A stretch of DNA of 64,000 bases, taken from Hyphomicrobiales bacterium. Lineage in GTDB: Bacteria; Pseudomonadota; Alphaproteobacteria; Rhizobiales; Kaistiaceae. Shown piece after piece: positions 1-64,000 of this stretch. Position 1 is the stretch's first letter. The number at the start of each line of letters is the position of its first letter. Position numbers and translations under genes: made by a program. Below the pieces are notes generated by a model. The model saw only the letters and a list, made by a program, of their open reading frames with translations, did no database searches and was not told the origin of the DNA. The stretch lies in the NCBI GenBank assembly GCA_017305635.1, contig JAFKKF010000006.1, forward strand, positions 186,001 through 250,000, written 5' to 3'.

Positions 1-376
1 GCCCGAGGATGAGCGTCGCGCCCTCGCTGATCGCCGCGCTCGCTGCCGCGGTGGCGCCCGCGGCCGTGCCGCGGTCGTCCTTGATCAGGATCTGGATGCC
101 CGCCGTCCTGAACTCGCGGAGGGCGAGGTCGGCGGCGTTCCTCATGCTCACGGCGATCTGGCCGGCCTGGCCGGGTGCCGAGAGCGGCAGGAGCATGGCG
201 ACCTTGACCGCGCCGGTACCGAGGACCGAGCTCGCCACCGGCTGGGTTGCCTTCGGCGAGGCCGGCCCGCCGCCCCCGAGCAGACTCGACGTGCAGGCCG
301 AGAGGATGAGAGCGAGGAAAAGCCCGGCGAGCGCGCGGAAAAGCGCCTCCACCCGGACCGCCGGCTGGCGAAACAC
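1..376 (-). CDS. LpoA-like penicillin-binding-protein activator lipoprotein (C-terminus beyond window)
   Basis: Partial gene read leftward from a GTG at 376; the 3' part lies outside the window. The first 28 residues form a lipoprotein signal: basic start, hydrophobic stretch, then a lipobox ending LSAC with Cys28 as the predicted lipidated residue. After a Gly/Ser/Pro-rich linker comes VKVAMLLPLSAPGQAG, the first strand and loop of a periplasmic-binding-protein fold as in LpoA/YraM and branched-chain amino-acid binding proteins. It diverges from rsmI, and an LpoA-like lipoprotein next to rsmI-yraN-gshB is the usual alphaproteobacterial order. By family it would activate a class A penicillin-binding protein from the outer membrane; that role is inferred. 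A second GTG at codon 9 is an alternative start. Confidence 0.75.
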   Translation of the reverse strand, partial: MFRQPAVRVEALFRALAGLFLALILSACTSSLLGGGGPASPKATQPVASSVLGTGAVKVAMLLPLSAPGQAGQIAVSMRNAADLALREFRTAGIQILIKDDRGTAAGATAAASAAISEGATLILG

Positions 377-452
377 CTCTGAGCCCCTCCCCCGTTTGCC
401 CCCGAAAGGCTAAGTTCCGTCAAATCATAAGACCAATCGGTGCGCTGTCAAA

Positions 453-1352
453 ATGAAGAAGGCGGAAGACGAACGGGCGCCGGCCTTCTTCATCGAGGGG
501 ACGCGCATCGCCGTCCGGCCGCTGGCGCCCGGCCTGCATGTCGTCGCCACGCCGATCGGCAATCTCGGCGACGTCACGCTGCGGGCGCTTGCCACGCTTG
601 CCGCCGCCGACCTCATCGCCTGCGAGGATACCCGCGTCACCCGCGTGCTCCTCGACCGTTACGGCATCGCGACGCCACTTCTCCCGTATCACGAGCATAA
701 CGCGGCCGAGCAGCGGCCGAAGCTGATGGCGGCTCTCGCCGAGGGCAAGGCGGTGGCGCTCGCGAGCGATGCCGGCACGCCGCTCATCTCCGATCCCGGC
801 TACCGGCTGGTCGTGGAGACGGCGGCGGCGGGCCATGCCGTCGTGCCGCTGCCCGGCGCCTCGGCGCTGCTCGCGGCCCTGGTCACCGCGGGCCTTCCCA
901 CCGACACCTTCCTTTTTGCGGGGTTTCTCCCGCAAAAGGAGGTCGGCCGCCGCAAGCGCCTCGCCGAGCTCGCCGCCGTGCCCGCGACGCTCGTCTTCTA
1001 CGAATCGCCCAACCGTCTCGCCGATGCGCTCGCCGACATGGCCGCCGTCCTCGGCGACCGGCCCGCCGCCGTGGCGCGCGAACTGACCAAGGCCTTCGAG
1101 ACGGTGCGGCGGGGAACCCTCGCCGGGCTCGCCGCGCAGTTCGCGAGCGAGCCGGCGCCGAAGGGCGAGATCGTCGTCGTCGTCGGACCGCCGCTCGAAA
1201 AGACCGTCGCGCCGGAGGACGTCGACGCGCTCCTTCTCTCGCTGCTCGCCGCCAGGAGCGTCCGCGAAAGCGCCGACGAGGCCGCCGCGCTCACCGGCCT
1301 GTCGCGCCGCGACCTCTACCAGCGCGCCCTCGCGCTGAAGGACAGGCGATGA
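453..1352 (+). CDS. rsmI: 16S rRNA (cytidine1402-2'-O)-methyltransferase RsmI
   Basis: SAM-dependent enzyme of the tetrapyrrole-methylase fold that 2'-O-methylates C1402 in the decoding centre of 16S rRNA. Visible RsmI motifs in the 299-residue product are ATPIGNLGD (about residues 32-40), ACEDTR (56-61), SDAGTPLISDPG (105-116) and the PLPGAS loop (about 132-137), followed by FYESPNRL. The first ~26 residues precede the conserved core and may be a lineage-specific extension. It overlaps yraN by 4 bases (ATGA), so rsmI-yraN-gshB is likely one operon. Start is the ATG at 453. Confidence 0.95.
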   Translation: MKKAEDERAPAFFIEGTRIAVRPLAPGLHVVATPIGNLGDVTLRALATLAAADLIACEDTRVTRVLLDRYGIATPLLPYHEHNAAEQRPKLMAALAEGKAVALASDAGTPLISDPGYRLVVETAAAGHAVVPLPGASALLAALVTAGLPTDTFLFAGFLPQKEVGRRKRLAELAAVPATLVFYESPNRLADALADMAAVLGDRPAAVARELTKAFETVRRGTLAGLAAQFASEPAPKGEIVVVVGPPLEKTVAPEDVDALLLSLLAARSVRESADEAAALTGLSRRDLYQRALALKDRR

Positions 1353-1738
1353 GGGGGCGCACCGCCGATCCGCGCCGCCGGCGCGCCGAGCAGGCCGGAC
1401 GCCGCGCCGAGGCGATCGCGCTCTGGTACCTTCGCCTGAAGCTCTATCGCCTCGTCGCCCGCCGCTACCGGACGCCCGTCGGCGAGATCGATCTCGTCAT
1501 GCGCCGCGGCCGCAGCCTCGTCTTCGTCGAGGTCAAGCAGCGCCCGGACGAGGCGGCCGGGCTCGACGCGGTGACCGCGAAATCGCGGGCGCGCATATCG
1601 CGCGCCGCCGGCCATTTCGTCGCCGCGCACCCCGAGGCGGCCCGGCTCGACCAGCGCTTCGACATCGTCGTCGCCACACCCCGGCGCCTGCCGGTCCATC
1701 TCGTCTCCGCCTTCGGCGAAGGGGGCGCGGCGTGGTGA
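1349..1738 (+). CDS. yraN: YraN family protein (UPF0102), nuclease-fold
   Basis: 129-residue member of the UPF0102/YraN family, which has a restriction-endonuclease-like fold but no settled function. The diagnostic core is GEIDLV (residues 45-50) followed by VFVEVK (58-63), giving the acidic residues and Lys expected for a D-ExK-type site. The ATG overlaps the rsmI stop by 4 bases, implying translational coupling. Conserved linkage to rsmI and gshB supports the call. The N-terminus is very Arg-rich, as is common in this family. Confidence 0.9.
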   Translation: MRGRTADPRRRRAEQAGRRAEAIALWYLRLKLYRLVARRYRTPVGEIDLVMRRGRSLVFVEVKQRPDEAAGLDAVTAKSRARISRAAGHFVAAHPEAARLDQRFDIVVATPRRLPVHLVSAFGEGGAAW

Positions 1739-1792
1739 GAGTTGCCTTTTGCCGGCCCGCCGCGGGATAAGCGGGCGGCCGAGGAGATACCC

Positions 1793-2740
1793 ATGCCGCT
1801 CACCGTCGCCTTCCAGATGGACCACATCGCCCGCATCAACATCCGCGGCGATTCCACCTTCGCGCTCATGCTGGAAGCGGCGCGGCGCGGCCACGTCCTC
1901 TTCCACTACACGCCCGAGCGCCTCTCGCTCCGCGACGGTCGCGTCGAGGCGCGCATCGAGACGGTCGCCGTGCGCGACGTTCCGGGCGACCATTTCACCC
2001 TCGGCGAGCCGGTGCTGACGGACCTCTCGACGCTCGACGTGATCCAGCTCCGCCAGGATCCGCCCTTCGACATGGGCTACATCACCACCACCCATCTCCT
2101 CGACCGCATCCATCCCAAGACCCTCGTCGTCAACGACCCGGCCCATGTCCGCAACGCGCCGGAGAAGGTCTTCGTCACCGAGTTCCCCGACCTGATGCCG
2201 CCGACGCTGGTCTCGCGCGACCCGGCCGAGATCCGCGCCTTCCGCAAGGAGTTCGGCGACATCATCATCAAGCCGCTCTACGGCAATGGCGGCGCCGGCG
2301 TCTTCCGCCTCGCCGGCCATGACGAGAACCTCGCCTCGCTGCTCGAGATCTTCGAGACCGCCTATCGCAACCAGCCCTACATGGTGCAGCGCTACCTGCC
2401 CGAGGTGCGCCAGGGCGACAAGCGCGTCATCCTCGTCGACGGCGTCGCCGCCGGCGCCATCAACCGCGTGCCGGCGGAAGGCGAGGCGCGCTCCAACATG
2501 CATGTCGGCGGCCGGCCCGAGCCGGTCGAGCTGACGAAGCGCGACCGCGAGATCTGCGAGCGCATCGGCCCGACCCTGAGGGAGCGTGGGCTCATCTTCG
2601 TCGGCATCGACGTGATCGGCGACTACCTCACCGAGATCAACGTCACCTCGCCGACCGGCATCCGTGAGGTGAAGCGCTTCGGCGGGCCCGACATCGCGGC
2701 GATGATCTGGGACGCGATCGAGGGGCGTCGCGCTCGCTGA
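1793..2740 (+). CDS. gshB: Glutathione synthetase
   Basis: ATP-grasp ligase that joins gamma-glutamylcysteine and glycine in the second step of glutathione synthesis. The 315-residue product has the GshB N-terminal sequence [12 protein letters not shown], the [12 protein letters not shown] segment, [12 protein letters not shown] (ATP-grasp lysine and glycine loop), and [20 protein letters not shown] (metal-binding and C-terminal signature). The ATG at 1793 is preceded by GGAG about 7 bases away; an upstream TTG at 1742 would add 17 unlike residues and was not used. Third gene of the rsmI-yraN-gshB unit. Confidence 0.95.
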
Positions 2741-2764
2741 CGTCCGGCGCGTATCGCCGTCCAT

Positions 2765-2793
2765 CCGTCATCGACCGGTCATCACGAGGTCAT
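2765..2793 (+). promoter_or_regulatory. Pho box: three PhoB half-sites upstream of phoA
   Basis: Three 7-base units, CCGTCAT, CGGTCAT and AGGTCAT, lie in direct orientation separated by exactly 4 bases, giving the 11-base period of PhoB sites (known consensus CTGTCAT-N4-CTGTCAT). The array ends 72 bases before the phoA ATG. The spacing and the downstream alkaline phosphatase make PhoB control under phosphate limitation very likely. A clear -10 was not seen. Confidence 0.8.
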
Positions 2794-2865
2794 CTGCGGG
2801 GACTGAAAGTGCCGGCCTGCGCAAGCGCAGCAAGCCCGACCATCCGGCATAGGAAGATCCACGCC

Positions 2866-4302
2866 ATGACCCATGCGTTCCGACATTCGCTGTTCGCCGC
2901 CAGTGCCTCCGCCGCCCTGCTCCTCTCCAGCGCCGCGATCGCCGACGAATCCGCCGCCCTGACGGCCTACCTGCAGCGCGGCGCGCAGGGCGTCCTCAGC
3001 GAGCCGGGCGGCGCCCGCCGCTTGACCGGCGAGGCGACGGCCCTGTTGCAGAGCCTTCTCACCGACGGCGAAGTCAAGAACGTGATCCTCATGATCGGCG
3101 ACGGCATGGGCGATTCCGAGATCACCGTGGCGCGCAACTACGCCGAAGGCGCCGGCGGCTACTTCAAGGGCATCGATGCCCTGCCGATCACCGGGCAGTA
3201 CACCCACTATTCGCTCGACAAGAAGACCGGCAAGCCGAGCTACGTCACCGATTCGGCTGCCTCCGGCACCGCCTGGTCGACCGGCGTGAAGACCTACAAC
3301 AACGCCATCGGCGTCGATATCCACGAGCAGCCGCACAAGACCCTCCTGGAGCTCGCCAAGGCCGCCGGCATCGGCACCGGCGACATCACCACCTCCGAGC
3401 TGGAGGATGCGACGCCGGCCGTGCTGATCTCGCACGTCGTGCTCCGCGCTTGCTACGGGCCGGTCGCCACCAGCGAGAAGTGCCCGGCCAACGCCCTCGA
3501 GAACGGCGGCCTCGGTTCGATCGCCGAGCAGCTCCTCAACACGCGCGCCGACGTCACCATGGGCGGCGGCATGAAGACTTTCGCCGAGGCCGCCAAGGCT
3601 GGCGAATGGAAGGACAAGACCCTCCTCGACCAGGCCAAGGCGCGCGGCTTCATCGTCGTCACCAATGCCGACGAGATGAACGCCGTGACCACGGCCGGCC
3701 AGGACAAGCCGATCCTAGGCCTGTTCGCCCCCGGCAACATGCCCGTCCGCTGGGTCGGGCCGAAGGCTTCCCTTCACGGCAACAGCGACCAGCCGGTGGT
3801 GACCTGCCAGCCGAATCCGGACCACGTCGCTTCCCTGCCGACGCTCGCCCAGATGACGACCAAGGCGATCGACGTGCTGAAGGCCAACCCCAAGGGCTTC
3901 TTCCTGCAGGTCGAGGGCGCGTCCATCGACAAGCAGGACCATGCGGCCAATCCCTGCGGCCAGATCGGCGAAACGGTCGACCTCGACGAAGCCGTCCAGG
4001 TCGCCCTCAATTTCGCAAAGGGTGACGGCAAGACGCTCGTCATCGTCACCGCGGATCATGCCCATTCCAGCCAGATCATCGAAAACGAGATGAAGGCGCC
4101 GGGCCTGACCCAGTCGCTGATGACCAAGGACGGCGCGGTCATGACCGTGTCCTACGGCACCGACGAGACCGGCGAATCGCAGAGCCATACCGGAGCCCAG
4201 CTCCGGGTCGCCGCCTTCGGCCCGCATGCCGCGAACTTCGTCGGCCTGACCGACCAGACCGACATGTTCTTCACCATCCGCGACGCGCTGAAGCTGAACT
4301 GA
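2866..4302 (+). CDS. phoA: Alkaline phosphatase PhoA, periplasmic
   Basis: Secreted phosphomonoesterase that frees phosphate from organic esters in the periplasm. The 478-residue product is close to E. coli PhoA in size. Residues 1-26 are a Sec signal peptide ending AIA before DE. Motifs: [10 protein letters not shown] (metal-ligand Asp at 79), [13 protein letters not shown] with the nucleophile Ser130, [12 protein letters not shown] (metal and phosphate ligands) and [10 protein letters not shown] near the C-terminus. The ATG at 2866 was chosen because the signal peptide begins there; an upstream in-frame start at 2809 would add 19 residues in front of it. The Pho box upstream indicates phosphate control, and a perfect hairpin follows the stop. 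Confidence 0.93.
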
Positions 4303-4313
4303 TCGGCCTGTTG

Positions 4314-4347
4314 CATAGCCGGCCGGCACCGGTGCCGGCCGGCTATG
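4314..4347. terminator. Perfect 17-bp palindrome after phoA
   Basis: A 34-base perfect inverted repeat with arm CATAGCCGGCCGGCACC starts 12 bases after the phoA stop codon. It is followed only by a weak T-rich stretch (TTCACGTCTTGTTCTTG), so it is a probable but not textbook intrinsic terminator. It also separates phoA from the promoter of the next gene. Confidence 0.6.
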
Positions 4348-4361
4348 TTCACGTCTTGTTC

Positions 4362-4389
4362 TTGACAACTGTCGAAGGTCCGATATCGT
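4362..4389 (+). promoter_or_regulatory. Candidate housekeeping promoter for the YifB/ComM gene
   Basis: A perfect -35 hexamer TTGACA (4362-4367) is followed after 16 bases by TATCGT (4384-4389), 26 bases before the ATG at 4416. The -35 is exact and the -10 is weak. Position just after the phoA terminator hairpin supports it. Confidence 0.5.
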
Positions 4390-4415
4390 CTCCCGGTTGA
4401 AGCGGGGGCGTAAGA

Positions 4416-5948
4416 ATGGTCAGCCACGTCACGACGGTAGCCTTCCAGGGCGTCGAGGCCGTGCCCGTCGACGTGCAGGTGCAGATCGCGCCCGGGCAGC
4501 CCTATTTCGGCGTCGTCGGCCTGCCCGACAAGGCGGTCAACGAGAGCCGCGACCGGGTCAAGGCGGCGCTCCATTCCGCCGGCCTGTCGCTGCCGGCGAA
4601 GCGCATCGTCATCAACCTTGCGCCCGCCGACCTGCCCAAGGAAGGCAGCCACTATGACCTTCCCATCGCGCTCGCCCTCATGGCCGCCATCGGGGCGCTG
4701 CCCGGCGACCAGCTCGGCGATTTCGTCGCTATCGGCGAACTCTCCCTCGACGGCACCATCGCGCCCATTGCCGGCGTCCTGCCGGCGGCAATCGCCGCCA
4801 ATGCGCTCGGCCGCGGTCTCATCTGCCCGTCGGCCGGCGGGCCGGAAGCGGCCTGGGCGAGCCGCGACATGGCGATCCTCGCGCCGCGCAGCCTGATCGC
4901 CATCGCCAACCATTTCCGCGGCACCCAGGTGCTGACCCGTCCCGAAGCGGGCGTCGCCGAGGCGGGCGCCGCGCTTCCCGACCTTGCCGACATCAAGGGC
5001 CAGGAAGGTGCCCGCCGTGCGCTCGAAGTCGCCGCGGCCGGCGGTCACCACATGCTGATGGTCGGGCCGCCCGGCGCCGGCAAGTCGATGCTGGCGAGCC
5101 GCCTCCCCTCGATCCTGCCGCCGCTCTCGCCGACCGAGCTTCTCGAGGTCTCGATGATCGCCTCGGTCGCCGGCATCCTCCAGAACGGCCGGCTGACGGC
5201 CCGGCGGCCCTTCCGCTCGCCGCACCATTCCGCCTCGATGGCGGCCATGGTCGGCGGCGGCATCCGCGCCCGGCCGGGCGAGGCCTCGCTCGCCCATCAC
5301 GGCGTCCTCTTCCTCGACGAATTGCCGGAATTCACGCCGCAGGTGCTCGATTCCCTCCGCCAGCCGCTGGAGAGCGGCGAGACGGTGATCGCACGCGTCA
5401 ACTACCGCATCGCCTATCCCTCGCGCTTCCAGCTGGTCGCGGCAATGAATCCCTGCCGCTGCGGCATGGCGGGCGAGCCCGGCCATGTCTGCCGGCGCGG
5501 CCCGCGCTGCGTCACCGAGTACCAGGCGCGGCTCTCCGGCCCGCTCCTCGACCGCATCGACATCCGCATCGAGGTGCCGGCGGTGACCGCCACCGACCTG
5601 ATCCAGCCGGCGGCCTCCGAAGCGAGCGCCGACGTGGCGAAGCGCGTCGCCGTCGCCCGCGAGATCCAGCGCGAGCGCTATGCCGCCCTCGGGCTGGCCG
5701 GCGTCGCCTGCAACGGGCAATGCGCGCCCTCGGTCCTCGAAGCCGTGGCGCAGCCGGACGATGCCGCGCTCCGCCTGCTCCGCGACGCCGCCGAGGCCAT
5801 GCAGCTCTCCGCCCGCGGCTATCACCGCGTCCTGAAGGTGGCGCGCACCCTCGCCGACCTCGACGGCGCGGACGGCGTCGGCCGCATCCACATGGCGGAA
5901 GCCCTCAGCTACCGCTCGGTCGGCGACCGGCTGATCGCCGCCGCCTGA
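4416..5948 (+). CDS. YifB/ComM family Mg-chelatase-like AAA+ ATPase
   Basis: 510-residue AAA+ protein with the three-part YifB/ComM layout. An N-terminal ribosomal-S5-like/Lon-like domain (to about 170) contains LAPADLPKEGSHYDLP. The AAA+ core carries Walker A GPPGAGKS (217-224) and Walker B LFLDELPEF. A cysteine-rich insert NPCRCGMAGEPGHVC and a C-terminal chelatase-type domain follow. In naturally competent bacteria ComM is a helicase that extends branch migration during transformation; competence is not established here, so that role is by homology. It appears to be transcribed alone from the promoter just upstream. Confidence 0.88.
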   Translation: MVSHVTTVAFQGVEAVPVDVQVQIAPGQPYFGVVGLPDKAVNESRDRVKAALHSAGLSLPAKRIVINLAPADLPKEGSHYDLPIALALMAAIGALPGDQLGDFVAIGELSLDGTIAPIAGVLPAAIAANALGRGLICPSAGGPEAAWASRDMAILAPRSLIAIANHFRGTQVLTRPEAGVAEAGAALPDLADIKGQEGARRALEVAAAGGHHMLMVGPPGAGKSMLASRLPSILPPLSPTELLEVSMIASVAGILQNGRLTARRPFRSPHHSASMAAMVGGGIRARPGEASLAHHGVLFLDELPEFTPQVLDSLRQPLESGETVIARVNYRIAYPSRFQLVAAMNPCRCGMAGEPGHVCRRGPRCVTEYQARLSGPLLDRIDIRIEVPAVTATDLIQPAASEASADVAKRVAVAREIQRERYAALGLAGVACNGQCAPSVLEAVAQPDDAALRLLRDAAEAMQLSARGYHRVLKVARTLADLDGADGVGRIHMAEALSYRSVGDRLIAAA

Positions 5949-6030
5949 CCCTGCCGATCGCCGTCAAGCATTTGGCAAGCATGGTCTGACAGGCTCCGCC
6001 CGTCCCGCCGTCGCGGGAGCAGGATTGGTC

Positions 6031-7995
6031 ATGTCCGCGTCACCGGCCGAGAAGCGAGAGACGGAGCCTGCGACGACCGCCGTCGCCGCGCCACCGCCGG
6101 CTCAAGCCGCCCCGGCCGCCAAGGCCACCCCCGCGCCCGCCCGCAGGCCGAGCCCGGTCGCCGCCGCCGTCCTTTCCATCCTCGCCGGCATCATCGTCAT
6201 GCTCGGCCTCGCCGTCGGCTATGCCGTCCCGGCCACGCTTCCCGTCGTCGCGCCGATCGTCGTCCTCATCTCGGCCGTTGGCCTCTGGGGCGCGGCGCGG
6301 ATCGACCATGGCCGCCTCGCCGCCGACCTCGCCCGCCTGTCGGCCGAGAACCGCCGGCTTTCCGCCAGCCTCGAACTGGTCGCCGATGCCGCCTGGGAGC
6401 TGCGCGAGAGCGAGGAGCTGCGCACCCTGGTCGAGGCCCGGCGCCGCGCCGAGGCCGCCAACCAGGCGAAGTCGCGCCTGATCGCCACCGTCAGCCACGA
6501 GTTCCGCACGCCGCTGAACGGCATCCTCGGGCTCAACGACCTCCTCCTCGAATCGCCGCTCTCGCCCGACCAGCGCGCCTATGCCGAGGGCGTCCGCTCC
6601 TCGGGCACGGCGCTGCTCGCTCTCGTCGACGACATGCTCGACTTCTCCAAGATCGAGGCCGGCCGCCTCGATCTCCGCCCGGAGCGCACCGCGATCGAAC
6701 CGCTCCTCCAGGACATTGCCGAGCTGCTCGCGGCGCGCGCCCATGGCAGGGGCATCGACATCGCCGCCCGCGCCGCGCCCGACGTCCCCTTCGTCCTCGT
6801 CGATGCGGCGCGCCTCCGCCAGGTGGTCCTCAACCTTGCCGGCAATGCGGTGAAGTTCACCGAGGCGGGCGGCGTCACCCTCACGGCCCACCTCGAATCG
6901 CGCGACGGCGCCCGCGTCCGCATCGCCTTCGCCGTCTCCGATACCGGCCCGGGCATCGCGCCCGCGGATGCCGAGCGGATCTTCGGCGAGTTCGAGCAGG
7001 CGGACTCCGCCACCACGCGCCGCCATAACGGCGCTGGCCTCGGCCTCGCCATATCGCGCCGGATCGTGCGCCAGATGGGCGGGGACGTCGCCGTCGGCCC
7101 GGCGCCCGAGGGCGGCGCCGCATTCCGCTTCACTCTCGATCTGCCGCTCGCCGGCGACATGCCCCATGCGCCGCGCCTCGACGACCGGCGCATCCTCGTC
7201 CTCGCCGCCGCGGGCGCCGAGCCGGCCGTGCTCGCGGCGCTGATCGCCGATGCCGGCGGCGACGCGCGCATCGTCCACACGCCCATGGAAGGCGCGGCGC
7301 TCGCCGCCGCCGCTGCGGCCGCCGGCCTCCCCTATCACGCGCTCCTCGTTGACCGCCGCGCGGCGCCCGATGTCGGCGCGACCCTTGCCCGCATCCGCGA
7401 GGGCGCCGACCTTCCCGCCGCCCTCCTCGTCGCGCCCGGCGAGCGTGCCGCGATCGAGGAGGCACGCGCCGCCGGCTTCGACGCCTATCTGGTGAAGCCG
7501 GTCCGCCGCGCCTCGCTCCTCCGCGTCGCCGGCGAGATGGTCACCGCGCGCGGCGCCTTCCACGGCGACCCGACCGACGCGCCGGCGGACCGCGCGCCGG
7601 AGGCGCGGCGCTCGCCTGCCCATCTCCGCGTCCTCGTCGCCGAGGACAACGAGATCAACCTCCTTCTCGTCCGCGCTGTTCTCGAAGGGCTCGGCCATTC
7701 CGTCGCCGAGGCGGCCGATGGCGATGCGGCGGTCGCCGTGGCGACGACCGGCGAGGCCTTCGACGCGATCCTGATGGACCTGCACATGCCCGGGCGCGAC
7801 GGCTGCTCCGCCGCCCTCGCCATCCGCGCGCACGAGAAGGCGAACGGCCGGCCCCGCGCCGCGATCTTCGCGCTCACCGCCGACGTGCTCGCCGAGACCC
7901 GCGCCCGCGCCACCGAGGCGGGCATCGACGCAGTGCTCGCCAAGCCGGTCGCCCCGGAGGCGCTTCGCCGCATGCTCGCCGGGCTCGCCGCCTGA
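6031..7995 (+). CDS. Membrane hybrid histidine kinase with degenerate and intact receiver domains
   Basis: 654-residue hybrid sensor. An Ala/Pro-rich cytoplasmic start is followed by two closely spaced membrane segments (about residues 43-86) and almost no periplasmic loop, then a coiled-coil-like stretch. The HisKA box TVSHEFRTPLNG has the phospho-accepting His near 156, and the HATPase domain has GNAVKFTEAGG, DTGPGIAP and GAGLGLAISR. A receiver-like domain beginning ILVLAAAGAEP lacks the paired acidic residues although a possible phospho-Asp (LLVDRR) and Lys (LVKPV) remain. A complete C-terminal receiver (VLVAEDNEIN, ILMDLHMPGRDG) follows. Start ATG 6031 has AGGA 6 bases upstream; a TTG at 6025 sits too close. 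Signal and partner are unknown. Confidence 0.88.
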   Translation: MSASPAEKRETEPATTAVAAPPPAQAAPAAKATPAPARRPSPVAAAVLSILAGIIVMLGLAVGYAVPATLPVVAPIVVLISAVGLWGAARIDHGRLAADLARLSAENRRLSASLELVADAAWELRESEELRTLVEARRRAEAANQAKSRLIATVSHEFRTPLNGILGLNDLLLESPLSPDQRAYAEGVRSSGTALLALVDDMLDFSKIEAGRLDLRPERTAIEPLLQDIAELLAARAHGRGIDIAARAAPDVPFVLVDAARLRQVVLNLAGNAVKFTEAGGVTLTAHLESRDGARVRIAFAVSDTGPGIAPADAERIFGEFEQADSATTRRHNGAGLGLAISRRIVRQMGGDVAVGPAPEGGAAFRFTLDLPLAGDMPHAPRLDDRRILVLAAAGAEPAVLAALIADAGGDARIVHTPMEGAALAAAAAAAGLPYHALLVDRRAAPDVGATLARIREGADLPAALLVAPGERAAIEEARAAGFDAYLVKPVRRASLLRVAGEMVTARGAFHGDPTDAPADRAPEARRSPAHLRVLVAEDNEINLLLVRAVLEGLGHSVAEAADGDAAVAVATTGEAFDAILMDLHMPGRDGCSAALAIRAHEKANGRPRAAIFALTADVLAETRARATEAGIDAVLAKPVAPEALRRMLAGLAA

Positions 7996-8174
7996 CCGTC
8001 ATCGTCCTGTACCGAATCAATGGTTGATGCTTAGTCAGGAAACTAGGCAGGCCGCGCGTTCGCCGGCCCTATCCTCGATCTCGCGGGTCGATTACCATGG
8101 CGCTGTTGCAGACAGGTTTCGCTTGGGCGATGTTGGGAAAGGCGGACTCCAATGTGGCTCGGAGGGGAGGGACG

Positions 8175-9053
8175 ATGGCCTATCTGCCCCTGATGCCCCA
8201 GAAGCTCGCTGCGGGGATGCTGAAATACAGGCGGCGATTCGATCTGAACGCGGCTCCGCTCGGGCGCCTCGGCAATCTCGAGGTCCGGCTTGCCCGCTCC
8301 TCCGAGGAGGTCAAGCAGGCGCAGCGGCTCCGCTATCGCGTCTTCTACGAGGAGATGTCGGCGATCGCCAATGTGCGCGCGCTCGTCTCCGGCCGCGACC
8401 GCGATCCCTTCGACCGCTTCTGCGACCACATGCTGGTGCTCGACGAATCCGTCGATGACGGTTTCGGCGCGCCACAGATCATCGGCACCTATCGCCTGCT
8501 CCGGCAGGAGGTCGCGCGGCAGAAGCGCGGCTTCTACTCCGCCGGCGAATTCGAGGTCGACAAGCTCGTCGCCCGCCATCCCGACCGCAACTTCCTCGAG
8601 CTCGGCCGCTCCTGCGTCCTCAAGCCCTACCGCACCAAGCGCACGGTGGAGCTGCTCTGGGGCGGCATCTGGGGCTACGTCAACCGCTACGGCACCGACG
8701 TGATGTTCGGCTGCGCCTCGCTCGAAGGCACCGACGTCGGGCGCATCGCGCCGCTCCTCAAGTTCCTCCGCCAGGTCGCGCCGACGCCGCCGGAATGGCG
8801 GGTGCGGGCACTGCCCGGCCGCGGCGTGGCGATCGATTCGCTCGATGCGAAGCCGGTCGGCGAGACCACGGCGCTGCGCAGCCTGCCGCCGCTCCTCAAG
8901 GGCTACCTCCGCCTCGGCGCCTATATCTGCGAGGATGCGGTCGTCGACTACCAGTTCGGCACGACGGACGTCTTCCTCGTCCTGCCGCACGAGCGGATCA
9001 ACGCGCGCTACATCAATTTCTACGGCGCCGACGCCAGCCGCCACGCGGCTTAG
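8175..9053 (+). CDS. OlsB-like ornithine N-acyltransferase (GNAT/hemolysin family)
   Basis: 292-residue GNAT-fold acyltransferase of the family containing OlsB, which transfers a 3-hydroxyacyl chain from acyl-ACP to ornithine to make lyso-ornithine lipid. Family blocks: DPFDRFCDHMLVLD, GTYRLLRQEVA, GFYSAGEFEVD, ELGRSCVLKPYR and YVNRYGTDVMFGCASLEGTD. The ATG at 8175 follows a strong GGAGGGGAGG and gives the typical OlsB length; an ATG at 8097 would add 26 residues. No OlsA-type acyltransferase lies beside it, so ornithine-lipid synthesis would need a partner elsewhere. A related GNAT acyltransferase is the alternative. Confidence 0.78.
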   Translation: MAYLPLMPQKLAAGMLKYRRRFDLNAAPLGRLGNLEVRLARSSEEVKQAQRLRYRVFYEEMSAIANVRALVSGRDRDPFDRFCDHMLVLDESVDDGFGAPQIIGTYRLLRQEVARQKRGFYSAGEFEVDKLVARHPDRNFLELGRSCVLKPYRTKRTVELLWGGIWGYVNRYGTDVMFGCASLEGTDVGRIAPLLKFLRQVAPTPPEWRVRALPGRGVAIDSLDAKPVGETTALRSLPPLLKGYLRLGAYICEDAVVDYQFGTTDVFLVLPHERINARYINFYGADASRHAA

Positions 9054-9056
9054 GAC

Positions 9057-9085
9057 GTCATGGCCGGGCTTGTTCCGGCCATCCA
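9057..9085. repeat. Short palindromic repeat, family C copy 1
   Basis: 29-base imperfect palindrome that begins GTCATGGCCGGG and ends CCGGCCATCCA, starting 4 bases after the OlsB-like stop. A second copy of the same length lies at 9113-9141, and stem bases have changed in a compensating way between the two. This resembles the dispersed intergenic palindromes common in Rhizobiales genomes. Confidence 0.7.
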
Positions 9086-9112
9086 CGATTCTCTTCCTGC
9101 GCCAACCTCTCC

Positions 9113-9141
9113 GTCATCGCCGGGCTCGACCCGGCGATCCA
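9113..9141. repeat. Short palindromic repeat, family C copy 2
   Basis: 29 bases beginning GTCATCGCCGGGC and ending CCCGGCGATCCA. Same orientation as copy 1, with 27 bases between them. Where copy 1 pairs G with C in the stem, this copy has C with G, so the hairpin and not just the sequence is conserved. Confidence 0.7.
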
Positions 9142-9199
9142 TGCCATGACGATGGAGCAGTCAGGAGCTGACGATTTCACTCGCGCAGCAAGTTGCCGA

Positions 9200-9427
9200 T
9201 CACAAATTCGTCTGGCTCCGAGGCCCGAAACGCTTCAGTAGGTACGCTGAGCGTTCCTCCTCGGTTTCGAACTCGATCGTCTTGACGAGATCGGCACGCT
9301 CCAACTCTTCCGGCAGAAGATCGGCCAGCGTGCCCTCATCGATGACCGCGAGAAATTTCCCGCCCTGCTCGGCGGTGAGGACCACGCCCCCCTCGAAGTC
9401 GCGGTATACTCGGCGCTTGTCCGGCAT
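9200..9427 (-). CDS. Small acidic hypothetical protein
   Basis: 75-residue product with no family I recognise. It is rich in Glu/Asp with a charged start (MPDKRRVYRDFEGG) and an acidic helical C-terminal half (LPEELERADLVKTIEFETEEE). No membrane segment or signal is visible. The ATG at 9427 has a GAGGA about 9 bases upstream, which favours a real gene. It lies 41 bases downstream of hemW on the same strand, so it may be the last gene of an rdgB-hemW transcript. An antitoxin or small regulatory role is possible but unsupported. Confidence 0.55.
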   Translation of the reverse strand: MPDKRRVYRDFEGGVVLTAEQGGKFLAVIDEGTLADLLPEELERADLVKTIEFETEEERSAYLLKRFGPRSQTNL

Positions 9428-9468
9428 ATGGCCAAGTCCTCACGTTATCTGGCGAAACCGGGCCTCGC

Positions 9469-10623
9469 CTACGCCGCCAGGTCCGCGACCACCGCGTCGA
9501 GCACGAAGAACCCGGCACGTGTCGCGCGCACGTGGCCGGCGAGCGTCCGCTCCACCATGCCATGGGCGACGAGGTCGGCGACCTGAGCCGGGTCGAGCGC
9601 GCGTCCCGAAAGCGCCTGGTAGCGCGCGACGTCGATCCCCTCGGCGAGCCGGAGGCCCATGAGCAGCATCTCGTCGCCCTCCTCCTCCTGGCTGAGGATG
9701 TCGTCGACGATCAGGCCCTCGCCGCGCGCCTCGACGCGGGCGAGCCAGGCCTCCGGCAGGCGCTCCGTCGAAGTCGCGTGGCGCCCGTCATGGAGCCGCA
9801 GCCGGCCATGCGCGCCGGGCCCGATGCCGGCATATTCGCCGTAGCGCCAGTAGACGAGATTGTGCCGGCATTCGGCTCCCGGCCGGGCATGGTTCGACAC
9901 CTCGTAGGCGGGCATGCCGGCGGCATCGCAGATCTCCTGCGTCACCGCATAGAGATCGGCCGCGGCATCCGGGTCCGGCACCTTCAGCTTGCCGGCGGCA
10001 TAGAGGTTGGCGAAGGGCGTCCCCTCCTCCACCGTCAGCTGGTAGAGCGAGAGGTGATCGGCGGCGCGCGAAAGGGCCTGCCTGAGCTCGGCCGCCCAGG
10101 CCTCCGGCGTCTGGCCGGGCCGCGCATAGATCAGGTCGAAGGAGAGGCGCGGGAAGGTCGCGCGCGCGATCTCGATGGCGCGATAGGCCTCCTCGACATT
10201 GTGCAGCCGGCCGAGAAACTTGAGCTCGCGATCGTCGAGCGCCTGGACGCCGAGCGAGACCCGGTTGACGCCCGCCGCGCGATAGCCGCGGAAGCGCTCC
10301 GCCTCGACACTCGACGGATTGGCCTCCATGGTGATCTCGGCATTTGGCGCGACGTTCCAGTGCCTGGCCACGGCGTCGAGCACCTTGCCGACCGTCGCCG
10401 GCTCCATCAGCGAAGGCGTGCCGCCGCCGAGGAAGATGCTCGCCACGTCGCGCCGCCCGGTGCGGTCGGCGGTCATGGCGATCTCGGTGGCGAAGGCCTC
10501 GGCGAAGCGCGCCTGGTCGACCGGCTGGTGGCGGACGTGGCTGTTGAAGTCGCAATAGGGGCACTTGGCCGCGCAGAAGGGCCAGTGCAGGTAGACCGCG
10601 AAGCCGGGATCGGTGCCGCTCAT
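9469..10623 (-). CDS. hemW: Radical SAM heme chaperone HemW
   Basis: 384-residue radical SAM protein starting [19 protein letters not shown]. Cys17, Cys21 and Cys24 form the CxxxCxxC iron-sulfur motif and the next-but-one residue is Phe; true coproporphyrinogen dehydrogenase HemN has a fourth Cys there, so this is HemW. HemW binds heme and helps deliver it to respiratory proteins. Other blocks are [10 protein letters not shown] and TMEANPSS. Its ATG overlaps the rdgB stop by 4 bases, a usual pairing. Confidence 0.92.
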
Positions 10624-11237
10624 CCGCCTAGCTTCGCCTCCGCGAATTTCCGGAAGGCGCGGGCGCGATGCGAGCGGCCGTGCTTCTCCTCGCGCGTCAG
10701 CTCGCCGAAGGTCTTCGTCTCGCCCTCCGGCACGAACATCGGATCGTAGCCGAAGCCGTTGCCGCCGCGCGGCGGCCAGATCATCGTGCCCTCGATCTCG
10801 CCGCGCCAGGATTCGGTCGTGCCGTCGGGGAAGGCGAGGCAGAGCACGGCGACGAAGCGCGCCGCGCGCTCGGCCGGCGTCACCGCATTGGCGGCACGAA
10901 GACCATCCTCGACGCGCTGCATGGCGCTCGAAAAATCCTTCGCCTCGCCCGCCCAGCGCGCCGAATAGACGCCGGGCGCGCCGCCGAGCGCATCGACCAC
11001 CACGCCCGAATCATCGGCAAGCGCCGGCATGCCGGAGGCGGTGGCGGCGGCGACCGCCTTGATCGCGGCGTTCTCCTCGAAGGTGACGCCGGTCTCCTCC
11101 GGCTCGGGCAGGCCGAGGTCACCGGCGAGCTTCGCCGCGAGGCCGTGGGGGGCGAGCAGGTCGGCGAATTCGCGCAGCTTCCCCTTGTTGTGGGTCGCCA
11201 CGACCAGCGTCTCGCCCTTCTTCAATGCCCGCGTCAT
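10620..11237 (-). CDS. rdgB: RdgB/HAM1 inosine/xanthosine triphosphate pyrophosphatase
   Basis: 205-residue nucleotide-pool sanitising enzyme that hydrolyses dITP, ITP and XTP to monophosphates. Signatures: [10 protein letters not shown] near the N-terminus, [20 protein letters not shown] in the middle and [10 protein letters not shown] toward the end. The ATG at 11237 starts the family-like sequence; the open frame runs much further upstream through rph DNA, but that stretch is not family-like. Translationally coupled to hemW. Confidence 0.93.
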
Positions 11238-11378
11238 CGCTGCCGGTCTCCGAGGTCCCTGCCCTCCGTGCGGGGAGAGCGGGCGCCGGCGTGCCGCGAG
11301 TCGTCCGCATTTCCGCGCCGGCTTCGTGCTGCTATCATGAAATCCTGCCTGGGTCGCATGCCAAATCGGGAGTGGGCC

Positions 11379-11900
11379 ATGGGTTATCTCGATAGCTTTT
11401 CCGATCCGCTGTTCAAGACCGATGAAGAAGGCCGCACGGTCTTCTTCCCCAACGGCAAGCTCGGCAGGGGCCGCATCGTGCCCGATGCGGCAACCGCGGA
11501 GCAATTGCGGAACACGGTCAAATACGGCACCCCGCTGCTCATCGTCGTTGCGGTCGCCGCGGTGCTGGGCCTTGGCACCCTGGTCGGGCTCGGGGTCGCC
11601 ATCGTCCTCGGCATCCTTTTCCAGGTCTATCTGCGATGGCGGGTCAGCGGCCTGGCCGCCTCGGATGCCCGCCTCACCTTCGGCGAGGTCCGCCAGCGCC
11701 AGGCAGACGCGCTCGGCATGGGATGGCTGACTGCGCTCGCCGTCGGGAGCGCGGTTCTTGCCGCCACCAGCCTCTTCATGGCGCTGATCGACCGGCGGCA
11801 GGTCTGGATGGGCGTCTTCGGCACCATCCTCTTCGGCGTCTGCCTGATCCTGTTCCTGAACATGATCCGCCTGCGCCGACGCAGCCGGCAGGCCGCCTAG
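11379..11900 (+). CDS. Hypothetical membrane protein
   Basis: 173-residue product of no family I recognise. A soluble N-terminal ~50 residues ([21 protein letters not shown]) precedes four hydrophobic segments in two pairs, roughly residues 52-70, 71-86, 115-135 and 143-162, ending in an Arg-rich cytoplasmic tail. The ATG at 11379 has GGGAG 6 bases upstream. It stands alone on the plus strand between rdgB and rph, two genes that often sit near each other. Confidence 0.7.
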
Positions 11901-11926
11901 CGCGACGATCGAGAAATTCGCCAGAC

Positions 11927-12661
11927 CTAGAGGATCGCCATCTTCTGCAATTCGACCAGCTGGCGGATACCGCCTTTCGCAAGGCCGAGCAGCGTCTGCA
12001 GCTCCTCCTCCGAGAAGGGCGCGCCTTCCGCGGTTCCCTGGATCTCGACGATGCCGCCCGACCCGGTCATGACGAAATTGGCGTCGGTATGGGCCTCGAC
12101 GTCCTCGACATATTCGAGGTCGAGGATCGGCAGCCCGCGATAGATGCCGGCGGAGACCGCGGCGACATGGTCGCGGATCACCGGCTTGCTCACCATGTCG
12201 CGGGCGCGCATCCATTCGATGCAATCCCTGAGCGCCACCCAGCCCCCGGTGATCGCGGCCGTGCGCGTGCCGCCATCGGCCTGGATGACATCGCAGTCGA
12301 TGCTGATCTGGCGCTCGCCGAGGGCCGGCAGGTCGACGACGGCGCGCAGCGACCGTCCGATCAGCCGCTGGATCTCCAGCGTGCGGCCGGACTGCTTGCC
12401 CTGCGACGCCTCGCGGCGGGTGCGCTCGGTGGTCGCCCGCGGCAGCATGCCGTATTCGGCCGTCACCCAGCCCTTGCCGCCGCCGCGCAGCCATGGCGGC
12501 ACGTGATCGTCGATGCTTGCCGTGCAGAAGACATGGGTGTCGCCGAACTTGACCAGGCAGGAGCCCTCGGCATGCTTCGACACGCCGCGCTCCAGGCTCA
12601 CGGCGCGCATGTCGGCCGGGCCTCGCTTGGAAGGGCGCTGAATCTTGGTTTCGCTTGTCAT
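11927..12661 (-). CDS. rph: Ribonuclease PH
   Basis: 244-residue phosphorolytic 3'-to-5' exoribonuclease that trims tRNA precursors. Family blocks: [67 protein letters not shown] and [20 protein letters not shown]. The ATG at 12661 gives the normal length; longer in-frame starts reach into the intergenic region. It diverges from hrcA, a usual alphaproteobacterial layout. Confidence 0.95.
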
Positions 12662-12756
12662 CTTCCGCTTGTAGCCGCGCCGGTCCGAGGCCGGCAAGCC
12701 CCGGCTTGAAAACGCGGTGAAAACCGACACTTAATAGCCCAGTCGGTAAGTTGAAG

Positions 12757-13860
12757 ATGACCAGCCAAGCCCCGCCTTTCCGCATCGGCGCGCCGGCCGA
12801 TCCACCCGTTTCGGCGCTGCAGAACCTCGACCGGCGGTCGCGTGAGATCTTCCGGCGGATCGTCGAATCCTACCTCGACAGCGGTGAGCCCATCGGCTCG
12901 CGCAACATCAGCCGCAACCTGCCCGTCTCGCTTTCGCCCGCTTCGGTGCGGAACGTGATGGCCGACCTCGAGCAGCTCGGGCTGATCTACGCGCCGCACA
13001 CTTCCGCCGGCCGCCTGCCGACGGAGCTGGGCCTCCGCTTCTTCGTCGACGCGCTCCTCGAGGTCGGCGACCTTCGCGCGGAGGAGCGCCAGCAGATCGA
13101 GGCGCAGCTGCGCACCACCGACCGCAGCCGGACGCTCGAAGGCGTGCTCGCCGAGGCGAGCCAGGCGCTGTCGGGCCTGTCGCGCGGCGCCGGCGTGGTG
13201 CTTTCCAACAAGGCCGACATGCGGCTGAAGCACATCGAGTTCGTGCGCATCGAGCCGACGCGCGCCCTGGTCGTCCTGGTCGGCGAGGACGGCTCGGTCG
13301 AGAACCGGCTGGTCGACCTCGACGCCGGCACCACCCCCTCCACGCTCATCGAAGCGGGCAACTACCTCAACGCGCATCTCCGCGGCCATACGCTCGCCGA
13401 GGCCAGGGCCGAGCTCGAACGCCGGCTCGCCGATTCGCGCGCCGAGCTCGACCAGCTCACCGGGCGCCTCGTCGAGGCCGGCCTCGCCTCCTGGGCGGAG
13501 GCCGGCGCCGGCCGGCCGGAGACGCTGATCGTGCGCGGCCGCGCCAACCTCCTCGAGGACGTCAACGCGGCCGAGGACCTCGAGCGCATCCGCCTCCTCT
13601 TCGAGGACCTCGAGACCCAGCGCGAATTGGTCCGGCTCCTCGGCAATGCCGAGACCGGCGAGGGCGTGCGCATCTTCATCGGCTCGGAGAACCAGCTGTT
13701 CTCGCTCTCCGGATCCTCGCTGATCGTCTCGCCCTATCGCGATTCCGAGCAGCGGATCGTGGGCGTCCTCGGCGTCATCGGGCCGACGCGGCTCAACTAT
13801 GCGCGCATCGTGCCGATGGTCGACTACACGGCGAAGCTGGTCACGCGCCTGCTCCGCTGA
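12757..13860 (+). CDS. hrcA: Heat-inducible transcription repressor HrcA
   Basis: 367-residue repressor that binds CIRCE operators upstream of groESL in related bacteria. The N-terminal winged helix carries [18 protein letters not shown] and [17 protein letters not shown]. The GAF-like core and dimerisation insert follow, ending with [24 protein letters not shown]. No CIRCE inverted repeat is visible in the rph-hrcA gap, so autoregulation is not evident. Unusually, grpE does not follow; instead the last 20 bases overlap the convergent dnaQ. A weak promoter-like TTGAAA (12706-12711) lies upstream. Confidence 0.93.
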
Positions 13861-14563
13861 GCGGCGCCGCCTCGCCGAGATAGGCGAGCCAGATGGCATT
13901 CGGCCCGAGCGCGGCGACGCGCCGGCGGTGCGCATCCATCTCCTCGCCGGTGACGCGGAACTCGCGCGCCTCGGGGCGCTCGCCGCCAATGCCGCCAGCC
14001 GATACGAGGATCGGGGTGCCGCCGGAAATCTCGTCGAGGAGCAGGTCCGCCTGCCGCCCACCGATCAGCTCGACATAGACCTCGGCGAGGAGCTCGGCGT
14101 CGAGCAGCGCGCTGTGATAGGTGCGCCGCGACAGGTCGACCTGGTAGCGCGAGCAGAGCGCGTCGAGCGAGACCGGCGAGCCGGGGTGCTTGCGCCGCGC
14201 CATCACCAGCGTGTCGATGATGCGATCCACCGGATAGGGGTCGCGGCCGAGGCGGGCGAACTCGGCATTGATGAAGTCGAGGTCGAACATGCCGTTATGG
14301 GCGATCATCGGCGCATCGCCGACGAAGGCGGCGAATTCCTCGGCCACCGCCCTGAAGACCGGCTTGTCCTTCAGGAAGGCGTCCTCGAGCCCGTGCACGC
14401 GCACCGCCTCCGGCGAGACCGGGCGCTCCGGATTGATGAAGGTGTGGAAGCTCTTCCCCGTCGGGATGTGGTTATAGAGCTCGACGCAGCCGATCTCGAC
14501 CACGCGGTCGCCGCCGCGGGCATCGAGCCCGGTGGTCTCGGTATCGAAGACGATCTCGCGCAT
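13841..14563 (-). CDS. dnaQ: DNA polymerase III epsilon subunit (3'-5' proofreading exonuclease)
   Basis: 240-residue DEDDh exonuclease providing proofreading to the replicative polymerase. ExoI is FDTETTGL (Asp7, Glu9), ExoII is [11 protein letters not shown], and ExoIII is the [14 protein letters not shown] block with the catalytic His and Asp. The C-terminal tail after the exonuclease domain is probably the alpha-subunit-binding segment. The ATG at 14563 begins the conserved sequence directly. Its last 20 bases overlap the end of hrcA on the other strand. Confidence 0.93.
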
Positions 14564-14631
14564 GGTCCCTGCCGACGAATCTCCAGGCGAATGTGCGCGC
14601 CACAGACCATTGCCGCAACCCCGGACCGTGA

Positions 14632-15441
14632 CTACTCCCCTGCCAGCCGCTTCCCCGCGGCGAGCACCGCCGCGTCCGTGGCGAGGCTCGTCGTCACGCT
14701 GCCCTTCGCCTCGTTGTAGGGCGCGCCGAAGAATTTCGGATCGCGCCACGGGCCGGTGGTGATGAAGATGCCGCGCCAGACGAGCTTGCCGCCGACGCGC
14801 GCGAGGTTCATGCCGCCGGACGATGCTCCCGTCGCATCACAGTCGGAGCGGTAGAAGTTCGTCCTCCCGCTCGACTTCGGCACGCGCCGCACGGTGCAGG
14901 CCTGCACCACCGGTATGTCGTTCGGCACCTTTTCCATGCCCGCCGGATGCGCCGTGATGGCGATCAGCCGGTCGCCCGCCTTCACCGGCACGTTAGTCAC
15001 CGGGAACGGTTCCGCGCCTTTCACCGGCGCCGCCAGCTTGACCACCGCGAAATCGTCGTTGGAACCGGCCTTCGGCGTCGCCGCGCCCATGATGACGTGG
15101 CCCTCGTCGAGGAGCAGGTCGATGCGCGGCGCGTCGGGAAGCTGGGCGCGGAAGAAGCACTTCGAGCGTCTCTTCCCCGAAGCCTCGACGAGGATATGCG
15201 CGGCCGTCAGGATCTGGTCGTTGGCGAGGAACAGCGCCGCCGATCCCACCGAGGGCGAGGGCGACAGGCAGCCGACATAGCCGGAGACCCGCCTGATCCG
15301 CGCGATCTCGTCCTTGGACAGGCCGAGGGCCGGCCCGAGCTCGGTGAGCGCACCACGATCGTCGGTGCCGTCGATGATGTTGGCCTGCGCCGGCAGGACC
15401 ATAGCCAGCGCCACGCAGACGAGGAGCACCCGGCCGATCAT
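14632..15441 (-). CDS. Secreted trypsin-like serine protease
   Basis: 269-residue S1-fold protease with a Sec signal peptide (residues 1-20, cut after AQA). The triad can be read as His82 in LTAAH, Asp129 or Asp130 in NDDFAVVKL, and Ser208 in GASSGG (canonical form GDSGG, so the Asp before Ser is replaced). Four cysteines in the mature region suggest disulfides. The ATG overlaps the coaE stop by 4 bases, so it is coupled to coaE and sits between coaE and dnaQ, which are usually adjacent. Substrate unknown. Confidence 0.8.
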   Translation of the reverse strand: MIGRVLLVCVALAMVLPAQANIIDGTDDRGALTELGPALGLSKDEIARIRRVSGYVGCLSPSPSVGSAALFLANDQILTAAHILVEASGKRRSKCFFRAQLPDAPRIDLLLDEGHVIMGAATPKAGSNDDFAVVKLAAPVKGAEPFPVTNVPVKAGDRLIAITAHPAGMEKVPNDIPVVQACTVRRVPKSSGRTNFYRSDCDATGASSGGMNLARVGGKLVWRGIFITTGPWRDPKFFGAPYNEAKGSVTTSLATDAAVLAAGKRLAGE

Positions 15442-16019
15442 GCGCCCGCGATCGCGCGCATCAGGTCGCCGACCGCGCGCCGCGTCGCTTCCAGCGAAGT
15501 GCCCGTATCGATCACGAAATGCGCGCGCCGGCGCTTCTCGGCATCCGGCATCTGGCGCGCGAGCAGCCGGTCGATCGCCGCTTCGTCCAGCCCGCGCCCG
15601 CGCAGCCGCGCGCGCTGCACATCGGCCGGCGCCGATACCACCACGACCGCATCGATGCGCGCCTCGCCGCCGGTCTCCATAAGCAGCGGGATGTCGAGAA
15701 CGATCGCTCGCGCTCCTGCCTTTGCCGCCGCATCGCGAAAGGCCATCTCGCGCGCCCTGACCAGCGGATGGACGATGGCCTCGAGCTGCTTCATTGCCGC
15801 GTCGTCGCCGAGGACGCGGCCACGGAGCGCGACGCGATCGACCGCGCCGTCGCTTGCGGTTCCAGGAAAGGCCGTTTCGATCAGCGGCGCCGCCTCACCG
15901 GCATAGAGTTCATGCACCGTGGCGTCGGCGTCGAAGACGGGCATGCCGGCCTCCGCGAACATTTTCGCGACGGTGGATTTTCCCATCGCCGCCGATCCGG
16001 TGAGGCCGATGACCCTCAT
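15438..16019 (-). CDS. coaE: Dephospho-CoA kinase
   Basis: 193-residue P-loop kinase for the final step of coenzyme A synthesis. Walker A is GSAAMGKST near the N-terminus, preceded by MRVIGLTG. DADATVHELY and the C-terminal DTGTSLEATRRAV are typical CoaE blocks. Overlaps aroE upstream and the protease gene downstream by 4 bases each, so all three are likely translated in sequence. Confidence 0.94.
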   Translation of the reverse strand: MRVIGLTGSAAMGKSTVAKMFAEAGMPVFDADATVHELYAGEAAPLIETAFPGTASDGAVDRVALRGRVLGDDAAMKQLEAIVHPLVRAREMAFRDAAAKAGARAIVLDIPLLMETGGEARIDAVVVVSAPADVQRARLRGRGLDEAAIDRLLARQMPDAEKRRRAHFVIDTGTSLEATRRAVGDLMRAIAGA

Positions 16020-16876
16020 GCTTTCTGCCCGAGATCGGCGAGCACGGCGGCCCTCAGCGCCGGCGTCACCACCGGCCGCGCCCCGAACCATTTCTCGAAG
16101 CCCGGCACGGCCTGGTGGAGGAGCATGCCGAGCCCGTCGACCGGCCTCAGGCCCCGCGCCCGTGCGGCAGCCAGCAGCGGCGTCTCCAGCGGCACATAGA
16201 CGAGGTCGTTGACCAGCGCGGTCTTCCTCATCGGCGCAAGATCGATGGCGAGAGGCGGTTGCCCCTCCATGCCGAGGGAGGTCGTGTTGATGAGCACGTC
16301 GGCTTCGGCGAGGAGAGCCGGCAGCGCTTCCGTCTCCGCCACCTTCACCGTCGGCCCGAAGCGCTCGGCGAGCGCCGCGGCGCGCGAGGCCGTGCGGTTG
16401 ACGACATGGATCGCAGGAATGTTTCGTGTGGTCAGCGCCCAGACGATGGCGCGCGCGGCGCCGCCGGCGCCGAGCACCACGGCCGACTTCGCGTCGCGGT
16501 CCCAGCCGGATGCCTCCTGGTCGAGATTGGCGAGGAAGCCGATGGCGTCGGTGTTGCTGCCGACCAGCGCGCCGTCCTCCAGCCAGACGGTGTTGACCGC
16601 GCCGATGGCGCGCGCCGCCGGCTCGCGCCGCGTCACCGCGGCATAGGCGACCTCCTTGTGCGGCACCGTGACATTGGCCCCGACATAGCCGCTCTCGGCG
16701 AAGCGCGCGAAGAAGCTGGTCGCGCGTTCCGGCTCGACCGGCTGGACGACGTAATCGCCCATTATGCCAAGCTCCCGAAGCCAGAAACGATGGATGACCG
16801 GCGAGCGCGAATGCTTGATCGGCCAGCCGATGACGCAGGCCGTGGGGATGGTCATGATTCTTTGTCGGCGCGACAT
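16016..16876 (-). CDS. aroE: Shikimate dehydrogenase
   Basis: 286-residue NADP-dependent enzyme that reduces 3-dehydroshikimate. Substrate-site motifs: GWPIKHSRSP, NVTVPHKE (catalytic Lys), GAVNT and SNTDAIG; nucleotide-site motif VLGAGGAARA. Two starts are possible: ATG 16876 has GGAGG 7 bases upstream, but that ribosome-binding site lies inside the repeat element at 16878-17048; ATG 16855 begins the family-like sequence MTIPTAC but has no visible ribosome-binding site. I chose 16876. Confidence 0.93.
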   Translation of the reverse strand: MSRRQRIMTIPTACVIGWPIKHSRSPVIHRFWLRELGIMGDYVVQPVEPERATSFFARFAESGYVGANVTVPHKEVAYAAVTRREPAARAIGAVNTVWLEDGALVGSNTDAIGFLANLDQEASGWDRDAKSAVVLGAGGAARAIVWALTTRNIPAIHVVNRTASRAAALAERFGPTVKVAETEALPALLAEADVLINTTSLGMEGQPPLAIDLAPMRKTALVNDLVYVPLETPLLAAARARGLRPVDGLGMLLHQAVPGFEKWFGARPVVTPALRAAVLADLGQKA

Positions 16877-16877
16877 G

Positions 16878-17048
16878 GCGCCCCCTCCACCGGCTTCGCC
16901 GGTCCCCCTCCCCCGTAAACGGGGGAGGAACCTCCCTCACCACGTGCGCGATCTGGTTCCTTCCCTGCCCCCGGTCCGGCCGAAGGCCGGCCGAGGGTAA
17001 ACTCCGCACGGGGGAGGGGGACCATGCGAAGCATGGTGGTGGGGGCGC
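16878..17048. repeat. Dispersed repeat element, family A copy 1
   Basis: 171-base element between maf and aroE bounded by near-perfect inverted ends (GCGCCCCCTCCACC on the left, GGTGGTGGGGGCGC on the right). Internal hairpins include CCCCCGTAAACGGGGG and CGGCCGAAGGCCGG. A 35-base block at 16901-16935 is the exact reverse complement of 47769-47803 in the second copy. No open reading frame or transposase is present, so it resembles a non-autonomous palindromic element. Confidence 0.8.
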
Positions 17049-17057
17049 TCAACCATC

Positions 17058-17654
17058 TCATCCCTGCACCACCCCCTCCGCCCGCAGCCAGGCGAGCAGC
17101 GGGATCATGGTCAGCCCGAGGATGGTGAAATGGCTGCCCTCGATCCGCTCGAAGAGCTGGATGCCGCGCCCTTCCACGCTATAGGCGCCGACCGTGCCGA
17201 GCGCCGCCTCGCCGACCGCATCGAGATAGTCGTCGACAAAGGCAGGCGACAGCGTCCGCATGGTGAGATGGGCGGTGTCGAGATGGCGCCACAGGACGGC
17301 ACCATCCCGCGCGCCGGCGAGGCCGGTCTGCAATTCGTGCGTCCGGCCGGAGAGGGCGAGAAGCTGCACCTTCGCCTCCGCCCCGCTCTTCGGCTTGTGC
17401 CATTGCTGGCCCTCGCAGGAAAGCGTCTGGTCGGCGCCGATGACGTGGGCCCCCGGCACGCGCTCCGAGACGGCGAGCGCCTTGGCGTCGGCCAGCGCTT
17501 GCGCGATCCTCCCCGCGCCGGCGCCTTGCGCGACCAGCGGCGCTTCCACCGCGCGCTCGTCGACGCCGGGCGGCATGGCCTCGAAGGGAATGCCGGCGGC
17601 CCTCAGCAACCCGACCCGCGTCGGGCTGGTGGAGGCAAGGATGATCCGCGCCAT
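17058..17654 (-). CDS. Maf family nucleotide pyrophosphatase
   Basis: 198-residue Maf/YceF-type house-cleaning pyrophosphatase acting on non-canonical or modified nucleoside triphosphates. Family blocks: IILASTSPTRVGLLRAAG at the N-terminus, GVDERAVE, VIGADQTLSCEGQ and the C-terminal VGAYSVEGRGIQLFERIEGS. Start ATG 17654 overlaps the PPSR stop by one base (TGATG), indicating coupling. The family includes dTTP/UTP and m7GTP types; the subtype is not assigned here. Confidence 0.9.
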   Translation of the reverse strand: MARIILASTSPTRVGLLRAAGIPFEAMPPGVDERAVEAPLVAQGAGAGRIAQALADAKALAVSERVPGAHVIGADQTLSCEGQQWHKPKSGAEAKVQLLALSGRTHELQTGLAGARDGAVLWRHLDTAHLTMRTLSPAFVDDYLDAVGEAALGTVGAYSVEGRGIQLFERIEGSHFTILGLTMIPLLAWLRAEGVVQG

Positions 17655-18496
17655 CAGGTCTCGGCCACGTTGCGGCTGCGCGCCGCCTGGTGCAGCGCCA
17701 TGATCGCCGCCGCCGTCTCCTCGATCGAGCGGCGCGTCACGTCGATGATCGGCCAGTCGTGGCGCTGGCAGAGCTTCCGCGCGAAGGCGATCTCGGCAGC
17801 GATCGAAGCCTTGTCGACGTAGGCCTCGCCATGAGCGGCGGCGTTCAGCCCGAGGATGCGGTTCTCGCGCAGCTGCGATATGCGCTCCGGGCTCGCCGTC
17901 AGGCCGACGATCAGCGGATGCTTCGCCTCCTCGAGCTGCCGCGGGATGGGGATGCCCGGCACGATCGGGATATTGGCCGTCTTGATCCCGCGATTGGCGA
18001 GATAGATCGAGGTCGGCGTCTTCGACGTGCGGCTGATGCCGACGAGGATCACGTCGGCATCGTCGAAGGAGGCGGGCAGGTGTCCGTCGTCATGGATCAT
18101 GGTGAAGTTGAGCGCGTCGATCCGCCGGAAATACTCCGCATCGAGCACGTGCTGCGCGCCGACGCGGCGCGGGCCCGAGGTTCCGAGGTAGCTCTGCAGG
18201 AGCTGCAGGATCGGCTCCAGCACCGAGCCGGTCGGGATGCCGATGCGCCGGCATTCGCTCTCCAGCCGCTCGGCGAGCTCGCGGTCGACCAGGGTGTAGA
18301 GGACGATGCCCGGCTTCTCCTCCAGCTCGGCAATGACGCGGTCGAGCTGCTTCACCGTTCTCACCATCGCGTGGACATGCTCGATGGCGCGCATGTCGGC
18401 ATGCTGGGCGGCCGCCGCCCGCGCTACGGCTAGTAGCGTCTCGCCGGTCGCATCCGAGATCATGTGGAGATGGAAGAAGCTCTCGCGGTTCTTCAC
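17654..18496 (-). CDS. Pyruvate, phosphate dikinase/PEP synthase regulatory protein (DUF299)
   Basis: 280-residue bifunctional kinase/phosphorylase of the PPSR/PDRP family, which switches pyruvate phosphate dikinase or PEP synthase off and on. [14 protein letters not shown] opens the protein and the P-loop-like [11 protein letters not shown] is the nucleotide site. [10 protein letters not shown] and NIGITASP-like [12 protein letters not shown] are also family blocks. In Caulobacter the homologous gene borders the replication origin opposite hemE, as here, which supports the origin call in the gap upstream. Confidence 0.92.
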
Positions 18497-18887
18497 GCTG
18501 TCATCCCCGTCCCTGTGGATGGATTCTGGGCAAGTCGGCCTCGCGGCGCGGGACGGCCGGCACTCTTCACGAAGCGCCGGATTTGATCAACACCGGCATG
18601 CGTGCCGGTTGCGATTCCGGGCCGCTTCCGGGAATCGGGGAATGAATCGTCATTCCGTCACGATGCACGGGGGTGACGATGGGAAAGACGAGAATTTCCG
18701 CTGGATCTTATGGTTAACGCTTGGTTAATGCTGATGTTTTCGAGTTTTCCCCGCTATTGCCATTCTTCATGCCGAGGCCCCGTTCCGGCTGTGCACGGGA
18801 TGCCAGCGTGCCGGGTCATTTGTGGAGCGGCGCGAGAAGGGCTAAGTCCACAGCCAAACTAAAACATCAAAGAAGATTAGAAGACTC
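18497..18887. other. Probable chromosomal origin of replication (oriC), PPSR-hemE gap
   Basis: This 391-base gap is the longest in the window, contains no convincing gene, and sits between the PPSR gene and hemE, the known position of the Caulobacter and several Rhizobiales origins. It contains a perfect CtrA-type box (18714-18728), a relatively AT-rich core (about 18690-18775) and a second AT-rich stretch before hemE (18855-18887). DnaA-box-like 9-mers are imperfect: TGTGGATGG (18514-18522), TGATCAACA (18584-18592, one mismatch to the Caulobacter G-box TGATCCACA) and AAGTCCACA (18844-18852). Gene context supports the call more strongly than the boxes do. Confidence 0.6.
18714..18728. promoter_or_regulatory. 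CtrA-type box TTAA-N7-TTAA
   Basis: TTAACGCTTGGTTAA matches the full CtrA recognition pattern (two TTAA half-sites with 7 bases between). In Caulobacter, CtrA binds such sites in the origin to block initiation. Placement in the presumed origin makes cell-cycle control plausible; it could also act on a PPSR or hemE promoter. Confidence 0.65.
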
Positions 18888-19934
18888 TTGCAGGCTGAAG
18901 AGAAGAGTCCCCACGGCAGGGTCCGCGCCGTCCTCGACGGGAAGCGTTTCGATCCGCCGCCGGTCTGGATGATGCGGCAGGCAGGACGCTACCTGCCCGA
19001 ATACCGGCAGCTGCGGGCGCGGGTCGGCTCCTTCCTCGACCTCTGCTTCGATCCCGAGCTCGCCACCGAGGTAACGCTGCAGCCGGTCGAAAGGTTCGAC
19101 CTCGACGCGGCGATCCTCTTCTCCGACATCCTGGTCATTCCGCTGGCGCTCGGCCGCAAGGTCGCCTTCGTCGAGGGCGAGGGGCCGAAGCTCGAGCCGA
19201 TCGATGCCGACGGGATCGAGCGGCTGGAGCGCGAGCATGTGCTGGAGCGCCTCGCCCCTGTCCTCGACACGGTCGCCTCCGCGCGGGCGCGGCTGTCGCG
19301 CGACAAGACGCTGATCGGCTTTTGCGGCGCGCCGTGGACGGTGGCGACCTACATGGTCGCCGGCGAGGGAACCGCGGACCAGCTTCCCGCCCGGCTGATG
19401 GCGGCGCGCGAGCCGGACACGTTCCAGTGGCTGATCGACCGGCTGACCGTTGCGTCGGCCGCCTATCTCGCCGCCCAGATCCGCGCCGGGGCCGATTGCG
19501 TGCAGATCTTCGACACCTGGTCGGGGGTGCTCGGCACGGCCGAGTTCGATCGTTGGTGCATCGAGCCGACGCGGGCGATCGTCGAGCTCGTCCGCCATGC
19601 AGAGCCTTCCGCGCGCATCATCGGCTTTCCGAAGGGTGCCGGCCTCCGGCTGAAGCGCTATGCCGAGATGACGGGCGTCGACGGCATCGGGCTCGACTGG
19701 ACCGTGCCGCCTGAAGTGGCGCGGGATACGCTCCAGCCGCTCGTTGCCGTCCAGGGCAATCTCGATCCGGCCGTGCTCCTTGCCGGTGGCGATACGCTTG
19801 CCGGGGCGATCGATGGCATCCGCGAGGCGCTGTCGGGAGGCCGCTTCATCTTCAACCTCGGCCACGGCATCCTGCCGCAGACGCCGATCACCCATGTCGA
19901 GGAGATGCTGGCGCGCATCCGCGGGGCGTCATGA
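18888..19934 (+). CDS. hemE: Uroporphyrinogen decarboxylase
   Basis: 348-residue cytosolic enzyme that decarboxylates uroporphyrinogen III to coproporphyrinogen III in heme synthesis. Signature PPVWMMRQAGRYLPEYR lies near the N-terminus, with FSDILVIPLALG, GFCGAPWTVATYM and FNLGHGILPQTP further on. The start must be the TTG at 18888, with AGAAG just upstream: no ATG or GTG precedes the conserved sequence in frame. Overlaps hemJ by 4 bases. Confidence 0.95.
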   Translation: MQAEEKSPHGRVRAVLDGKRFDPPPVWMMRQAGRYLPEYRQLRARVGSFLDLCFDPELATEVTLQPVERFDLDAAILFSDILVIPLALGRKVAFVEGEGPKLEPIDADGIERLEREHVLERLAPVLDTVASARARLSRDKTLIGFCGAPWTVATYMVAGEGTADQLPARLMAAREPDTFQWLIDRLTVASAAYLAAQIRAGADCVQIFDTWSGVLGTAEFDRWCIEPTRAIVELVRHAEPSARIIGFPKGAGLRLKRYAEMTGVDGIGLDWTVPPEVARDTLQPLVAVQGNLDPAVLLAGGDTLAGAIDGIREALSGGRFIFNLGHGILPQTPITHVEEMLARIRGAS

Positions 19935-20374
19935 CGGAATTCCTCGCCGCCGCCTATCCCTGGCTGAAGGCCCTCCACGTCATATCGGTGATCGCCTGGA
20001 TGGCGGGGATCTTCTACCTGCCGCGGCTCTTCGTCTATCACGCCGAATCGGCGTCGGGATCGGAGAAGTCCGAGACCTTCAAGGTCATGGAGCGCCGGCT
20101 TCTCCGGGCGATCATGAACCCGGCGATGATCGCCACCTGGATCTTCGGCATCCTCGTCGCCTTCGCCGGCAGCTGGTGGTCCTCGCCCTGGCTCCAGGCG
20201 AAGCTCGTCTTCGTCCTCGCCATGACCGGCTTCCATGGCTGGCTGGCGCGCTGCCGGCGCGATTTCGAGCGCGACGCCAACCGTTATTCGTCGCGCACCT
20301 ACCGGATCGCCAACGAGCTGCCGACGCTCCTCATGATCGTCATCGTCATCCTCGCGGTGGTGAAGCCGTTCTGA
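19931..20374 (+). CDS. hemJ: Protoporphyrinogen oxidase HemJ
   Basis: 147-residue integral membrane protein with four hydrophobic segments. It catalyses oxidation of protoporphyrinogen IX in bacteria lacking HemG/HemY. The N-terminal [22 protein letters not shown] with the conserved His, the [14 protein letters not shown] segment and [12 protein letters not shown] are typical of the family. Translationally coupled to hemE. Confidence 0.93.
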
Positions 20375-20515
20375 GCCGATCGCCTGCGACGAGCTTCCTC
20401 TTGCCCTCGGTGAACCGAACGACTATCTTCCCGCCACATTCCCTGAAGCAGACAGGCGCCGGTTGCCCTTGCAGCACCGAGGCGCCGACGGGCGAGAAGC
20501 CGGTCCAAGCTCTGC

Positions 20516-20542
20516 ACCTCCCCCTTTTTCCTCTGCCGTTCC
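20516..20542 (+). promoter_or_regulatory. Pyrimidine-rich rho leader segment
   Basis: The 187-base leader before rho contains a C/U-rich run (ACCTCCCCCTTTTTCCTCTG and onward) directly upstream of the start codon, and no good ribosome-binding site is visible (only GAGA about 12 bases away). Rho binds C-rich unstructured RNA and rho genes are known to be autoregulated by attenuation in other bacteria, so this may be a rut-like region. This is inference. Confidence 0.3.
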
Positions 20543-20561
20543 AACCAGAGATTTATCCTTC

Positions 20562-21827
20562 ATGCCTGAAATGAAACTGCAGGACCTCAAGGCGAAGTCG
20601 CCCGCTGAGCTTCTTGCCTTTGCCGAGGAACTCGACGTCGAGAATGCGAGCACGCTGCGCAAGCAGGAGCTGATGTTCGCGATCCTGAAGCAGCTCGCCA
20701 GCCGCGACACCGAGATCATCGGCGAGGGCGTAGTGGAGATTCTCCAGGACGGCTTCGGGTTCCTTCGATCGCCCGATGCCAACTACCTCGCCGGTCCCGA
20801 CGACATCTACATCTCGCCCTCCCAGATTCGCCGCTTCTCGCTGCGCACTGGCGATACGGTCGAGGGCCAGATCCGTTCGCCGAAGGACGGCGAGCGCTAT
20901 TTTGCGCTCCTCAAGGTCAACACGATCAACTTCGAGGACCCCGACAAGGCGCGCCACAAGGTCCACTTCGACAACCTGACGCCGCTCTATCCCGACGAGC
21001 GCTTCCGCATGGAGCTCGAGAACCCCACCGGTAAGGACATGTCGGCGCGGGTCATCGACCTGGTGGCGCCGCTCGGCAAGGGCCAGCGCGCCCTGATCAC
21101 CGCGCCGCCGCGCACCGGCAAGACCGTCTTCCTGCAGAACATCGCGCACTCGATCGCGGCCAATCACCCCGAGTGCTATCTCATCGTCCTCCTCATCGAC
21201 GAGCGTCCCGAGGAAGTGACCGACATGCAGCGCTCGGTGAAGGGCGAGGTCATATCCTCGACCTTCGACGAGCCTGCCGCCCGCCACGTCCAGGTCGCCG
21301 AGATGGTGATCGAGAAGGCGAAGCGCCTCGTCGAGCATGGCCGCGACGTTGTGATCCTGCTCGATTCGATCACCCGCCTCGGCCGCGCCTACAACACCGT
21401 GGTGCCGTCATCCGGCAAGGTGCTGACCGGCGGCGTCGATGCCAATGCGCTGCAGCGTCCGAAGCGCTTCTTCGGCGCCGCCCGCAACATCGAGGAAGGC
21501 GGGTCGCTGACCATCATCTCGACGGCGCTGATCGATACCGGCAGCCGCATGGACGAGGTGATCTTCGAAGAGTTCAAGGGCACCGGCAATTCGGAAATCA
21601 TCCTCGACCGCAAGGTCGCCGACAAGCGCGTCTTCCCCTCGATCGACATCACGCGCTCCGGTACCCGCAAGGAAGAGCTCCTCGTCCCGCCGGACATCCT
21701 CAAGAAGATGTACGTGCTCCGCCGCATCCTCATGCCGATGGGCACGGTCGACGCCATCGAGTTCCTGCTCGACAAGCTGAAGCAGACGAAGAGCAACGCC
21801 GACTTCTTCGAGCAGATGAATACCTGA
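20562..21827 (+). CDS. rho: Transcription termination factor Rho
   Basis: 421-residue hexameric RNA helicase that ends transcription. N-terminal helical domain with [23 protein letters not shown]-fold RNA-binding domain with [20 protein letters not shown], Walker A APPRTGKT, Walker [16 protein letters not shown] and the Q/R loops of the C-terminal domain ([20 protein letters not shown]). The ATG at 20562 gives the normal alphaproteobacterial length; an upstream in-frame TTG would add 33 unrelated residues. Stands as its own transcription unit behind a pyrimidine-rich leader. Confidence 0.96.
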
Positions 21828-21858
21828 CGGAAGCGCGGCGCTCCCCTATCTATGGGTC

Positions 21859-22155
21859 ATGCCCAGCGCCGCGATCGAAGCCTTCTCCTATGACGAAGCT
21901 CTCTCGGAGCTGACCATCCGCTTCGTCGGCGGGGCGACCTACGTCTACTGGATGGTGCCCCGCGCCGTGGCTGCGGCACTTGCAAGCGCACCTTCGCGTG
22001 GTGCCTTCGTGAATGCCCACATCAAGGACCGCTTCCCGTTCCGCAAGATCGCGGAGGGTGAGAAGGCGCCCGGTCCGGCCAAGCGCCGACGGCATGGCCC
22101 CTCCCCGCCCTCGTTGAAGGACCGCCTCGGCGCCTCGCTCGCCGAGGACGACTAG
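21859..22155 (+). CDS. KTSC-domain protein
   Basis: 98-residue product. Residues 5-62 match the KTSC domain (SYDEALSELTIRFVGGATYVYW, VP, then SAPSRGAFVNAHIKDRF), a small domain of unknown function often fused to or near nucleic-acid-handling proteins. The C-terminal third is a basic, Pro-rich tail. Starts 31 bases after rho. The following ATPase gene is 13 bases downstream and likely cotranscribed. Confidence 0.75.
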   Translation: MPSAAIEAFSYDEALSELTIRFVGGATYVYWMVPRAVAAALASAPSRGAFVNAHIKDRFPFRKIAEGEKAPGPAKRRRHGPSPPSLKDRLGASLAEDD

Positions 22156-22168
22156 GAGACGCCATCGC

Positions 22169-22726
22169 ATGCACCAGCCGAACTATTTCATCATCTCGGG
22201 CGGTCCCGGCTCGGGCAAGACCGCGATCATCGACAAGCTCGCCTCGCGCGGCTTCACCACGGTCGCCGAGACCGGCCGGGCGATCCTCCGCGAGCAGATG
22301 GAGGCGGGCGGCGACGCCACCCACGAAGGCGATGCGGCCGCCTATGGCGCCGAGATGCTGAAGCGCGGCATCACCGACTACAAGCGCATGCGGGGCGCCG
22401 ATGAGCCGGTCTTCTTCGACCGCGGCATCGCGGAGCTCGTCGGCTACTTCCGGCTGAAGGGCCTGCCGGTGCCGCCCGAGGTCGCCTCGGCCGGCCACGA
22501 ATATCGCAGCAACCGGCTGGTCTTCCTCGCGCCGCCCTGGCAGGCGATCTACCGGCAGGATGCTGAGCGCCGGCAGGACTGGGACGAGGCCGTGCGCACC
22601 TTCGAGCTCATCCGCGAAGCCTATGTCGAGGCCGGCTACCTCCCGGTCGAGATCCCGGAGGATACGGTCGCGCGTCGCGTCCGCTTCATCCTCGATGAGG
22701 TCGATGCGGTGGAGGACGAAGACTAG
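22169..22726 (+). CDS. NadR/Ttd14-like P-loop ATPase (AAA_28)
   Basis: 185-residue P-loop protein. Walker A is ISGGPGSGKTAI near the N-terminus, followed by VAETGRAILREQ and FFDRGIAELVGYF, the pattern of the AAA_28 family (related to the kinase part of NadR). The substrate is not known. The ribosome-binding site GGAG overlaps the end of the KTSC gene. Its last bases overlap the PIN gene on the other strand by 4. Confidence 0.75.
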   Translation: MHQPNYFIISGGPGSGKTAIIDKLASRGFTTVAETGRAILREQMEAGGDATHEGDAAAYGAEMLKRGITDYKRMRGADEPVFFDRGIAELVGYFRLKGLPVPPEVASAGHEYRSNRLVFLAPPWQAIYRQDAERRQDWDEAVRTFELIREAYVEAGYLPVEIPEDTVARRVRFILDEVDAVEDED

Positions 22727-23100
22727 GCGAGCCGCAGCCCGCAATGCTCGGCGAAATGCCGGAAGTCGCGGTCGCGGGTGATCAGGGCGACGTCATGGTC
22801 GATGCAGGCCTGGGCGATGAGGGCATCGCCGACGCGCGCTTTCAGGCCCTTGGCAAGCAATAGCCGCCGGCTCTGGCCGGCGCGGGTCCAGTAGCCTTCG
22901 CGGAGGTCGAGGCGGACGATCTGCTCGAGGTTTTCCTCCATGAAGGCGTCGACGCCCGGATCGCTGAGAACTTCGGTCAAAACGACAGGCGGGAGGACGA
23001 GCTGGCCCGAGGCCAGGGCCGCGCGCAGCCGGTGAACGTCCTCGCCGGGCATGTCGTTGAAATGGGCGATCAGCGAGCTGGAGTCGGCTGCAACCGTCAC
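22723..23100 (-). CDS. PIN-domain toxin (VapC-like ribonuclease)
   Basis: 125-residue PIN-domain protein. The acidic metal site can be read as Asp6 (AADSSSL), Glu43 (LTEVL), Asp92 (RVGDALIAQ) and Asp110/Asp112 (ITRDRDF). VapC-type toxins cut tRNA or rRNA. Its ATG overlaps the upstream antitoxin-like gene by 4 bases, the normal VapBC arrangement. Confidence 0.85.
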   Translation of the reverse strand: MTVAADSSSLIAHFNDMPGEDVHRLRAALASGQLVLPPVVLTEVLSDPGVDAFMEENLEQIVRLDLREGYWTRAGQSRRLLLAKGLKARVGDALIAQACIDHDVALITRDRDFRHFAEHCGLRLA

Positions 23101-23303
23101 CGGTCTTCCTTCAGCTCTTCCCAGGTGCGGGTGAAGGTGACCTTGCCGCGATAGGCGAGCAATTCGCGCTGTGCCTGCGCCGAGGCGAGGTTCCTGAGGG
23201 CGAGCCTGAGCGTCTCGGTGACGCCCTCACCCGTGTATTTCTGGGCGCGCTCAAGGTCGCTTTCGGGGACCTGGACGGTAATCTTGCGGAGCGGACTGTT
23301 CAT
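23097..23303 (-). CDS. Antitoxin partner of the PIN toxin (VapB-like)
   Basis: 68-residue protein beginning MNSPLRKITVQVPESDLERA, a ribbon-helix-helix-like start (beta strand followed by a helix with VTETLRLALRN) as in VapB-type antitoxins, then a charged C-terminal tail that would wrap the toxin. Located directly upstream of and overlapping the PIN gene. The ATG at 23303 lies only a few bases after the likely -10, so the message may have almost no leader. Confidence 0.75.
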   Translation of the reverse strand: MNSPLRKITVQVPESDLERAQKYTGEGVTETLRLALRNLASAQAQRELLAYRGKVTFTRTWEELKEDR

Positions 23304-23327
23304 GCCAGCAAGTATGCCATAATGACA

Positions 23328-23345
23328 GCCAGCATGCAAACTGGC
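23328..23345. promoter_or_regulatory. Candidate operator of the toxin-antitoxin pair
   Basis: Inverted repeat GCCAG-N8-CTGGC lies 25 bases upstream of the antitoxin ATG, overlapping a possible -35 (TTGCAT, minus strand) whose -10 would be CATACT 17 bases on. Toxin-antitoxin complexes normally repress their own promoter through such palindromes. Assignment rests on position and symmetry only. Confidence 0.4.
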
Positions 23346-23448
23346 ACAGGGGCCGGTGGGCATGCTGGCCGATTGCCCGCCTTCCTCGGGGGCGTGGCGC
23401 CTGCCGGCAGGGCGAGAGCGATGAAGGGGACCAGGCGGCGCAGGGATC

Positions 23449-25485
<2,037 letters not shown>

Positions 25486-25554
25486 GAACTTGGCTGCCGG
25501 CTCTTGGATATCTATGCCATATGAATGGTGCAGGGAGCGACGCGGGGCCGCGGC

Positions 25555-26874
25555 ATGATGGAAAGGAATACCATCTTTGCCCTTTCCAGCGGGCCTCCGC
25601 CCGCGGGCGTCGCGGTCATACGCCTGAGCGGTCCGAAAACCCGATTCGGACTCGAAACCCTGATCGATTCGATCCCGGAACCACGCAGGGCAACCCTGAG
25701 GTCCGTTAGGTTTCGCGGCACCGAAATCGATCGCGCACTCATCATATATATGCCGGGTCCGGCAAGCTTCTCCGGCGAGGACATGGCTGAGCTCCATATC
25801 CATGGCGGGCGGGCGGTGATCGCGGCCCTCCTCGATGCGCTGGGCACCCTGTCCGGTTTCCGCGCGGCCGAATCCGGCGAGTTCACGCGTCGCGCTTTCC
25901 TCAACGGGCGCCTCGACCTGACCGAGGTCGAAGGCATGGCGGATCTGATCGCGGCCGAGACCGAGGCGCAGCGCCGGCAGGCCCTGCGGCAGGCGGACGG
26001 AACGCTCCGCAAGGCGGCGGAATCCTGGCGCGAGCGGCTGGTCCGGGCTCGCGCCCTCATCGAGGCCGAGCTCGACTTCGCCGACGAGGAGGACGTCCCC
26101 GGCGCAGTCTCGGACCGGATCTGGCCCGATGTCTCGAACCTCGCCGAGGAAATCTCCGTGGCGCTTGCGGGTGCGGATCCGGCCGAGCGGCTCCGTGACG
26201 GCGCCGAGATCGTCATTCTCGGGCCGCCCAATGCCGGCAAGTCTACCCTTCTCAATGCGCTGGCGCGGCGCGAGGTCGCCATCGTGACTCCGGAGCCGGG
26301 CACGACCCGCGACCTCATCGAGGTCCGCCTCGATATTGGCGGCTACCCGGTCACGCTCGTCGACACGGCCGGACTTCGCGACGCCGCCGGGGCTGTCGAG
26401 GCGGAGGGCGTCCGCCGGGCGGAGAAGCGGGCGGCGTCGGCCGACTTCGTCCTGTGGCTCGGTGAGGCCGGCAGTCCCCTGCCCGCGCCTCCGGTCGCGG
26501 CGCCGATCCTCCGGGTCGGGACGAAGACCGATGCGCTCGATTCGAGTCCGCAACGAGCCCTGCGCCGTGCCGATTTCGACGTCTTGATTTCGGCCCGGAC
26601 CGGCGAGGGGCTGGATAGCCTGCTCGCGCGGCTGGGGGACTTCCTTCGCGAGCGCTTCGCTCCGGCCGAATCGAGCCTCATTACCCGAGCCCGTCACCGG
26701 TCCTGCCTGATCGCCTGTCGCGATGCCGCTATTGCGGCCGGCCGGCCGGGACCGCTCGAACTTCGGGCCGAGGAATTGCGGCGCGCGACGGATGCGCTCG
26801 GGCGGCTGGTGGGGGCGGTCGACGTCGATGACATGCTCGACGTCATCTTCCGGGAATTCTGCATCGGCAAATGA
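25555..26874 (+). CDS. mnmE: tRNA uridine-5-carboxymethylaminomethyl modification GTPase MnmE
   Basis: 439-residue GTPase that with MnmG modifies wobble uridine-34 of certain tRNAs. N-terminal formyl-folate domain with TIFALSSGPPPAGVAVIRLS, helical domain, G domain with G1 GPPNAGKS, G3 DTAGLRD and the C-terminal EFCIGK containing the required Cys. The start could be ATG 25555 or 25558; an ATG at 25525 would add 10 residues. mnmG lies 137 bases downstream across a parS site. Confidence 0.95.
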   Translation: MMERNTIFALSSGPPPAGVAVIRLSGPKTRFGLETLIDSIPEPRRATLRSVRFRGTEIDRALIIYMPGPASFSGEDMAELHIHGGRAVIAALLDALGTLSGFRAAESGEFTRRAFLNGRLDLTEVEGMADLIAAETEAQRRQALRQADGTLRKAAESWRERLVRARALIEAELDFADEEDVPGAVSDRIWPDVSNLAEEISVALAGADPAERLRDGAEIVILGPPNAGKSTLLNALARREVAIVTPEPGTTRDLIEVRLDIGGYPVTLVDTAGLRDAAGAVEAEGVRRAEKRAASADFVLWLGEAGSPLPAPPVAAPILRVGTKTDALDSSPQRALRRADFDVLISARTGEGLDSLLARLGDFLRERFAPAESSLITRARHRSCLIACRDAAIAAGRPGPLELRAEELRRATDALGRLVGAVDVDDMLDVIFREFCIGK

Positions 26875-26942
26875 CTGTCTCGCGGCGTTTCCCATGCCGT
26901 CTCACCCGCGTCTCAACCCTTGATTCAGCATGTCTCGAAGCC

Positions 26943-26958
26943 TGTTTCACGTGAAACA
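26943..26958. promoter_or_regulatory. parS centromere site (perfect)
   Basis: TGTTTCACGTGAAACA, the exact 16-base ParB-binding palindrome, in the mnmE-mnmG gap. The symmetry extends to 20 bases (26941-26960). ParB from the parB gene 3.4 kb downstream would nucleate here and, by family knowledge, spread as a CTP-dependent clamp. Confidence 0.95.
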
Positions 26959-27011
26959 GGCGGAATTCCGGGGCTTTTGACGTGAGGATCAGGTTGGAGT
27001 AACCGAATTCC

Positions 27012-28874
27012 ATGGAAAAATTCGACGTCATCGTCATTGGCGGCGGCCATGCCGGCACCGAGGCGGCCGCTGCCTCGGCGCGGGTAGGCGCGCGGACCGC
27101 TCTGGTGACGCTGTCCTTTGCCACCATCGGCGAGATGTCCTGCAATCCGGCCATCGGGGGTCTCGGCAAGGGTCATCTGGTCCGGGAAATCGATGCGCTG
27201 GACGGGGTCATGGGGCGCGCCGCCGATCGGGCCGGCATCCAGTTCCGCGTCCTCAATCGGTCCAAGGGACCGGCCGTACGTGGTCCCCGAGCCCAGGCGG
27301 ATCGGAAGCTTTATCGCGCCGCGGTCCAGGATCTGGTCCGCGAAACTCCGAACCTGACGGTGGTCGAGGGAACCGCTGCCGACCTCATCCTCAAGGACGG
27401 GCGGGCCGCAGGTGTGGTCCTCGGCGACGGGCGGGAGCTTCCTGCCGGGGCCGTGGTGATCACCACGGGGACGTTTCTGCGCGGCCTGATCCATATCGGC
27501 GAGCGCCAGATTCCTGCGGGCCGGGTGGGCGAGGCCCCGTCGGTGCCGCTGGCGGAGACCATCGAGCGCGCCGGCTTCCGCATGGGCCGTTTGAAGACCG
27601 GCACCCCTCCCCGCCTCGACGGGACCACCATCGACTGGTCGAACCTGGCCGTCCAGCCCGGCGACGATCCGCCGGAGCCGTTTTCGACCCTGACGGAGCG
27701 GATCGCCGTCCGGCAGGTCCCCTGCCACGTCACCCGGACGACCGCCGCGACCCACGCCATCATCCAGGCGAATATTGCTCGCTCGCCCATGTATTCGGGG
27801 CAGATCGGAAGCCGTGGCCCACGCTATTGCCCGTCCATCGAGGACAAGGTGGTCCGTTTCGGCGAGCGCGACGGCCACCAGATCTTCCTCGAACCGGAGG
27901 GCCTCGACGACACGACGATCTATCCGAACGGCATCTCCACCTCCCTCCCCGAGGACGTCCAGCGAGACCTCGTGCGCTCGATACCTGGGCTCGAGACGGC
28001 CCGCATCGTCCGGCCGGGCTATGCCATCGAATATGACTATGTCGATCCCCGCGAACTCTTGGCGACCCTCGAGACCCGGCGGATCGCCGGCCTTTTCCTT
28101 GCCGGCCAGATCAACGGTACCACCGGCTACGAGGAGGCGGCCGGCCAGGGCCTCGTCGCGGGAATGAACGCCGCCCGCCGTGCCGCCGGCATGGAAGGCG
28201 CGGCCATCGGCCGGGCAGATGCCTATGTCGGCGTGATGATCGACGATCTCGTCACCCGCGGGGTCAGCGAGCCCTACCGCATGTTCACGTCGCGGGCCGA
28301 GTATCGCCTGTCGCTCCGTGCCGATAATGCCGACCAGCGGCTGACCCGGCGCGGCATGGAGCTCGGCCTGGTCGGACCGGAGCGCGCCCGCCATTTCGAG
28401 GGCCGGATGACGGGCCTGGAGGCCGGACGGGCCCTCGCCCGTTCGCTGTCCCTCACTCCCACCGAGGCGGCGCGCCACGGCATCCGCCTCAACCAGGACG
28501 GCATCCGCCGCTCGGCCTTCGATCTCCTCGCTCTGCCGGACATGAGCGTGGCCCGGCTCGCCGAGGTCTGGCCGGCCCTGAAGAACCTGGACCGATTCGT
28601 CTCCGAACAGATCGAGACGGATGCCCGTTATGCCGTCTATCTCGAGCGGCAGGCCGAGGATGCCGAGCGCTTTCGGCGCGACGACGCGACCCCCCTGCCC
28701 GCCCTCGACTATGGCGCGGTTCCCGGTCTTTCCAACGAGCTCCGCGAGAAGCTCGGCCGCGTCCAGCCGCGGACCATGGGCCAGGCTTCCCGAATCGACG
28801 GCATGACCCCGGCGGCTTTGCTTCTTCTTCTCCGAGAAGCCAAGCGCAACGAAGAAGGCCGGTCGGCCGCGTGA
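27012..28874 (+). CDS. mnmG: tRNA uridine-5-carboxymethylaminomethyl modification enzyme MnmG (GidA)
   Basis: 620-residue FAD-dependent partner of MnmE. Dinucleotide motif [14 protein letters not shown] at the N-terminus, [45 protein letters not shown] and the C-terminal [12 protein letters not shown] block. Length and order before rsmG are standard. The rsmG GTG overlaps the 3' end by 4 bases. Confidence 0.96.
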
Positions 28875-29527
28875 AGGCTGGAGCGGAAGCGGCGCTCGCC
28901 GAGGCGGGGCTCGTCGGTGTTCCACGTGAAACCATGGAACGGCTTGCCGCCTTCGTGCGGCTGGTCGAGAAGTGGCAGAGGGCGCAGAACCTCGTTGCCA
29001 ATTCGACCCTGCCCGATATCTGGCGACGCCACGTGGCGGATTCGGCCCAGCTCGTCGCGTTGGAGCCCACGGCCGCCCGGTGGCTGGATCTCGGCAGCGG
29101 CGGCGGCTTCCCGGGCATCGTCATCGCCATCCTGATAGCCGACAGGCCGGGCGCCCGCGTGCGGCTGGTCGAGAGCGACCGACGCAAATGCGCCTTCCTG
29201 CGCACCGCCGCGCGGGAGACCGGCGCGCCCGCCGAAATCCACGAAGGCCGGGTCGAAGCGATCGTCCTGCCGGGCCGGTTCGACGTCGAGGTGGTCACGG
29301 CGCGTGCCGCGGCGCCCTTGGACAAGCTCCTTTCCTGGGCCGCCCCCGTGATCGCCGCCGGCGCCCGCGGCCTCTTCCCGAAAGGACGAGATTTCCGCCG
29401 CGAAGTCACGGAGGCTGTTCAAAACTGGGAATTCGATCTGGTAGAATATCCGAGCAGAATCGATGACGGCGCGATTCTGGATATTCGCCGCCTCAGGCCC
29501 CGGCCGCCGCAACAGCGCAGCGCATAG
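28871..29527 (+). CDS. rsmG: 16S rRNA (guanine527-N7)-methyltransferase RsmG (GidB)
   Basis: 218-residue SAM methyltransferase for G527 in 16S rRNA. SAM motif [26 protein letters not shown], and [14 protein letters not shown] are typical. The start is GTG 28871, coupled to mnmG. The codons for residues GVPRET form a near-perfect parS site (28918-28933), so this stretch is under dual constraint. parA begins 2 bases after the stop. Confidence 0.94.
28918..28933. promoter_or_regulatory. Second parS-like site inside rsmG
   Basis: TGTTCCACGTGAAACC matches the parS palindrome at 14 of 16 positions and keeps the central CACGTG and GAAAC. It lies about 2 kb from the perfect copy and 0.6 kb before parA. 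Intragenic parS sites in gidB-like genes are known in other bacteria. Confidence 0.8.
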
Positions 29528-29529
29528 CC

Positions 29530-30342
29530 ATGAGCCTCCCGACGACACCCCGCGTCATCGCCCTCGCCAACCAGAAGGGCGGCGTCGGCAAGACCACCAC
29601 CGCAATCAACCTCGGCACGGCGCTCGCCGCGATCGGCGAGGAGGTGCTGATCGTCGACCTCGACCCGCAGGGCAATGCCTCCACCGGCCTCGGCATCGAC
29701 CGCAAGGACCGAACCTATTCCACTTACGATCTGCTCACCGGCTCGGCGAGCCTTTCCGAGACCGTCGTCGCCACCGCGGTCCCTCGCGTATCGGTTGCAC
29801 CCTCGACCCTCGATCTGCTCGGTGTCGAGCTCGAGATCGCCAATGAGACCGACCGTGCCTTCCGGCTTCGTTCGGCACTGGCGGGCGCGGGGCAGGCGGA
29901 GGCGGGCAAGCCCCGCTATACCTACGTCCTGGTGGATTGTCCGCCCTCGCTCAACCTTCTCACCATCAACGCCATGGCCGCCGCCCATTCGATCCTGGTG
30001 CCGCTGCAATGCGAGTTCTTCGCCCTGGAGGGCCTCAGCCAGCTCCTCCACACCGTCGAACAGGTGAAGGCATCGCTCAACCCTGAGTTGACGATCCACG
30101 GCATCGTCCTGACCATGTTCGACGGCCGCAACACGCTCGCCAACCAGGTCGTCGCCGATGTGCGCGCCCATATGGGCGAGGCGGTCTACGAGACGATCAT
30201 CCCGCGGAACGTGCGCGTCTCGGAGGCGCCGTCCTACGGCAAGCCGGTGCTGCTCTACGACTTCAAGAGCACGGGCAGCCAGGCCTATCTCCGCCTCGCC
30301 GCCGAGATCATCCAGCGCGAGCGGACGCTCCGCGCCGCCTGA
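29530..30342 (+). CDS. parA: Chromosome partitioning ATPase ParA (Soj)
   Basis: 270-residue Walker-type ATPase that moves the ParB-parS complex. Deviant Walker A KGGVGKTTT after VIALANQ, Walker A' DLDPQGNAST, Walker B VLVDCPPSL, and the C-terminal RNVRVSEAPSYGKP block of chromosomal ParA. Starts 2 bases after rsmG; parB follows 54 bases later. Confidence 0.96.
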   Translation: MSLPTTPRVIALANQKGGVGKTTTAINLGTALAAIGEEVLIVDLDPQGNASTGLGIDRKDRTYSTYDLLTGSASLSETVVATAVPRVSVAPSTLDLLGVELEIANETDRAFRLRSALAGAGQAEAGKPRYTYVLVDCPPSLNLLTINAMAAAHSILVPLQCEFFALEGLSQLLHTVEQVKASLNPELTIHGIVLTMFDGRNTLANQVVADVRAHMGEAVYETIIPRNVRVSEAPSYGKPVLLYDFKSTGSQAYLRLAAEIIQRERTLRAA

Positions 30343-30396
30343 CCCGGTTTCGCTTTCGCAATCTTTCATTAACCATAAGGCAACTTTGGACGATCG

Positions 30397-31272
30397 ATGG
30401 CAGACGACCTCGCGAAACGGCGGCTCGGCCGCGGACTGGCTACCCTGATCGGCGCCAATGCGCCCGCCGCGCCTCCGCCCGAGGCCGAGCGGGGCAGGGG
30501 GCAGCGGCGGGTGCCGACCGCCTATCTCCGGGCCAATCCGCACAACCCGCGCAAGACCTATGATGCCGACGATCTCGCCGACCTGACCTCGTCGATCCGC
30601 GAGAAGGGCATCGTCCAGCCGATCCTCGTGCGGCCGGTCGCCGGCACGTCGGATTTCGAGATCATCGCCGGCGAGCGCCGCTGGCGCGCCGCGCAGAAGG
30701 CCGGGCTGCACGAGGTGCCGATCGTCGTCCACGAGGTCTCGGACCGCGAGGCCCTCGAGATCGCGATCATCGAGAACGTCCAGCGCGCCGACCTCAACCC
30801 GCTCGAGGAAGCGCTCGGCTACCAGCAGCTCCTCACCGACCACCAATACACGCAGCAGCAGCTCGCCGACGCCATCGGCAAGAGCCGTCCGCATATCGCC
30901 AATACGCTCCGTCTCCTGAACCTTCCCGAAGCGGTCCGCGAATACCTGCGCGAGGGCAAGCTCACCGCCGGTCATGCCCGCGCGCTGATCGGCATGGACG
31001 ACCCCGCGGCCGCGGCGCGCCGGATCGTCGAGGGCGGCCTCAGCGTCCGCGAGGCCGAGGCGATGGGCGAGGCCGGCGGCAAGAAGCCGCGCAAGGCGAC
31101 CGTCGCGAAGACCGAGAAGGACGCCGATACGCGGGCGCTGGAGAAGCAGCTCTCCGACGCGCTCGGGCTTGCCGTGGCCATCGACCACAAACCCGACGGC
31201 GGACGGCTCGAGATCCGCTACAAGACGCTCGAGCAGCTCGACGACATCTGCCGCCGGCTCCGGATCGGCTAG
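30397..31272 (+). CDS. parB: Chromosome partitioning protein ParB (Spo0J)
   Basis: 291-residue centromere-binding CTPase. Box I and CTP-binding motifs: NPHNPRKTYD, GERRWRAAQKAG (arginine patch) and IIENVQRADLNPLEEA. A helix-turn-helix (YTQQQLADAIGKSRPHIANTLRL) recognises parS, and a C-terminal dimerisation domain ends RRLRIG. Its TAG stop lies inside the CTAG end of the repeat at 31269-31327. Confidence 0.96.
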   Translation: MADDLAKRRLGRGLATLIGANAPAAPPPEAERGRGQRRVPTAYLRANPHNPRKTYDADDLADLTSSIREKGIVQPILVRPVAGTSDFEIIAGERRWRAAQKAGLHEVPIVVHEVSDREALEIAIIENVQRADLNPLEEALGYQQLLTDHQYTQQQLADAIGKSRPHIANTLRLLNLPEAVREYLREGKLTAGHARALIGMDDPAAAARRIVEGGLSVREAEAMGEAGGKKPRKATVAKTEKDADTRALEKQLSDALGLAVAIDHKPDGGRLEIRYKTLEQLDDICRRLRIG

Positions 31273-31327
31273 AGCGTTCCCAGGAAGAGCGCGAAGCGGT
31301 CTTCCGTCCGGAAGAGCGACAGGCTAG
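31269..31327. repeat. 59-base palindromic repeat, family B copy 1
   Basis: 59 bases beginning CTAGAGCG and ending GGCTAG between convergent parB and holA. The core hairpin pairs GGAAGA with TCTTCC. A second copy is at 40665-40723, with 52 of 59 bases identical. The two CTAG ends provide the stop codons of parB (TAG 31270-31272) and holA (complement of CTA 31324-31326). It may also act as a bidirectional terminator. Confidence 0.75.
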
Positions 31328-32361
31328 GCAGCCCGCCGCGCTGCGGCCATCGCCGCCACCATCAGGAGCGCCTGGCCGACCACCTCCTCGTCGATGGCGT
31401 TGCGCAGCCGGCTGTCGACCATGGCGCGGTCGAGCCCGGCCATGGCGCGCTCGATCATCGGCAGGCGCCAGCCGTCGAGCTGGCGGATCACCGCCGTCCG
31501 CCGCTGGAAGAAGACCGGCGGCGTGGCGCGGGCAACGATCGAATCCGCCGAGTCGCCACGCTCCATCGCCGCGCGTGCCCGGTGCAGGAAGCCGAAGTGC
31601 CGGATGGCGGCGCCGAGGATGACGAAGGGCGGAGTGCCCGCCGACACCAGGCGGCGATAGGTGCGGGCGGCGGCGGTGGCGTCGCCACCCGTGGCGGCAT
31701 CGACGACCTCGTCCACGTCCATGGCCGAAGCGTCGCCGATGACGGCGCGCACGTCATCGGTGGAAACCTCGCGCGACCCTTCCGCGTAGAGCGCGAGCTT
31801 CTGCAATTCGCCGCGGCTCGCCAGCCGGTCGCCGCCGATCAGCGCGCGCAGCGCCGTCCGCGCCTCGCTGCCGATCTTCAGTCCGGCGGCCTTCATCTCG
31901 TCGTCGATCAGCCGGTCGAGGTCGCGCGCGGCGTCGGCATAGCAGGCGATCGCGGCGGCGAGGCGATGGCTCTCGGCGAGCTTGCGGAGCGGCGAGGTCT
32001 TCTTCAGGTCGCCGGCGCTGACGACGATCCAGGAATCGACCGGCGGGTCATCGAGGATCGCCTGCAGCATGGCCTCGATGCGCACGTTGCCCGAGATCCG
32101 GACCAAGATCGCGCGGCGGCCGCCGAATAGCGGCACGGCATGGGCCTCGTCGGCCAGCCGGGCAGGGTCCTCGGCAAGCGCCGAGGCATCGAAGCGGAGG
32201 CGCGACAACGGATCGTCGGAATTGCCGACGACGGCGCGGGCGAAAACCTCGCTCCGCTCGCTCACCAGCCCATCATCGGCCCCGAAGACGAGCACCACGC
32301 GGATGCCCGGGTCGGGGCTGCGGAGGAAGCGGTCGATGTCGGCCGGCTTTACCTGAACCAC
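31324..32361 (-). CDS. holA: DNA polymerase III delta subunit
   Basis: 345-residue clamp-loader subunit that opens the beta clamp. Domain order as in HolA: N-terminal FGADDGLVSERSEVF, the DLKKTSPLRKLAE stretch, IGGDRLASRGELQKLALYA and VSTDDVRAVIGDAS. The start is GTG 32361, 12 bases after the lptE stop, so leuS-lptE-holA is one operon, a conserved order. The stop lies in the end of the family B repeat. Confidence 0.9.
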   Translation of the reverse strand: MVQVKPADIDRFLRSPDPGIRVVLVFGADDGLVSERSEVFARAVVGNSDDPLSRLRFDASALAEDPARLADEAHAVPLFGGRRAILVRISGNVRIEAMLQAILDDPPVDSWIVVSAGDLKKTSPLRKLAESHRLAAAIACYADAARDLDRLIDDEMKAAGLKIGSEARTALRALIGGDRLASRGELQKLALYAEGSREVSTDDVRAVIGDASAMDVDEVVDAATGGDATAAARTYRRLVSAGTPPFVILGAAIRHFGFLHRARAAMERGDSADSIVARATPPVFFQRRTAVIRQLDGWRLPMIERAMAGLDRAMVDSRLRNAIDEEVVGQALLMVAAMAAARRAA

Positions 32362-32373
32362 GGGCGCGGCCCG

Positions 32374-32910
32374 TCAGAAGCCCTTGGCGGCGGCCGCGGC
32401 TATGCGCAGCCGGATATCGTCGGCGACCACCTCGGCGGCCCGGTTCTCGGCGTCGATCTTGGCGCGCGTATTGGCGAAGGCCGAGTTGACGCGATCATAG
32501 GAGGCGCTGCCGCGGCTGGTCGAGCGCAGCAGGATCTGGGTGCCGCCGACCCTGGTCAGCTCATAGGTAACCGAGACGGTGACCGAATAGGTCGGCGCCG
32601 CCTGGATGTTGCTGACGCCGAGCGCGACCTCGCTCTCGCTGACGACGAGGCGGAGGCGATAGACCGGGTTGGCGACCGAGGGGCCGCCATTGAGGCCGAA
32701 CATCAGCTTGTTGCGCACCACCTGGCCGACGCGGTCGGAGACGGGGTCGATGGCGACGTTGGTGAGCGAGGCGCTCTTGCCGGTGGTGCCGAGGGCATAT
32801 TGCGGCGCATAGACCGGCTGGACCGTGCAGGCGCCGAGCATCGCCATGGCGGCAGCGGCGACGAGGGCGGCCTTCAGCCGCTTCGGGCGAACGCGGTCAA
32901 GCGACGACAT
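32374..32910 (-). CDS. lptE: LPS-assembly lipoprotein LptE
   Basis: 178-residue outer-membrane lipoprotein that plugs the LptD barrel for LPS export. Lipoprotein signal with lipobox LGAC (Cys28) and then TVQPVYAP, a typical alphaproteobacterial LptE start. The mature part is predicted beta-rich. It lies between leuS (14-base overlap) and holA, the conserved location. Sequence conservation in this family is low, so context carries much of the weight. Confidence 0.88.
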
Positions 32911-35521
32911 TCACGATCCTCTTCGGTACCACCACGATCTTGCGCGGGGACTTCCCGTCCAGCGCACGGGCGACGGCTTCCAGTGCGAGCGCAGCGGCTT
33001 CGATGTCAGCTTCCGACGCCCCGACGGGAATTGTCAATTCGCCCCGCTTCTTCCCGTTCACCTGGACCGGGAGAATAATCATGTCTTCGACAAGAAGCGA
33101 GCGGTCAGTTTCCGGCCAGGGCAGGGTGGCGACCAGGCCCTTGCCGCCGAGGATCGCCCAGCATTCCTCGGCGAGATGCGGCATCATCGGGGCCATCATG
33201 CGAATGAGCAATTCGAGCGCCTCGCGGACCGCCCAGCCGAGCGAGGGGTCGCCGGCGGCCCGGGGCAGGCGGGCGGCGGCCGAGCCAATGGCGTTGACCA
33301 CCTCGTAGATGCGGGCGACCGCGACGTTGAAGCGGAGCGCGGCGATGCCCTCGCCGACGGCGGCGAGAGCGCGGTGCGCGGCCTGGCGGAGCGCCAGCGC
33401 CTCCGGGCTGATGCCGGCGGGGAGCGGCTGGCCCGCGGCGGGGACGCCGGAGCCGGGCGCGGCCGCCTCGTTGCAGAGGCGCCAGATGCGCTGGACGAAG
33501 CGCGAGGCGCCGGCGACGCTTTCCTCGGTCCAGATCACGTCGCGGTCGGGGGGCGAATCGGAAAGCATGAACCAGCGCGCGGTGTCGGCGCCGTAGCTCC
33601 CCATGATGTCGCTCGGGTCGATGGTGTTGCGCTTCGACTTCGACATCTTCTCGATGCTGCCGATCTCGACGGGCTCGCCGGTAGCGGTCTCGACCGCCTT
33701 CCGCGCAGCACCCTCGCCGGTGATGGTCACCTCGGCCGGGCTCGCCCAGGTGCCGTCGGCACGCCGATAGGTCTCGTGGACGACCATGCCCTGCGTGAAC
33801 AGGCCGGCGAAGGGCTCGGCGACGTCGAGATGCCTGGTCGCCGTCATCGCGCGCGAGAAGAAGCGCGAATAGAGGAGATGCAGGATCGCGTGCTCGATGC
33901 CGCCGATATACTGGTCGACCGGCAGCCAGTGATTGGCCGCGGCCGGCTCGGTCGGCGTCTTCGCCCTCGGCGCGGTGAAGCGCGCGTAATACCAGGACGA
34001 GTCGACGAAGGTGTCCATCGTGTCGGTCTCGCGCACCGCCTTGCCGCCGCATGCCGGGCAGGCGACGTGCTTCCACGTCGGATGGTGATCGAGCGGATTG
34101 CCCGGCCGGTCGAAGCTCACGTCCTCGGGCAGGCGCACCGGCAGGTCGGCGTCCGGCACCGGCACGGCGCCGCACGTCTCGCAATGGATGATCGGGATCG
34201 GGCAGCCCCAGTAGCGCTGGCGCGAGATGCCCCAGTCGCGCAGGCGATACTGCGTCTGCGACCTGCCCCAGCCGTTCTCCTGGAACAGCGACAACGTCCG
34301 TGACGCGGCCTCATAGCCGGTGAGCAGGGCGCCGGTTTCGCCGAACCACTGCACGTAGCGCACGACTTCCGTCTTCGGCGGCACGAAGGCGACGTCCTTC
34401 ACGCGCTCGTCGCTATCGGCCGGCACGAAGACGTCGATCACCGGCAAGCCGTACTTCCGCGCGAAATCCAGGTCGCGCTGGTCGTGGGCCGGGCAGCCGA
34501 TGACGGCGCCGGTGCCGTAATCCATCAGGACGAAGTTGGCGATGTAGAGCGGCAGCTCCCAGCTCGGATCGGCCGGGTGCGTGACCCTCAACCCGGTATC
34601 GTAGCCCAGCTTCTCGCCCGTCTCGATCGCCACGGCGGAGGTGCCCATCTGGTGGCACTTCTCTATGAAGGCGGCGACCTCCGGGTTGTCCTTCGCCAGG
34701 CGCTGGGCGAGCGGGTGGTCGGCGGCGACCGCGGCGAAGGTCGGACCGCGCATCGTGTCCGGCCGCGTGGTGAAGACGGGCAGGCGCTCGAAACCGGCCG
34801 GCGCGTCCTTGACGCCGAACTCGAAGAACAGACCCTCCGACTTGCCGATCCAGTTACGCTGCATGAGGCGCACCTTCTCCGGCCAGCGGTCGAGCGTATC
34901 GAGGGCGGAGAGGAGCTCGTCGCTGAAGGCGGTGATGCGGAAGAACCACTGGGTCAGCTCGCGCTGCTCGACGACGGCTCCCGAGCGCCAGCCGCGGCCG
35001 TCGATGACCTGCTCGTTGGCGAGCACGGTATGGTCGACCGGGTCCCAGTTGACCTTCGCCTTGCGGCGGAAGGCGAGGTCCTTCCCCAGCATGTCGAGGA
35101 AGAGCTTCTGCTGCTGGGCGTAATAGTCCTCGTCGCAGGTCGCGAATTCGCGGCTCCAGTCGAGCGACAGGCCCATGGTCTTCAGTTGCGCCCGCATCGC
35201 CGCGATGTTGGCGTAGGTCCATTCCTTCGGGTTGATCCGGTTCTGCATCGCCGCGTTCTCGGCGGGCAGGCCGAAGGCGTCCCAGCCCATCGGATGCAGC
35301 ACGTTGTGGCCGCGGGCGCGCATGTAGCGCGCCACCACGTCGCCCATGGTGTAGTTGCGGACGTGCCCCATGTGGATGCGCCCCGACGGGTAGGGGAACA
35401 TCTCCAGCACATAGTATTTCGGGCGCGGGTCGTCGTTCCGGGTCTCGAAGATACTCGCCTCGGACCATGCTGCCTGCCAGCGCGCCTCGGCGTCGCGCGG
35501 CTGATAACGTTCGGATGCCAT
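32897..35521 (-). CDS. leuS: Leucyl-tRNA synthetase
   Basis: 874-residue class I aminoacyl-tRNA synthetase. HIGH-type motif [14 protein letters not shown] is near the N-terminus and KMSKSKRNT near residue 620. The CP1 editing insert contains [13 protein letters not shown] and the Asp of [18 protein letters not shown]. The zinc-type modules CETCG and CPACGG are present. First gene of the leuS-lptE-holA unit; divergent from yggS. Confidence 0.97.
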
Positions 35522-35657
35522 GTCGATCGATCACTTGAATGACGCGGACGGCGGTCCGCGGCGCCGCCGGACCATCACCAGAATCAAGGCTTTCGGTCAA
35601 CCGGAAAGGTTCCCGGGCGGTTGAGGCGGGATCGGTCCCCATGCTAAGCGGCGCGTC

Positions 35658-36335
35658 ATGGATCACGCCGCCGAAAACCTCGCCGAAGTCAGAAGTCGGA
35701 TCGCCATGGCCGCGGGCGAGGCAGGACGCCGGCCGGAAGACGTGATACTGGTCGCGGTCTCCAAGACCTTCGCCGCGGATGCCATCCGCCCGGTCATCGC
35801 CGCCGGCCAGCGGGTCTTCGGCGAGAACCGGGTCCAGGAGGCCAGGGCCAAGTGGCCGGAGCTCGTCGCCGGCACGCCCGACATCGCGCTCCACCTGATC
35901 GGACCGCTGCAATCCAACAAGGCTGGCGATGCCGTTGCGCTTTTCGACGTCATCCACAGCGTCGATCGCGACCGCATCGCCGGGGCGATCGCGGACGAGA
36001 TCGGCAAGCAGGGGCGTCGGCCGAAGCTTCTCGTCCAGGTCAATACCGGCGCCGAGCCGCAGAAGGCCGGCGTCCTGCCCGAGGAGGCCGATGCCTTCGT
36101 CGCGCGCTGCCGGGAGGTCCATGGCCTCTCGATCGAGGGCCTCATGTGCATTCCCCCGGCCGGCGAGAATCCCGGCCCGCATTTCGCGCTCCTCGGCGAG
36201 ATCCGGAAGCGCCTTGGACTTCCGTTCCTCTCCATGGGCATGAGCGGCGATTTCGAGAAGGCCGTCGCCTTCGGCGCCACCCATGTCCGCGTGGGCAGCG
36301 CCATATTCGGCCATCGTCCGCCGGCTGCGGGCTAG
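35658..36335 (+). CDS. yggS: PLP homeostasis protein YggS (PLPBP)
   Basis: 225-residue single-domain pyridoxal-5'-phosphate carrier of the alanine-racemase-like fold. PLP lysine in LVAVSKTF, then VFGENRVQEA, LHLIGPLQSNK and the phosphate-binding LSMGMSGDFEKAVAFG with VRVGSAIFG. The ATG at 35658 begins the family-like sequence. The last 4 bases overlap the end of the convergent transpeptidase gene (shared CTAG). Confidence 0.94.
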   Translation: MDHAAENLAEVRSRIAMAAGEAGRRPEDVILVAVSKTFAADAIRPVIAAGQRVFGENRVQEARAKWPELVAGTPDIALHLIGPLQSNKAGDAVALFDVIHSVDRDRIAGAIADEIGKQGRRPKLLVQVNTGAEPQKAGVLPEEADAFVARCREVHGLSIEGLMCIPPAGENPGPHFALLGEIRKRLGLPFLSMGMSGDFEKAVAFGATHVRVGSAIFGHRPPAAG

Positions 36336-36865
36336 AGCGAGACCGTCAGACGCGTCCCTGGCCCGAGCCGGGGGAGGAGCCGCCGCATGGCGGCGGGCGA
36401 CACCGCCACGCAACCCTCGGTGGGTGCGAAGCCCGGCCGCGCCTGATGCAGGAAGATGGCGCTGCCGGCCCCTGTCACCGGGTATTCCAGGTTGTAGTCC
36501 AGCACTACCACCACGTCGTAGAGGTGGTCGCCGCGCCACATTTCCTCATGCGAGGCAGGGTAGGGCAGGCGCACCCACTGGTTGTAGCGCTGGTCGCGCG
36601 GGTCGTCGCACCAGCCGTCGTCCGGCCGCAGCGTCCGGAGCGGCAGGCTTGTGCGGGGACGCGGCATCCGGTCCGCCCGATAGAAGGCGCCGACCATCCC
36701 GAAGGTGCCGACCGGCGTGCCGCCGTCGCCTTCGCGTTTCCGCCAGACCGGTCCGGAACGCCCGAGCGCGCAGGGAAAGGCGGCGCCCGTCGTTACAAGC
36801 AGGCCGCGCCGCCGGTCGAAAGCATGGGGGACGACCCTTATATGGTCGATCGGGCGGTGCGTCAG
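36332..36865 (-). CDS. L,D-transpeptidase (YkuD) with apparent CTG start
   Basis: YkuD-fold protein whose active-site region SAIFLHQARPGFAPTEGC has the conserved His and catalytic Cys. The first ATG (36697) cuts off family sequence that continues upstream in frame: CALGRSG, KREGDGGTPVGTF and then YRADR. No ATG, GTG or TTG exists between the upstream in-frame stop (36929-36931) and 36697. A CTG at 36865 has GGAG 7 bases upstream and gives 177 residues, normal for the family, so I used it. No signal peptide is evident. The gene diverges from the CenR-like regulator. Confidence 0.75.
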   Translation of the reverse strand: MTHRPIDHIRVVPHAFDRRRGLLVTTGAAFPCALGRSGPVWRKREGDGGTPVGTFGMVGAFYRADRMPRPRTSLPLRTLRPDDGWCDDPRDQRYNQWVRLPYPASHEEMWRGDHLYDVVVVLDYNLEYPVTGAGSAIFLHQARPGFAPTEGCVAVSPAAMRRLLPRLGPGTRLTVSL

Positions 36866-36932
36866 GGATCGGCTCCGGAGCGAAAAGGCCTTCCGGGGCG
36901 GCAGCTTGCGCCATCCGCCGATTGAGGTCTAC

Positions 36933-37688
36933 ATGACAACGGAAGTACCCGAAATGACCGAATCCTCCGCCCTGCAGGCACCTCCGAAGGAAGCCCGGCG
37001 CGCCATGCCCGCCCGCAAGATCCTCGTCGTCGACGACGACGATGCGCTCCGCGACAGCCTCGTCGAGCAGCTCTCGCTCTACGAAGAGTTCGAGATCGAG
37101 AACGAATCGAACGGCACGCGCGGCGTCCAGCGGGCGCGGACCGGCCATGTCGACCTCGTCCTCATGGATGTCGGCCTGCCCGACATGGACGGGCGCGAGG
37201 CGGTGAAGCTGCTCCGCAAGGGCGGCTTCAAGTCGCCGGTCATCATGCTCACCGGCCAGGATTCGGAAGCCGATACCGTGCTCGGGCTCGAGGCCGGCGC
37301 CAATGACTACGTCACCAAGCCCTTCCGCTTCGCCGTGCTCTTGGCCCGCATCCGGGCGCAGCTCCGCCAGCACGAGCAGAGCGAGGACGCGGTCTTCACC
37401 ATCGGCCACTACACCTTCCGCCCGAGCGCCAAGACGCTGATCGACCAGAAGGGGCAGAAGATCCGCCTCACCGAGAAGGAGACGGCGATCCTGAAATACC
37501 TCTATCGCGCCGGCGACAAGGTCATCACGCGCGACGTGCTGCTGCACGAGGTCTGGGGCTATAATTCCGGCGTCACCACCCATACCCTCGAAACCCACAT
37601 CTACCGCCTCCGCCAGAAGATCGAGCGCGACCCCTCCAAGGCCGAGCTGCTGGTCACCGACGTCGGCGGCTACAAGCTGGTTCCCTGA
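36933..37688 (+). CDS. OmpR-family response regulator, CenR-like
   Basis: 251-residue response regulator. The receiver domain after a ~26-residue leader has ILVVDDDDAL, phospho-Asp in VLMDVGLPDMDG, and the Lys in YVTKPF. The winged-helix output domain has RLTEKETAILKYLYRAG and TTHTLETHIYRLRQKIE. Sequence and the run LLARIRAQLRQHEQSEDA resemble CenR of Caulobacter and OtpR of Brucella, envelope regulators. The ATG at 36933 has GAGG 5 bases upstream; the longer open frame was rejected. No kinase is adjacent. A cyclic-nucleotide-binding gene follows, as in Brucella. Confidence 0.8.
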   Translation: MTTEVPEMTESSALQAPPKEARRAMPARKILVVDDDDALRDSLVEQLSLYEEFEIENESNGTRGVQRARTGHVDLVLMDVGLPDMDGREAVKLLRKGGFKSPVIMLTGQDSEADTVLGLEAGANDYVTKPFRFAVLLARIRAQLRQHEQSEDAVFTIGHYTFRPSAKTLIDQKGQKIRLTEKETAILKYLYRAGDKVITRDVLLHEVWGYNSGVTTHTLETHIYRLRQKIERDPSKAELLVTDVGGYKLVP

Positions 37689-37718
37689 GGCGGCGCGGGG
37701 CGAGGGCGAAGGAAGCGG

Positions 37719-38198
37719 ATGAGCCTCGACCGCGACATTGCCATGCTCTCGCGCGTGCCGCTCTTCACGGAGCTCACGACGGAGCAGCTGCGGCTGCTGG
37801 CCTTCAGCGCCGTGCGGCTGGAGCTGACGCCCGGCCAGGTCCTCTTCCGCGAAAACGCGGTGGCGCAGTCGGGCTACATCGTCGTCTTCGGCGGCATCGA
37901 ATTGTCGGTCGGCGACGGCACGGGCAAGCGCGTGCTGACCACCTGCGAGGCGGGCTCGCTGATCGGCGAGATCGCGCTTTTCATCGAGACCATCCGCCCG
38001 GCGACGGCTACCGCGATCGTCTCCTCGGAAGTGCTCGAGATCGACCGCAAGCTCGTCCGCCGCATGCTCAACGAATATCCGCATGTCGCGCTTCGCCTGC
38101 GCGCGACGCTGGTCGAGCGCCTGCAGGCCACCGTCGGCGAGCTCGGCAAGGTGCGCGACCAGCTCATCGCCGTCGACAAGGCGCAGGCGCGCCGCTGA
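37719..38198 (+). CDS. Cyclic-nucleotide-binding domain protein (no DNA-binding domain)
   Basis: 159-residue protein that is essentially one cNMP-binding fold: LSRVPLFTELTTEQL, PGQVLFRENA, and the phosphate-binding-cassette-like GSLIGEIALFIETIRPATATA. A short helical tail follows; there is no helix-turn-helix, so it is not a Crp/Fnr regulator. It lies 30 bases after the CenR-like gene and is probably cotranscribed. Whether it binds cAMP or cGMP cannot be read. Confidence 0.8.
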   Translation: MSLDRDIAMLSRVPLFTELTTEQLRLLAFSAVRLELTPGQVLFRENAVAQSGYIVVFGGIELSVGDGTGKRVLTTCEAGSLIGEIALFIETIRPATATAIVSSEVLEIDRKLVRRMLNEYPHVALRLRATLVERLQATVGELGKVRDQLIAVDKAQARR

Positions 38199-38199
38199 G

Positions 38200-39006
38200 C
38201 TACGCCGCGGCGAGCCGCGCGATCACCGGGACGTGGTCGGAGGGGCGCTGCCAGCCGCGCGCGTCGCGCACCACCTCGATGCCGGCGAGCCGGTGCCCGA
38301 GATGCGGCGTCACCCAGATGTGGTCGAGGCGCCGGCCCTTGTTGGCCTTCTCCCAATCCGGCGCACGGTAGCTCCACCAGGTGTAGAGCTTCTCTTCCTT
38401 CGGCACGAAATGGCGCATGGCGTCGAGCCAGCCGCCGGCCTGGCGTACCTCTTCCAGCCCCTCGGTCTCCACCGGCGTATGGCTGACGATGCGGAGCAGC
38501 TGCCTGTGCGACCAGACGTCGTGCTCGTAGGGCGCGATGTTGAGGTCGCCGACGAGGATCGCCTTCCTGTCCGTCTCGCGCCCGGTCAGCCAGGATTTCA
38601 TCTCGTCGAGGAAGGCGAGCTTGTGGGCGAACTTCGGATTGATCTCCGGGTCGGGCTCGTCGCCGCCGGCGGGCACGTAGAAATTATGGACGAGGATGTC
38701 GCCGTTTCCGTCGGGGATGGCGACGGAGGTGTGGCGCGCATCGCCCTTCCGGCAGAACTCGCGATGCCCGACCGGCGTGAAGGGCCGGCGCGAGATGGTG
38801 GCGACGCCGTGATAGCCCTTCTGGCCGTTCACCAGAATGTGTTCGTAGCCGCGCTCGCGGAAGGCCCGGTACGGGAAGTTCGCCTCCGGGCACTTGATCT
38901 CCTGGAGGCACAGCACATCGGGCTGGTGGCTATCGAGGAAATCGCCGACGAGATCGATCCTGAGGCGGACCGAATTGATGTTCCAGGTGGCGATGCTGAG
39001 CGTCAT
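38200..39006 (-). CDS. xth: Exodeoxyribonuclease III
   Basis: 268-residue AP endonuclease/3'-5' exonuclease. MTLSIATWNINSVRLR, CLQEIKC (catalytic Glu), YHGVATISRR, VGDLNIAP (Asp/Asn) and the C-terminal RLDHIWVTP and SDHVPV are all present. The ATG at 39006 starts the conserved sequence; 16 upstream residues in the longer frame were dropped. Stops one base from the convergent cNMP-binding gene. Confidence 0.95.
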   Translation of the reverse strand: MTLSIATWNINSVRLRIDLVGDFLDSHQPDVLCLQEIKCPEANFPYRAFRERGYEHILVNGQKGYHGVATISRRPFTPVGHREFCRKGDARHTSVAIPDGNGDILVHNFYVPAGGDEPDPEINPKFAHKLAFLDEMKSWLTGRETDRKAILVGDLNIAPYEHDVWSHRQLLRIVSHTPVETEGLEEVRQAGGWLDAMRHFVPKEEKLYTWWSYRAPDWEKANKGRRLDHIWVTPHLGHRLAGIEVVRDARGWQRPSDHVPVIARLAAA

Positions 39007-39059
39007 CTTGGCGTGATTCCGGGCGACGCGGGAAGCTAGTCGGATGGCGGACATAAGGA

Positions 39060-39091
39060 AAGCGCCCAGCCCCGGGGGAGGCTGGGCGCTT
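39060..39091. other. Strong 12-bp hairpin between divergent xth and DUF1428 gene
   Basis: Arms AAGCGCCCAGCC and GGCTGGGCGCTT with an 8-base loop. It has no T-run on either side, and it lies between two divergently transcribed genes, where a terminator is not expected. It may be a remnant of a palindromic repeat. The rest of the 298-base gap (39007-39304) shows no gene. Confidence 0.5.
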
Positions 39092-39304
39092 CCGCGCTAT
39101 CAAGCGCTGGCGTCGACGAAGCCGACGCTGCGAACTGCCCTCGGCGAGACGGGGGGCGCTACCGATTTCGGGCAGCCCGCAATGACAAAGAAATGGGGCC
39201 TGTCTCCACGATTTCAAGGCCCACAAAAAACGCTGGCCTCTGTCGAATCGGACGCCTCCCGTGCGTCGTTGACGGGAAGGCAGAAGAAAATGGGAGAGAC
39301 CGAG

Positions 39305-39646
39305 ATGGCCTATATCGATGGTTTCGTCATCGCCGTGCCGAAGGCGAACAGGGAACGCTATCGCAAGATGGCGGCCGAGGCGGCCAAGCTGTTCCGCGAA
39401 TGGGGCGCCACGCGCGTCGTCGAGACCTGGGGCGATGACGTGCCGGAGGGAGAGGTCACCGACTTCTTCCGCGCCGTTGCGGCGCAGCCCGACGAGGTGG
39501 TCGTCTTCTCGTGGATCGAGTATCCGGACAAGGCGACCCGCGATGCCGTGCGGAAGAAGATGATCGAGGACATGCCGGTTCCCGACATGCCCTTCGACGG
39601 CAAGCGGATGATCTATGGCGGCTTCGAGACGCTTCTCGATCGCTGA
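39305..39646 (+). CDS. DUF1428 family protein
   Basis: 113-residue protein of the DUF1428 (ferredoxin-like/dimeric alpha-beta barrel) family. MAYIDGFVIAVPKANRERY at the start, then RVVETWGDDVPEGEVTDF and the C-terminal DMPFDGKRMIYGGFE are typical. Function unknown. The ATG at 39305 follows GGGAGAG; the open frame continues upstream through intergenic sequence and was not used. Confidence 0.88.
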   Translation: MAYIDGFVIAVPKANRERYRKMAAEAAKLFREWGATRVVETWGDDVPEGEVTDFFRAVAAQPDEVVVFSWIEYPDKATRDAVRKKMIEDMPVPDMPFDGKRMIYGGFETLLDR

Positions 39647-39730
39647 CACGCTCGGCCGCGTAGCCGCGCACGAGAGCCACCATCGGCATGGCCCTTCCTT
39701 GGCGGCCATCGCCGCCGGGCGTGGCGTCCT

Positions 39731-40528
39731 TCAGTGCGCGAGGTCGTAGGTGATCCGGAAGAGCTTCGGGTCGACCGCCTTGCCGGTGGTCGCGTTGTAG
39801 ATCGCGACGGAGGTGTTGAGCCCCTGCGCGTCGGTGATGATCCACTGCTTCAGCTCATAGGTCTTCGGATCGAAGACGAGGGTCAGCTTGCCGTCGGTGA
39901 AGGCGGTCTTCTCGACGATGACCACGGCGATCAGGTCGCGCTCCTGGCGGACCTGCCGCACCAGGCGGTCGGAGGTGAGGTCGATGTTCTCGGCGAGCAG
40001 GTAGCGGAGCGGCGTCTTCGACAGGGGGTAGAGGTCCTGCGTCATGGCGCGCATGTCGCGCACCGCCACCTGGCGGCCGTCGGAGATCACGTCGAGGCGC
40101 ACCGGCGGGCTGTAATGGAAGCGGATCTTGCCCGGGCGCTGGATGTAGAAGACGCCCTCCGACTGCTCGCCATGGGGCCCGAACTGGATGAACTGGCCCT
40201 GCATGGTGCGGAAGCTGCCGAGCGAGGCGCTGATATTGGCGAGGACCTGCTGCTGGCTGAGCGGCAGGTTCGACTTCGCCGCCGGACCCGCCGGGGCGTT
40301 CTTCGGCTTGATGACGTTGAGGAAGGGGTTCTGCGAGCCACCGGCGGACGCCTCGGCGCTGGCCGATGCGGCATTTGCCGCCGCACCGCCCTGCGGAGCC
40401 GTGGCCGGACGCTGGCGGGGAAGCGGAACCTCGGCGGCCGAGACGAATGACGGAGCCAGCAGGGCCGACAGGCACAGCGCCGCCGCCATCCGGCGGCGAC
40501 GAGACAGGATCCCCTTGAACGCGCTCAC
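39731..40528 (-). CDS. LolA-like outer-membrane lipoprotein carrier
   Basis: 265-residue periplasmic protein. A twin-basic start (SRRRR) and hydrophobic stretch ending FVSA form a Sec signal; a Pro/Ala-rich linker follows, then the LolA-type barrel: GSFRTMQGQFIQFGP, SEGVFYIQRPGKIRFHY, DGRQVAVRD, TPLRYLLAENIDL and LVFDPKTYELKQW. LolA ferries lipoproteins from LolCDE to LolB. The GTG at 40528 was chosen; an ATG at 40489 would shorten the signal. It lies downstream of ftsK on the same strand, as is common in alphaproteobacteria. Confidence 0.85.
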   Translation of the reverse strand: MSAFKGILSRRRRMAAALCLSALLAPSFVSAAEVPLPRQRPATAPQGGAAANAASASAEASAGGSQNPFLNVIKPKNAPAGPAAKSNLPLSQQQVLANISASLGSFRTMQGQFIQFGPHGEQSEGVFYIQRPGKIRFHYSPPVRLDVISDGRQVAVRDMRAMTQDLYPLSKTPLRYLLAENIDLTSDRLVRQVRQERDLIAVVIVEKTAFTDGKLTLVFDPKTYELKQWIITDAQGLNTSVAIYNATTGKAVDPKLFRITYDLAH

Positions 40529-40664
40529 ACTCAGCTCTTCGTCCTCGCAAGGCCGAACCGGCCTTCCCCGTCGCACCGGTCTGGCGCGATACGGAGGCTC
40601 TGTGGCTTATTCGCGGCGTCGGTGCCGGTGAAGGCGTCCGGCGGCCCCCCCGCGAATCACGAGG

Positions 40665-40723
40665 CTAGAGCGTTTCCAGGAAAAGTGCGAAGCGGTTTTC
40701 CGTCCGGACGAGCGACAATCTAG
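40665..40723. repeat. 59-base palindromic repeat, family B copy 2
   Basis: 59 bases with CTAG at both ends, between ftsK and the LolA-like gene; 52 of 59 bases match the copy at 31269-31327. The hairpin arms are GGAAAA and TTTTCC; in copy 1 they are GGAAGA and TCTTCC, a compensated change. The right-hand CTAG supplies the ftsK stop codon (complement of 40720-40722). Confidence 0.75.
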
Positions 40724-43341
40724 CGGAAACCGCCGTCCTCTTCACCCGGCACGAGAATCTCGCGCTTGCCCGCATGGTTGGCCGGGCCGACGACGCCTTC
40801 CTTCTCCATGCGCTCGATGAGCGAGGCAGCCTTGTTGTAGCCGACTGCGAGGCGGCGCTGGATGTAGCTGGTCGAGGCCTTGCGGTCGCGGAGCACGATG
40901 GCGACGGCCTTGTCGTAGAGGTCGGACGAATCCTCGCCACCCGCTACCTGCTCGTAGTTGTCGGCGTCGATGGCGTCGTCGTCCTCGCTCGCGGTGATCG
41001 CCTCGAGGTATTCGGGCGTGCCCTGCGCCTTCAGGTGCTGGACGATCTCCTCGACCTCCTGGTCGCTGACGAAGGGGCCGTGGACGCGCTGGATGCGGCC
41101 GCCGCCCGCCATGAAGAGCATGTCGCCCTGGCCGAGCAGCTGCTCGGCGCCCTGCTCGCCCAGGATGGTGCGCGAGTCGATCTTCGAGGTGACCTGGAAG
41201 GAGATGCGGGTCGGGAAGTTCGCCTTGATCGTGCCGGTGATGACGTCGACCGAGGGACGCTGCGTCGCCATGACGACGTGGATGCCGGCGGCGCGCGCCA
41301 TCTGGGCGAGGCGCTGCACGGCGCCCTCGATGTCCTTGCCCGCCACCATCATCAGGTCGGCCATCTCGTCGATGATGACGACGATGTAGGGCATACGCTC
41401 GAAGCTGAGCTCCTCCTGCTCGTAGATCGCCTCGCCGGTATGCTGGTCGAAGCCGGTCTGCACGGTGCGGGTGAGCGTCTCGCCCTTCTGCTCGGCCTGC
41501 GCCAGGCGGGCGTTGTAGCCGTCGATGTTGCGCACGCCGAGCTTCGACATCTTGCGATAGCGGTCCTCCATCTCGCGCACCGTCCATTTCAGCGCGACGA
41601 CGGCCTGCTTCGGATCGGTGACGACCGGGGTGAGCAGGTGCGGGATGCCGTCATAGATGGAGAGTTCGAGCATCTTCGGGTCGATCATGATCAGGCGGCA
41701 GTCCGCCGGCGTCATCCGGTAGAGGAGCGACAGGATCATGGTGTTGATGGAGACCGACTTGCCCGAGCCGGTGGTGCCGGCGACGAGGAGATGCGGCATG
41801 CGCGCGAGGTCGGCGATCACGGGCTCGCCGCCGATGGTCTTGCCGAGCGCGAGGCCGAGGCGCGCCTTCGACTTGTCGAAGTCCTCGGCGGCCATCAATT
41901 CGCGCAGGTACACGGTCTCGCGTCGGGCATTGGGCAGCTCGATGCCGATGGCGTTCTTGCCGGGGATCACGGCGACGCGGCAGGCGATCGCGCTCATCGA
42001 ACGGGCGATGTCGTCGGCGAGGCCGATGACGCGGGCCGACTTGATGCCCGGCGCCGGTTCCAGCTCGTAGAGCGTCACCACCGGACCCGGCCGCACGTTG
42101 ACGATCTGGCCGCGCACGCCGAAATCGTCGAGGACGCCTTCGAGGATGCGCGCATTCTGCTCGAGCGCGGCGGCGCTGATCGCGGCCTTCTTGTCCGGCC
42201 CCTTCGGCTGGGCGAGGAGCTCCAGCGAGGGCAGCTCGAACGTGTCGGCGTCGGCGACCCTGGCGGCGACCCGCTTGGTGCGCGTCCTGTCGGGGGGCGG
42301 GGGCGGCGCGGGATTCCGCTTCGCCTTCCTCGCCACCGGCACGGGTGCCGGCTCGGCGTCCATATCCGGCGCCTCGACCTCGAAATCGTCGTCGTAGGTC
42401 ACGTCGCCATCCGGCGCCATGCCGTCCATCATCCCGTCCCCGTCGCCGAGGCGGGGCTCGCGGCGGCCGCGCACCAGCCCGTCGCCGGGCGCGAAGGCGT
42501 GATCGTAGAGCCGGCGGGCGCTGTCCTTGCCCATCCTGCGCGCGATCATGCGGCGGACGCGGCCGGCGGCGCTCAGCGTCACGTGGCTCAGCGCGCCGAA
42601 GGCGAGGGCCATGCGGCCGGGGCGATCGTCCTCGTAGTCCCCGTCGTCACCCGACCCATCGACGTCCATGTCCTCGTCATCCTCGAAGTCGATCTCCTCG
42701 GCCTTCGGGGCGACGCGCTTGCTCGGCCGCACCTTCGGCGCGACCTCCTCTTCCTCGCGGCCGCCGGCGCGGCGGAAGGCGAAGCCGCAGGCATGGGCCG
42801 TGAAGCCGACCGCAAGCAGGGCGAAGGCGGCGGCGAAAAGGCCGCCGACGAAGCCCTTCGCCTCGTGGCCGAGGACCATGGCCGGCAGGCGGAGAAGGAG
42901 GTCGCCCATGACGCCGCCGATGCCGGTCGGCAGCGGCCAGGTGCCCATGACGGGCAAGAGGGCGAGGGCGAGAGCGGCCGAGACCGTGCCGAGGATCCAG
43001 GTCACCACCGTCCGCCAGGAGAAGCGGGCGGGCTCGCCGAATACCAGGCGCCAGGCCCAGACCACCGGCGGCAGGAGGAGCACCATGCCGGCCAGCCCGA
43101 CGAACTGCATCACCACATCGGCGATGATCGCGCCGGGCACGCCGAGGACGTTCCGCGCCGGCAGGTCGGTGGCGTGGCTGAGGCTCGGATCGTCGACCGT
43201 CCAGGTGGCGAGCGCGGCGGCGATGCCGGCGGCGAAGGCGAGCAGCGCGAGGCCGAGGATGGCGCTGAGGTTCCGCTTCAGGATCCGGCGGACGGTGCCG
43301 TCGCCGGAAAGCGAGAGGGGAACCGATCTGGTCGAACGCAT
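40720..43341 (-). CDS. ftsK: DNA translocase FtsK
   Basis: 873-residue septal DNA pump. Four or five membrane segments fill roughly the first 190 residues, then a long acidic/Pro-rich linker (for example [20 protein letters not shown]). The RecA-like motor carries Walker [12 protein letters not shown] and Walker [14 protein letters not shown]. The C-terminal gamma winged helix ([21 protein letters not shown]) reads KOPS-type sequences. ATG 43341 starts before the first membrane segment. FtsK clears the terminus at division and activates dimer resolution. Confidence 0.95.
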
Positions 43342-43428
43342 GGGCCGTCCCTGGTACTTGGCACTGCTTGGGCAGTTCAGGGGCCGACCGTAGAACGGCT
43401 TGGTAAAGCCGCCATTAACCAACGAAAA

Positions 43429-43459
43429 ACCCGGCCGGCGATTTTCGCGCCGGCCGGGT
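43429..43459 (-). terminator. Intrinsic terminator of glnK-amtB
   Basis: On the minus strand, arms ACCCGGCCGGCG and CGCCGGCCGGGT (12 bp, 7-base loop) are followed by TTTTTC. It starts 30 bases after the amtB stop and lies before ftsK on the same strand, so it would separate the two units. Confidence 0.85.
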
Positions 43460-43488
43460 CCGCCTCGGGAAAAGGCGCGTTCGGAGCC

Positions 43489-44790
43489 CTACGGGACCAC
43501 CTCGCCGTGGAGGTTGATGTCGAGGCCCTCGACCTCGACTTCCTTGGAGACGCGCAGCCCGATGACCACGTCGATGATCTTGAGGAGGATGTAGCTCGCG
43601 ACGCCCGACCAGACGATGGTCGCGATGGTGCCCTCGAACTGGGTCCAGAGCTGGCCCCCATTGCCCTCGAGCACGCCTGCCGTGCCGCCGATCGCCTGCT
43701 TGGCGAAGACGCCCGTCAGGATCGCGCCGACGAAGCCGCCGACGCCGTGGACGCCGAAGGCGTCGAGGGAGTCGTCATAGCCGAGCTTGGCCTTGACGAA
43801 GGTCACCGTCCAGAAGCAGACCACGCCGGCGACGATGCCGATGACCAGCGCCCCGGTGGCGTCGACGAAGCCCGCTGCCGGGGTGATGGCGACGAGGCCG
43901 GCGACGGCGCCCGAGATGATGCCGAGAATGCTCGGCTTGCCGCGGGCGATCCACTCGGCGAACATCCAGGCGAGAGCCGCGGCGGCGGTGGCGACCTGGG
44001 TCGAGAGCATCGCCATGCCGGCACGGACGTCGGCGGCCGCGGCCGAGCCGGCATTGAAGCCGAACCAGCCGACCCAGAGCAGCGAGGCGCCAACCAGCGA
44101 GAGCACCAGGTTGTGCGGCGCCATGTTGTCGGTGCCGAGGCCGAGCCGCTTGCCGAGCACGATGGCGCTGACGAGGCCGGCGACGCCGGCATTGATGTGC
44201 ACCACGGTGCCGCCGGCATAGTCGAGGACGCCGAGACCACCGAGGAAGCCGCCGCCCCAGACCCAGTGGGTGATCGGCGCATAGACGATGATGCTCCACA
44301 GGCCCATGAACCAGAGCATGGCGGAGAATTTCATGCGGTCGGCGAAGGCACCGCAGATGAGCGCCGGCGTGATGATGGCGAAGGTCATCTGGAAGACGAT
44401 GAAGACCGATTCGGGGATCGTGCCGGTCGCCGAGTGGAGATCGAGGCCCGACAGGAAGAAGCGCCCGAAGCCGCCGACATAGGCGTTCAGCGATTCGCTG
44501 CCGTTGGGGGTGAAGGCGAGCGAGTAGCCGATGACCATCCAGATGAGCGACATCAGGCAGGTGATGGCGAAACTCTGCATGATCGTCGCCAGCACGTTCT
44601 TCTTGCGGACCATGCCGCCGTAGAAGAGCGCGAGGCCGGGGATCGTCATCAGGAGCACCAGCGCCGTGGAGGTGAGCATCCAGGCGGTGTCGCCGGAATT
44701 GATGGGGGAATCCTCGGCAAGGGCCGGACCCGCGAGAGCGAGCAATGCGGCGGCGCCGAGGAAGGGCAATCTCAGGATCCGGTTGTTCAT
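43489..44790 (-). CDS. amtB: Ammonium transporter AmtB
   Basis: 433-residue ammonium channel with a cleavable signal (ending ALAED) and about 11 membrane segments. Family blocks: NSGDTAWMLTSTALVLLMT, GLALFYGGMVRKKN, HWVWGGGFLG, DYAGGTVVHINAG and DDSLDAFGVHGVGG with the conserved His. The ATG at 44790 has AGGAGG just upstream. Downstream of glnK, whose product blocks the channel when nitrogen is plentiful. Confidence 0.95.
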   Translation of the reverse strand: MNNRILRLPFLGAAALLALAGPALAEDSPINSGDTAWMLTSTALVLLMTIPGLALFYGGMVRKKNVLATIMQSFAITCLMSLIWMVIGYSLAFTPNGSESLNAYVGGFGRFFLSGLDLHSATGTIPESVFIVFQMTFAIITPALICGAFADRMKFSAMLWFMGLWSIIVYAPITHWVWGGGFLGGLGVLDYAGGTVVHINAGVAGLVSAIVLGKRLGLGTDNMAPHNLVLSLVGASLLWVGWFGFNAGSAAAADVRAGMAMLSTQVATAAAALAWMFAEWIARGKPSILGIISGAVAGLVAITPAAGFVDATGALVIGIVAGVVCFWTVTFVKAKLGYDDSLDAFGVHGVGGFVGAILTGVFAKQAIGGTAGVLEGNGGQLWTQFEGTIATIVWSGVASYILLKIIDVVIGLRVSKEVEVEGLDINLHGEVVP

Positions 44791-44914
44791 GGAGGTCCTC
44801 CTGGCGGATCGGTTCGGGGAAGTGCCGGGAACGCGCGGGCTCTCGCTCAATTCGCGGCGGTTTGCAGACTGGAGAGAAAGTTCGTCGGTCATGGTGCCCT
44901 CGAGCGGCGGCGGG

Positions 44915-45451
<537 letters not shown>

Positions 45452-45457
45452 TCAGTA

Positions 45458-45472
45458 GCACAAAATATGTGC
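45458..45472. promoter_or_regulatory. NtrC-like enhancer palindrome upstream of glnK
   Basis: GCACAAAATATGTGC is an inverted repeat GCACA-N5-TGTGC resembling NtrC sites (TGCACC-N5-GGTGCA). It is centred about 100 bases upstream of the sigma-54 promoter, a normal enhancer distance. It also lies about 55 bases past the end of tesB. Confidence 0.55.
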
Positions 45473-45519
45473 AAACTCGCCGCTGTGACCAATCCGTAGG
45501 CGGCCCGTGCGGGAGGCGC

Positions 45520-46383
45520 CTAGCTTCCGCGCACCCGGATCAGGCCTTCCTGGGCCACCGAGGCGATCAGCCTGCCATCGCGGCTGAACAAACTGCCGCG
45601 GTTGAAGCCCCGCGCGCCCGAGGCCGAGGGGCTGTCCTCGGCATAGAGCATCCACTCGTCGGCCCGGAAGGGCCGGTGGAACCACATGGCGTGGTCGAGG
45701 CTCGCCGCCTGGACGTCGGGATCGAAAATGCCGCGGCCATGGGCGAAGAGCGAGGTGTCGAGAAGCGTCATGTCCGAGGCATAGGCAAGGACGCAGCGAT
45801 GGATTTCCGGATCGTCGGGCAGGTGATCGGTGGCGCGTACCCAGATGTACTGGGCCGGGTCGAGGCGGTCCCGGCTGGTATAGTGGCGGACGTCCACCGG
45901 GCGGAGCTCCAGCGGCCGCGGCCGCTCCCAGTAGCGCCGCACCGGCTCCGGCGCCGCCTGCAGGAAGGCGGCCTTCAGCTCGGCTTCGCTCGGCAGGTCC
46001 TCGGGCGGCGGCACCTTGGGCATCTCGATCTGGTGCTCGAGCCCCGTCTCCTCGACCTGGAAGCTTGCCGACATGGCGAAGATCGCCGCCCCGTGCTGGA
46101 TGGCCACCACGCGCCGGGTGGTGAAGCTCTTGCCGTCGCGGATGCGGTCGACCTCGTAGATGATCGGCACCTTGGGGTCGCCGGGCAGCATGAAATAGGC
46201 GTGGAGCGAATGGGCGGCGCGGCCCTCCACCGTGCGCGCGGCGGCGACCAGCGCCTGGCCGATCACCTGCCCGCCGAAGACGCGCTGCCAGCCCACCTGC
46301 GGGCTGCGGCCGCGGAAGAGGTTCTCCTCCAGCTTCTCCAGGTCAAGGATCGACAGGAGTGTGCCGACCGCCCCGCTTGTCAT
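45520..46383 (-). CDS. tesB: Acyl-CoA thioesterase II
   Basis: 287-residue double-hotdog thioesterase that hydrolyses medium- and long-chain acyl-CoA. Blocks: FRGRSPQVGWQRVFGGQVIG, SLHAYFMLPGD, GKSFTTRRVVAIQ, LAYASDMTLLDTSL and SLDHAMWFHRPF with active-site Asp/Thr/Gln positions as in TesB. ATG 46383 has a purine-rich GGGAAGAG upstream. Divergent from ubiH. Confidence 0.93.
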   Translation of the reverse strand: MTSGAVGTLLSILDLEKLEENLFRGRSPQVGWQRVFGGQVIGQALVAAARTVEGRAAHSLHAYFMLPGDPKVPIIYEVDRIRDGKSFTTRRVVAIQHGAAIFAMSASFQVEETGLEHQIEMPKVPPPEDLPSEAELKAAFLQAAPEPVRRYWERPRPLELRPVDVRHYTSRDRLDPAQYIWVRATDHLPDDPEIHRCVLAYASDMTLLDTSLFAHGRGIFDPDVQAASLDHAMWFHRPFRADEWMLYAEDSPSASGARGFNRGSLFSRDGRLIASVAQEGLIRVRGS

Positions 46384-46423
46384 TTTTCTCTTCCCTGCCC
46401 AAGTGTCGTATAGGCTTTCGTCC

Positions 46424-47677
46424 ATGGAGCGTTCGGACAATAGCATGCCGGTCCCGGAGAGCGTCGAGCGGCAGGACGTGGTGATTGCCGGTGGCGGCCA
46501 TGTCGGCCTGACGCTGGCACTCGCGCTCCGCCGCGCCGCGCCCGGGATGTCGGTCACTGTGGTCGACGCGACGCCGGCCGGCGCGGTGCCCGACGGCCGC
46601 GTCTATGCCATCGCCGCGGCCGGCCGCCGCATGCTGGAGCAGCTCGGCGTCTGGGACGCGGTCGCCGCCGAGGCCCAGCCGATCCGCGACATGGTCATCA
46701 CCGACAGCCGCACCCGTGACGTGGCGCGGCCGACCTTCCTCACCTTCGACGGCGCGACGGAGGAGGGTGAGCCCTTCGCCCACATGGTCTCCAACCATGC
46801 GCTCGTCGGCGCGGTGGCTGCTGCTGCCCGTGCCGGTGGCGTGACCATGGTGGCGCCGGACAGCGTCGCCGGCTTCGACGTCGGCGAGAGCGCCGTCTCC
46901 GTGCGCCTCGCCTCCGGCGCCTCGCTCGCCGCGCGGCTGCTCGTCGCCGCCGACGGCGTGCGCTCGAAGCTCCGCGACCTTGCCGGCATCCAGACCGTCG
47001 GCTGGGACTATGGCCAGTCGGGCATCGTCGTCACCGTCGGCCACGAGCGTCCGCACGGCGGCCGCGCCGAGGAGCATTTCCTCCCCGCCGGTCCCTTCGC
47101 CATCCTGCCGCTCACCGGCAGCCGCTCCTCGCTGGTATGGACCGAGCAGCGCGCCAATGCCGAGCGGCTGGTGAAGCTCTCGCCCTCCCGCTTCCAGGAG
47201 GAGCTCGAGATTCGCTTCGGCCATCACCTCGGCGCGCTCACGGTGCTCGACCGCCCGCGCGCCTTCCCGCTCGGCCTCACGCTCGCGCGTTCCTTCGTCC
47301 GTCCGCGCTTCGCGCTTGCCGGCGATGCCGCGCACGGCATCCACCCGATCGCGGGGCAGGGGCTCAATCTCGGCTTCCGCGACGTCGCCGCGCTCGCCGA
47401 GACGATCGTCGAGGCCCATCGCCTCGGTCTCGATCCGGGCTCGCTCTCGGTGCTCGAGCGCTACGAGCGCTGGCGCCGCTTCGACACATTCGAGATGGGC
47501 GTCACCACCGACGTCCTCAACCGCCTGTTCTCCAACGACAACCCGGCGCTCCGCATCCTCCGCGACGTCGGGCTCGGTCTGGTCGACCGCCTGCCGCCGC
47601 TGAAGAAGATGTTCATCCGCGAGGCCGCCGGCGCCGGCGGCGAACTGCCCCGGCTGCTGCGCGGCGAGGGGATTTGA
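46424..47677 (+). CDS. UbiH/UbiF family FAD-dependent ubiquinone-ring hydroxylase
   Basis: 417-residue flavoprotein monooxygenase of the ubiquinone pathway. FAD motif VVIAGGGHVGLTLALAL, the middle VAADGVRSKLRD, and the second FAD block RFALAGDAAHGIHPIAGQGLNLGFRD are diagnostic. Which ring position it hydroxylates cannot be read; UbiH, UbiF and the alphaproteobacterial UbiL are alike. ATG 46424 chosen, with ATG 46445 as an alternative. The upstream longer frame overlaps tesB and was rejected. A family A repeat follows 15 bases after the stop. Confidence 0.88.
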   Translation: MERSDNSMPVPESVERQDVVIAGGGHVGLTLALALRRAAPGMSVTVVDATPAGAVPDGRVYAIAAAGRRMLEQLGVWDAVAAEAQPIRDMVITDSRTRDVARPTFLTFDGATEEGEPFAHMVSNHALVGAVAAAARAGGVTMVAPDSVAGFDVGESAVSVRLASGASLAARLLVAADGVRSKLRDLAGIQTVGWDYGQSGIVVTVGHERPHGGRAEEHFLPAGPFAILPLTGSRSSLVWTEQRANAERLVKLSPSRFQEELEIRFGHHLGALTVLDRPRAFPLGLTLARSFVRPRFALAGDAAHGIHPIAGQGLNLGFRDVAALAETIVEAHRLGLDPGSLSVLERYERWRRFDTFEMGVTTDVLNRLFSNDNPALRILRDVGLGLVDRLPPLKKMFIREAAGAGGELPRLLRGEGI

Positions 47678-47692
47678 GGCAGGGGACTTCAC

Positions 47693-47828
47693 GCGCCCCC
47701 TCCACCGCGCTGCGCGCGGTCCCCTCCTCCGCTTCGCAGGGGAGGAACCGGGTCGCGACCTTGATGAAGGAGGTTCCTCCCCCGTTTACGGGGGAGGGGG
47801 ACCATCCGAAGGATGGTGGAGGGGGCGC
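47693..47828. repeat. Dispersed repeat element, family A copy 2
   Basis: 136 bases with inverted ends GCGCCCCCTCCACC and GGTGGAGGGGGCGC, sitting between ubiH and Trm112. It shares an exact 35-base block with copy 1 in opposite orientation (47769-47803 against 16901-16935), including the CCCCCGTTTACGGGGG hairpin. No coding capacity. Confidence 0.8.
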
Positions 47829-47840
47829 GTGAAGGGCTGC

Positions 47841-48038
47841 CTACCCCTCGATCACCCGCGCCTCGTCGGGGAGCATGATCGGGATGCCGTCGCGGATCGG
47901 GTAGGCGAGCTTCGCCGCGCGGCTGACGAGCTCCTGGCGGGCGGCGTCATATTCCAGCGTCGTCTTGGTCAGCGGACAGACGAGAATCTCGAGGAGCTTC
48001 GGGTCGGCCTGGCCGGCGGGGCGGGGGACCTCGGTCAT
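47841..48038 (-). CDS. Trm112 family protein
   Basis: 65-residue YcaR/Trm112-type protein. [38 protein letters not shown] is the family core; only one of the usual zinc cysteines is present (CPLT), as in many bacterial members. In eukaryotes Trm112 activates methyltransferases; the bacterial role is less clear. Starts 7 bases after the LON-domain gene, so both likely share a transcript with the thioredoxin gene upstream. Confidence 0.92.
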
Positions 48039-48045
48039 CGCCGCC

Positions 48046-48711
48046 TCACTGCAGCGTGCGGCCGGCGGCGGCGTCGCGGGCGAGCGACATCTCGGTGATC
48101 GCGACCAGCGTCTCGGCGCGCGTCCGCAGGTCGGGCGCCTCGAGAAGCGCCTGCTTCTCCGCCGGCGCGAAGGGCGCCATCATGGCGAGCGCGTTCACCA
48201 GCATCTCGTTGGACGCCTCGCCCACCGTGTCCCAGTCGGCCTCGAGGTTATGCGCCTCGAGATAGGCCCGGAACGTGTCCAGGACGGCGATGCGATCGAC
48301 CGAATCCGGCCGCTCGTCGGCGAAGTCCTCGGCATAGGGCCGCGCCGTCACGCGGCAGAGCCGGAAGGCGGCATCCGAGGGCACTTCCTCGACGATGCGG
48401 AAGCGCGAAATGCCGGTCAGCGTGATCGCATAGCGCCCGTCGCCGGTCTCGGCGAAGGAGGTGATCCGGCCGGCGCAGCCGATCGCGCGGAGCGCGGGGC
48501 TTTCGTCGTTCCCGGCGCGGTCCTCGGGCTGCACCATGCCGATGATCCGGTCGCCCGCCATCGCGGCCTCGACCATGGCGAGGTAGCGCGGCTCGAAGAT
48601 GTTGAGCGGCATCTCCGCGCGCGGCAGGAGCAGGGCACCGGCGAGCGGGAAGACCGGCACGATCTTCGGCAGGTCGCCAGGCGAATTGTAGGAGACGTTG
48701 CCGGCCTTCAA
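48046..48711 (-). CDS. LON peptidase substrate-binding domain protein
   Basis: 221-residue stand-alone Lon N-terminal domain without protease or ATPase. [29 protein letters not shown] is the start of the domain, with [20 protein letters not shown] after it. In alphaproteobacteria this gene is usually next to a thioredoxin-like gene and Trm112, as here. Function is inferred only: protein binding or quality control. Confidence 0.92.
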
Positions 48712-48720
48712 GTCGCTACC

Positions 48721-49638
48721 TCAGGAGAACAGCATCGAGGAGAGCCGGCGGCGGCCGTAGAGCGTCGCCTCGTCGGCCGGCCCCCAGGCCTCGAAGAACT
48801 GGAGGAGCTGCTTCCTCGCCTTCTCGTCCTCCCAGGCCCGGTTGCGGCGGAAGATCTCGAGGAGCTGGTCGACGGCCGCCTCGCGGTCGCCCTTGCCGTT
48901 CTGGAGCAGCGCGAGGTCGAAGCGCGCGGCGAGGTCGGCAGGGTCGGCGGCGATGCGCGCTTCCAGCGGCGCCGCCTCGCCGAGCTTGCCGGTCTGCTCG
49001 GCGAGCTCGATCTGGGCGCGGGCCGCGGCGACCTTCGGGTCGCCGGCGGCGCTATCCGGGATGAGCGCCAGCGTCTGGCGGGCGCGCTCGACATCGCCGT
49101 GGGCGACCAGCGCTTGCGCGAGGCCGGCAGCGGCCGGCACCGATTGCGGATCGGATTTCAACGCCGCGCCGAAATGCTCGGCCGCGGCGCCGGTATCGCC
49201 GGCAGCGAGCAGCTCCTCGCCCTCGGCGACGAGCAGCTCCGCGTCGGACGGGCCGGCGGGGCCGGCGACGCGGTCGATGAAGGCCTTCACCTGCGCCTCG
49301 GGCTGCGCGCCGATGAAGCCGTCGACCGGCTGGCCGTTCTGGAAGGCGATGACCGCGGGGATCGACTGGATGCCGAGCTGGCCGGCAACCGAAGGATGGT
49401 CGTCGATGTTCATCTTGACCAGCCGCACCGCGCCCTTGGTGGCCGCGACCGCCTTCTCGATGATCGGCCCGAGGGTCCGGCAGGGGCCGCACCAGGGCGC
49501 CCAGAAGTCGACCAGGACCGGGCGCTTGCGGGATTCCTCGAGGACGTCCCTGGTGAAGGTCTGGGTGGTCGTGTCGATGACGGCTTCGGCCGCGCCGGGC
49601 ACGGGAGCCGGGGCGAGGCCCGGAGCGACTGTGCTCAT
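48721..49638 (-). CDS. Thioredoxin-TPR protein (YbbN/CnoX-like co-chaperone)
   Basis: 305-residue protein with an N-terminal thioredoxin domain containing VDFWAPWCGPCRTLG (intact CxxC) and a C-terminal region of TPR-like repeats (for example AELLVAEGEELLAAGDTGAA). This layout matches CnoX/YbbN, a chaperedoxin that holds and protects oxidised proteins; E. coli CnoX has lost CGPC but alphaproteobacterial members keep it. A short, probably unstructured start (first ~25 residues) precedes the fold. It heads the operon with the LON-domain and Trm112 genes. Confidence 0.9.
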   Translation of the reverse strand: MSTVAPGLAPAPVPGAAEAVIDTTTQTFTRDVLEESRKRPVLVDFWAPWCGPCRTLGPIIEKAVAATKGAVRLVKMNIDDHPSVAGQLGIQSIPAVIAFQNGQPVDGFIGAQPEAQVKAFIDRVAGPAGPSDAELLVAEGEELLAAGDTGAAAEHFGAALKSDPQSVPAAAGLAQALVAHGDVERARQTLALIPDSAAGDPKVAAARAQIELAEQTGKLGEAAPLEARIAADPADLAARFDLALLQNGKGDREAAVDQLLEIFRRNRAWEDEKARKQLLQFFEAWGPADEATLYGRRRLSSMLFS

Positions 49639-49737
49639 GATCTACCTGTCTGGGTCCAACTGCCTGGCATCGACCGGTCGCGCCGGCGCCGATGCTTGTG
49701 TGGTTTCGCCGGCTAAAATGGCGTCTCCGGCCGGGTT

Positions 49738-50256
49738 TTACAATTGCGCCACGCCTTCCGCGCGCGGCAGGTCGACGATCAGCGGATCGTGGCCGGTCGC
49801 CTTCAGGAACTTCAGGAGGTCGGCGGTGGCGATGGTGGTCGTCGCCGTATTGACCAGCGGATGGCAGTTGATGGTCGCATCCTTCGCGAGCCGGACGTCG
49901 AGAACGACCGTCACCCGCCGGCCGGTGTCGTTGATCGCCGCGAAGGCGGTCACCGAGCCGGGCGTGACGCCGAGCGATTCCATTAGGAGGTCCGGCTTGC
50001 CGAAGGAGACCCTGCCGCTCGCACCGATCAGGTTGTGCAATTGCTTCAGCTCGAGTTGCGCTTCCTCCGGCGCGACCACCAGGAAGAGGCGGTCCTTCTT
50101 GTCCTTGAGGAAGAGGTTCTTGGTATGGGCGCCCGGCACCGTGCCGCGGAGCGCCTGCGCCTCCTCGACGGTGAAGACCGGAGCATGCTCGATCGTCCTC
50201 GTCGCGATCCCAAGGCCGGCGAGGTACTCGAAGAGTTCGGCGGGGGTTCTTGCCAT
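49738..50256 (-). CDS. Prolyl-tRNA deacylase ProX/YbaK-like
   Basis: 172-residue stand-alone editing domain that removes alanine from Ala-tRNA-Pro. FTVEEAQALRGTVPGAHTKNLFLKDKK and ELKQLHNLIGASGRVSFG are characteristic of ProXp-ala/ProX rather than YbaK. The ATG at 50256 starts the family-like sequence; 19 residues from the longer frame were dropped. It lies divergent from tRNA-Gly. Confidence 0.88.
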   Translation of the reverse strand: MARTPAELFEYLAGLGIATRTIEHAPVFTVEEAQALRGTVPGAHTKNLFLKDKKDRLFLVVAPEEAQLELKQLHNLIGASGRVSFGKPDLLMESLGVTPGSVTAFAAINDTGRRVTVVLDVRLAKDATINCHPLVNTATTTIATADLLKFLKATGHDPLIVDLPRAEGVAQL

Positions 50257-50418
50257 CGGGAGCGGATAGCCCGCGCCGCGGACGATCTCAAGCCGTCCCG
50301 CATGGCATCTCAAGGCGATTCCGGGCCCATTTCACCCCGTTTCGACGGAATGCACGGAGCCTGTTGCAATCCTCTCCGCGCTGGCGATATAAGGCGCCGG
50401 TCCAACCGGACGGCGTGA

Positions 50419-50493
50419 GCGGGTGTAGCTCAGGGGTAGAGCACAACCTTGCCAAGGTTGGGGTCGAGGGTTCGAATCCCTTCGCCCGCTCCA
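50419..50493 (+). tRNA. tRNA-Gly (GCC)
   Basis: 75 bases starting GCGGGTGTAGCTCAGGGG and ending CGCCCGCTCCA. Acceptor stem GCGGGTG pairs with CGCCCGC (one G-T pair), the D stem has the usual GCTC/GAGC, the anticodon loop TTGCCAA sits between CAACC and GGTTG, and the T arm is GAGGGTTCGAATCCCTT. The anticodon GCC is at 50451-50453. The CCA end is encoded. Confidence 0.96.
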
Positions 50494-50624
50494 ATTTCTC
50501 CTTCATAAATCAGTACCTTGTGCGGCGACGTCCGCTCCCCCTTTCGGCCTTGTCCGGATTGTGGGAATGCGGTGGAGGTCGACCGGTCCGCCATGCCGGC
50601 GCATGGACAGCCAGGACCTTCCTC

Positions 50625-51413
50625 ATGAAGATCCATCTCTATACCAAGACCTGGAACGAAGAGGCTCTTCTACCCTTCTTCTTCCGGCATTACGACAATA
50701 TCGTCGACCGCTACATCGTCTATGACGACGGATCGACTGACGCGACCTTGCCTATTCTGTCGGCGCATAGCCGCGTCGAGATCCGCAACCTGACAAGGAC
50801 CAAGGCGCGATCCCAGGTATTGTCGTTTCAAGAGCTCAACGACAGCATGTGGAAAGAGAGCCGGGGGCAAGCGGACTGGGTCATCATGACCGCACCCGAC
50901 GAACATTTATACCATCCCTGCGGCCTGAGGTTATATCTCTGGGCTTCAAGTAAAGCCGGCGCAACGGCCGTCCCGGCGCTGGCCTTCCAGATGCTCACCG
51001 ACGTGTTTCCAGACCCCGACGAGCATCTTGCCGAGACGCGACGCCAGGGGGTCCAGCTCGACGACTACAACAAGCTGAATATATTCCGTCCGGATGCGCT
51101 CCTCGAGACGAATTTCGCCGTCGGGCGCCATACGGCAAGGCCGGTTGGAAAGGTCCGGTACCCGGCGAGGGACAGGGTCCTGCTGTTCCACTACAAGTTT
51201 CTCGGCAAGGAATACCTGCGCCGGCGATATGCCCAGCTCGATGCCCGCCGCGGCGAGATCGACCAGACGCAGAAATGGGGGCATCAATATGCCAGGCCGC
51301 CGGAGGAACTGGACCGGGAGTTCGAAGACCTCAGGCGCAGGGCGATCGACGTGCGCGGAAGAAGCGCGCGGCGGCTGAGCCGCCGCAAATGGTGGCGGCC
51401 CGAGCCGAGTTAG
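50625..51413 (+). CDS. Glycosyltransferase family 2-like protein
   Basis: 262-residue protein. An N-terminal nucleotide-sugar fold (KIHLYTKTWNEEALLPFFFRHY) carries DDGSTD at residues 34-39, and a PDEHLY element may serve as the DxD-like metal site; LFHYKFLGKEYLRRRYAQL and a basic C-terminus follow. The sugar and acceptor are unknown. It is visibly less GC-rich than its neighbours, with codons such as TTA and ATA that are rare in the rest of the window, suggesting horizontal transfer. ATG 50625 has AGGA 9 bases upstream. It overlaps the end of the convergent acetyltransferase by 4 bases. Confidence 0.75.
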   Translation: MKIHLYTKTWNEEALLPFFFRHYDNIVDRYIVYDDGSTDATLPILSAHSRVEIRNLTRTKARSQVLSFQELNDSMWKESRGQADWVIMTAPDEHLYHPCGLRLYLWASSKAGATAVPALAFQMLTDVFPDPDEHLAETRRQGVQLDDYNKLNIFRPDALLETNFAVGRHTARPVGKVRYPARDRVLLFHYKFLGKEYLRRRYAQLDARRGEIDQTQKWGHQYARPPEELDREFEDLRRRAIDVRGRSARRLSRRKWWRPEPS

Positions 51414-52012
51414 ACCCTGTCATGCTGGACATAGGCGGGGTTGCCGAAGGCGACCACGTTCTCCGGAATGTTCCGGGTGACCACCGAGCCGGCGCCGATG
51501 AGCGCGTTGCGTCCGATCTCCACGCCGCCCATGATGGTCGAGCCGCTGCCGACGCGGCAGCCCTGACGAAACGTCGGCGGCGTGAAGGTGGTGGTGTAAG
51601 GCCATTCCATTGCGCGGTCGTCGATCGTGGATACGCCCGCGCCGATCTGGACGTGGTCCTCTATGACCGTGTGACCGGTAATGTGGGTGAGCGAGGAAAT
51701 CCTCACCCTTTCGCCGATCGTCACGTCGTGCTGGATGCAGACGAGATGGGAGATGACCGTGTCGTCGCCGATCACCAACCGGCGGCGCGTCACGCAATTG
51801 TGCCCGATCAGTATCCGGCTTCCGATCCGCGCGCCGGTGCTGAGGACGACGCCGTCGCGGACGATCGTTCCCGGGCCGATCACCACCGGCCCGAACTCCT
51901 GCCCGTCGTCCTCCGCCGTGACTATTCGAACCGTCGCGGCAACCTTGCTGCCTTCGCCCATGACGAGGAGGCCGCGCGCGACCGCTTCGTCGCGGGAGAG
52001 CGATTGATCCAT
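51410..52012 (-). CDS. Left-handed beta-helix acyl/acetyltransferase
   Basis: 200-residue hexapeptide-repeat protein. Repeats such as IGPGTIVRDGVVLSTGARIG, CVTRRRLVIGDDTVIS and SGSTIMGGVEIGRNALIG form the helix, with the catalytic-type His in LTHITGHTVI and a closing VVTRNIPENVVAFGNPA. These enzymes acetylate sugar amines or hydroxyls. It begins 4 bases after the acyl-CoA dehydrogenase gene on the same strand and is likely cotranscribed. Role possibly in a modified nucleotide sugar or polysaccharide; that is inference. Confidence 0.82.
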   Translation of the reverse strand: MDQSLSRDEAVARGLLVMGEGSKVAATVRIVTAEDDGQEFGPVVIGPGTIVRDGVVLSTGARIGSRILIGHNCVTRRRLVIGDDTVISHLVCIQHDVTIGERVRISSLTHITGHTVIEDHVQIGAGVSTIDDRAMEWPYTTTFTPPTFRQGCRVGSGSTIMGGVEIGRNALIGAGSVVTRNIPENVVAFGNPAYVQHDRV

Positions 52013-52016
52013 CTTG

Positions 52017-53198
52017 CTACCAGAATTTCCGGGTTTGACGTTCGGAGGCGGGTGTTCCGTCGCCCGGCCTCTGGAGGGCCATCTCATAGAGGTGCTCGCC
52101 GAGCCGGGCGCGCGCGACCTGCGAACGGAGCACGTCGGTGGTTCCATCCGCGATGCGCAGCCCGAGAAGATCGCGGTGACGCTTCGCCAGGCCGGTCTCG
52201 TCATCGTAGCCGGCTGCGCCGAAGACCGTCATCGCCCATTCCACGGCGCCGATCGCTATCTCCATCGTCTCGGCCTTCAACATGGCGGCGTCGACGATCG
52301 GCCAGATGCGAGCATCGAGCATGGCGGCGACGTCTTCCAGCAGCAGCCAGGCCATCCGCAGCTGCGCGATCCATCGTGCCAGCGCCTGTTGCAGATGGGA
52401 GAACCTGCCGATCGGTCCGCCAAAGGCGTGGCGGTCGCGCATGCGCGCTGCCGCCTGGTCGATGGCGGCCTGCGCGGAACCGATGGCGACGGCGGCCATC
52501 ATCGTCCGCCAGTAGCTGAAGTGCCGGCGGAAGAGAGAGAAGCCCTGGCCCTCTCCGCCCACCCGCGCATTGGCGGGGATCCATGTCCCGGAGAAGTGCA
52601 CCCGGCCCCAGCTGACCGAGTCGAGCCCGGCAGGCCGCATCCGCTCGATCTTCAATCCCGTCGTGTCGCGGGGAACGAGGAAGACCGTATTCGAAGGCTC
52701 CGCCGCCGGGCGTGCCGTTCTGGCGAACAGGATCAGGTGAGTGCATTCCTCGAGGCGGGAGATATATTGCTTCACCCCGTCGAGGACATATCCGCCGCCT
52801 TGCGGACGGGCCGTCGTCGCCAAAGCCCGCAGGTCCGATCCGACTTCCGGCTCGGTGATGGCGATCGCGCAATAGGCACGGGCCGCCGCGACATCGCTCA
52901 GCACCGGATCGAACCGTCGCGTCGAGACGAGGGTCAGCAGCCGGGCATGGCCGGCGCCGACAACGTCCCGGAGCTCCGCATCACGGTAGCCGCAAAGCCG
53001 GAAGAGTTCGGCCATTTCACCGGCGCGCCAGGCCGCCCCGCCGTGACGGGCGGGCAGGTCGAACCCGGCCCAGCCATGCAGGCCCTCGTGCGTTCGGAGC
53101 GCAACGGGATGCGGCCCGAAGAAGCGTCCGAGGACGGCGGAGAGACCGTCGGCGGCCTCCAGGGGGGTTCGCGGAGGCGGCCTGTGACGCTCTAGCAC
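52017..53198 (-). CDS. Acyl-CoA dehydrogenase family protein
   Basis: 393-residue FAD enzyme of the ACAD fold: AIAITEPEVGSDLRALATTA (FAD/substrate site), then a C-terminal helical domain with SHLQQALARWIAQLRMA. The usual catalytic Glu in an EGT motif is replaced by Asp in ADGTTD, a variation seen in some ACAD subgroups. The start is uncertain: GTG 53198 has no clear ribosome-binding site. Lies upstream of the acetyltransferase. Rather than fatty-acid oxidation it may act in a biosynthetic pathway; not established. The 186-base gap to the sorC end (53199-53384) shows nothing I can name. Confidence 0.8.
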   Translation of the reverse strand: MLERHRPPPRTPLEAADGLSAVLGRFFGPHPVALRTHEGLHGWAGFDLPARHGGAAWRAGEMAELFRLCGYRDAELRDVVGAGHARLLTLVSTRRFDPVLSDVAAARAYCAIAITEPEVGSDLRALATTARPQGGGYVLDGVKQYISRLEECTHLILFARTARPAAEPSNTVFLVPRDTTGLKIERMRPAGLDSVSWGRVHFSGTWIPANARVGGEGQGFSLFRRHFSYWRTMMAAVAIGSAQAAIDQAAARMRDRHAFGGPIGRFSHLQQALARWIAQLRMAWLLLEDVAAMLDARIWPIVDAAMLKAETMEIAIGAVEWAMTVFGAAGYDDETGLAKRHRDLLGLRIADGTTDVLRSQVARARLGEHLYEMALQRPGDGTPASERQTRKFW

Positions 53199-53384
53199 GT
53201 GCAGGATTTGATGCTGGGAAGAGCGGAGGGAAATGCCATGCGGCCAGCACGCGGCATTTCGCCTGGCCTGTCAAGGCGAGGGACACCCTCCGTGGTGGAT
53301 GAGGTGCGGGGTAGCGCTTTGCCTCCTGCCCGGGCCGCAACGATCTGCCGCTGGCCGTTCGGCCGTCCGCGAGTGCCGGTTCGA

Positions 53385-54323
53385 TCAGCCGGATCTCGTC
53401 GCCAGTATCTGCGATGCGGTTCCCGTGTCGGTGGCGAGCGCATTGATCAGGCCGCTGCGCGCCGCACCGAGAATGCTGACCGCCTTGCTGGCCGCGGCGG
53501 CGACGCCGATGCGGATGGGCACCGAAACGAGCTGCTCCTCGCTGATTGAGAAGAGCATCGCTTCGTCCCGCCAATGGACGCGCTTGCCATTGGCGTCGAA
53601 ATAGCGGAGCAGCACGTCGCCGACGGCATGATCAATGGCGGGATCGTTCGGCGTGACGGCCGCGTCGTTGCTCGAATGGGTGCCGCCATGCGGCCGCCCG
53701 ACGCCCACGATTACGGCATCGAGGCGGTTCCACAGGTCGAGACTGTCCCGGATGCGGGCGTCCTTGCTGAGCGCGCGGCGCGCCTCGCTGGCGAGCAGGT
53801 AGGGGACATGCAGGAACTTAGGCAGGCCGCCGAGCTGGGCTGCGGCAAGGCGGGCGATCTCGCCGATCTGGAATTGCGGCGCCGCTTCCGGGATGCCGCC
53901 GCAGAGGGGCACCGTGGTGACGCCATGTATCTTGGGCAGTCCGACCTGGATTACCTCCCAGACCGTGCGACCCCAGCCGATCCCGAGGGTCGATCGCGGT
54001 CCGAACCTCGCCTGCTTGAGCAGGCGGCCGACGGGATCGGCAAGCGCCGCGAGGCTTCCGGGCGCCGGCGCGCTCGGCGCGAGCGCGACATGGGCGAGGC
54101 CGAGGGTCTCGCGCAGCTCCTCGGCGAGCTCGTCGGTGCCGATCGAGTCGGCGATCTCGATGCGCACTATCCCCTCCTCGCGCGCGCGCCGGAGGAGGCG
54201 CGACACCGTCGCGGTCGAGAGCTTCATCTGCTCGGCAATCTCGCGCTGCGAGAGGTCCTTCTCGTAGTGCAAGCGGGCGACGGTGTGGAGCAGGGTGCGG
54301 GAGGCGGGCGAGGGAGCGTCCAT
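53385..54323 (-). CDS. SorC/DeoR-type sugar-binding transcriptional regulator
   Basis: 312-residue SorC-family regulator. Helix-turn-helix SQREIAEQMKLSTATVSRLLRRA lies near residues 25-47 and the sugar-phosphate-binding domain contains GIGWGRTVWEVI and GVGRPHGGTHS. SorC proteins respond to a phosphorylated sugar. Divergent from the ABC importer genes, so the importer, aldolase and kinases are its likely targets. Confidence 0.87.
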   Translation of the reverse strand: MDAPSPASRTLLHTVARLHYEKDLSQREIAEQMKLSTATVSRLLRRAREEGIVRIEIADSIGTDELAEELRETLGLAHVALAPSAPAPGSLAALADPVGRLLKQARFGPRSTLGIGWGRTVWEVIQVGLPKIHGVTTVPLCGGIPEAAPQFQIGEIARLAAAQLGGLPKFLHVPYLLASEARRALSKDARIRDSLDLWNRLDAVIVGVGRPHGGTHSSNDAAVTPNDPAIDHAVGDVLLRYFDANGKRVHWRDEAMLFSISEEQLVSVPIRIGVAAAASKAVSILGAARSGLINALATDTGTASQILATRSG

Positions 54324-54454
54324 AATTGACTATTGCAATTTCCTTCTGGAACAAGTTACATCAGCCCGGCGCGCATGGCCAGTGATCCATTCGCAATAAC
54401 GCACGCCATGCGCCGCCAGGAAACGCTAAGCCCCTACAAGTCGGGAGGGAATAC
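54324..54454. promoter_or_regulatory. Divergent control region of sorC and the sugar operon
   Basis: Contains TATTGCAAT (54331-54339) and, inverted, CGCAATA (54392-54398), possible SorC half-sites about 60 bases apart, plus TTGACT (54326-54331) that could be a -35. No convincing -10 was found. Read as a plausible operator region only. Confidence 0.4.
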
Positions 54455-55441
54455 ATGAACGCTCGCAAAGCACTGCTCTCTTGCGCAGCCGCGGCCGTCG
54501 TCGTGGCACTGGCCGGTGCTTCGGCCCAAAGCGCGGACAAGAAGACGATCGCGCTGGTCTATGGCATCAAGGGCGACGCCTTCTACGTGACCATGGAGAA
54601 GGGCGCCAAGGCCAAGGCGGCCGAGCTCGGCGTCGACCTGATCGCCGATGGCCCGTCGCAATGGAACCCGGCGATCCAGACGCCGATCGTCGATGCCATG
54701 ATCGCCCGCAAGGTCGACGGCCTCATCGCCGTCCCGAACGACCCGCAGGCCATGATCCCGGCGTTGCAGCGCGCCAATGACGCCGGCATCCCGATCGTCA
54801 CCACCGATCAGTACATCGGCGACGGCGACTATGCGAAAGGCTCGGTGACCTTCCCGCTCAGCTACGTCGCGTCGGATAATTTCGGCGGCGGCAAGCTCGC
54901 CTGCGAGACGCTGATCAAGGGGATGGGCGGCAAGGGCACGCTCTACGTCCTCGTCTCGACGCCGAACGTGCCCTCGGACGTGGCGCGCCGCGACGGCTGC
55001 CTCGAAGCGGTGAAGGCGGCCGGCGACGGCGTCAAGCTCGCCGGTGTCGACTACACGCAGAGCAATGCCACGATCGCCACCACGCAGACCCAGGCGGCGC
55101 TGCAGAAGGATCCGACCATCGGCGCGATCTTCGGCGGCAATCTCTTCAGCGCGCAGGGAGCCTCGGCGGCCGTCAAGACCGCCAACCTGGCGGGGGCGGT
55201 GAAGATCGCCAGCTTCGATGCGCCGGAGCAGGCAATCGACGACCTGCGCAACAAGGTGGTCGACATCGTCATCGCGCAGCAGCCGGCGCTGATCGGCGCA
55301 ACCGCGGTGCAATACATCGTCGATGCCCTCAACGGAAAGACGGCCGACATCCCGAAGAAGCTGGCGACGCCCTTCGTCGTCATCACGCGCGAAAACGTCG
55401 ACTCGCCGGAAGCCCAGGCGGCAATCTACAAGAGCGAGTGA
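54455..55441 (+). CDS. Sugar ABC transporter periplasmic-binding protein (FrcB-like)
   Basis: 328-residue protein with a Sec signal (first ~26 residues, cut near SAQS|AD) and a periplasmic-binding-protein type I fold as in ribose/fructose binders: KTIALVYGIKGDAFYVTMEKG, GLIAVPNDPQAMIPALQ, GIPIVTTDQYIGDG and IASFDAPEQAIDDL. First of the BCA-ordered importer genes, like frcBCA of Sinorhizobium. The ligand is not readable; a ketose or related sugar is likely. Confidence 0.88.
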   Translation: MNARKALLSCAAAAVVVALAGASAQSADKKTIALVYGIKGDAFYVTMEKGAKAKAAELGVDLIADGPSQWNPAIQTPIVDAMIARKVDGLIAVPNDPQAMIPALQRANDAGIPIVTTDQYIGDGDYAKGSVTFPLSYVASDNFGGGKLACETLIKGMGGKGTLYVLVSTPNVPSDVARRDGCLEAVKAAGDGVKLAGVDYTQSNATIATTQTQAALQKDPTIGAIFGGNLFSAQGASAAVKTANLAGAVKIASFDAPEQAIDDLRNKVVDIVIAQQPALIGATAVQYIVDALNGKTADIPKKLATPFVVITRENVDSPEAQAAIYKSE

Positions 55442-55490
55442 CGAAGAGGCCCATCACCGTCGGGTTCTCCCTCCCGCATGAGGATGTAGG

Positions 55491-56579
55491 ATGACTGTCC
55501 AGTCGTCTGGGGGCGTCGGCTCTGCCGACGCCCCGGCCGCCGCGACCCGGTTCCTGAAGCTGCTCGGCCGGGTCTGGGCCTGGCTGTTCCTGCTCGCGCT
55601 GGTGCTCTTCTTCAGCGCGACGACGCCGCACTTCTTCGATCTCTTCAATTTCCAGGCCATGGGCGCGAACATGGCCATCGTGCTCGTGCTGGCGCTCGGG
55701 CAGACCTTCGTCATCATCACCGGCGGCATCGACCTCTCGGTCGGCTACGTGATGGGGCTCGCGACCATCGTCATATCGCTGATCATGCAGCACATGGTCG
55801 GCCAACCGCTGCCGGTGGCGCTGCTTGCCGGAACGGCGGGGGGACTGGCTGTCGGCCTGGTCGCCGGCCTGTTCAATGCCTTCGTCGTCGCCCGCCTCGG
55901 CGTCTCGCCCTTCATCGCCACGCTCGGGACGCTCGGCATCGCGCAGGGACTCGCCTACGTGCTCTCGGGCGGCCCGCCGGTCAGCATCCCGATCCCCGGC
56001 CTCGGCCAGCTCGGCAACGGCTACGTCGCCTATTGGCACGCCCAGTTCGGCCTCAGCTTCTTCGAGATGCCCGCCGGCGTCACCGGCCCGGAGGTGCGGA
56101 ACGTCTCGGGCTTCATCCCGCTGCAGCTCCTCTATGCCCTCATCCTCACGGGCCTCTGCGCGTGGCTGCTCTCCTCGACCCAGTTCGGACGCCACGTCTA
56201 TGCCATCGGCGGCAACGCCAAGGCGGCGCTGCGGGCGGGCATCCCGGTGAAGCGCAACCTGATGAAGGTCTACGTGCTATCTTCGGTGATGGCGGCCGTC
56301 GCCGGGCTCATGTACGTGCTCCGCTATACCGGCGGCGTCGCCAATTCGGGCGACGCGCTGCTTCTCTCCTCGATCGCGGCCATCGTCATCGGCGGCGCCT
56401 CGCTCTTCGGCGGCGAGGGGCGGATCACCGGCACGCTGGTCGGTGCGATGATCATCGCCGTGATCCAGAACGGCCTCGTCCTCTACGGCATCGATCCCTT
56501 CTGGCAATATGCCGCGGTCGGTGCGGTGATCATCCTGGCGGTGCTCGCCGACCAGGCCAAGCTGAGGATCGCGCGATGA
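55491..56579 (+). CDS. Sugar ABC transporter permease (FrcC-like)
   Basis: 362-residue inner-membrane permease of the BPD_transp_2 (RbsC-like) family with about 8-10 membrane segments. ITGGIDLSVGYVMGLATI, LGVSPFIATLGTLGIAQG and VYAIGGNAKAALRAGIPV are family blocks. The ATG is at 55491, 49 bases after the binding-protein gene. The ATPase gene overlaps its stop by 4 bases. Confidence 0.93.
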   Translation: MTVQSSGGVGSADAPAAATRFLKLLGRVWAWLFLLALVLFFSATTPHFFDLFNFQAMGANMAIVLVLALGQTFVIITGGIDLSVGYVMGLATIVISLIMQHMVGQPLPVALLAGTAGGLAVGLVAGLFNAFVVARLGVSPFIATLGTLGIAQGLAYVLSGGPPVSIPIPGLGQLGNGYVAYWHAQFGLSFFEMPAGVTGPEVRNVSGFIPLQLLYALILTGLCAWLLSSTQFGRHVYAIGGNAKAALRAGIPVKRNLMKVYVLSSVMAAVAGLMYVLRYTGGVANSGDALLLSSIAAIVIGGASLFGGEGRITGTLVGAMIIAVIQNGLVLYGIDPFWQYAAVGAVIILAVLADQAKLRIAR

Positions 56580-57334
56580 GCGCGGCGATGGCGATGCCGG
56601 CGCCCGTCCTGTCCTGCCGCGGCGTGGTGAAGCGCTTCGGCGGCCTGGTCGCGGTCAACAATGTCGACCTCGACCTCGCGCCGGGCGAGGTGTTGGCGCT
56701 GGTCGGGGACAACGGCGCCGGGAAGTCGACGCTGGTGCAGACGATATCGGGCGTCTTCCGCGCCGATGGCGGCGCCATCCACCTCAACGGCGAGAAGCAG
56801 GTCTTCGCGTCGCCGGAGGATGCGCGCCGCGCCGGGATCGAGACGATCTACCAGGACCTCGCGCTCTGCGACAATCTCACGGCCGCCGACAATATCTTCC
56901 TCGGCCGCGAGATCCGCACGCGTCGCCTCGGCTTCCTGCCGGGCATAGACGAGTCGCAGATGCGCGAGAAGGCGAAGACGGTGCTCGACGAGCTCCACAT
57001 CCGCATCCCCGACCTCGACGCACCGGTGCGCTCGCTCTCGGGCGGGCAGCGGCAGGCGGTGGCGATCTCGCGGGCGGTCTACTGGCAGGCGCGCATCATG
57101 ATCATGGACGAGCCGACCGCGGCGCTCGGCGTGCCCGAACAGCGCAAGGTCATGGACCTCATCCGCATGTTGAAGGGCCGCGGCACGCCTGTCATCCTGA
57201 TCAGCCACAACATGCAGGACGTATTCGAGATTTCGGACCGCATCTTCGTGATGCGGCGCGGCAGCAAGGCGGGTGACTTCGTCACCGCCCGGACCGAGCC
57301 GAACGAGGTGGTCCGCACCATGATCGGCGGATAG
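56576..57334 (+). CDS. Sugar ABC transporter ATPase, single cassette (FrcA-like)
   Basis: 252-residue ATPase with one nucleotide-binding domain: Walker A GDNGAGKST, signature LSGGQRQAV, Walker B IMIMDEPTAAL and the H loop ILISHNM. Most sugar importers of this class use a double-length ATPase; single-cassette FrcA of Sinorhizobium is the exception, and the B-C-A gene order is the same here. It would act as a homodimer. Coupled to the permease gene. Confidence 0.92.
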   Translation: MSAAMAMPAPVLSCRGVVKRFGGLVAVNNVDLDLAPGEVLALVGDNGAGKSTLVQTISGVFRADGGAIHLNGEKQVFASPEDARRAGIETIYQDLALCDNLTAADNIFLGREIRTRRLGFLPGIDESQMREKAKTVLDELHIRIPDLDAPVRSLSGGQRQAVAISRAVYWQARIMIMDEPTAALGVPEQRKVMDLIRMLKGRGTPVILISHNMQDVFEISDRIFVMRRGSKAGDFVTARTEPNEVVRTMIGG

Positions 57335-57347
57335 AAAGCAGGACGAC

Positions 57348-58262
57348 ATGAGCAAGTTCACAACCGCGGAGCTGCGCGGCTTCCAGCAGGTATGCACGGC
57401 CGACGGTGCCATGGTGGCGATCGCCTGCGACCAGCGCGGCGGCATGCGCACGCTGCTCGCCGCCGATCCGGAAGCACAGAAGGCGATCACCGATGCCGAC
57501 CTCGGCAAGGTGAAGTCGGACATCGTGCAATATCTCGGCGCGCATGCCTCGGCGGTGCTCCTCGATCCGGTCTGCGCGGTGCCCGGCGTGGTCCAGGATG
57601 GGACGCTGCCGCGCGACGTGGCGCTCCTCATCGGGCTCGACGCTTCCGGCTACGATACCGATCCGTCCGGCCATCGCCTGTCGCGCCTCGCCAAGGGCGT
57701 CGGCGCGCGCCAGGTGCGCGAGCTCGGCGGCACGGCGGGCAAGATCATGGTGTATCTCCGCCCCGACCGTCCGCAGGCGAACGAGCACAACCTCGAGATC
57801 CTCAGGCATTGCATCGAAGATTTCGCGCGCGAGGACATGCTCCTCGTCGTCGAATTCCTCACCTACCCGCTGGAGGGCGAGGACAAGACCACCCACGCCG
57901 CGATGATGCCGGAACTGGTCGAGGGCGGCGTGCGCCTCTCGCTCGATTGCGGCGCCAAGCTTCTTAAGGTGCCGTTCCCCGGTACGGCGGAATCCTGCGG
58001 GCGCATCCATGCCATGGCGGCGGGCGTGCCGTGGACGATCCTGTCGGCGGGCGTCGATCATTCGACCTTCCTCGGCCAGGTGAAGACCGCGGTGGCCGCA
58101 GGCGCCGCGGGCGTGATCGCAGGACGCGCGCTGTGGAAGGACTGCATCTCGCTCGACCGCTCGGTCACCCGCGAGCGGCTCACGAACCTCGCGCTGCCGC
58201 GCCTCCGCGAGATCCACGCGGTGGTGAAGGAAGGCCGGCAGGCGCGCAAGAGCGCCGCCTGA
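57348..58262 (+). CDS. LacD/YihT-type class I aldolase
   Basis: 304-residue aldolase of the DeoC/LacD superfamily. AMVAIACDQRGGMRTLL resembles LacD and YihT, LLKVPFPG holds the candidate Schiff-base Lys207, and WTILSAGVDHSTFLGQVKTA then GVIAGRALWKDCI closes the barrel. LacD splits tagatose 1,6-bisphosphate and YihT splits sulfofructose 1-phosphate. Which substrate applies is not known. No other sulfoglycolysis gene is nearby. 13 bases after the ATPase gene. Confidence 0.85.
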   Translation: MSKFTTAELRGFQQVCTADGAMVAIACDQRGGMRTLLAADPEAQKAITDADLGKVKSDIVQYLGAHASAVLLDPVCAVPGVVQDGTLPRDVALLIGLDASGYDTDPSGHRLSRLAKGVGARQVRELGGTAGKIMVYLRPDRPQANEHNLEILRHCIEDFAREDMLLVVEFLTYPLEGEDKTTHAAMMPELVEGGVRLSLDCGAKLLKVPFPGTAESCGRIHAMAAGVPWTILSAGVDHSTFLGQVKTAVAAGAAGVIAGRALWKDCISLDRSVTRERLTNLALPRLREIHAVVKEGRQARKSAA

Positions 58263-58264
58263 CC

Positions 58265-59140
58265 ATGGAGGCGATCGGAATCGACGTGGGCGGCACCAAT
58301 CTCCGGGTCGCCCGCGTCGATTCGGAAGGCCGCATCGCCGTGACATGCGGGGCGCGGACGACGGGCGATCCGGCCGCGGCCCTCGCCGACATGCGGGCTT
58401 TGGTGCGCGAGGTGGACACGCCGGTGGTCCGCGGCATCGGCGTCGGCATTCCGGGCCGCGTCGACGCCGCCGCGCGGAAGGTGCTGTCGGGCGGCTTCCT
58501 CGACCTCTCGCGGGTCGACCTGGTCGAGGCGCTCGAGCGCGAAACGGGCAGGCCGGTCATCCTCGACGGCGATGCCAATCTTGCGCTCGTCGCCGAATGG
58601 CGCTTCGGTGCGGCGCGAGGCACGAAAAACGTCGTGATGATCACGATCGGGACCGGAATCGGAGGCGCGGCGCTGCTCGGCGGCAGGATATTGCGCGGGC
58701 GGATGAGCGGCGGACAGTTCGGGCACGTCACGGTCGAAGCAGGCGGGCGCGCCTGCGCCTGCGGTCGAACGGGATGCGTCGAGACAACGAGTTCCGGCAC
58801 CGCCCTCGGCCGGCTCATCGCCGAGGCGGGGATGCCGGCCGATACGCGGGTGGAAACGCTTCTCGCCGATGCGCGGCGAGGTGATGGTGCGGCGCTCGCG
58901 CTCCTCGGGCGCTGGGCAGCGCCGCTTCGCGCCGCGATCGACAGCCTCGTCGCGGTGCTCGATCCGGAGCGCGTGGTGCTCGGCGGCGGCCTCGGCTGGG
59001 CGGCCGTGGCAGCGCTCGACTATGCGCCCGCGCTCTCGCCCTGGTACCAGTCGCCGGTGGTGGCGGCCGAGCTCGGCGACCGGGCCGGCGTGATCGGCGG
59101 CGCCTGGGCGGCGATGAACCCGGAAGCGGTGGCGCCGTGA
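58265..59140 (+). CDS. ROK family sugar kinase
   Basis: 291-residue ROK kinase. The N-terminal phosphate loop is AIGIDVGGTNLRVARV, catalytic Asp103 lies in DGDANLA, and the zinc site is GQFGH (His154) with Cys164, Cys166, Cys171 (ACACGRTGC). It phosphorylates a hexose or related sugar at the 6-position by family. It starts two bases after the aldolase stop and its stop overlaps the next gene by 4 bases. Confidence 0.9.
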   Translation: MEAIGIDVGGTNLRVARVDSEGRIAVTCGARTTGDPAAALADMRALVREVDTPVVRGIGVGIPGRVDAAARKVLSGGFLDLSRVDLVEALERETGRPVILDGDANLALVAEWRFGAARGTKNVVMITIGTGIGGAALLGGRILRGRMSGGQFGHVTVEAGGRACACGRTGCVETTSSGTALGRLIAEAGMPADTRVETLLADARRGDGAALALLGRWAAPLRAAIDSLVAVLDPERVVLGGGLGWAAVAALDYAPALSPWYQSPVVAAELGDRAGVIGGAWAAMNPEAVAP

Positions 59141-59676
59141 AGCGGGCCATCCTGGTCAATGGCGTGCCGGCGAGCGGCAAGAGCACCGTGGCGCGCGCGC
59201 TCGCCGATCGCTGCGGCTGTTCGCTCCTGGCGCTGGACACGATCAAGGAGCCGTTCTTCGAGGCATTGGGGTCCGTCGACCGTGATCTCAACCGCAAGCT
59301 CGGCCGCGCCGCCTATGCCGCGATCTTCGACCTCATCGGCGCATTTCCCGACGGGATGGTCACCATCGTCGAAGCCTGGTTCGGCTTCCAGCCGCCGGAG
59401 GTGCTTGCCGGGCACGTTGCCCGCGCCGGCCTCGGCGCCGCGGTCGAAATCTGGTGCCACGCCCCGCCTGAGGTGATCGGTGCGCGATACGCGGCGCGGG
59501 TGCCGCTCCGTCCGCCGCAGCATCCCGGGCTCGACTACGTGCCGGAGCTCGTCGCGCTTGCCGGCCGCGCGCAGCCGCTGGGCGCCTATCCGCTATTGCC
59601 GATCGACACCACGGCGCCGCTCGACCTCGACATCTGCTGCGCTTTCCTGAAGCAGGCGGGCTTTCCGGTCGACTGA
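59137..59676 (+). CDS. Small P-loop kinase (AAA_33/CPT-like)
   Basis: 179-residue P-loop protein with Walker A VNGVPASGKSTVARAL and LDTIKEPFFEAL after it. This class includes gluconate-kinase-like and chloramphenicol-phosphotransferase-like small-molecule kinases. The start is GTG 59137, overlapping the ROK stop. Its placement next to a ROK kinase and an aldolase invites the idea that it adds the second phosphate to the sugar; unproven. Confidence 0.75.
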   Translation: MKRAILVNGVPASGKSTVARALADRCGCSLLALDTIKEPFFEALGSVDRDLNRKLGRAAYAAIFDLIGAFPDGMVTIVEAWFGFQPPEVLAGHVARAGLGAAVEIWCHAPPEVIGARYAARVPLRPPQHPGLDYVPELVALAGRAQPLGAYPLLPIDTTAPLDLDICCAFLKQAGFPVD

Positions 59677-59711
59677 CGGAACCCGGCGCACGCCGCGATC
59701 ACGCCACGCGG

Positions 59712-60239
59712 TCAGCGCGGCGATTCGGCCTTGTAGGCGGAGAGGAGTTCGGCAAGCTCTTCGAGCGACTTTCCCGTTCCCATCGTCATCAGGCTGAAAC
59801 GGCCATAGCCGAAGGCACGATTGGCCGCGGCGAGGATCCGGATGGGCAGGCCCAGCGTCAGCGGGCCGGTCACCGTCTCGTCCACGTCGTACATGATCGC
59901 GGCTCCACGGAAATAGACCTCATGGCGCCAGGACAGCGCCGGCCAGGGTATGAGCCTGTCGGAGACGCCGGCATCCCGCAATCCTTCCGGCCCGATGGTG
60001 AGGAGCGGGCCCCTGATCCGGGCCCGGGCGAAGGAGAGCACGCCGAGTATCGTCCCGACCAGGGTGATGAACAGGCCAAGGCCCACCATCAGGGTGACAT
60101 ACCAACCCTCCTCGCCGAAGCCGGCGCCATGGGTCGCGAAGGCGAGGCCGAGGAGGGCGCTCGCGACCCAGAACACGCCGAAGGCGCGGGCGACGCCGGG
60201 GCTGTTGGGTACGACGAGGATCGGCGCGGAGGTATCCAT
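59712..60239 (-). CDS. Hypothetical membrane protein (STM3941-like)
   Basis: 175-residue protein with two membrane segments (about residues 18-36 and 47-69) in its N-terminal half and a soluble part with GLRDAGVSDRLIPWPALSW and LTLGLPIRILAA. The layout of two helices then a PH-like domain resembles the STM3941 family. Function unknown. The stop lies 35 bases from the end of the convergent kinase gene. Confidence 0.6.
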   Translation of the reverse strand: MDTSAPILVVPNSPGVARAFGVFWVASALLGLAFATHGAGFGEEGWYVTLMVGLGLFITLVGTILGVLSFARARIRGPLLTIGPEGLRDAGVSDRLIPWPALSWRHEVYFRGAAIMYDVDETVTGPLTLGLPIRILAAANRAFGYGRFSLMTMGTGKSLEELAELLSAYKAESPR

Positions 60240-60274
60240 CCCGCCCCCCGCCTATCGTCGATGGCGCCGGACGG

Positions 60275-63200
60275 TCACCACCAGCGTCGCCGCACGAGCA
60301 CGAAAAAGACCGGGACGAAGAACACCCCGACCAGCGTCGAGGCGAGCATGCCGCCGAGCACGCCGAAGCCAATGGCGTTCTGGGCGCCGGATCCGGCGCC
60401 GGTGGCGAGCGCCAGCGGCAGCACGCCGAGGATGAAGGCGAGCGACGTCATGACGATCGGGCGTATGCGCATGCGCGCCGCCTCGAGGATGGCCTCGGCG
60501 ACGCTCCTGCCCTGCGCTTCGAGGTCGCGCGCGAATTCCACGATCAGGATCGCGTTCTTGGCGGCAAGGCCGATCGTGGTGAGCAGCCCGACCTTGAAAT
60601 AGACGTCGTTCGATTGGCCGAAGAGCCAGGCCGCCAGCAGCGCGCCGAAGGCGCCGATCGGCACGGCGAGGATCACCGAGATCGGGATGGACCAGCTCTC
60701 GTAGAGCGCGGCGAGGCTGAGGAAGACGACGAGGATCGAGACCGCGTAGAGGACCGTCGCCTGCGAGCCTGCGAGCCGCTCCTGGTAGGAGAGCCCGGTC
60801 CATGACTGGGTGTAGCCGCCGCCGAGGCCGGCGACCAGTTCCTCCATCCGGTCCATGGCGGTGCCGGAGCTGAGCCCGCTGGCCGCCGCGCCCTGCACCT
60901 GCACCGCGGGCGTGCCGTTGAAGCGGGCGAGCTGCGGCGGGCCCTTGGTCCATTCCGTCCGGGCGAAGGCGCCGAAGGGCACCATCTCCCCGTTCGTGTT
61001 CCGCGCGTACCACTGCATGACGTCCTGCGGCTGCATGCGGAACGGCGCATCGCCCTGGACGTAGACCGGCTTGATCTCGCCATTGTAGATGAAGTCGTTC
61101 ACCGAGGTGCCGCCGAAGGCGGTGGAGAGAATGGCATTGGCGGCGGCGAGGTCGACGCCGAGCGCGCCCGCCTTCTGCTGGTCGATGACCACCCGCAGCT
61201 GGCTCTCCGTCGTGTTCGAGCTCGCCCGGGCGCCGCTCACGGCGCCGCTATGGTTGGCGAGCTGCGCCAGCTGGTCGGCCGCGGCGGCAAGCGCCTCGCG
61301 TCCCTTGTTGCCGGCATCCTCCAGGTACATGGTGAAGCCGCTCGACTGGCCGAGGCCTTGGATGGCGGGCGGGGCGAGCGCGAAGATCTGGGCGTCGCGG
61401 ATCTGCTGGAAATAGGCCGAGGCGCGCGCCGCCACCGCCTTTGCCGACAGCGTCGAGCTCCCGCGCTCGGCAAAGTCCTTGAGCCGGACGAAGGCCATGG
61501 CGGCATTCTCCCCGCTGCCTCCGAAGCCGAAGCCGAGGGTGGTGAAGACGCTCGCCACCGCGTCCTTCTCGTGATTGAGGAAATAGTCCTCGACCAGATC
61601 GATCACCGCCTGCGTGCGGGCCGCATTGGCTCCCGTCGGCAGCGTGATCTGCGTCATCAGCACGCCCTGGTCCTCCTCGGGCACGAAGGACGAGGAAAGG
61701 TTGGCGAAGACCCAGTAGACCGCGGCGCAGATCACGGCGAAGACGACGAGCATGCGCAGCGGCCAGCCGATGACGCGCCGCACCGAGGCGACATAGCCGC
61801 CGGTGGCGGCGACGATGCCGCGGTTGAAGCCGCCGAGGAGCCGCGCGATGCCATGGGCCCCGCCGTGCGCCGGCACCGGCTTCAGGATCGTGGCGCAGAG
61901 CGCCGGGGTGAGGACGATCGCCACCAGGACCGAGAGGATCATGGCCGAGGCGATGGTGACGGCGAACTGGCGGTAGATGACGCCGACCGAGCCGCCGAAG
62001 AAGGCCATCGGGATGAACACCGCAGTCAGGACCAGCGCGACGCCGATCAGCGCCCCGGTGATCTCGCCCATCGACTTCTCGGTCGCCGCGCGGGGCGGCA
62101 GGCCTTCCTCGCGCATGATGCGCTCGACGTTCTCGACGACGACGATGGCGTCGTCGACGAGTAGGCCGATGGCGAGCACCATGGCGAACATGGTGAGCAT
62201 GTTGATCGAGAAGCCGAGCGCCGCGAGGATGCCGAAGGTGCCGAGCAGCACCACCGGGATCGCGATCATCGGGATGAGCGTCGCGCGCAGGTTCTGCAGG
62301 AAGAGGAGGAGCACGACGAAGACGAGGACGACGGCCTCGATGAGCGTCTCGATGACCTTCTCGATGGATTGCTCGACGAAGGGCGTGGTCTCGTAGGAAT
62401 AGGCGACGGTCACGCCTTCGGGCAGCGTCGGCGCGAGCTTGTCGAGCTCGGCGTGGACGGCATTGGCGGTGGTGATCGCATTGGCGCCGCTCGCCAGCTG
62501 CACGCCGAAGCCCGCGGCGGGCTTGCCGTTGAAGGTGGAGCTGGAGCCGTAGGAGGCGAGGCCGATCTCCACCCGCGCGACGTTGCCGAGGCGCACGGTC
62601 GAGCCGTCGGCGGCGATCTTCAGCGTGACCGCCCTGAACTGGTCGGCGGTCTCGAGAAGGCTCTGGGCGGTGAGCGTGGCGAGAAGCTGCTGGCCACTGA
62701 CCGCCGGGGAGGCGCCGATCTTGCCGACCGAGACCTGGACGTTCTGCGCCTGAAGGGCGGAGATGACGTCGGCCGGGGTCAGCTGGAACTGCTGCAGCTT
62801 GGTCGGGTCGAGCCAGATGCGCATGGCATAGCTCGAGCCGAAGGACTGGATCGATCCGACGCCGTCGACGCGCTCGATGCGGTCCTGGATGCGGCTCGAC
62901 ATGATGTCGGCGAGCTGCTGCGTCGTGTAGCGGCCGTCCTCCGAGACGATGTTGCCGATCATTAGGATGCCGGAAGGCGAGCGCGAGACGGTGAGCCCGG
63001 CGCTCTGCACCGAGTCGGGAAGCTGGCGCTCGACGCGCGACAGCTTGTTCTGCACCTGGACCTGGGCGGTGTCGGGATCGGTGTCGTTGGAAAAGGTGAG
63101 CGTGATCGAGGCGGAGCCGGTCGACGAGCTCGATTCCATGTAGAGGAGCCCGTCGAGCCCGGTCATCGCGGATTCGATCGTGGTCGTCACCGAGTTCTCG

Positions 63201-63409
63201 ACCGCCTCGGCGCTGGCGCCGGAATAGGTCGCGCCGATGCGGATCGTGGTCGGGGCGATCTCCGGATATTGCGAGATCGACAAGGAATAGATGCCGAGCG
63301 CGCCGCCGAGCATGGTGACGATGGCGAGCACGGTCGCGAAGATGGGCCGTGCAATGAAGAAGCTGGCGAGCGACCGGCGCGGCGCCGTGGCGGTGAGGAC
63401 GTCGCTCAT
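60275..63409 (-). CDS. RND multidrug efflux inner-membrane pump (HAE-1 family)
   Basis: 1044-residue resistance-nodulation-division pump. SFFIARPIFATVLAIV opens the first membrane segment; FSNDTDPDTAQVQVQNKLSR, the TM4 pair LLVDDAIVVVENVERIM with the proton-relay Asp residues, and GLAAKNAILIVEFARDL are typical of MexB/AcrB. Twelve membrane segments and two large periplasmic loops are expected. Starts just after the membrane-fusion gene; no outer-membrane channel gene is in view. Confidence 0.95.
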   Translation of the reverse strand: MSDVLTATAPRRSLASFFIARPIFATVLAIVTMLGGALGIYSLSISQYPEIAPTTIRIGATYSGASAEAVENSVTTTIESAMTGLDGLLYMESSSSTGSASITLTFSNDTDPDTAQVQVQNKLSRVERQLPDSVQSAGLTVSRSPSGILMIGNIVSEDGRYTTQQLADIMSSRIQDRIERVDGVGSIQSFGSSYAMRIWLDPTKLQQFQLTPADVISALQAQNVQVSVGKIGASPAVSGQQLLATLTAQSLLETADQFRAVTLKIAADGSTVRLGNVARVEIGLASYGSSSTFNGKPAAGFGVQLASGANAITTANAVHAELDKLAPTLPEGVTVAYSYETTPFVEQSIEKVIETLIEAVVLVFVVLLLFLQNLRATLIPMIAIPVVLLGTFGILAALGFSINMLTMFAMVLAIGLLVDDAIVVVENVERIMREEGLPPRAATEKSMGEITGALIGVALVLTAVFIPMAFFGGSVGVIYRQFAVTIASAMILSVLVAIVLTPALCATILKPVPAHGGAHGIARLLGGFNRGIVAATGGYVASVRRVIGWPLRMLVVFAVICAAVYWVFANLSSSFVPEEDQGVLMTQITLPTGANAARTQAVIDLVEDYFLNHEKDAVASVFTTLGFGFGGSGENAAMAFVRLKDFAERGSSTLSAKAVAARASAYFQQIRDAQIFALAPPAIQGLGQSSGFTMYLEDAGNKGREALAAAADQLAQLANHSGAVSGARASSNTTESQLRVVIDQQKAGALGVDLAAANAILSTAFGGTSVNDFIYNGEIKPVYVQGDAPFRMQPQDVMQWYARNTNGEMVPFGAFARTEWTKGPPQLARFNGTPAVQVQGAAASGLSSGTAMDRMEELVAGLGGGYTQSWTGLSYQERLAGSQATVLYAVSILVVFLSLAALYESWSIPISVILAVPIGAFGALLAAWLFGQSNDVYFKVGLLTTIGLAAKNAILIVEFARDLEAQGRSVAEAILEAARMRIRPIVMTSLAFILGVLPLALATGAGSGAQNAIGFGVLGGMLASTLVGVFFVPVFFVLVRRRWW

Positions 63410-63410
63410 G

Positions 63411-64000
63411 TCACTGGCCCGCCGCGGGCGCCGCCGCCTCGATGCTCTGGCGTATCACGCCGTTTGCGTCGATCGTCACCTCGAGCGGCTGGACGGCCGA
63501 GCCCTCCGATATCTTCTGCAGGCCGTCGACGATCACCTGGTCGCCCTCGTCGATGCCGGCCGTCACGATCCAGGTATTGTCCACGCTGCCATCGACGGTA
63601 AGGACACGGGTGGCAGCCTTGCCGCCCTCGGCGACGAGCACCGTCGGATTGCCGTTGGCATCGAAGGTCACGGCGCGCTGCGGCACGAGGAAGGCCCTCG
63701 GGTTGCTGCCGAGATCGACCTTGGCGCGCACGAACATGCCGGGAAGCAGGACGCGCCGCGGATTGGGGAAGCTGGCGCGCAGCGAGAAAGTGCCGGTCGA
63801 TTCGCTCACCACCACGTCGGTGAGGGTCATCTTGCCCGCCTCGCCATAGGCGCTCCCGTTCTCCAGGGTCAGATGCACCGCGGGAGGCTGCCCGGGCCCG
63901 CCGCCCTTGAGGGCACCGGCCTCGACCGCGGCGCGGATGCGGAGGAGGTTGATGCTGGTATCGACCAGGTCGACATAGGCGGGGTCGAGAAGCCGGACGG
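63411..64000 (-). CDS. RND efflux membrane-fusion protein (N-terminus beyond window)
   Basis: C-terminal portion (about 196 residues) of a periplasmic adaptor of the HlyD/AcrA family. SINLLRIRAAVEAGAL, then VHLTLENGSAYGEAGKMTLTDV, SLRASFPNPRRVLLPGMFVRA and VPQRAVTFDANGNPTVLVAEGG belong to the beta-barrel and membrane-proximal domains. It would link the pump 1 base downstream to an outer-membrane channel. The upstream part lies outside the window. Confidence 0.92.
   Translation of the reverse strand, partial: VRLLDPAYVDLVDTSINLLRIRAAVEAGALKGGGPGQPPAVHLTLENGSAYGEAGKMTLTDVVVSESTGTFSLRASFPNPRRVLLPGMFVRAKVDLGSNPRAFLVPQRAVTFDANGNPTVLVAEGGKAATRVLTVDGSVDNTWIVTAGIDEGDQVIVDGLQKISEGSAVQPLEVTIDANGVIRQSIEAAAPAAGQ

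Follow-up and report, generated by a model that had tools for sequence, protein, structure and literature searches.

What sugar does the gene cluster at positions 53385-59676 of the 64,000-nucleotide stretch of DNA analysed here (hereafter the window) act on, and how is that sugar broken down? A first-pass annotation, made from the letters of the DNA, had described a sorC regulator, an FrcBCA-like importer, an aldolase, a ROK kinase and a P-loop kinase at this place. All these genes were indeed present, and the families guessed for them were confirmed, as listed here with their Pfam matches and a putative promoter element:

53385-54323, minus strand, divergent: sorC, sugar-responsive regulator of the SorC/DeoR family, 312 aa (PF04198, 7e-40)
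54333-54360, plus strand, towards the operon: putative 28-bp promoter/operator element, TTGCAA, 17-nt spacer, TTACA(T)
54455-55441, plus strand: periplasmic substrate-binding protein, CUT2 (RbsB class) (PF13407, 2e-51)
55491-56579, plus strand: CUT2 permease (PF02653, 5.1e-37)
56576-57334, plus strand: single-cassette importer ATPase, 252 aa (PF00005, 4.7e-31)
57348-58262, plus strand: class I aldolase of the LacD/YihT family (PF01791, 1.4e-22)
58265-59140, plus strand: ROK sugar kinase (PF00480, 1.6e-50)
59137-59676, plus strand: small P-loop kinase, putative ketose-phosphate C1 kinase (PF13671 AAA_33, 1.3e-9)

The permease and ATPase genes overlap by 4 bases, as do the ROK and P-loop genes, and the remaining gaps within the operon are short. 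The expectation of a CUT2 importer with a single-cassette ATPase held as well, because the 252-aa ATPase aligned only to the N-terminal half of the ~500-aa XylG/RbsA/YtfR models. The closest solved relative of the binding protein was 5dkv (7e-63).

A search for the P-loop and aldolase genes together in other genomes, as the first-pass annotation had advised, recovered a conserved set. Among 249 genomes sampled from the same order, orthologues of the two genes occurred in the identical 16 (Fisher p ~1.6e-25, uncorrected for relatedness), and they stood together in 79 of the 80 closest named relatives, the one exception being a locus cut by a contig end before the P-loop gene. These data indicate that the gene set is no chance grouping. 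All three genes of the triad (aldolase, ROK kinase and P-loop kinase) were present in 64 of these 80 loci, while another 15, every one from Enterobacterales, carried the aldolase and P-loop genes without ROK. The aldolase orthologues formed a group of 59-73% identity, set apart from distant aldolases at 28-36%, and a class-wide sample of 336 other genomes gave no aldolase match at E<=1e-60. Orthologues of sorC (42-69% identical) adjoined the aldolase gene in nearly all relatives. The gene set is thus real, conserved and coherent, its content and conservation being directly visible in the genomes.

The window aldolase scored 81 bits against PF01791 (cut-off 23.8), which places it in the DeoC/LacD domain family, and its PDB relatives were 8tnf, YihT (1to3) and LacD. 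Its K207 aligned with a lysine present in all 11 compared proteins (LacD, YihT and others) and is, by this alignment, the predicted Schiff-base lysine; D28, K132 and E169 were likewise retained in the 11. The protein fell below the NCBIfam equivalog TIGR01232 for lacD (63.2 bits vs 432.2) and below the cut-off of the nearest subfamily, PRK12858 (169.8 vs 184).

As for the two kinases, the DxGGT motif, the catalytic Asp and the Cys3His zinc motif of ROK were kept in 82-83 of 83 aligned sequences. QxGH stands in the place of the usual ExGH, with Gln151 in 83/83, so the ExGH expected of a glucokinase-type hexokinase is missing. In the P-loop kinase, Walker A, D34, K37, R49, R53, R117, R121, R125 and H129 were invariant in 44 orthologues. 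Its structural model (pLDDT 93.6; five alignment rows from plasmid records were left out) matched best the uncharacterised kinase 2rhm (Z 21), followed by PSTK and adenylate, APS, gluconate and shikimate kinases (Z 14-16), and a 6-phosphofructo-2-kinase domain was among the fold neighbours. The modelled fold and the conserved residues place this protein in the small-molecule kinase class (gluconokinase/shikimate/APS), a shared fold that by itself does not prove its reaction.

The relatives showed how the two kinases are combined and replaced. A single open frame encoded both ROK and P-loop at 58 of 82 loci (a few genomes being counted twice), and such fusions are annotated elsewhere as single ~480-aa proteins. 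In Enterobacterales both ROK and the ABC importer were absent and an ascorbate-type PTS (IIA, IIB and IIC; type assigned by Pfam and NCBIfam) was found instead, with the aldolase and P-loop genes retained; this PTS was present in 14 of the 15 ROK-less loci, the last being cut by a contig end. Because the P-loop gene stays where the PTS replaces ROK, and either ROK or the PTS can give the first phosphate, the P-loop protein would be the kinase that adds the second one. In a tree built by a quick method, the enteric sequences were nested within the rhizobial ones, beside Rhizobium, and the copy of Sodalis pHS1 grouped with Agrobacterium rubi, away from the other enteric sequences. Judging from these two separate branches, the exchange of ROK and importer for a PTS appears to have occurred twice, the second placement (Sodalis pHS1) being less sure on account of long branches.

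Other replacements were seen in single genomes. In genome G100, a related importer was followed by a PFK-family kinase, a ROK kinase and a DeoC/LacD aldolase, and the P-loop gene was absent; the PFK motif reads GGNGS, which makes the activity of this protein uncertain. At a Klebsiella pneumoniae locus (CP125156), a class II ketose-bisphosphate aldolase (PF01116, 1e-77) took the place of the LacD-type enzyme and the P-loop gene was kept, evidence that is weaker because of frame breaks in the record. Some PTS versions carried both a PFK gene and a P-loop gene, leaving one kinase without explanation. The aspartate of GGDGS binds metal in known PFKs. In four of these versions, the enteric loci L057, L060, L120 and L128, the PFK-family genes read GGGGS and have lost it, and their products may be inactive or altered in function. 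The PTS forms were also accompanied by a protein of ~90-100 aa (L057:14831-15136, L101:13939-14241, L133:11225-11530 and L132:10714-10986), and a Pfam search of the L057 and L133 copies gave no match. The neighbours of sorC included a PdxJ-family protein and a HAD phosphatase on plasmids of Agrobacterium rubi and Rhizobium sp. SL42 (L134:9034-10473 and L136:9348-10853), with no obvious role in ketose breakdown.

Taken together, the cluster is probably an operon for the breakdown of a rare ketose that is configured like tagatose at C3-C5 (either D-mannoheptulose or D-tagatose), in which two kinases act before an aldolase. The binding protein, permease and ATPase would take up the free sugar; ROK, or the PTS in the enteric forms, would phosphorylate the sugar at its terminal hydroxyl (C7 or C6), and the P-loop kinase would add a second phosphate at C1. 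The LacD-family aldolase would then cleave the 1,7- or 1,6-bisphosphate into DHAP and erythrose-4-phosphate or glyceraldehyde-3-phosphate, respectively, and SorC would sense a sugar phosphate of the pathway and control a single promoter. We infer all these reactions, the sequence in which the kinases act, the effector of SorC and the sugar itself from the genes and their arrangement; the fusions and replacements are observed directly. That two kinases and a LacD-type aldolase act on an imported ketose had been proposed in the first-pass annotation, and the replacement and fusion patterns make it the best-supported reading; the accompanying view that this pairing was undescribed did not stand, as discussed below.

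A further question is which of the two sugars is used. Most relatives carry, beside the operon, a binding protein of the frcB2 type, which is close to 5dkv (5e-154). We take 5dkv to be Avi_5339 of A. vitis in complex with D-tagatose, and this ligand was not used as evidence. Identity between the window binding protein and the frcB2 type is no more than 38%, which we counted against the favoured reading; the two share DAFY, NLFS, FDAP and a long IGxGDYxxG..FPLSY loop, suggesting a similar ligand. A model of the window protein built from the single sequence had a pLDDT of 44, and its fold comparison was set aside. D-mannoheptulose and D-tagatose have the same configuration at C3-C5, so one importer could serve both, and the substrate is probably one of them.

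That the same chemistry serves D-tagatose specifically, as another form of the LacCD route in which the kinases are unrelated and the binding of mannoheptulose by relatives is incidental, is a sub-case of the favoured reading that we regard as possible but not as the expected one. Relatives of the importer do adjoin tagatose genes: in a Labrys genome the frcB2 importer has GatZ and a tagatose kinase of equivalog level as neighbours, and TagK- and GatZ-like genes adjoin the triad at about ten rhizobial loci. The same genes argue in the other direction, since TagK was found in 9 and GatZ in 12 of 16 triad genomes above curated cut-offs, so that D-tagatose would be handled twice in most of them. 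This redundancy speaks against D-tagatose as the triad's substrate, and with it against that part of the favoured reading, and it slightly favours mannoheptulose. For this importer type, mannoheptulose is also the sugar reported in print to be bound, by Avi_5339 and as others' unpublished data (PMC5507952). In the host genome, the best match to the TagK model reached 113 bits vs 420 and GatZ/KbaZ gave no match, which leaves no other such route there and favours D-tagatose; in this host either sugar is possible.

Other ketose-type loci were noticed during this comparison. Host contig C19 carries a second ketose-type importer (frcB2, 70%) adjoining an FGGY kinase (L185:7841-12402), and the promoter element described below was not found at that locus. 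Genes for a Gfo/Idh oxidoreductase, a sugar isomerase, a hydrolase, an Rpe-type epimerase and another ROK kinase are frequent neighbours of the same importer (L135:640-5050 and L136:17824-22253), a block that is probably a separate sugar route. In G071 (L187:5758-8308), this importer type occurs near a DhaK/DhaL-type kinase and a DhnA-type aldolase, which is another pairing of kinase and aldolase.

The cleaved intermediate might also be a ketose 1-phosphate: ROK or the PTS would make the 1-phosphate, the aldolase would release DHAP and a free aldose, and the P-loop kinase would then phosphorylate this aldose in the manner of a triokinase. The aldolase is equally close to LacD and to YihT, an enzyme that requires no terminal phosphate, and a small polyol such as gluconate is a fitting acceptor for the P-loop fold. 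However, the fusion of ROK with the P-loop kinase fits consecutive steps, a bisphosphate-type aldolase (PF01116) can replace the LacD type, and in G100 a PFK-family gene occupies the place of the P-loop gene. We preferred the bisphosphate to the 1-phosphate on genome context only, which makes the 1-phosphate route unlikely. A sulfosugar pathway of the YihT kind (sulfo-EMP), which the first-pass annotation had also entertained, is very improbable. The aldolase does belong to the same family (27% identical to YihT), but the YihT route needs one kinase only, whereas an extra one is present here, and neither the window nor 100 related loci contain a sulfoquinovose isomerase (YihS), a sulfolactaldehyde reductase (YihU) or a sulfoquinovosidase, in line with the earlier remark that no sulfoglycolysis partner was visible.

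An element with the consensus TTGnAATTCCTTTCwGnAATrTGTTACA was found beside sorC in 89 related loci of both classes, a common regulatory element that is directly seen in the sequences. The window copy (54333-54360), TTGCAATTTCCTTCTGGAACAAGTTACA, has 6 mismatches to this consensus, and the next best site in the window has 11. The 4.43-Mb host genome contained only one match at <=3 mismatches to a degenerate pattern; since this pattern was partly derived from the window copy, zero mismatches there are uninformative and what counts is the lack of a second site, which makes this operon the probable regulon. We infer that the element combines a promoter, its -35 and -10 boxes separated by 17 nt, with an operator lying in the spacer, a candidate SorC site. 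The same element serves both importer types (ABC and PTS), and it was not found at eight loci with an frcB2 importer but no adjoining triad. Consensus scans gave no promoter or terminator above chance.

How new is this arrangement? Leyn et al. (2017) described an ABC importer with a COG3684 aldolase, a ROK kinase and a P-loop kinase (named COG0529) in Rhodobacteraceae bin08, whose binding protein is 83% similar to Avi_5339, and proposed that D-mannoheptulose is phosphorylated twice and then cleaved, a proposal left untested (PMC5507952). By its description there, the bin08 locus has the same four components and the same proposed chemistry as the window, so the view that the pairing of ROK, an AAA_33-like kinase and a LacD aldolase was unrecognised is withdrawn: both layout and mechanism are already in print. 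The window importer differs in being a separate lineage from the frcB2 type, taken here as the Avi_5339 kind. Relative to what is available of that paper, the PTS forms, the ROK/P-loop fusions and the promoter element are added here. In the open-access literature we found in print neither the kinase fusion, the replacements that point to P-loop as second kinase, the PTS forms nor the common promoter, and no experimental test of the pathway by activity or growth.

Among better-known routes, the LacABCD tagatose-6-phosphate pathway likewise adds two phosphates before a LacD-family class I aldolase acts, but it employs a PfkB second kinase and a lactose PTS, in contrast to the P-loop kinase, free sugar import and ROK kinase found here; no LacA, LacB or LacC homologues were found at this locus. 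The rhizobial TagK-GatZ tagatose route sometimes shares the locus and the importer type, but itself has neither a LacD-type aldolase nor a P-loop kinase.

More broadly, we suggest tentatively, at somewhat short of an even chance, that the P-loop protein founds a family of ketose-phosphate 1-kinases with an adenylate/gluconate-kinase-type fold unrelated to PfkA, PfkB or FGGY, that its fusion to ROK in many rhizobia is a bifunctional sugar-bisphosphate synthase, and that both belong to a dedicated heptulose pathway which has passed between Rhizobiales and Enterobacterales. The proposed operon would answer the question of how a rare ketose is degraded by plant-associated bacteria, would provide a function for a family of small P-loop kinases that is today annotated merely as AAA ATPase, and would explain the extra P-loop domain in many rhizobial 'ROK family proteins'. 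If the substrate has seven carbons, it would be a rare example of a dedicated catabolic route for a heptulose.
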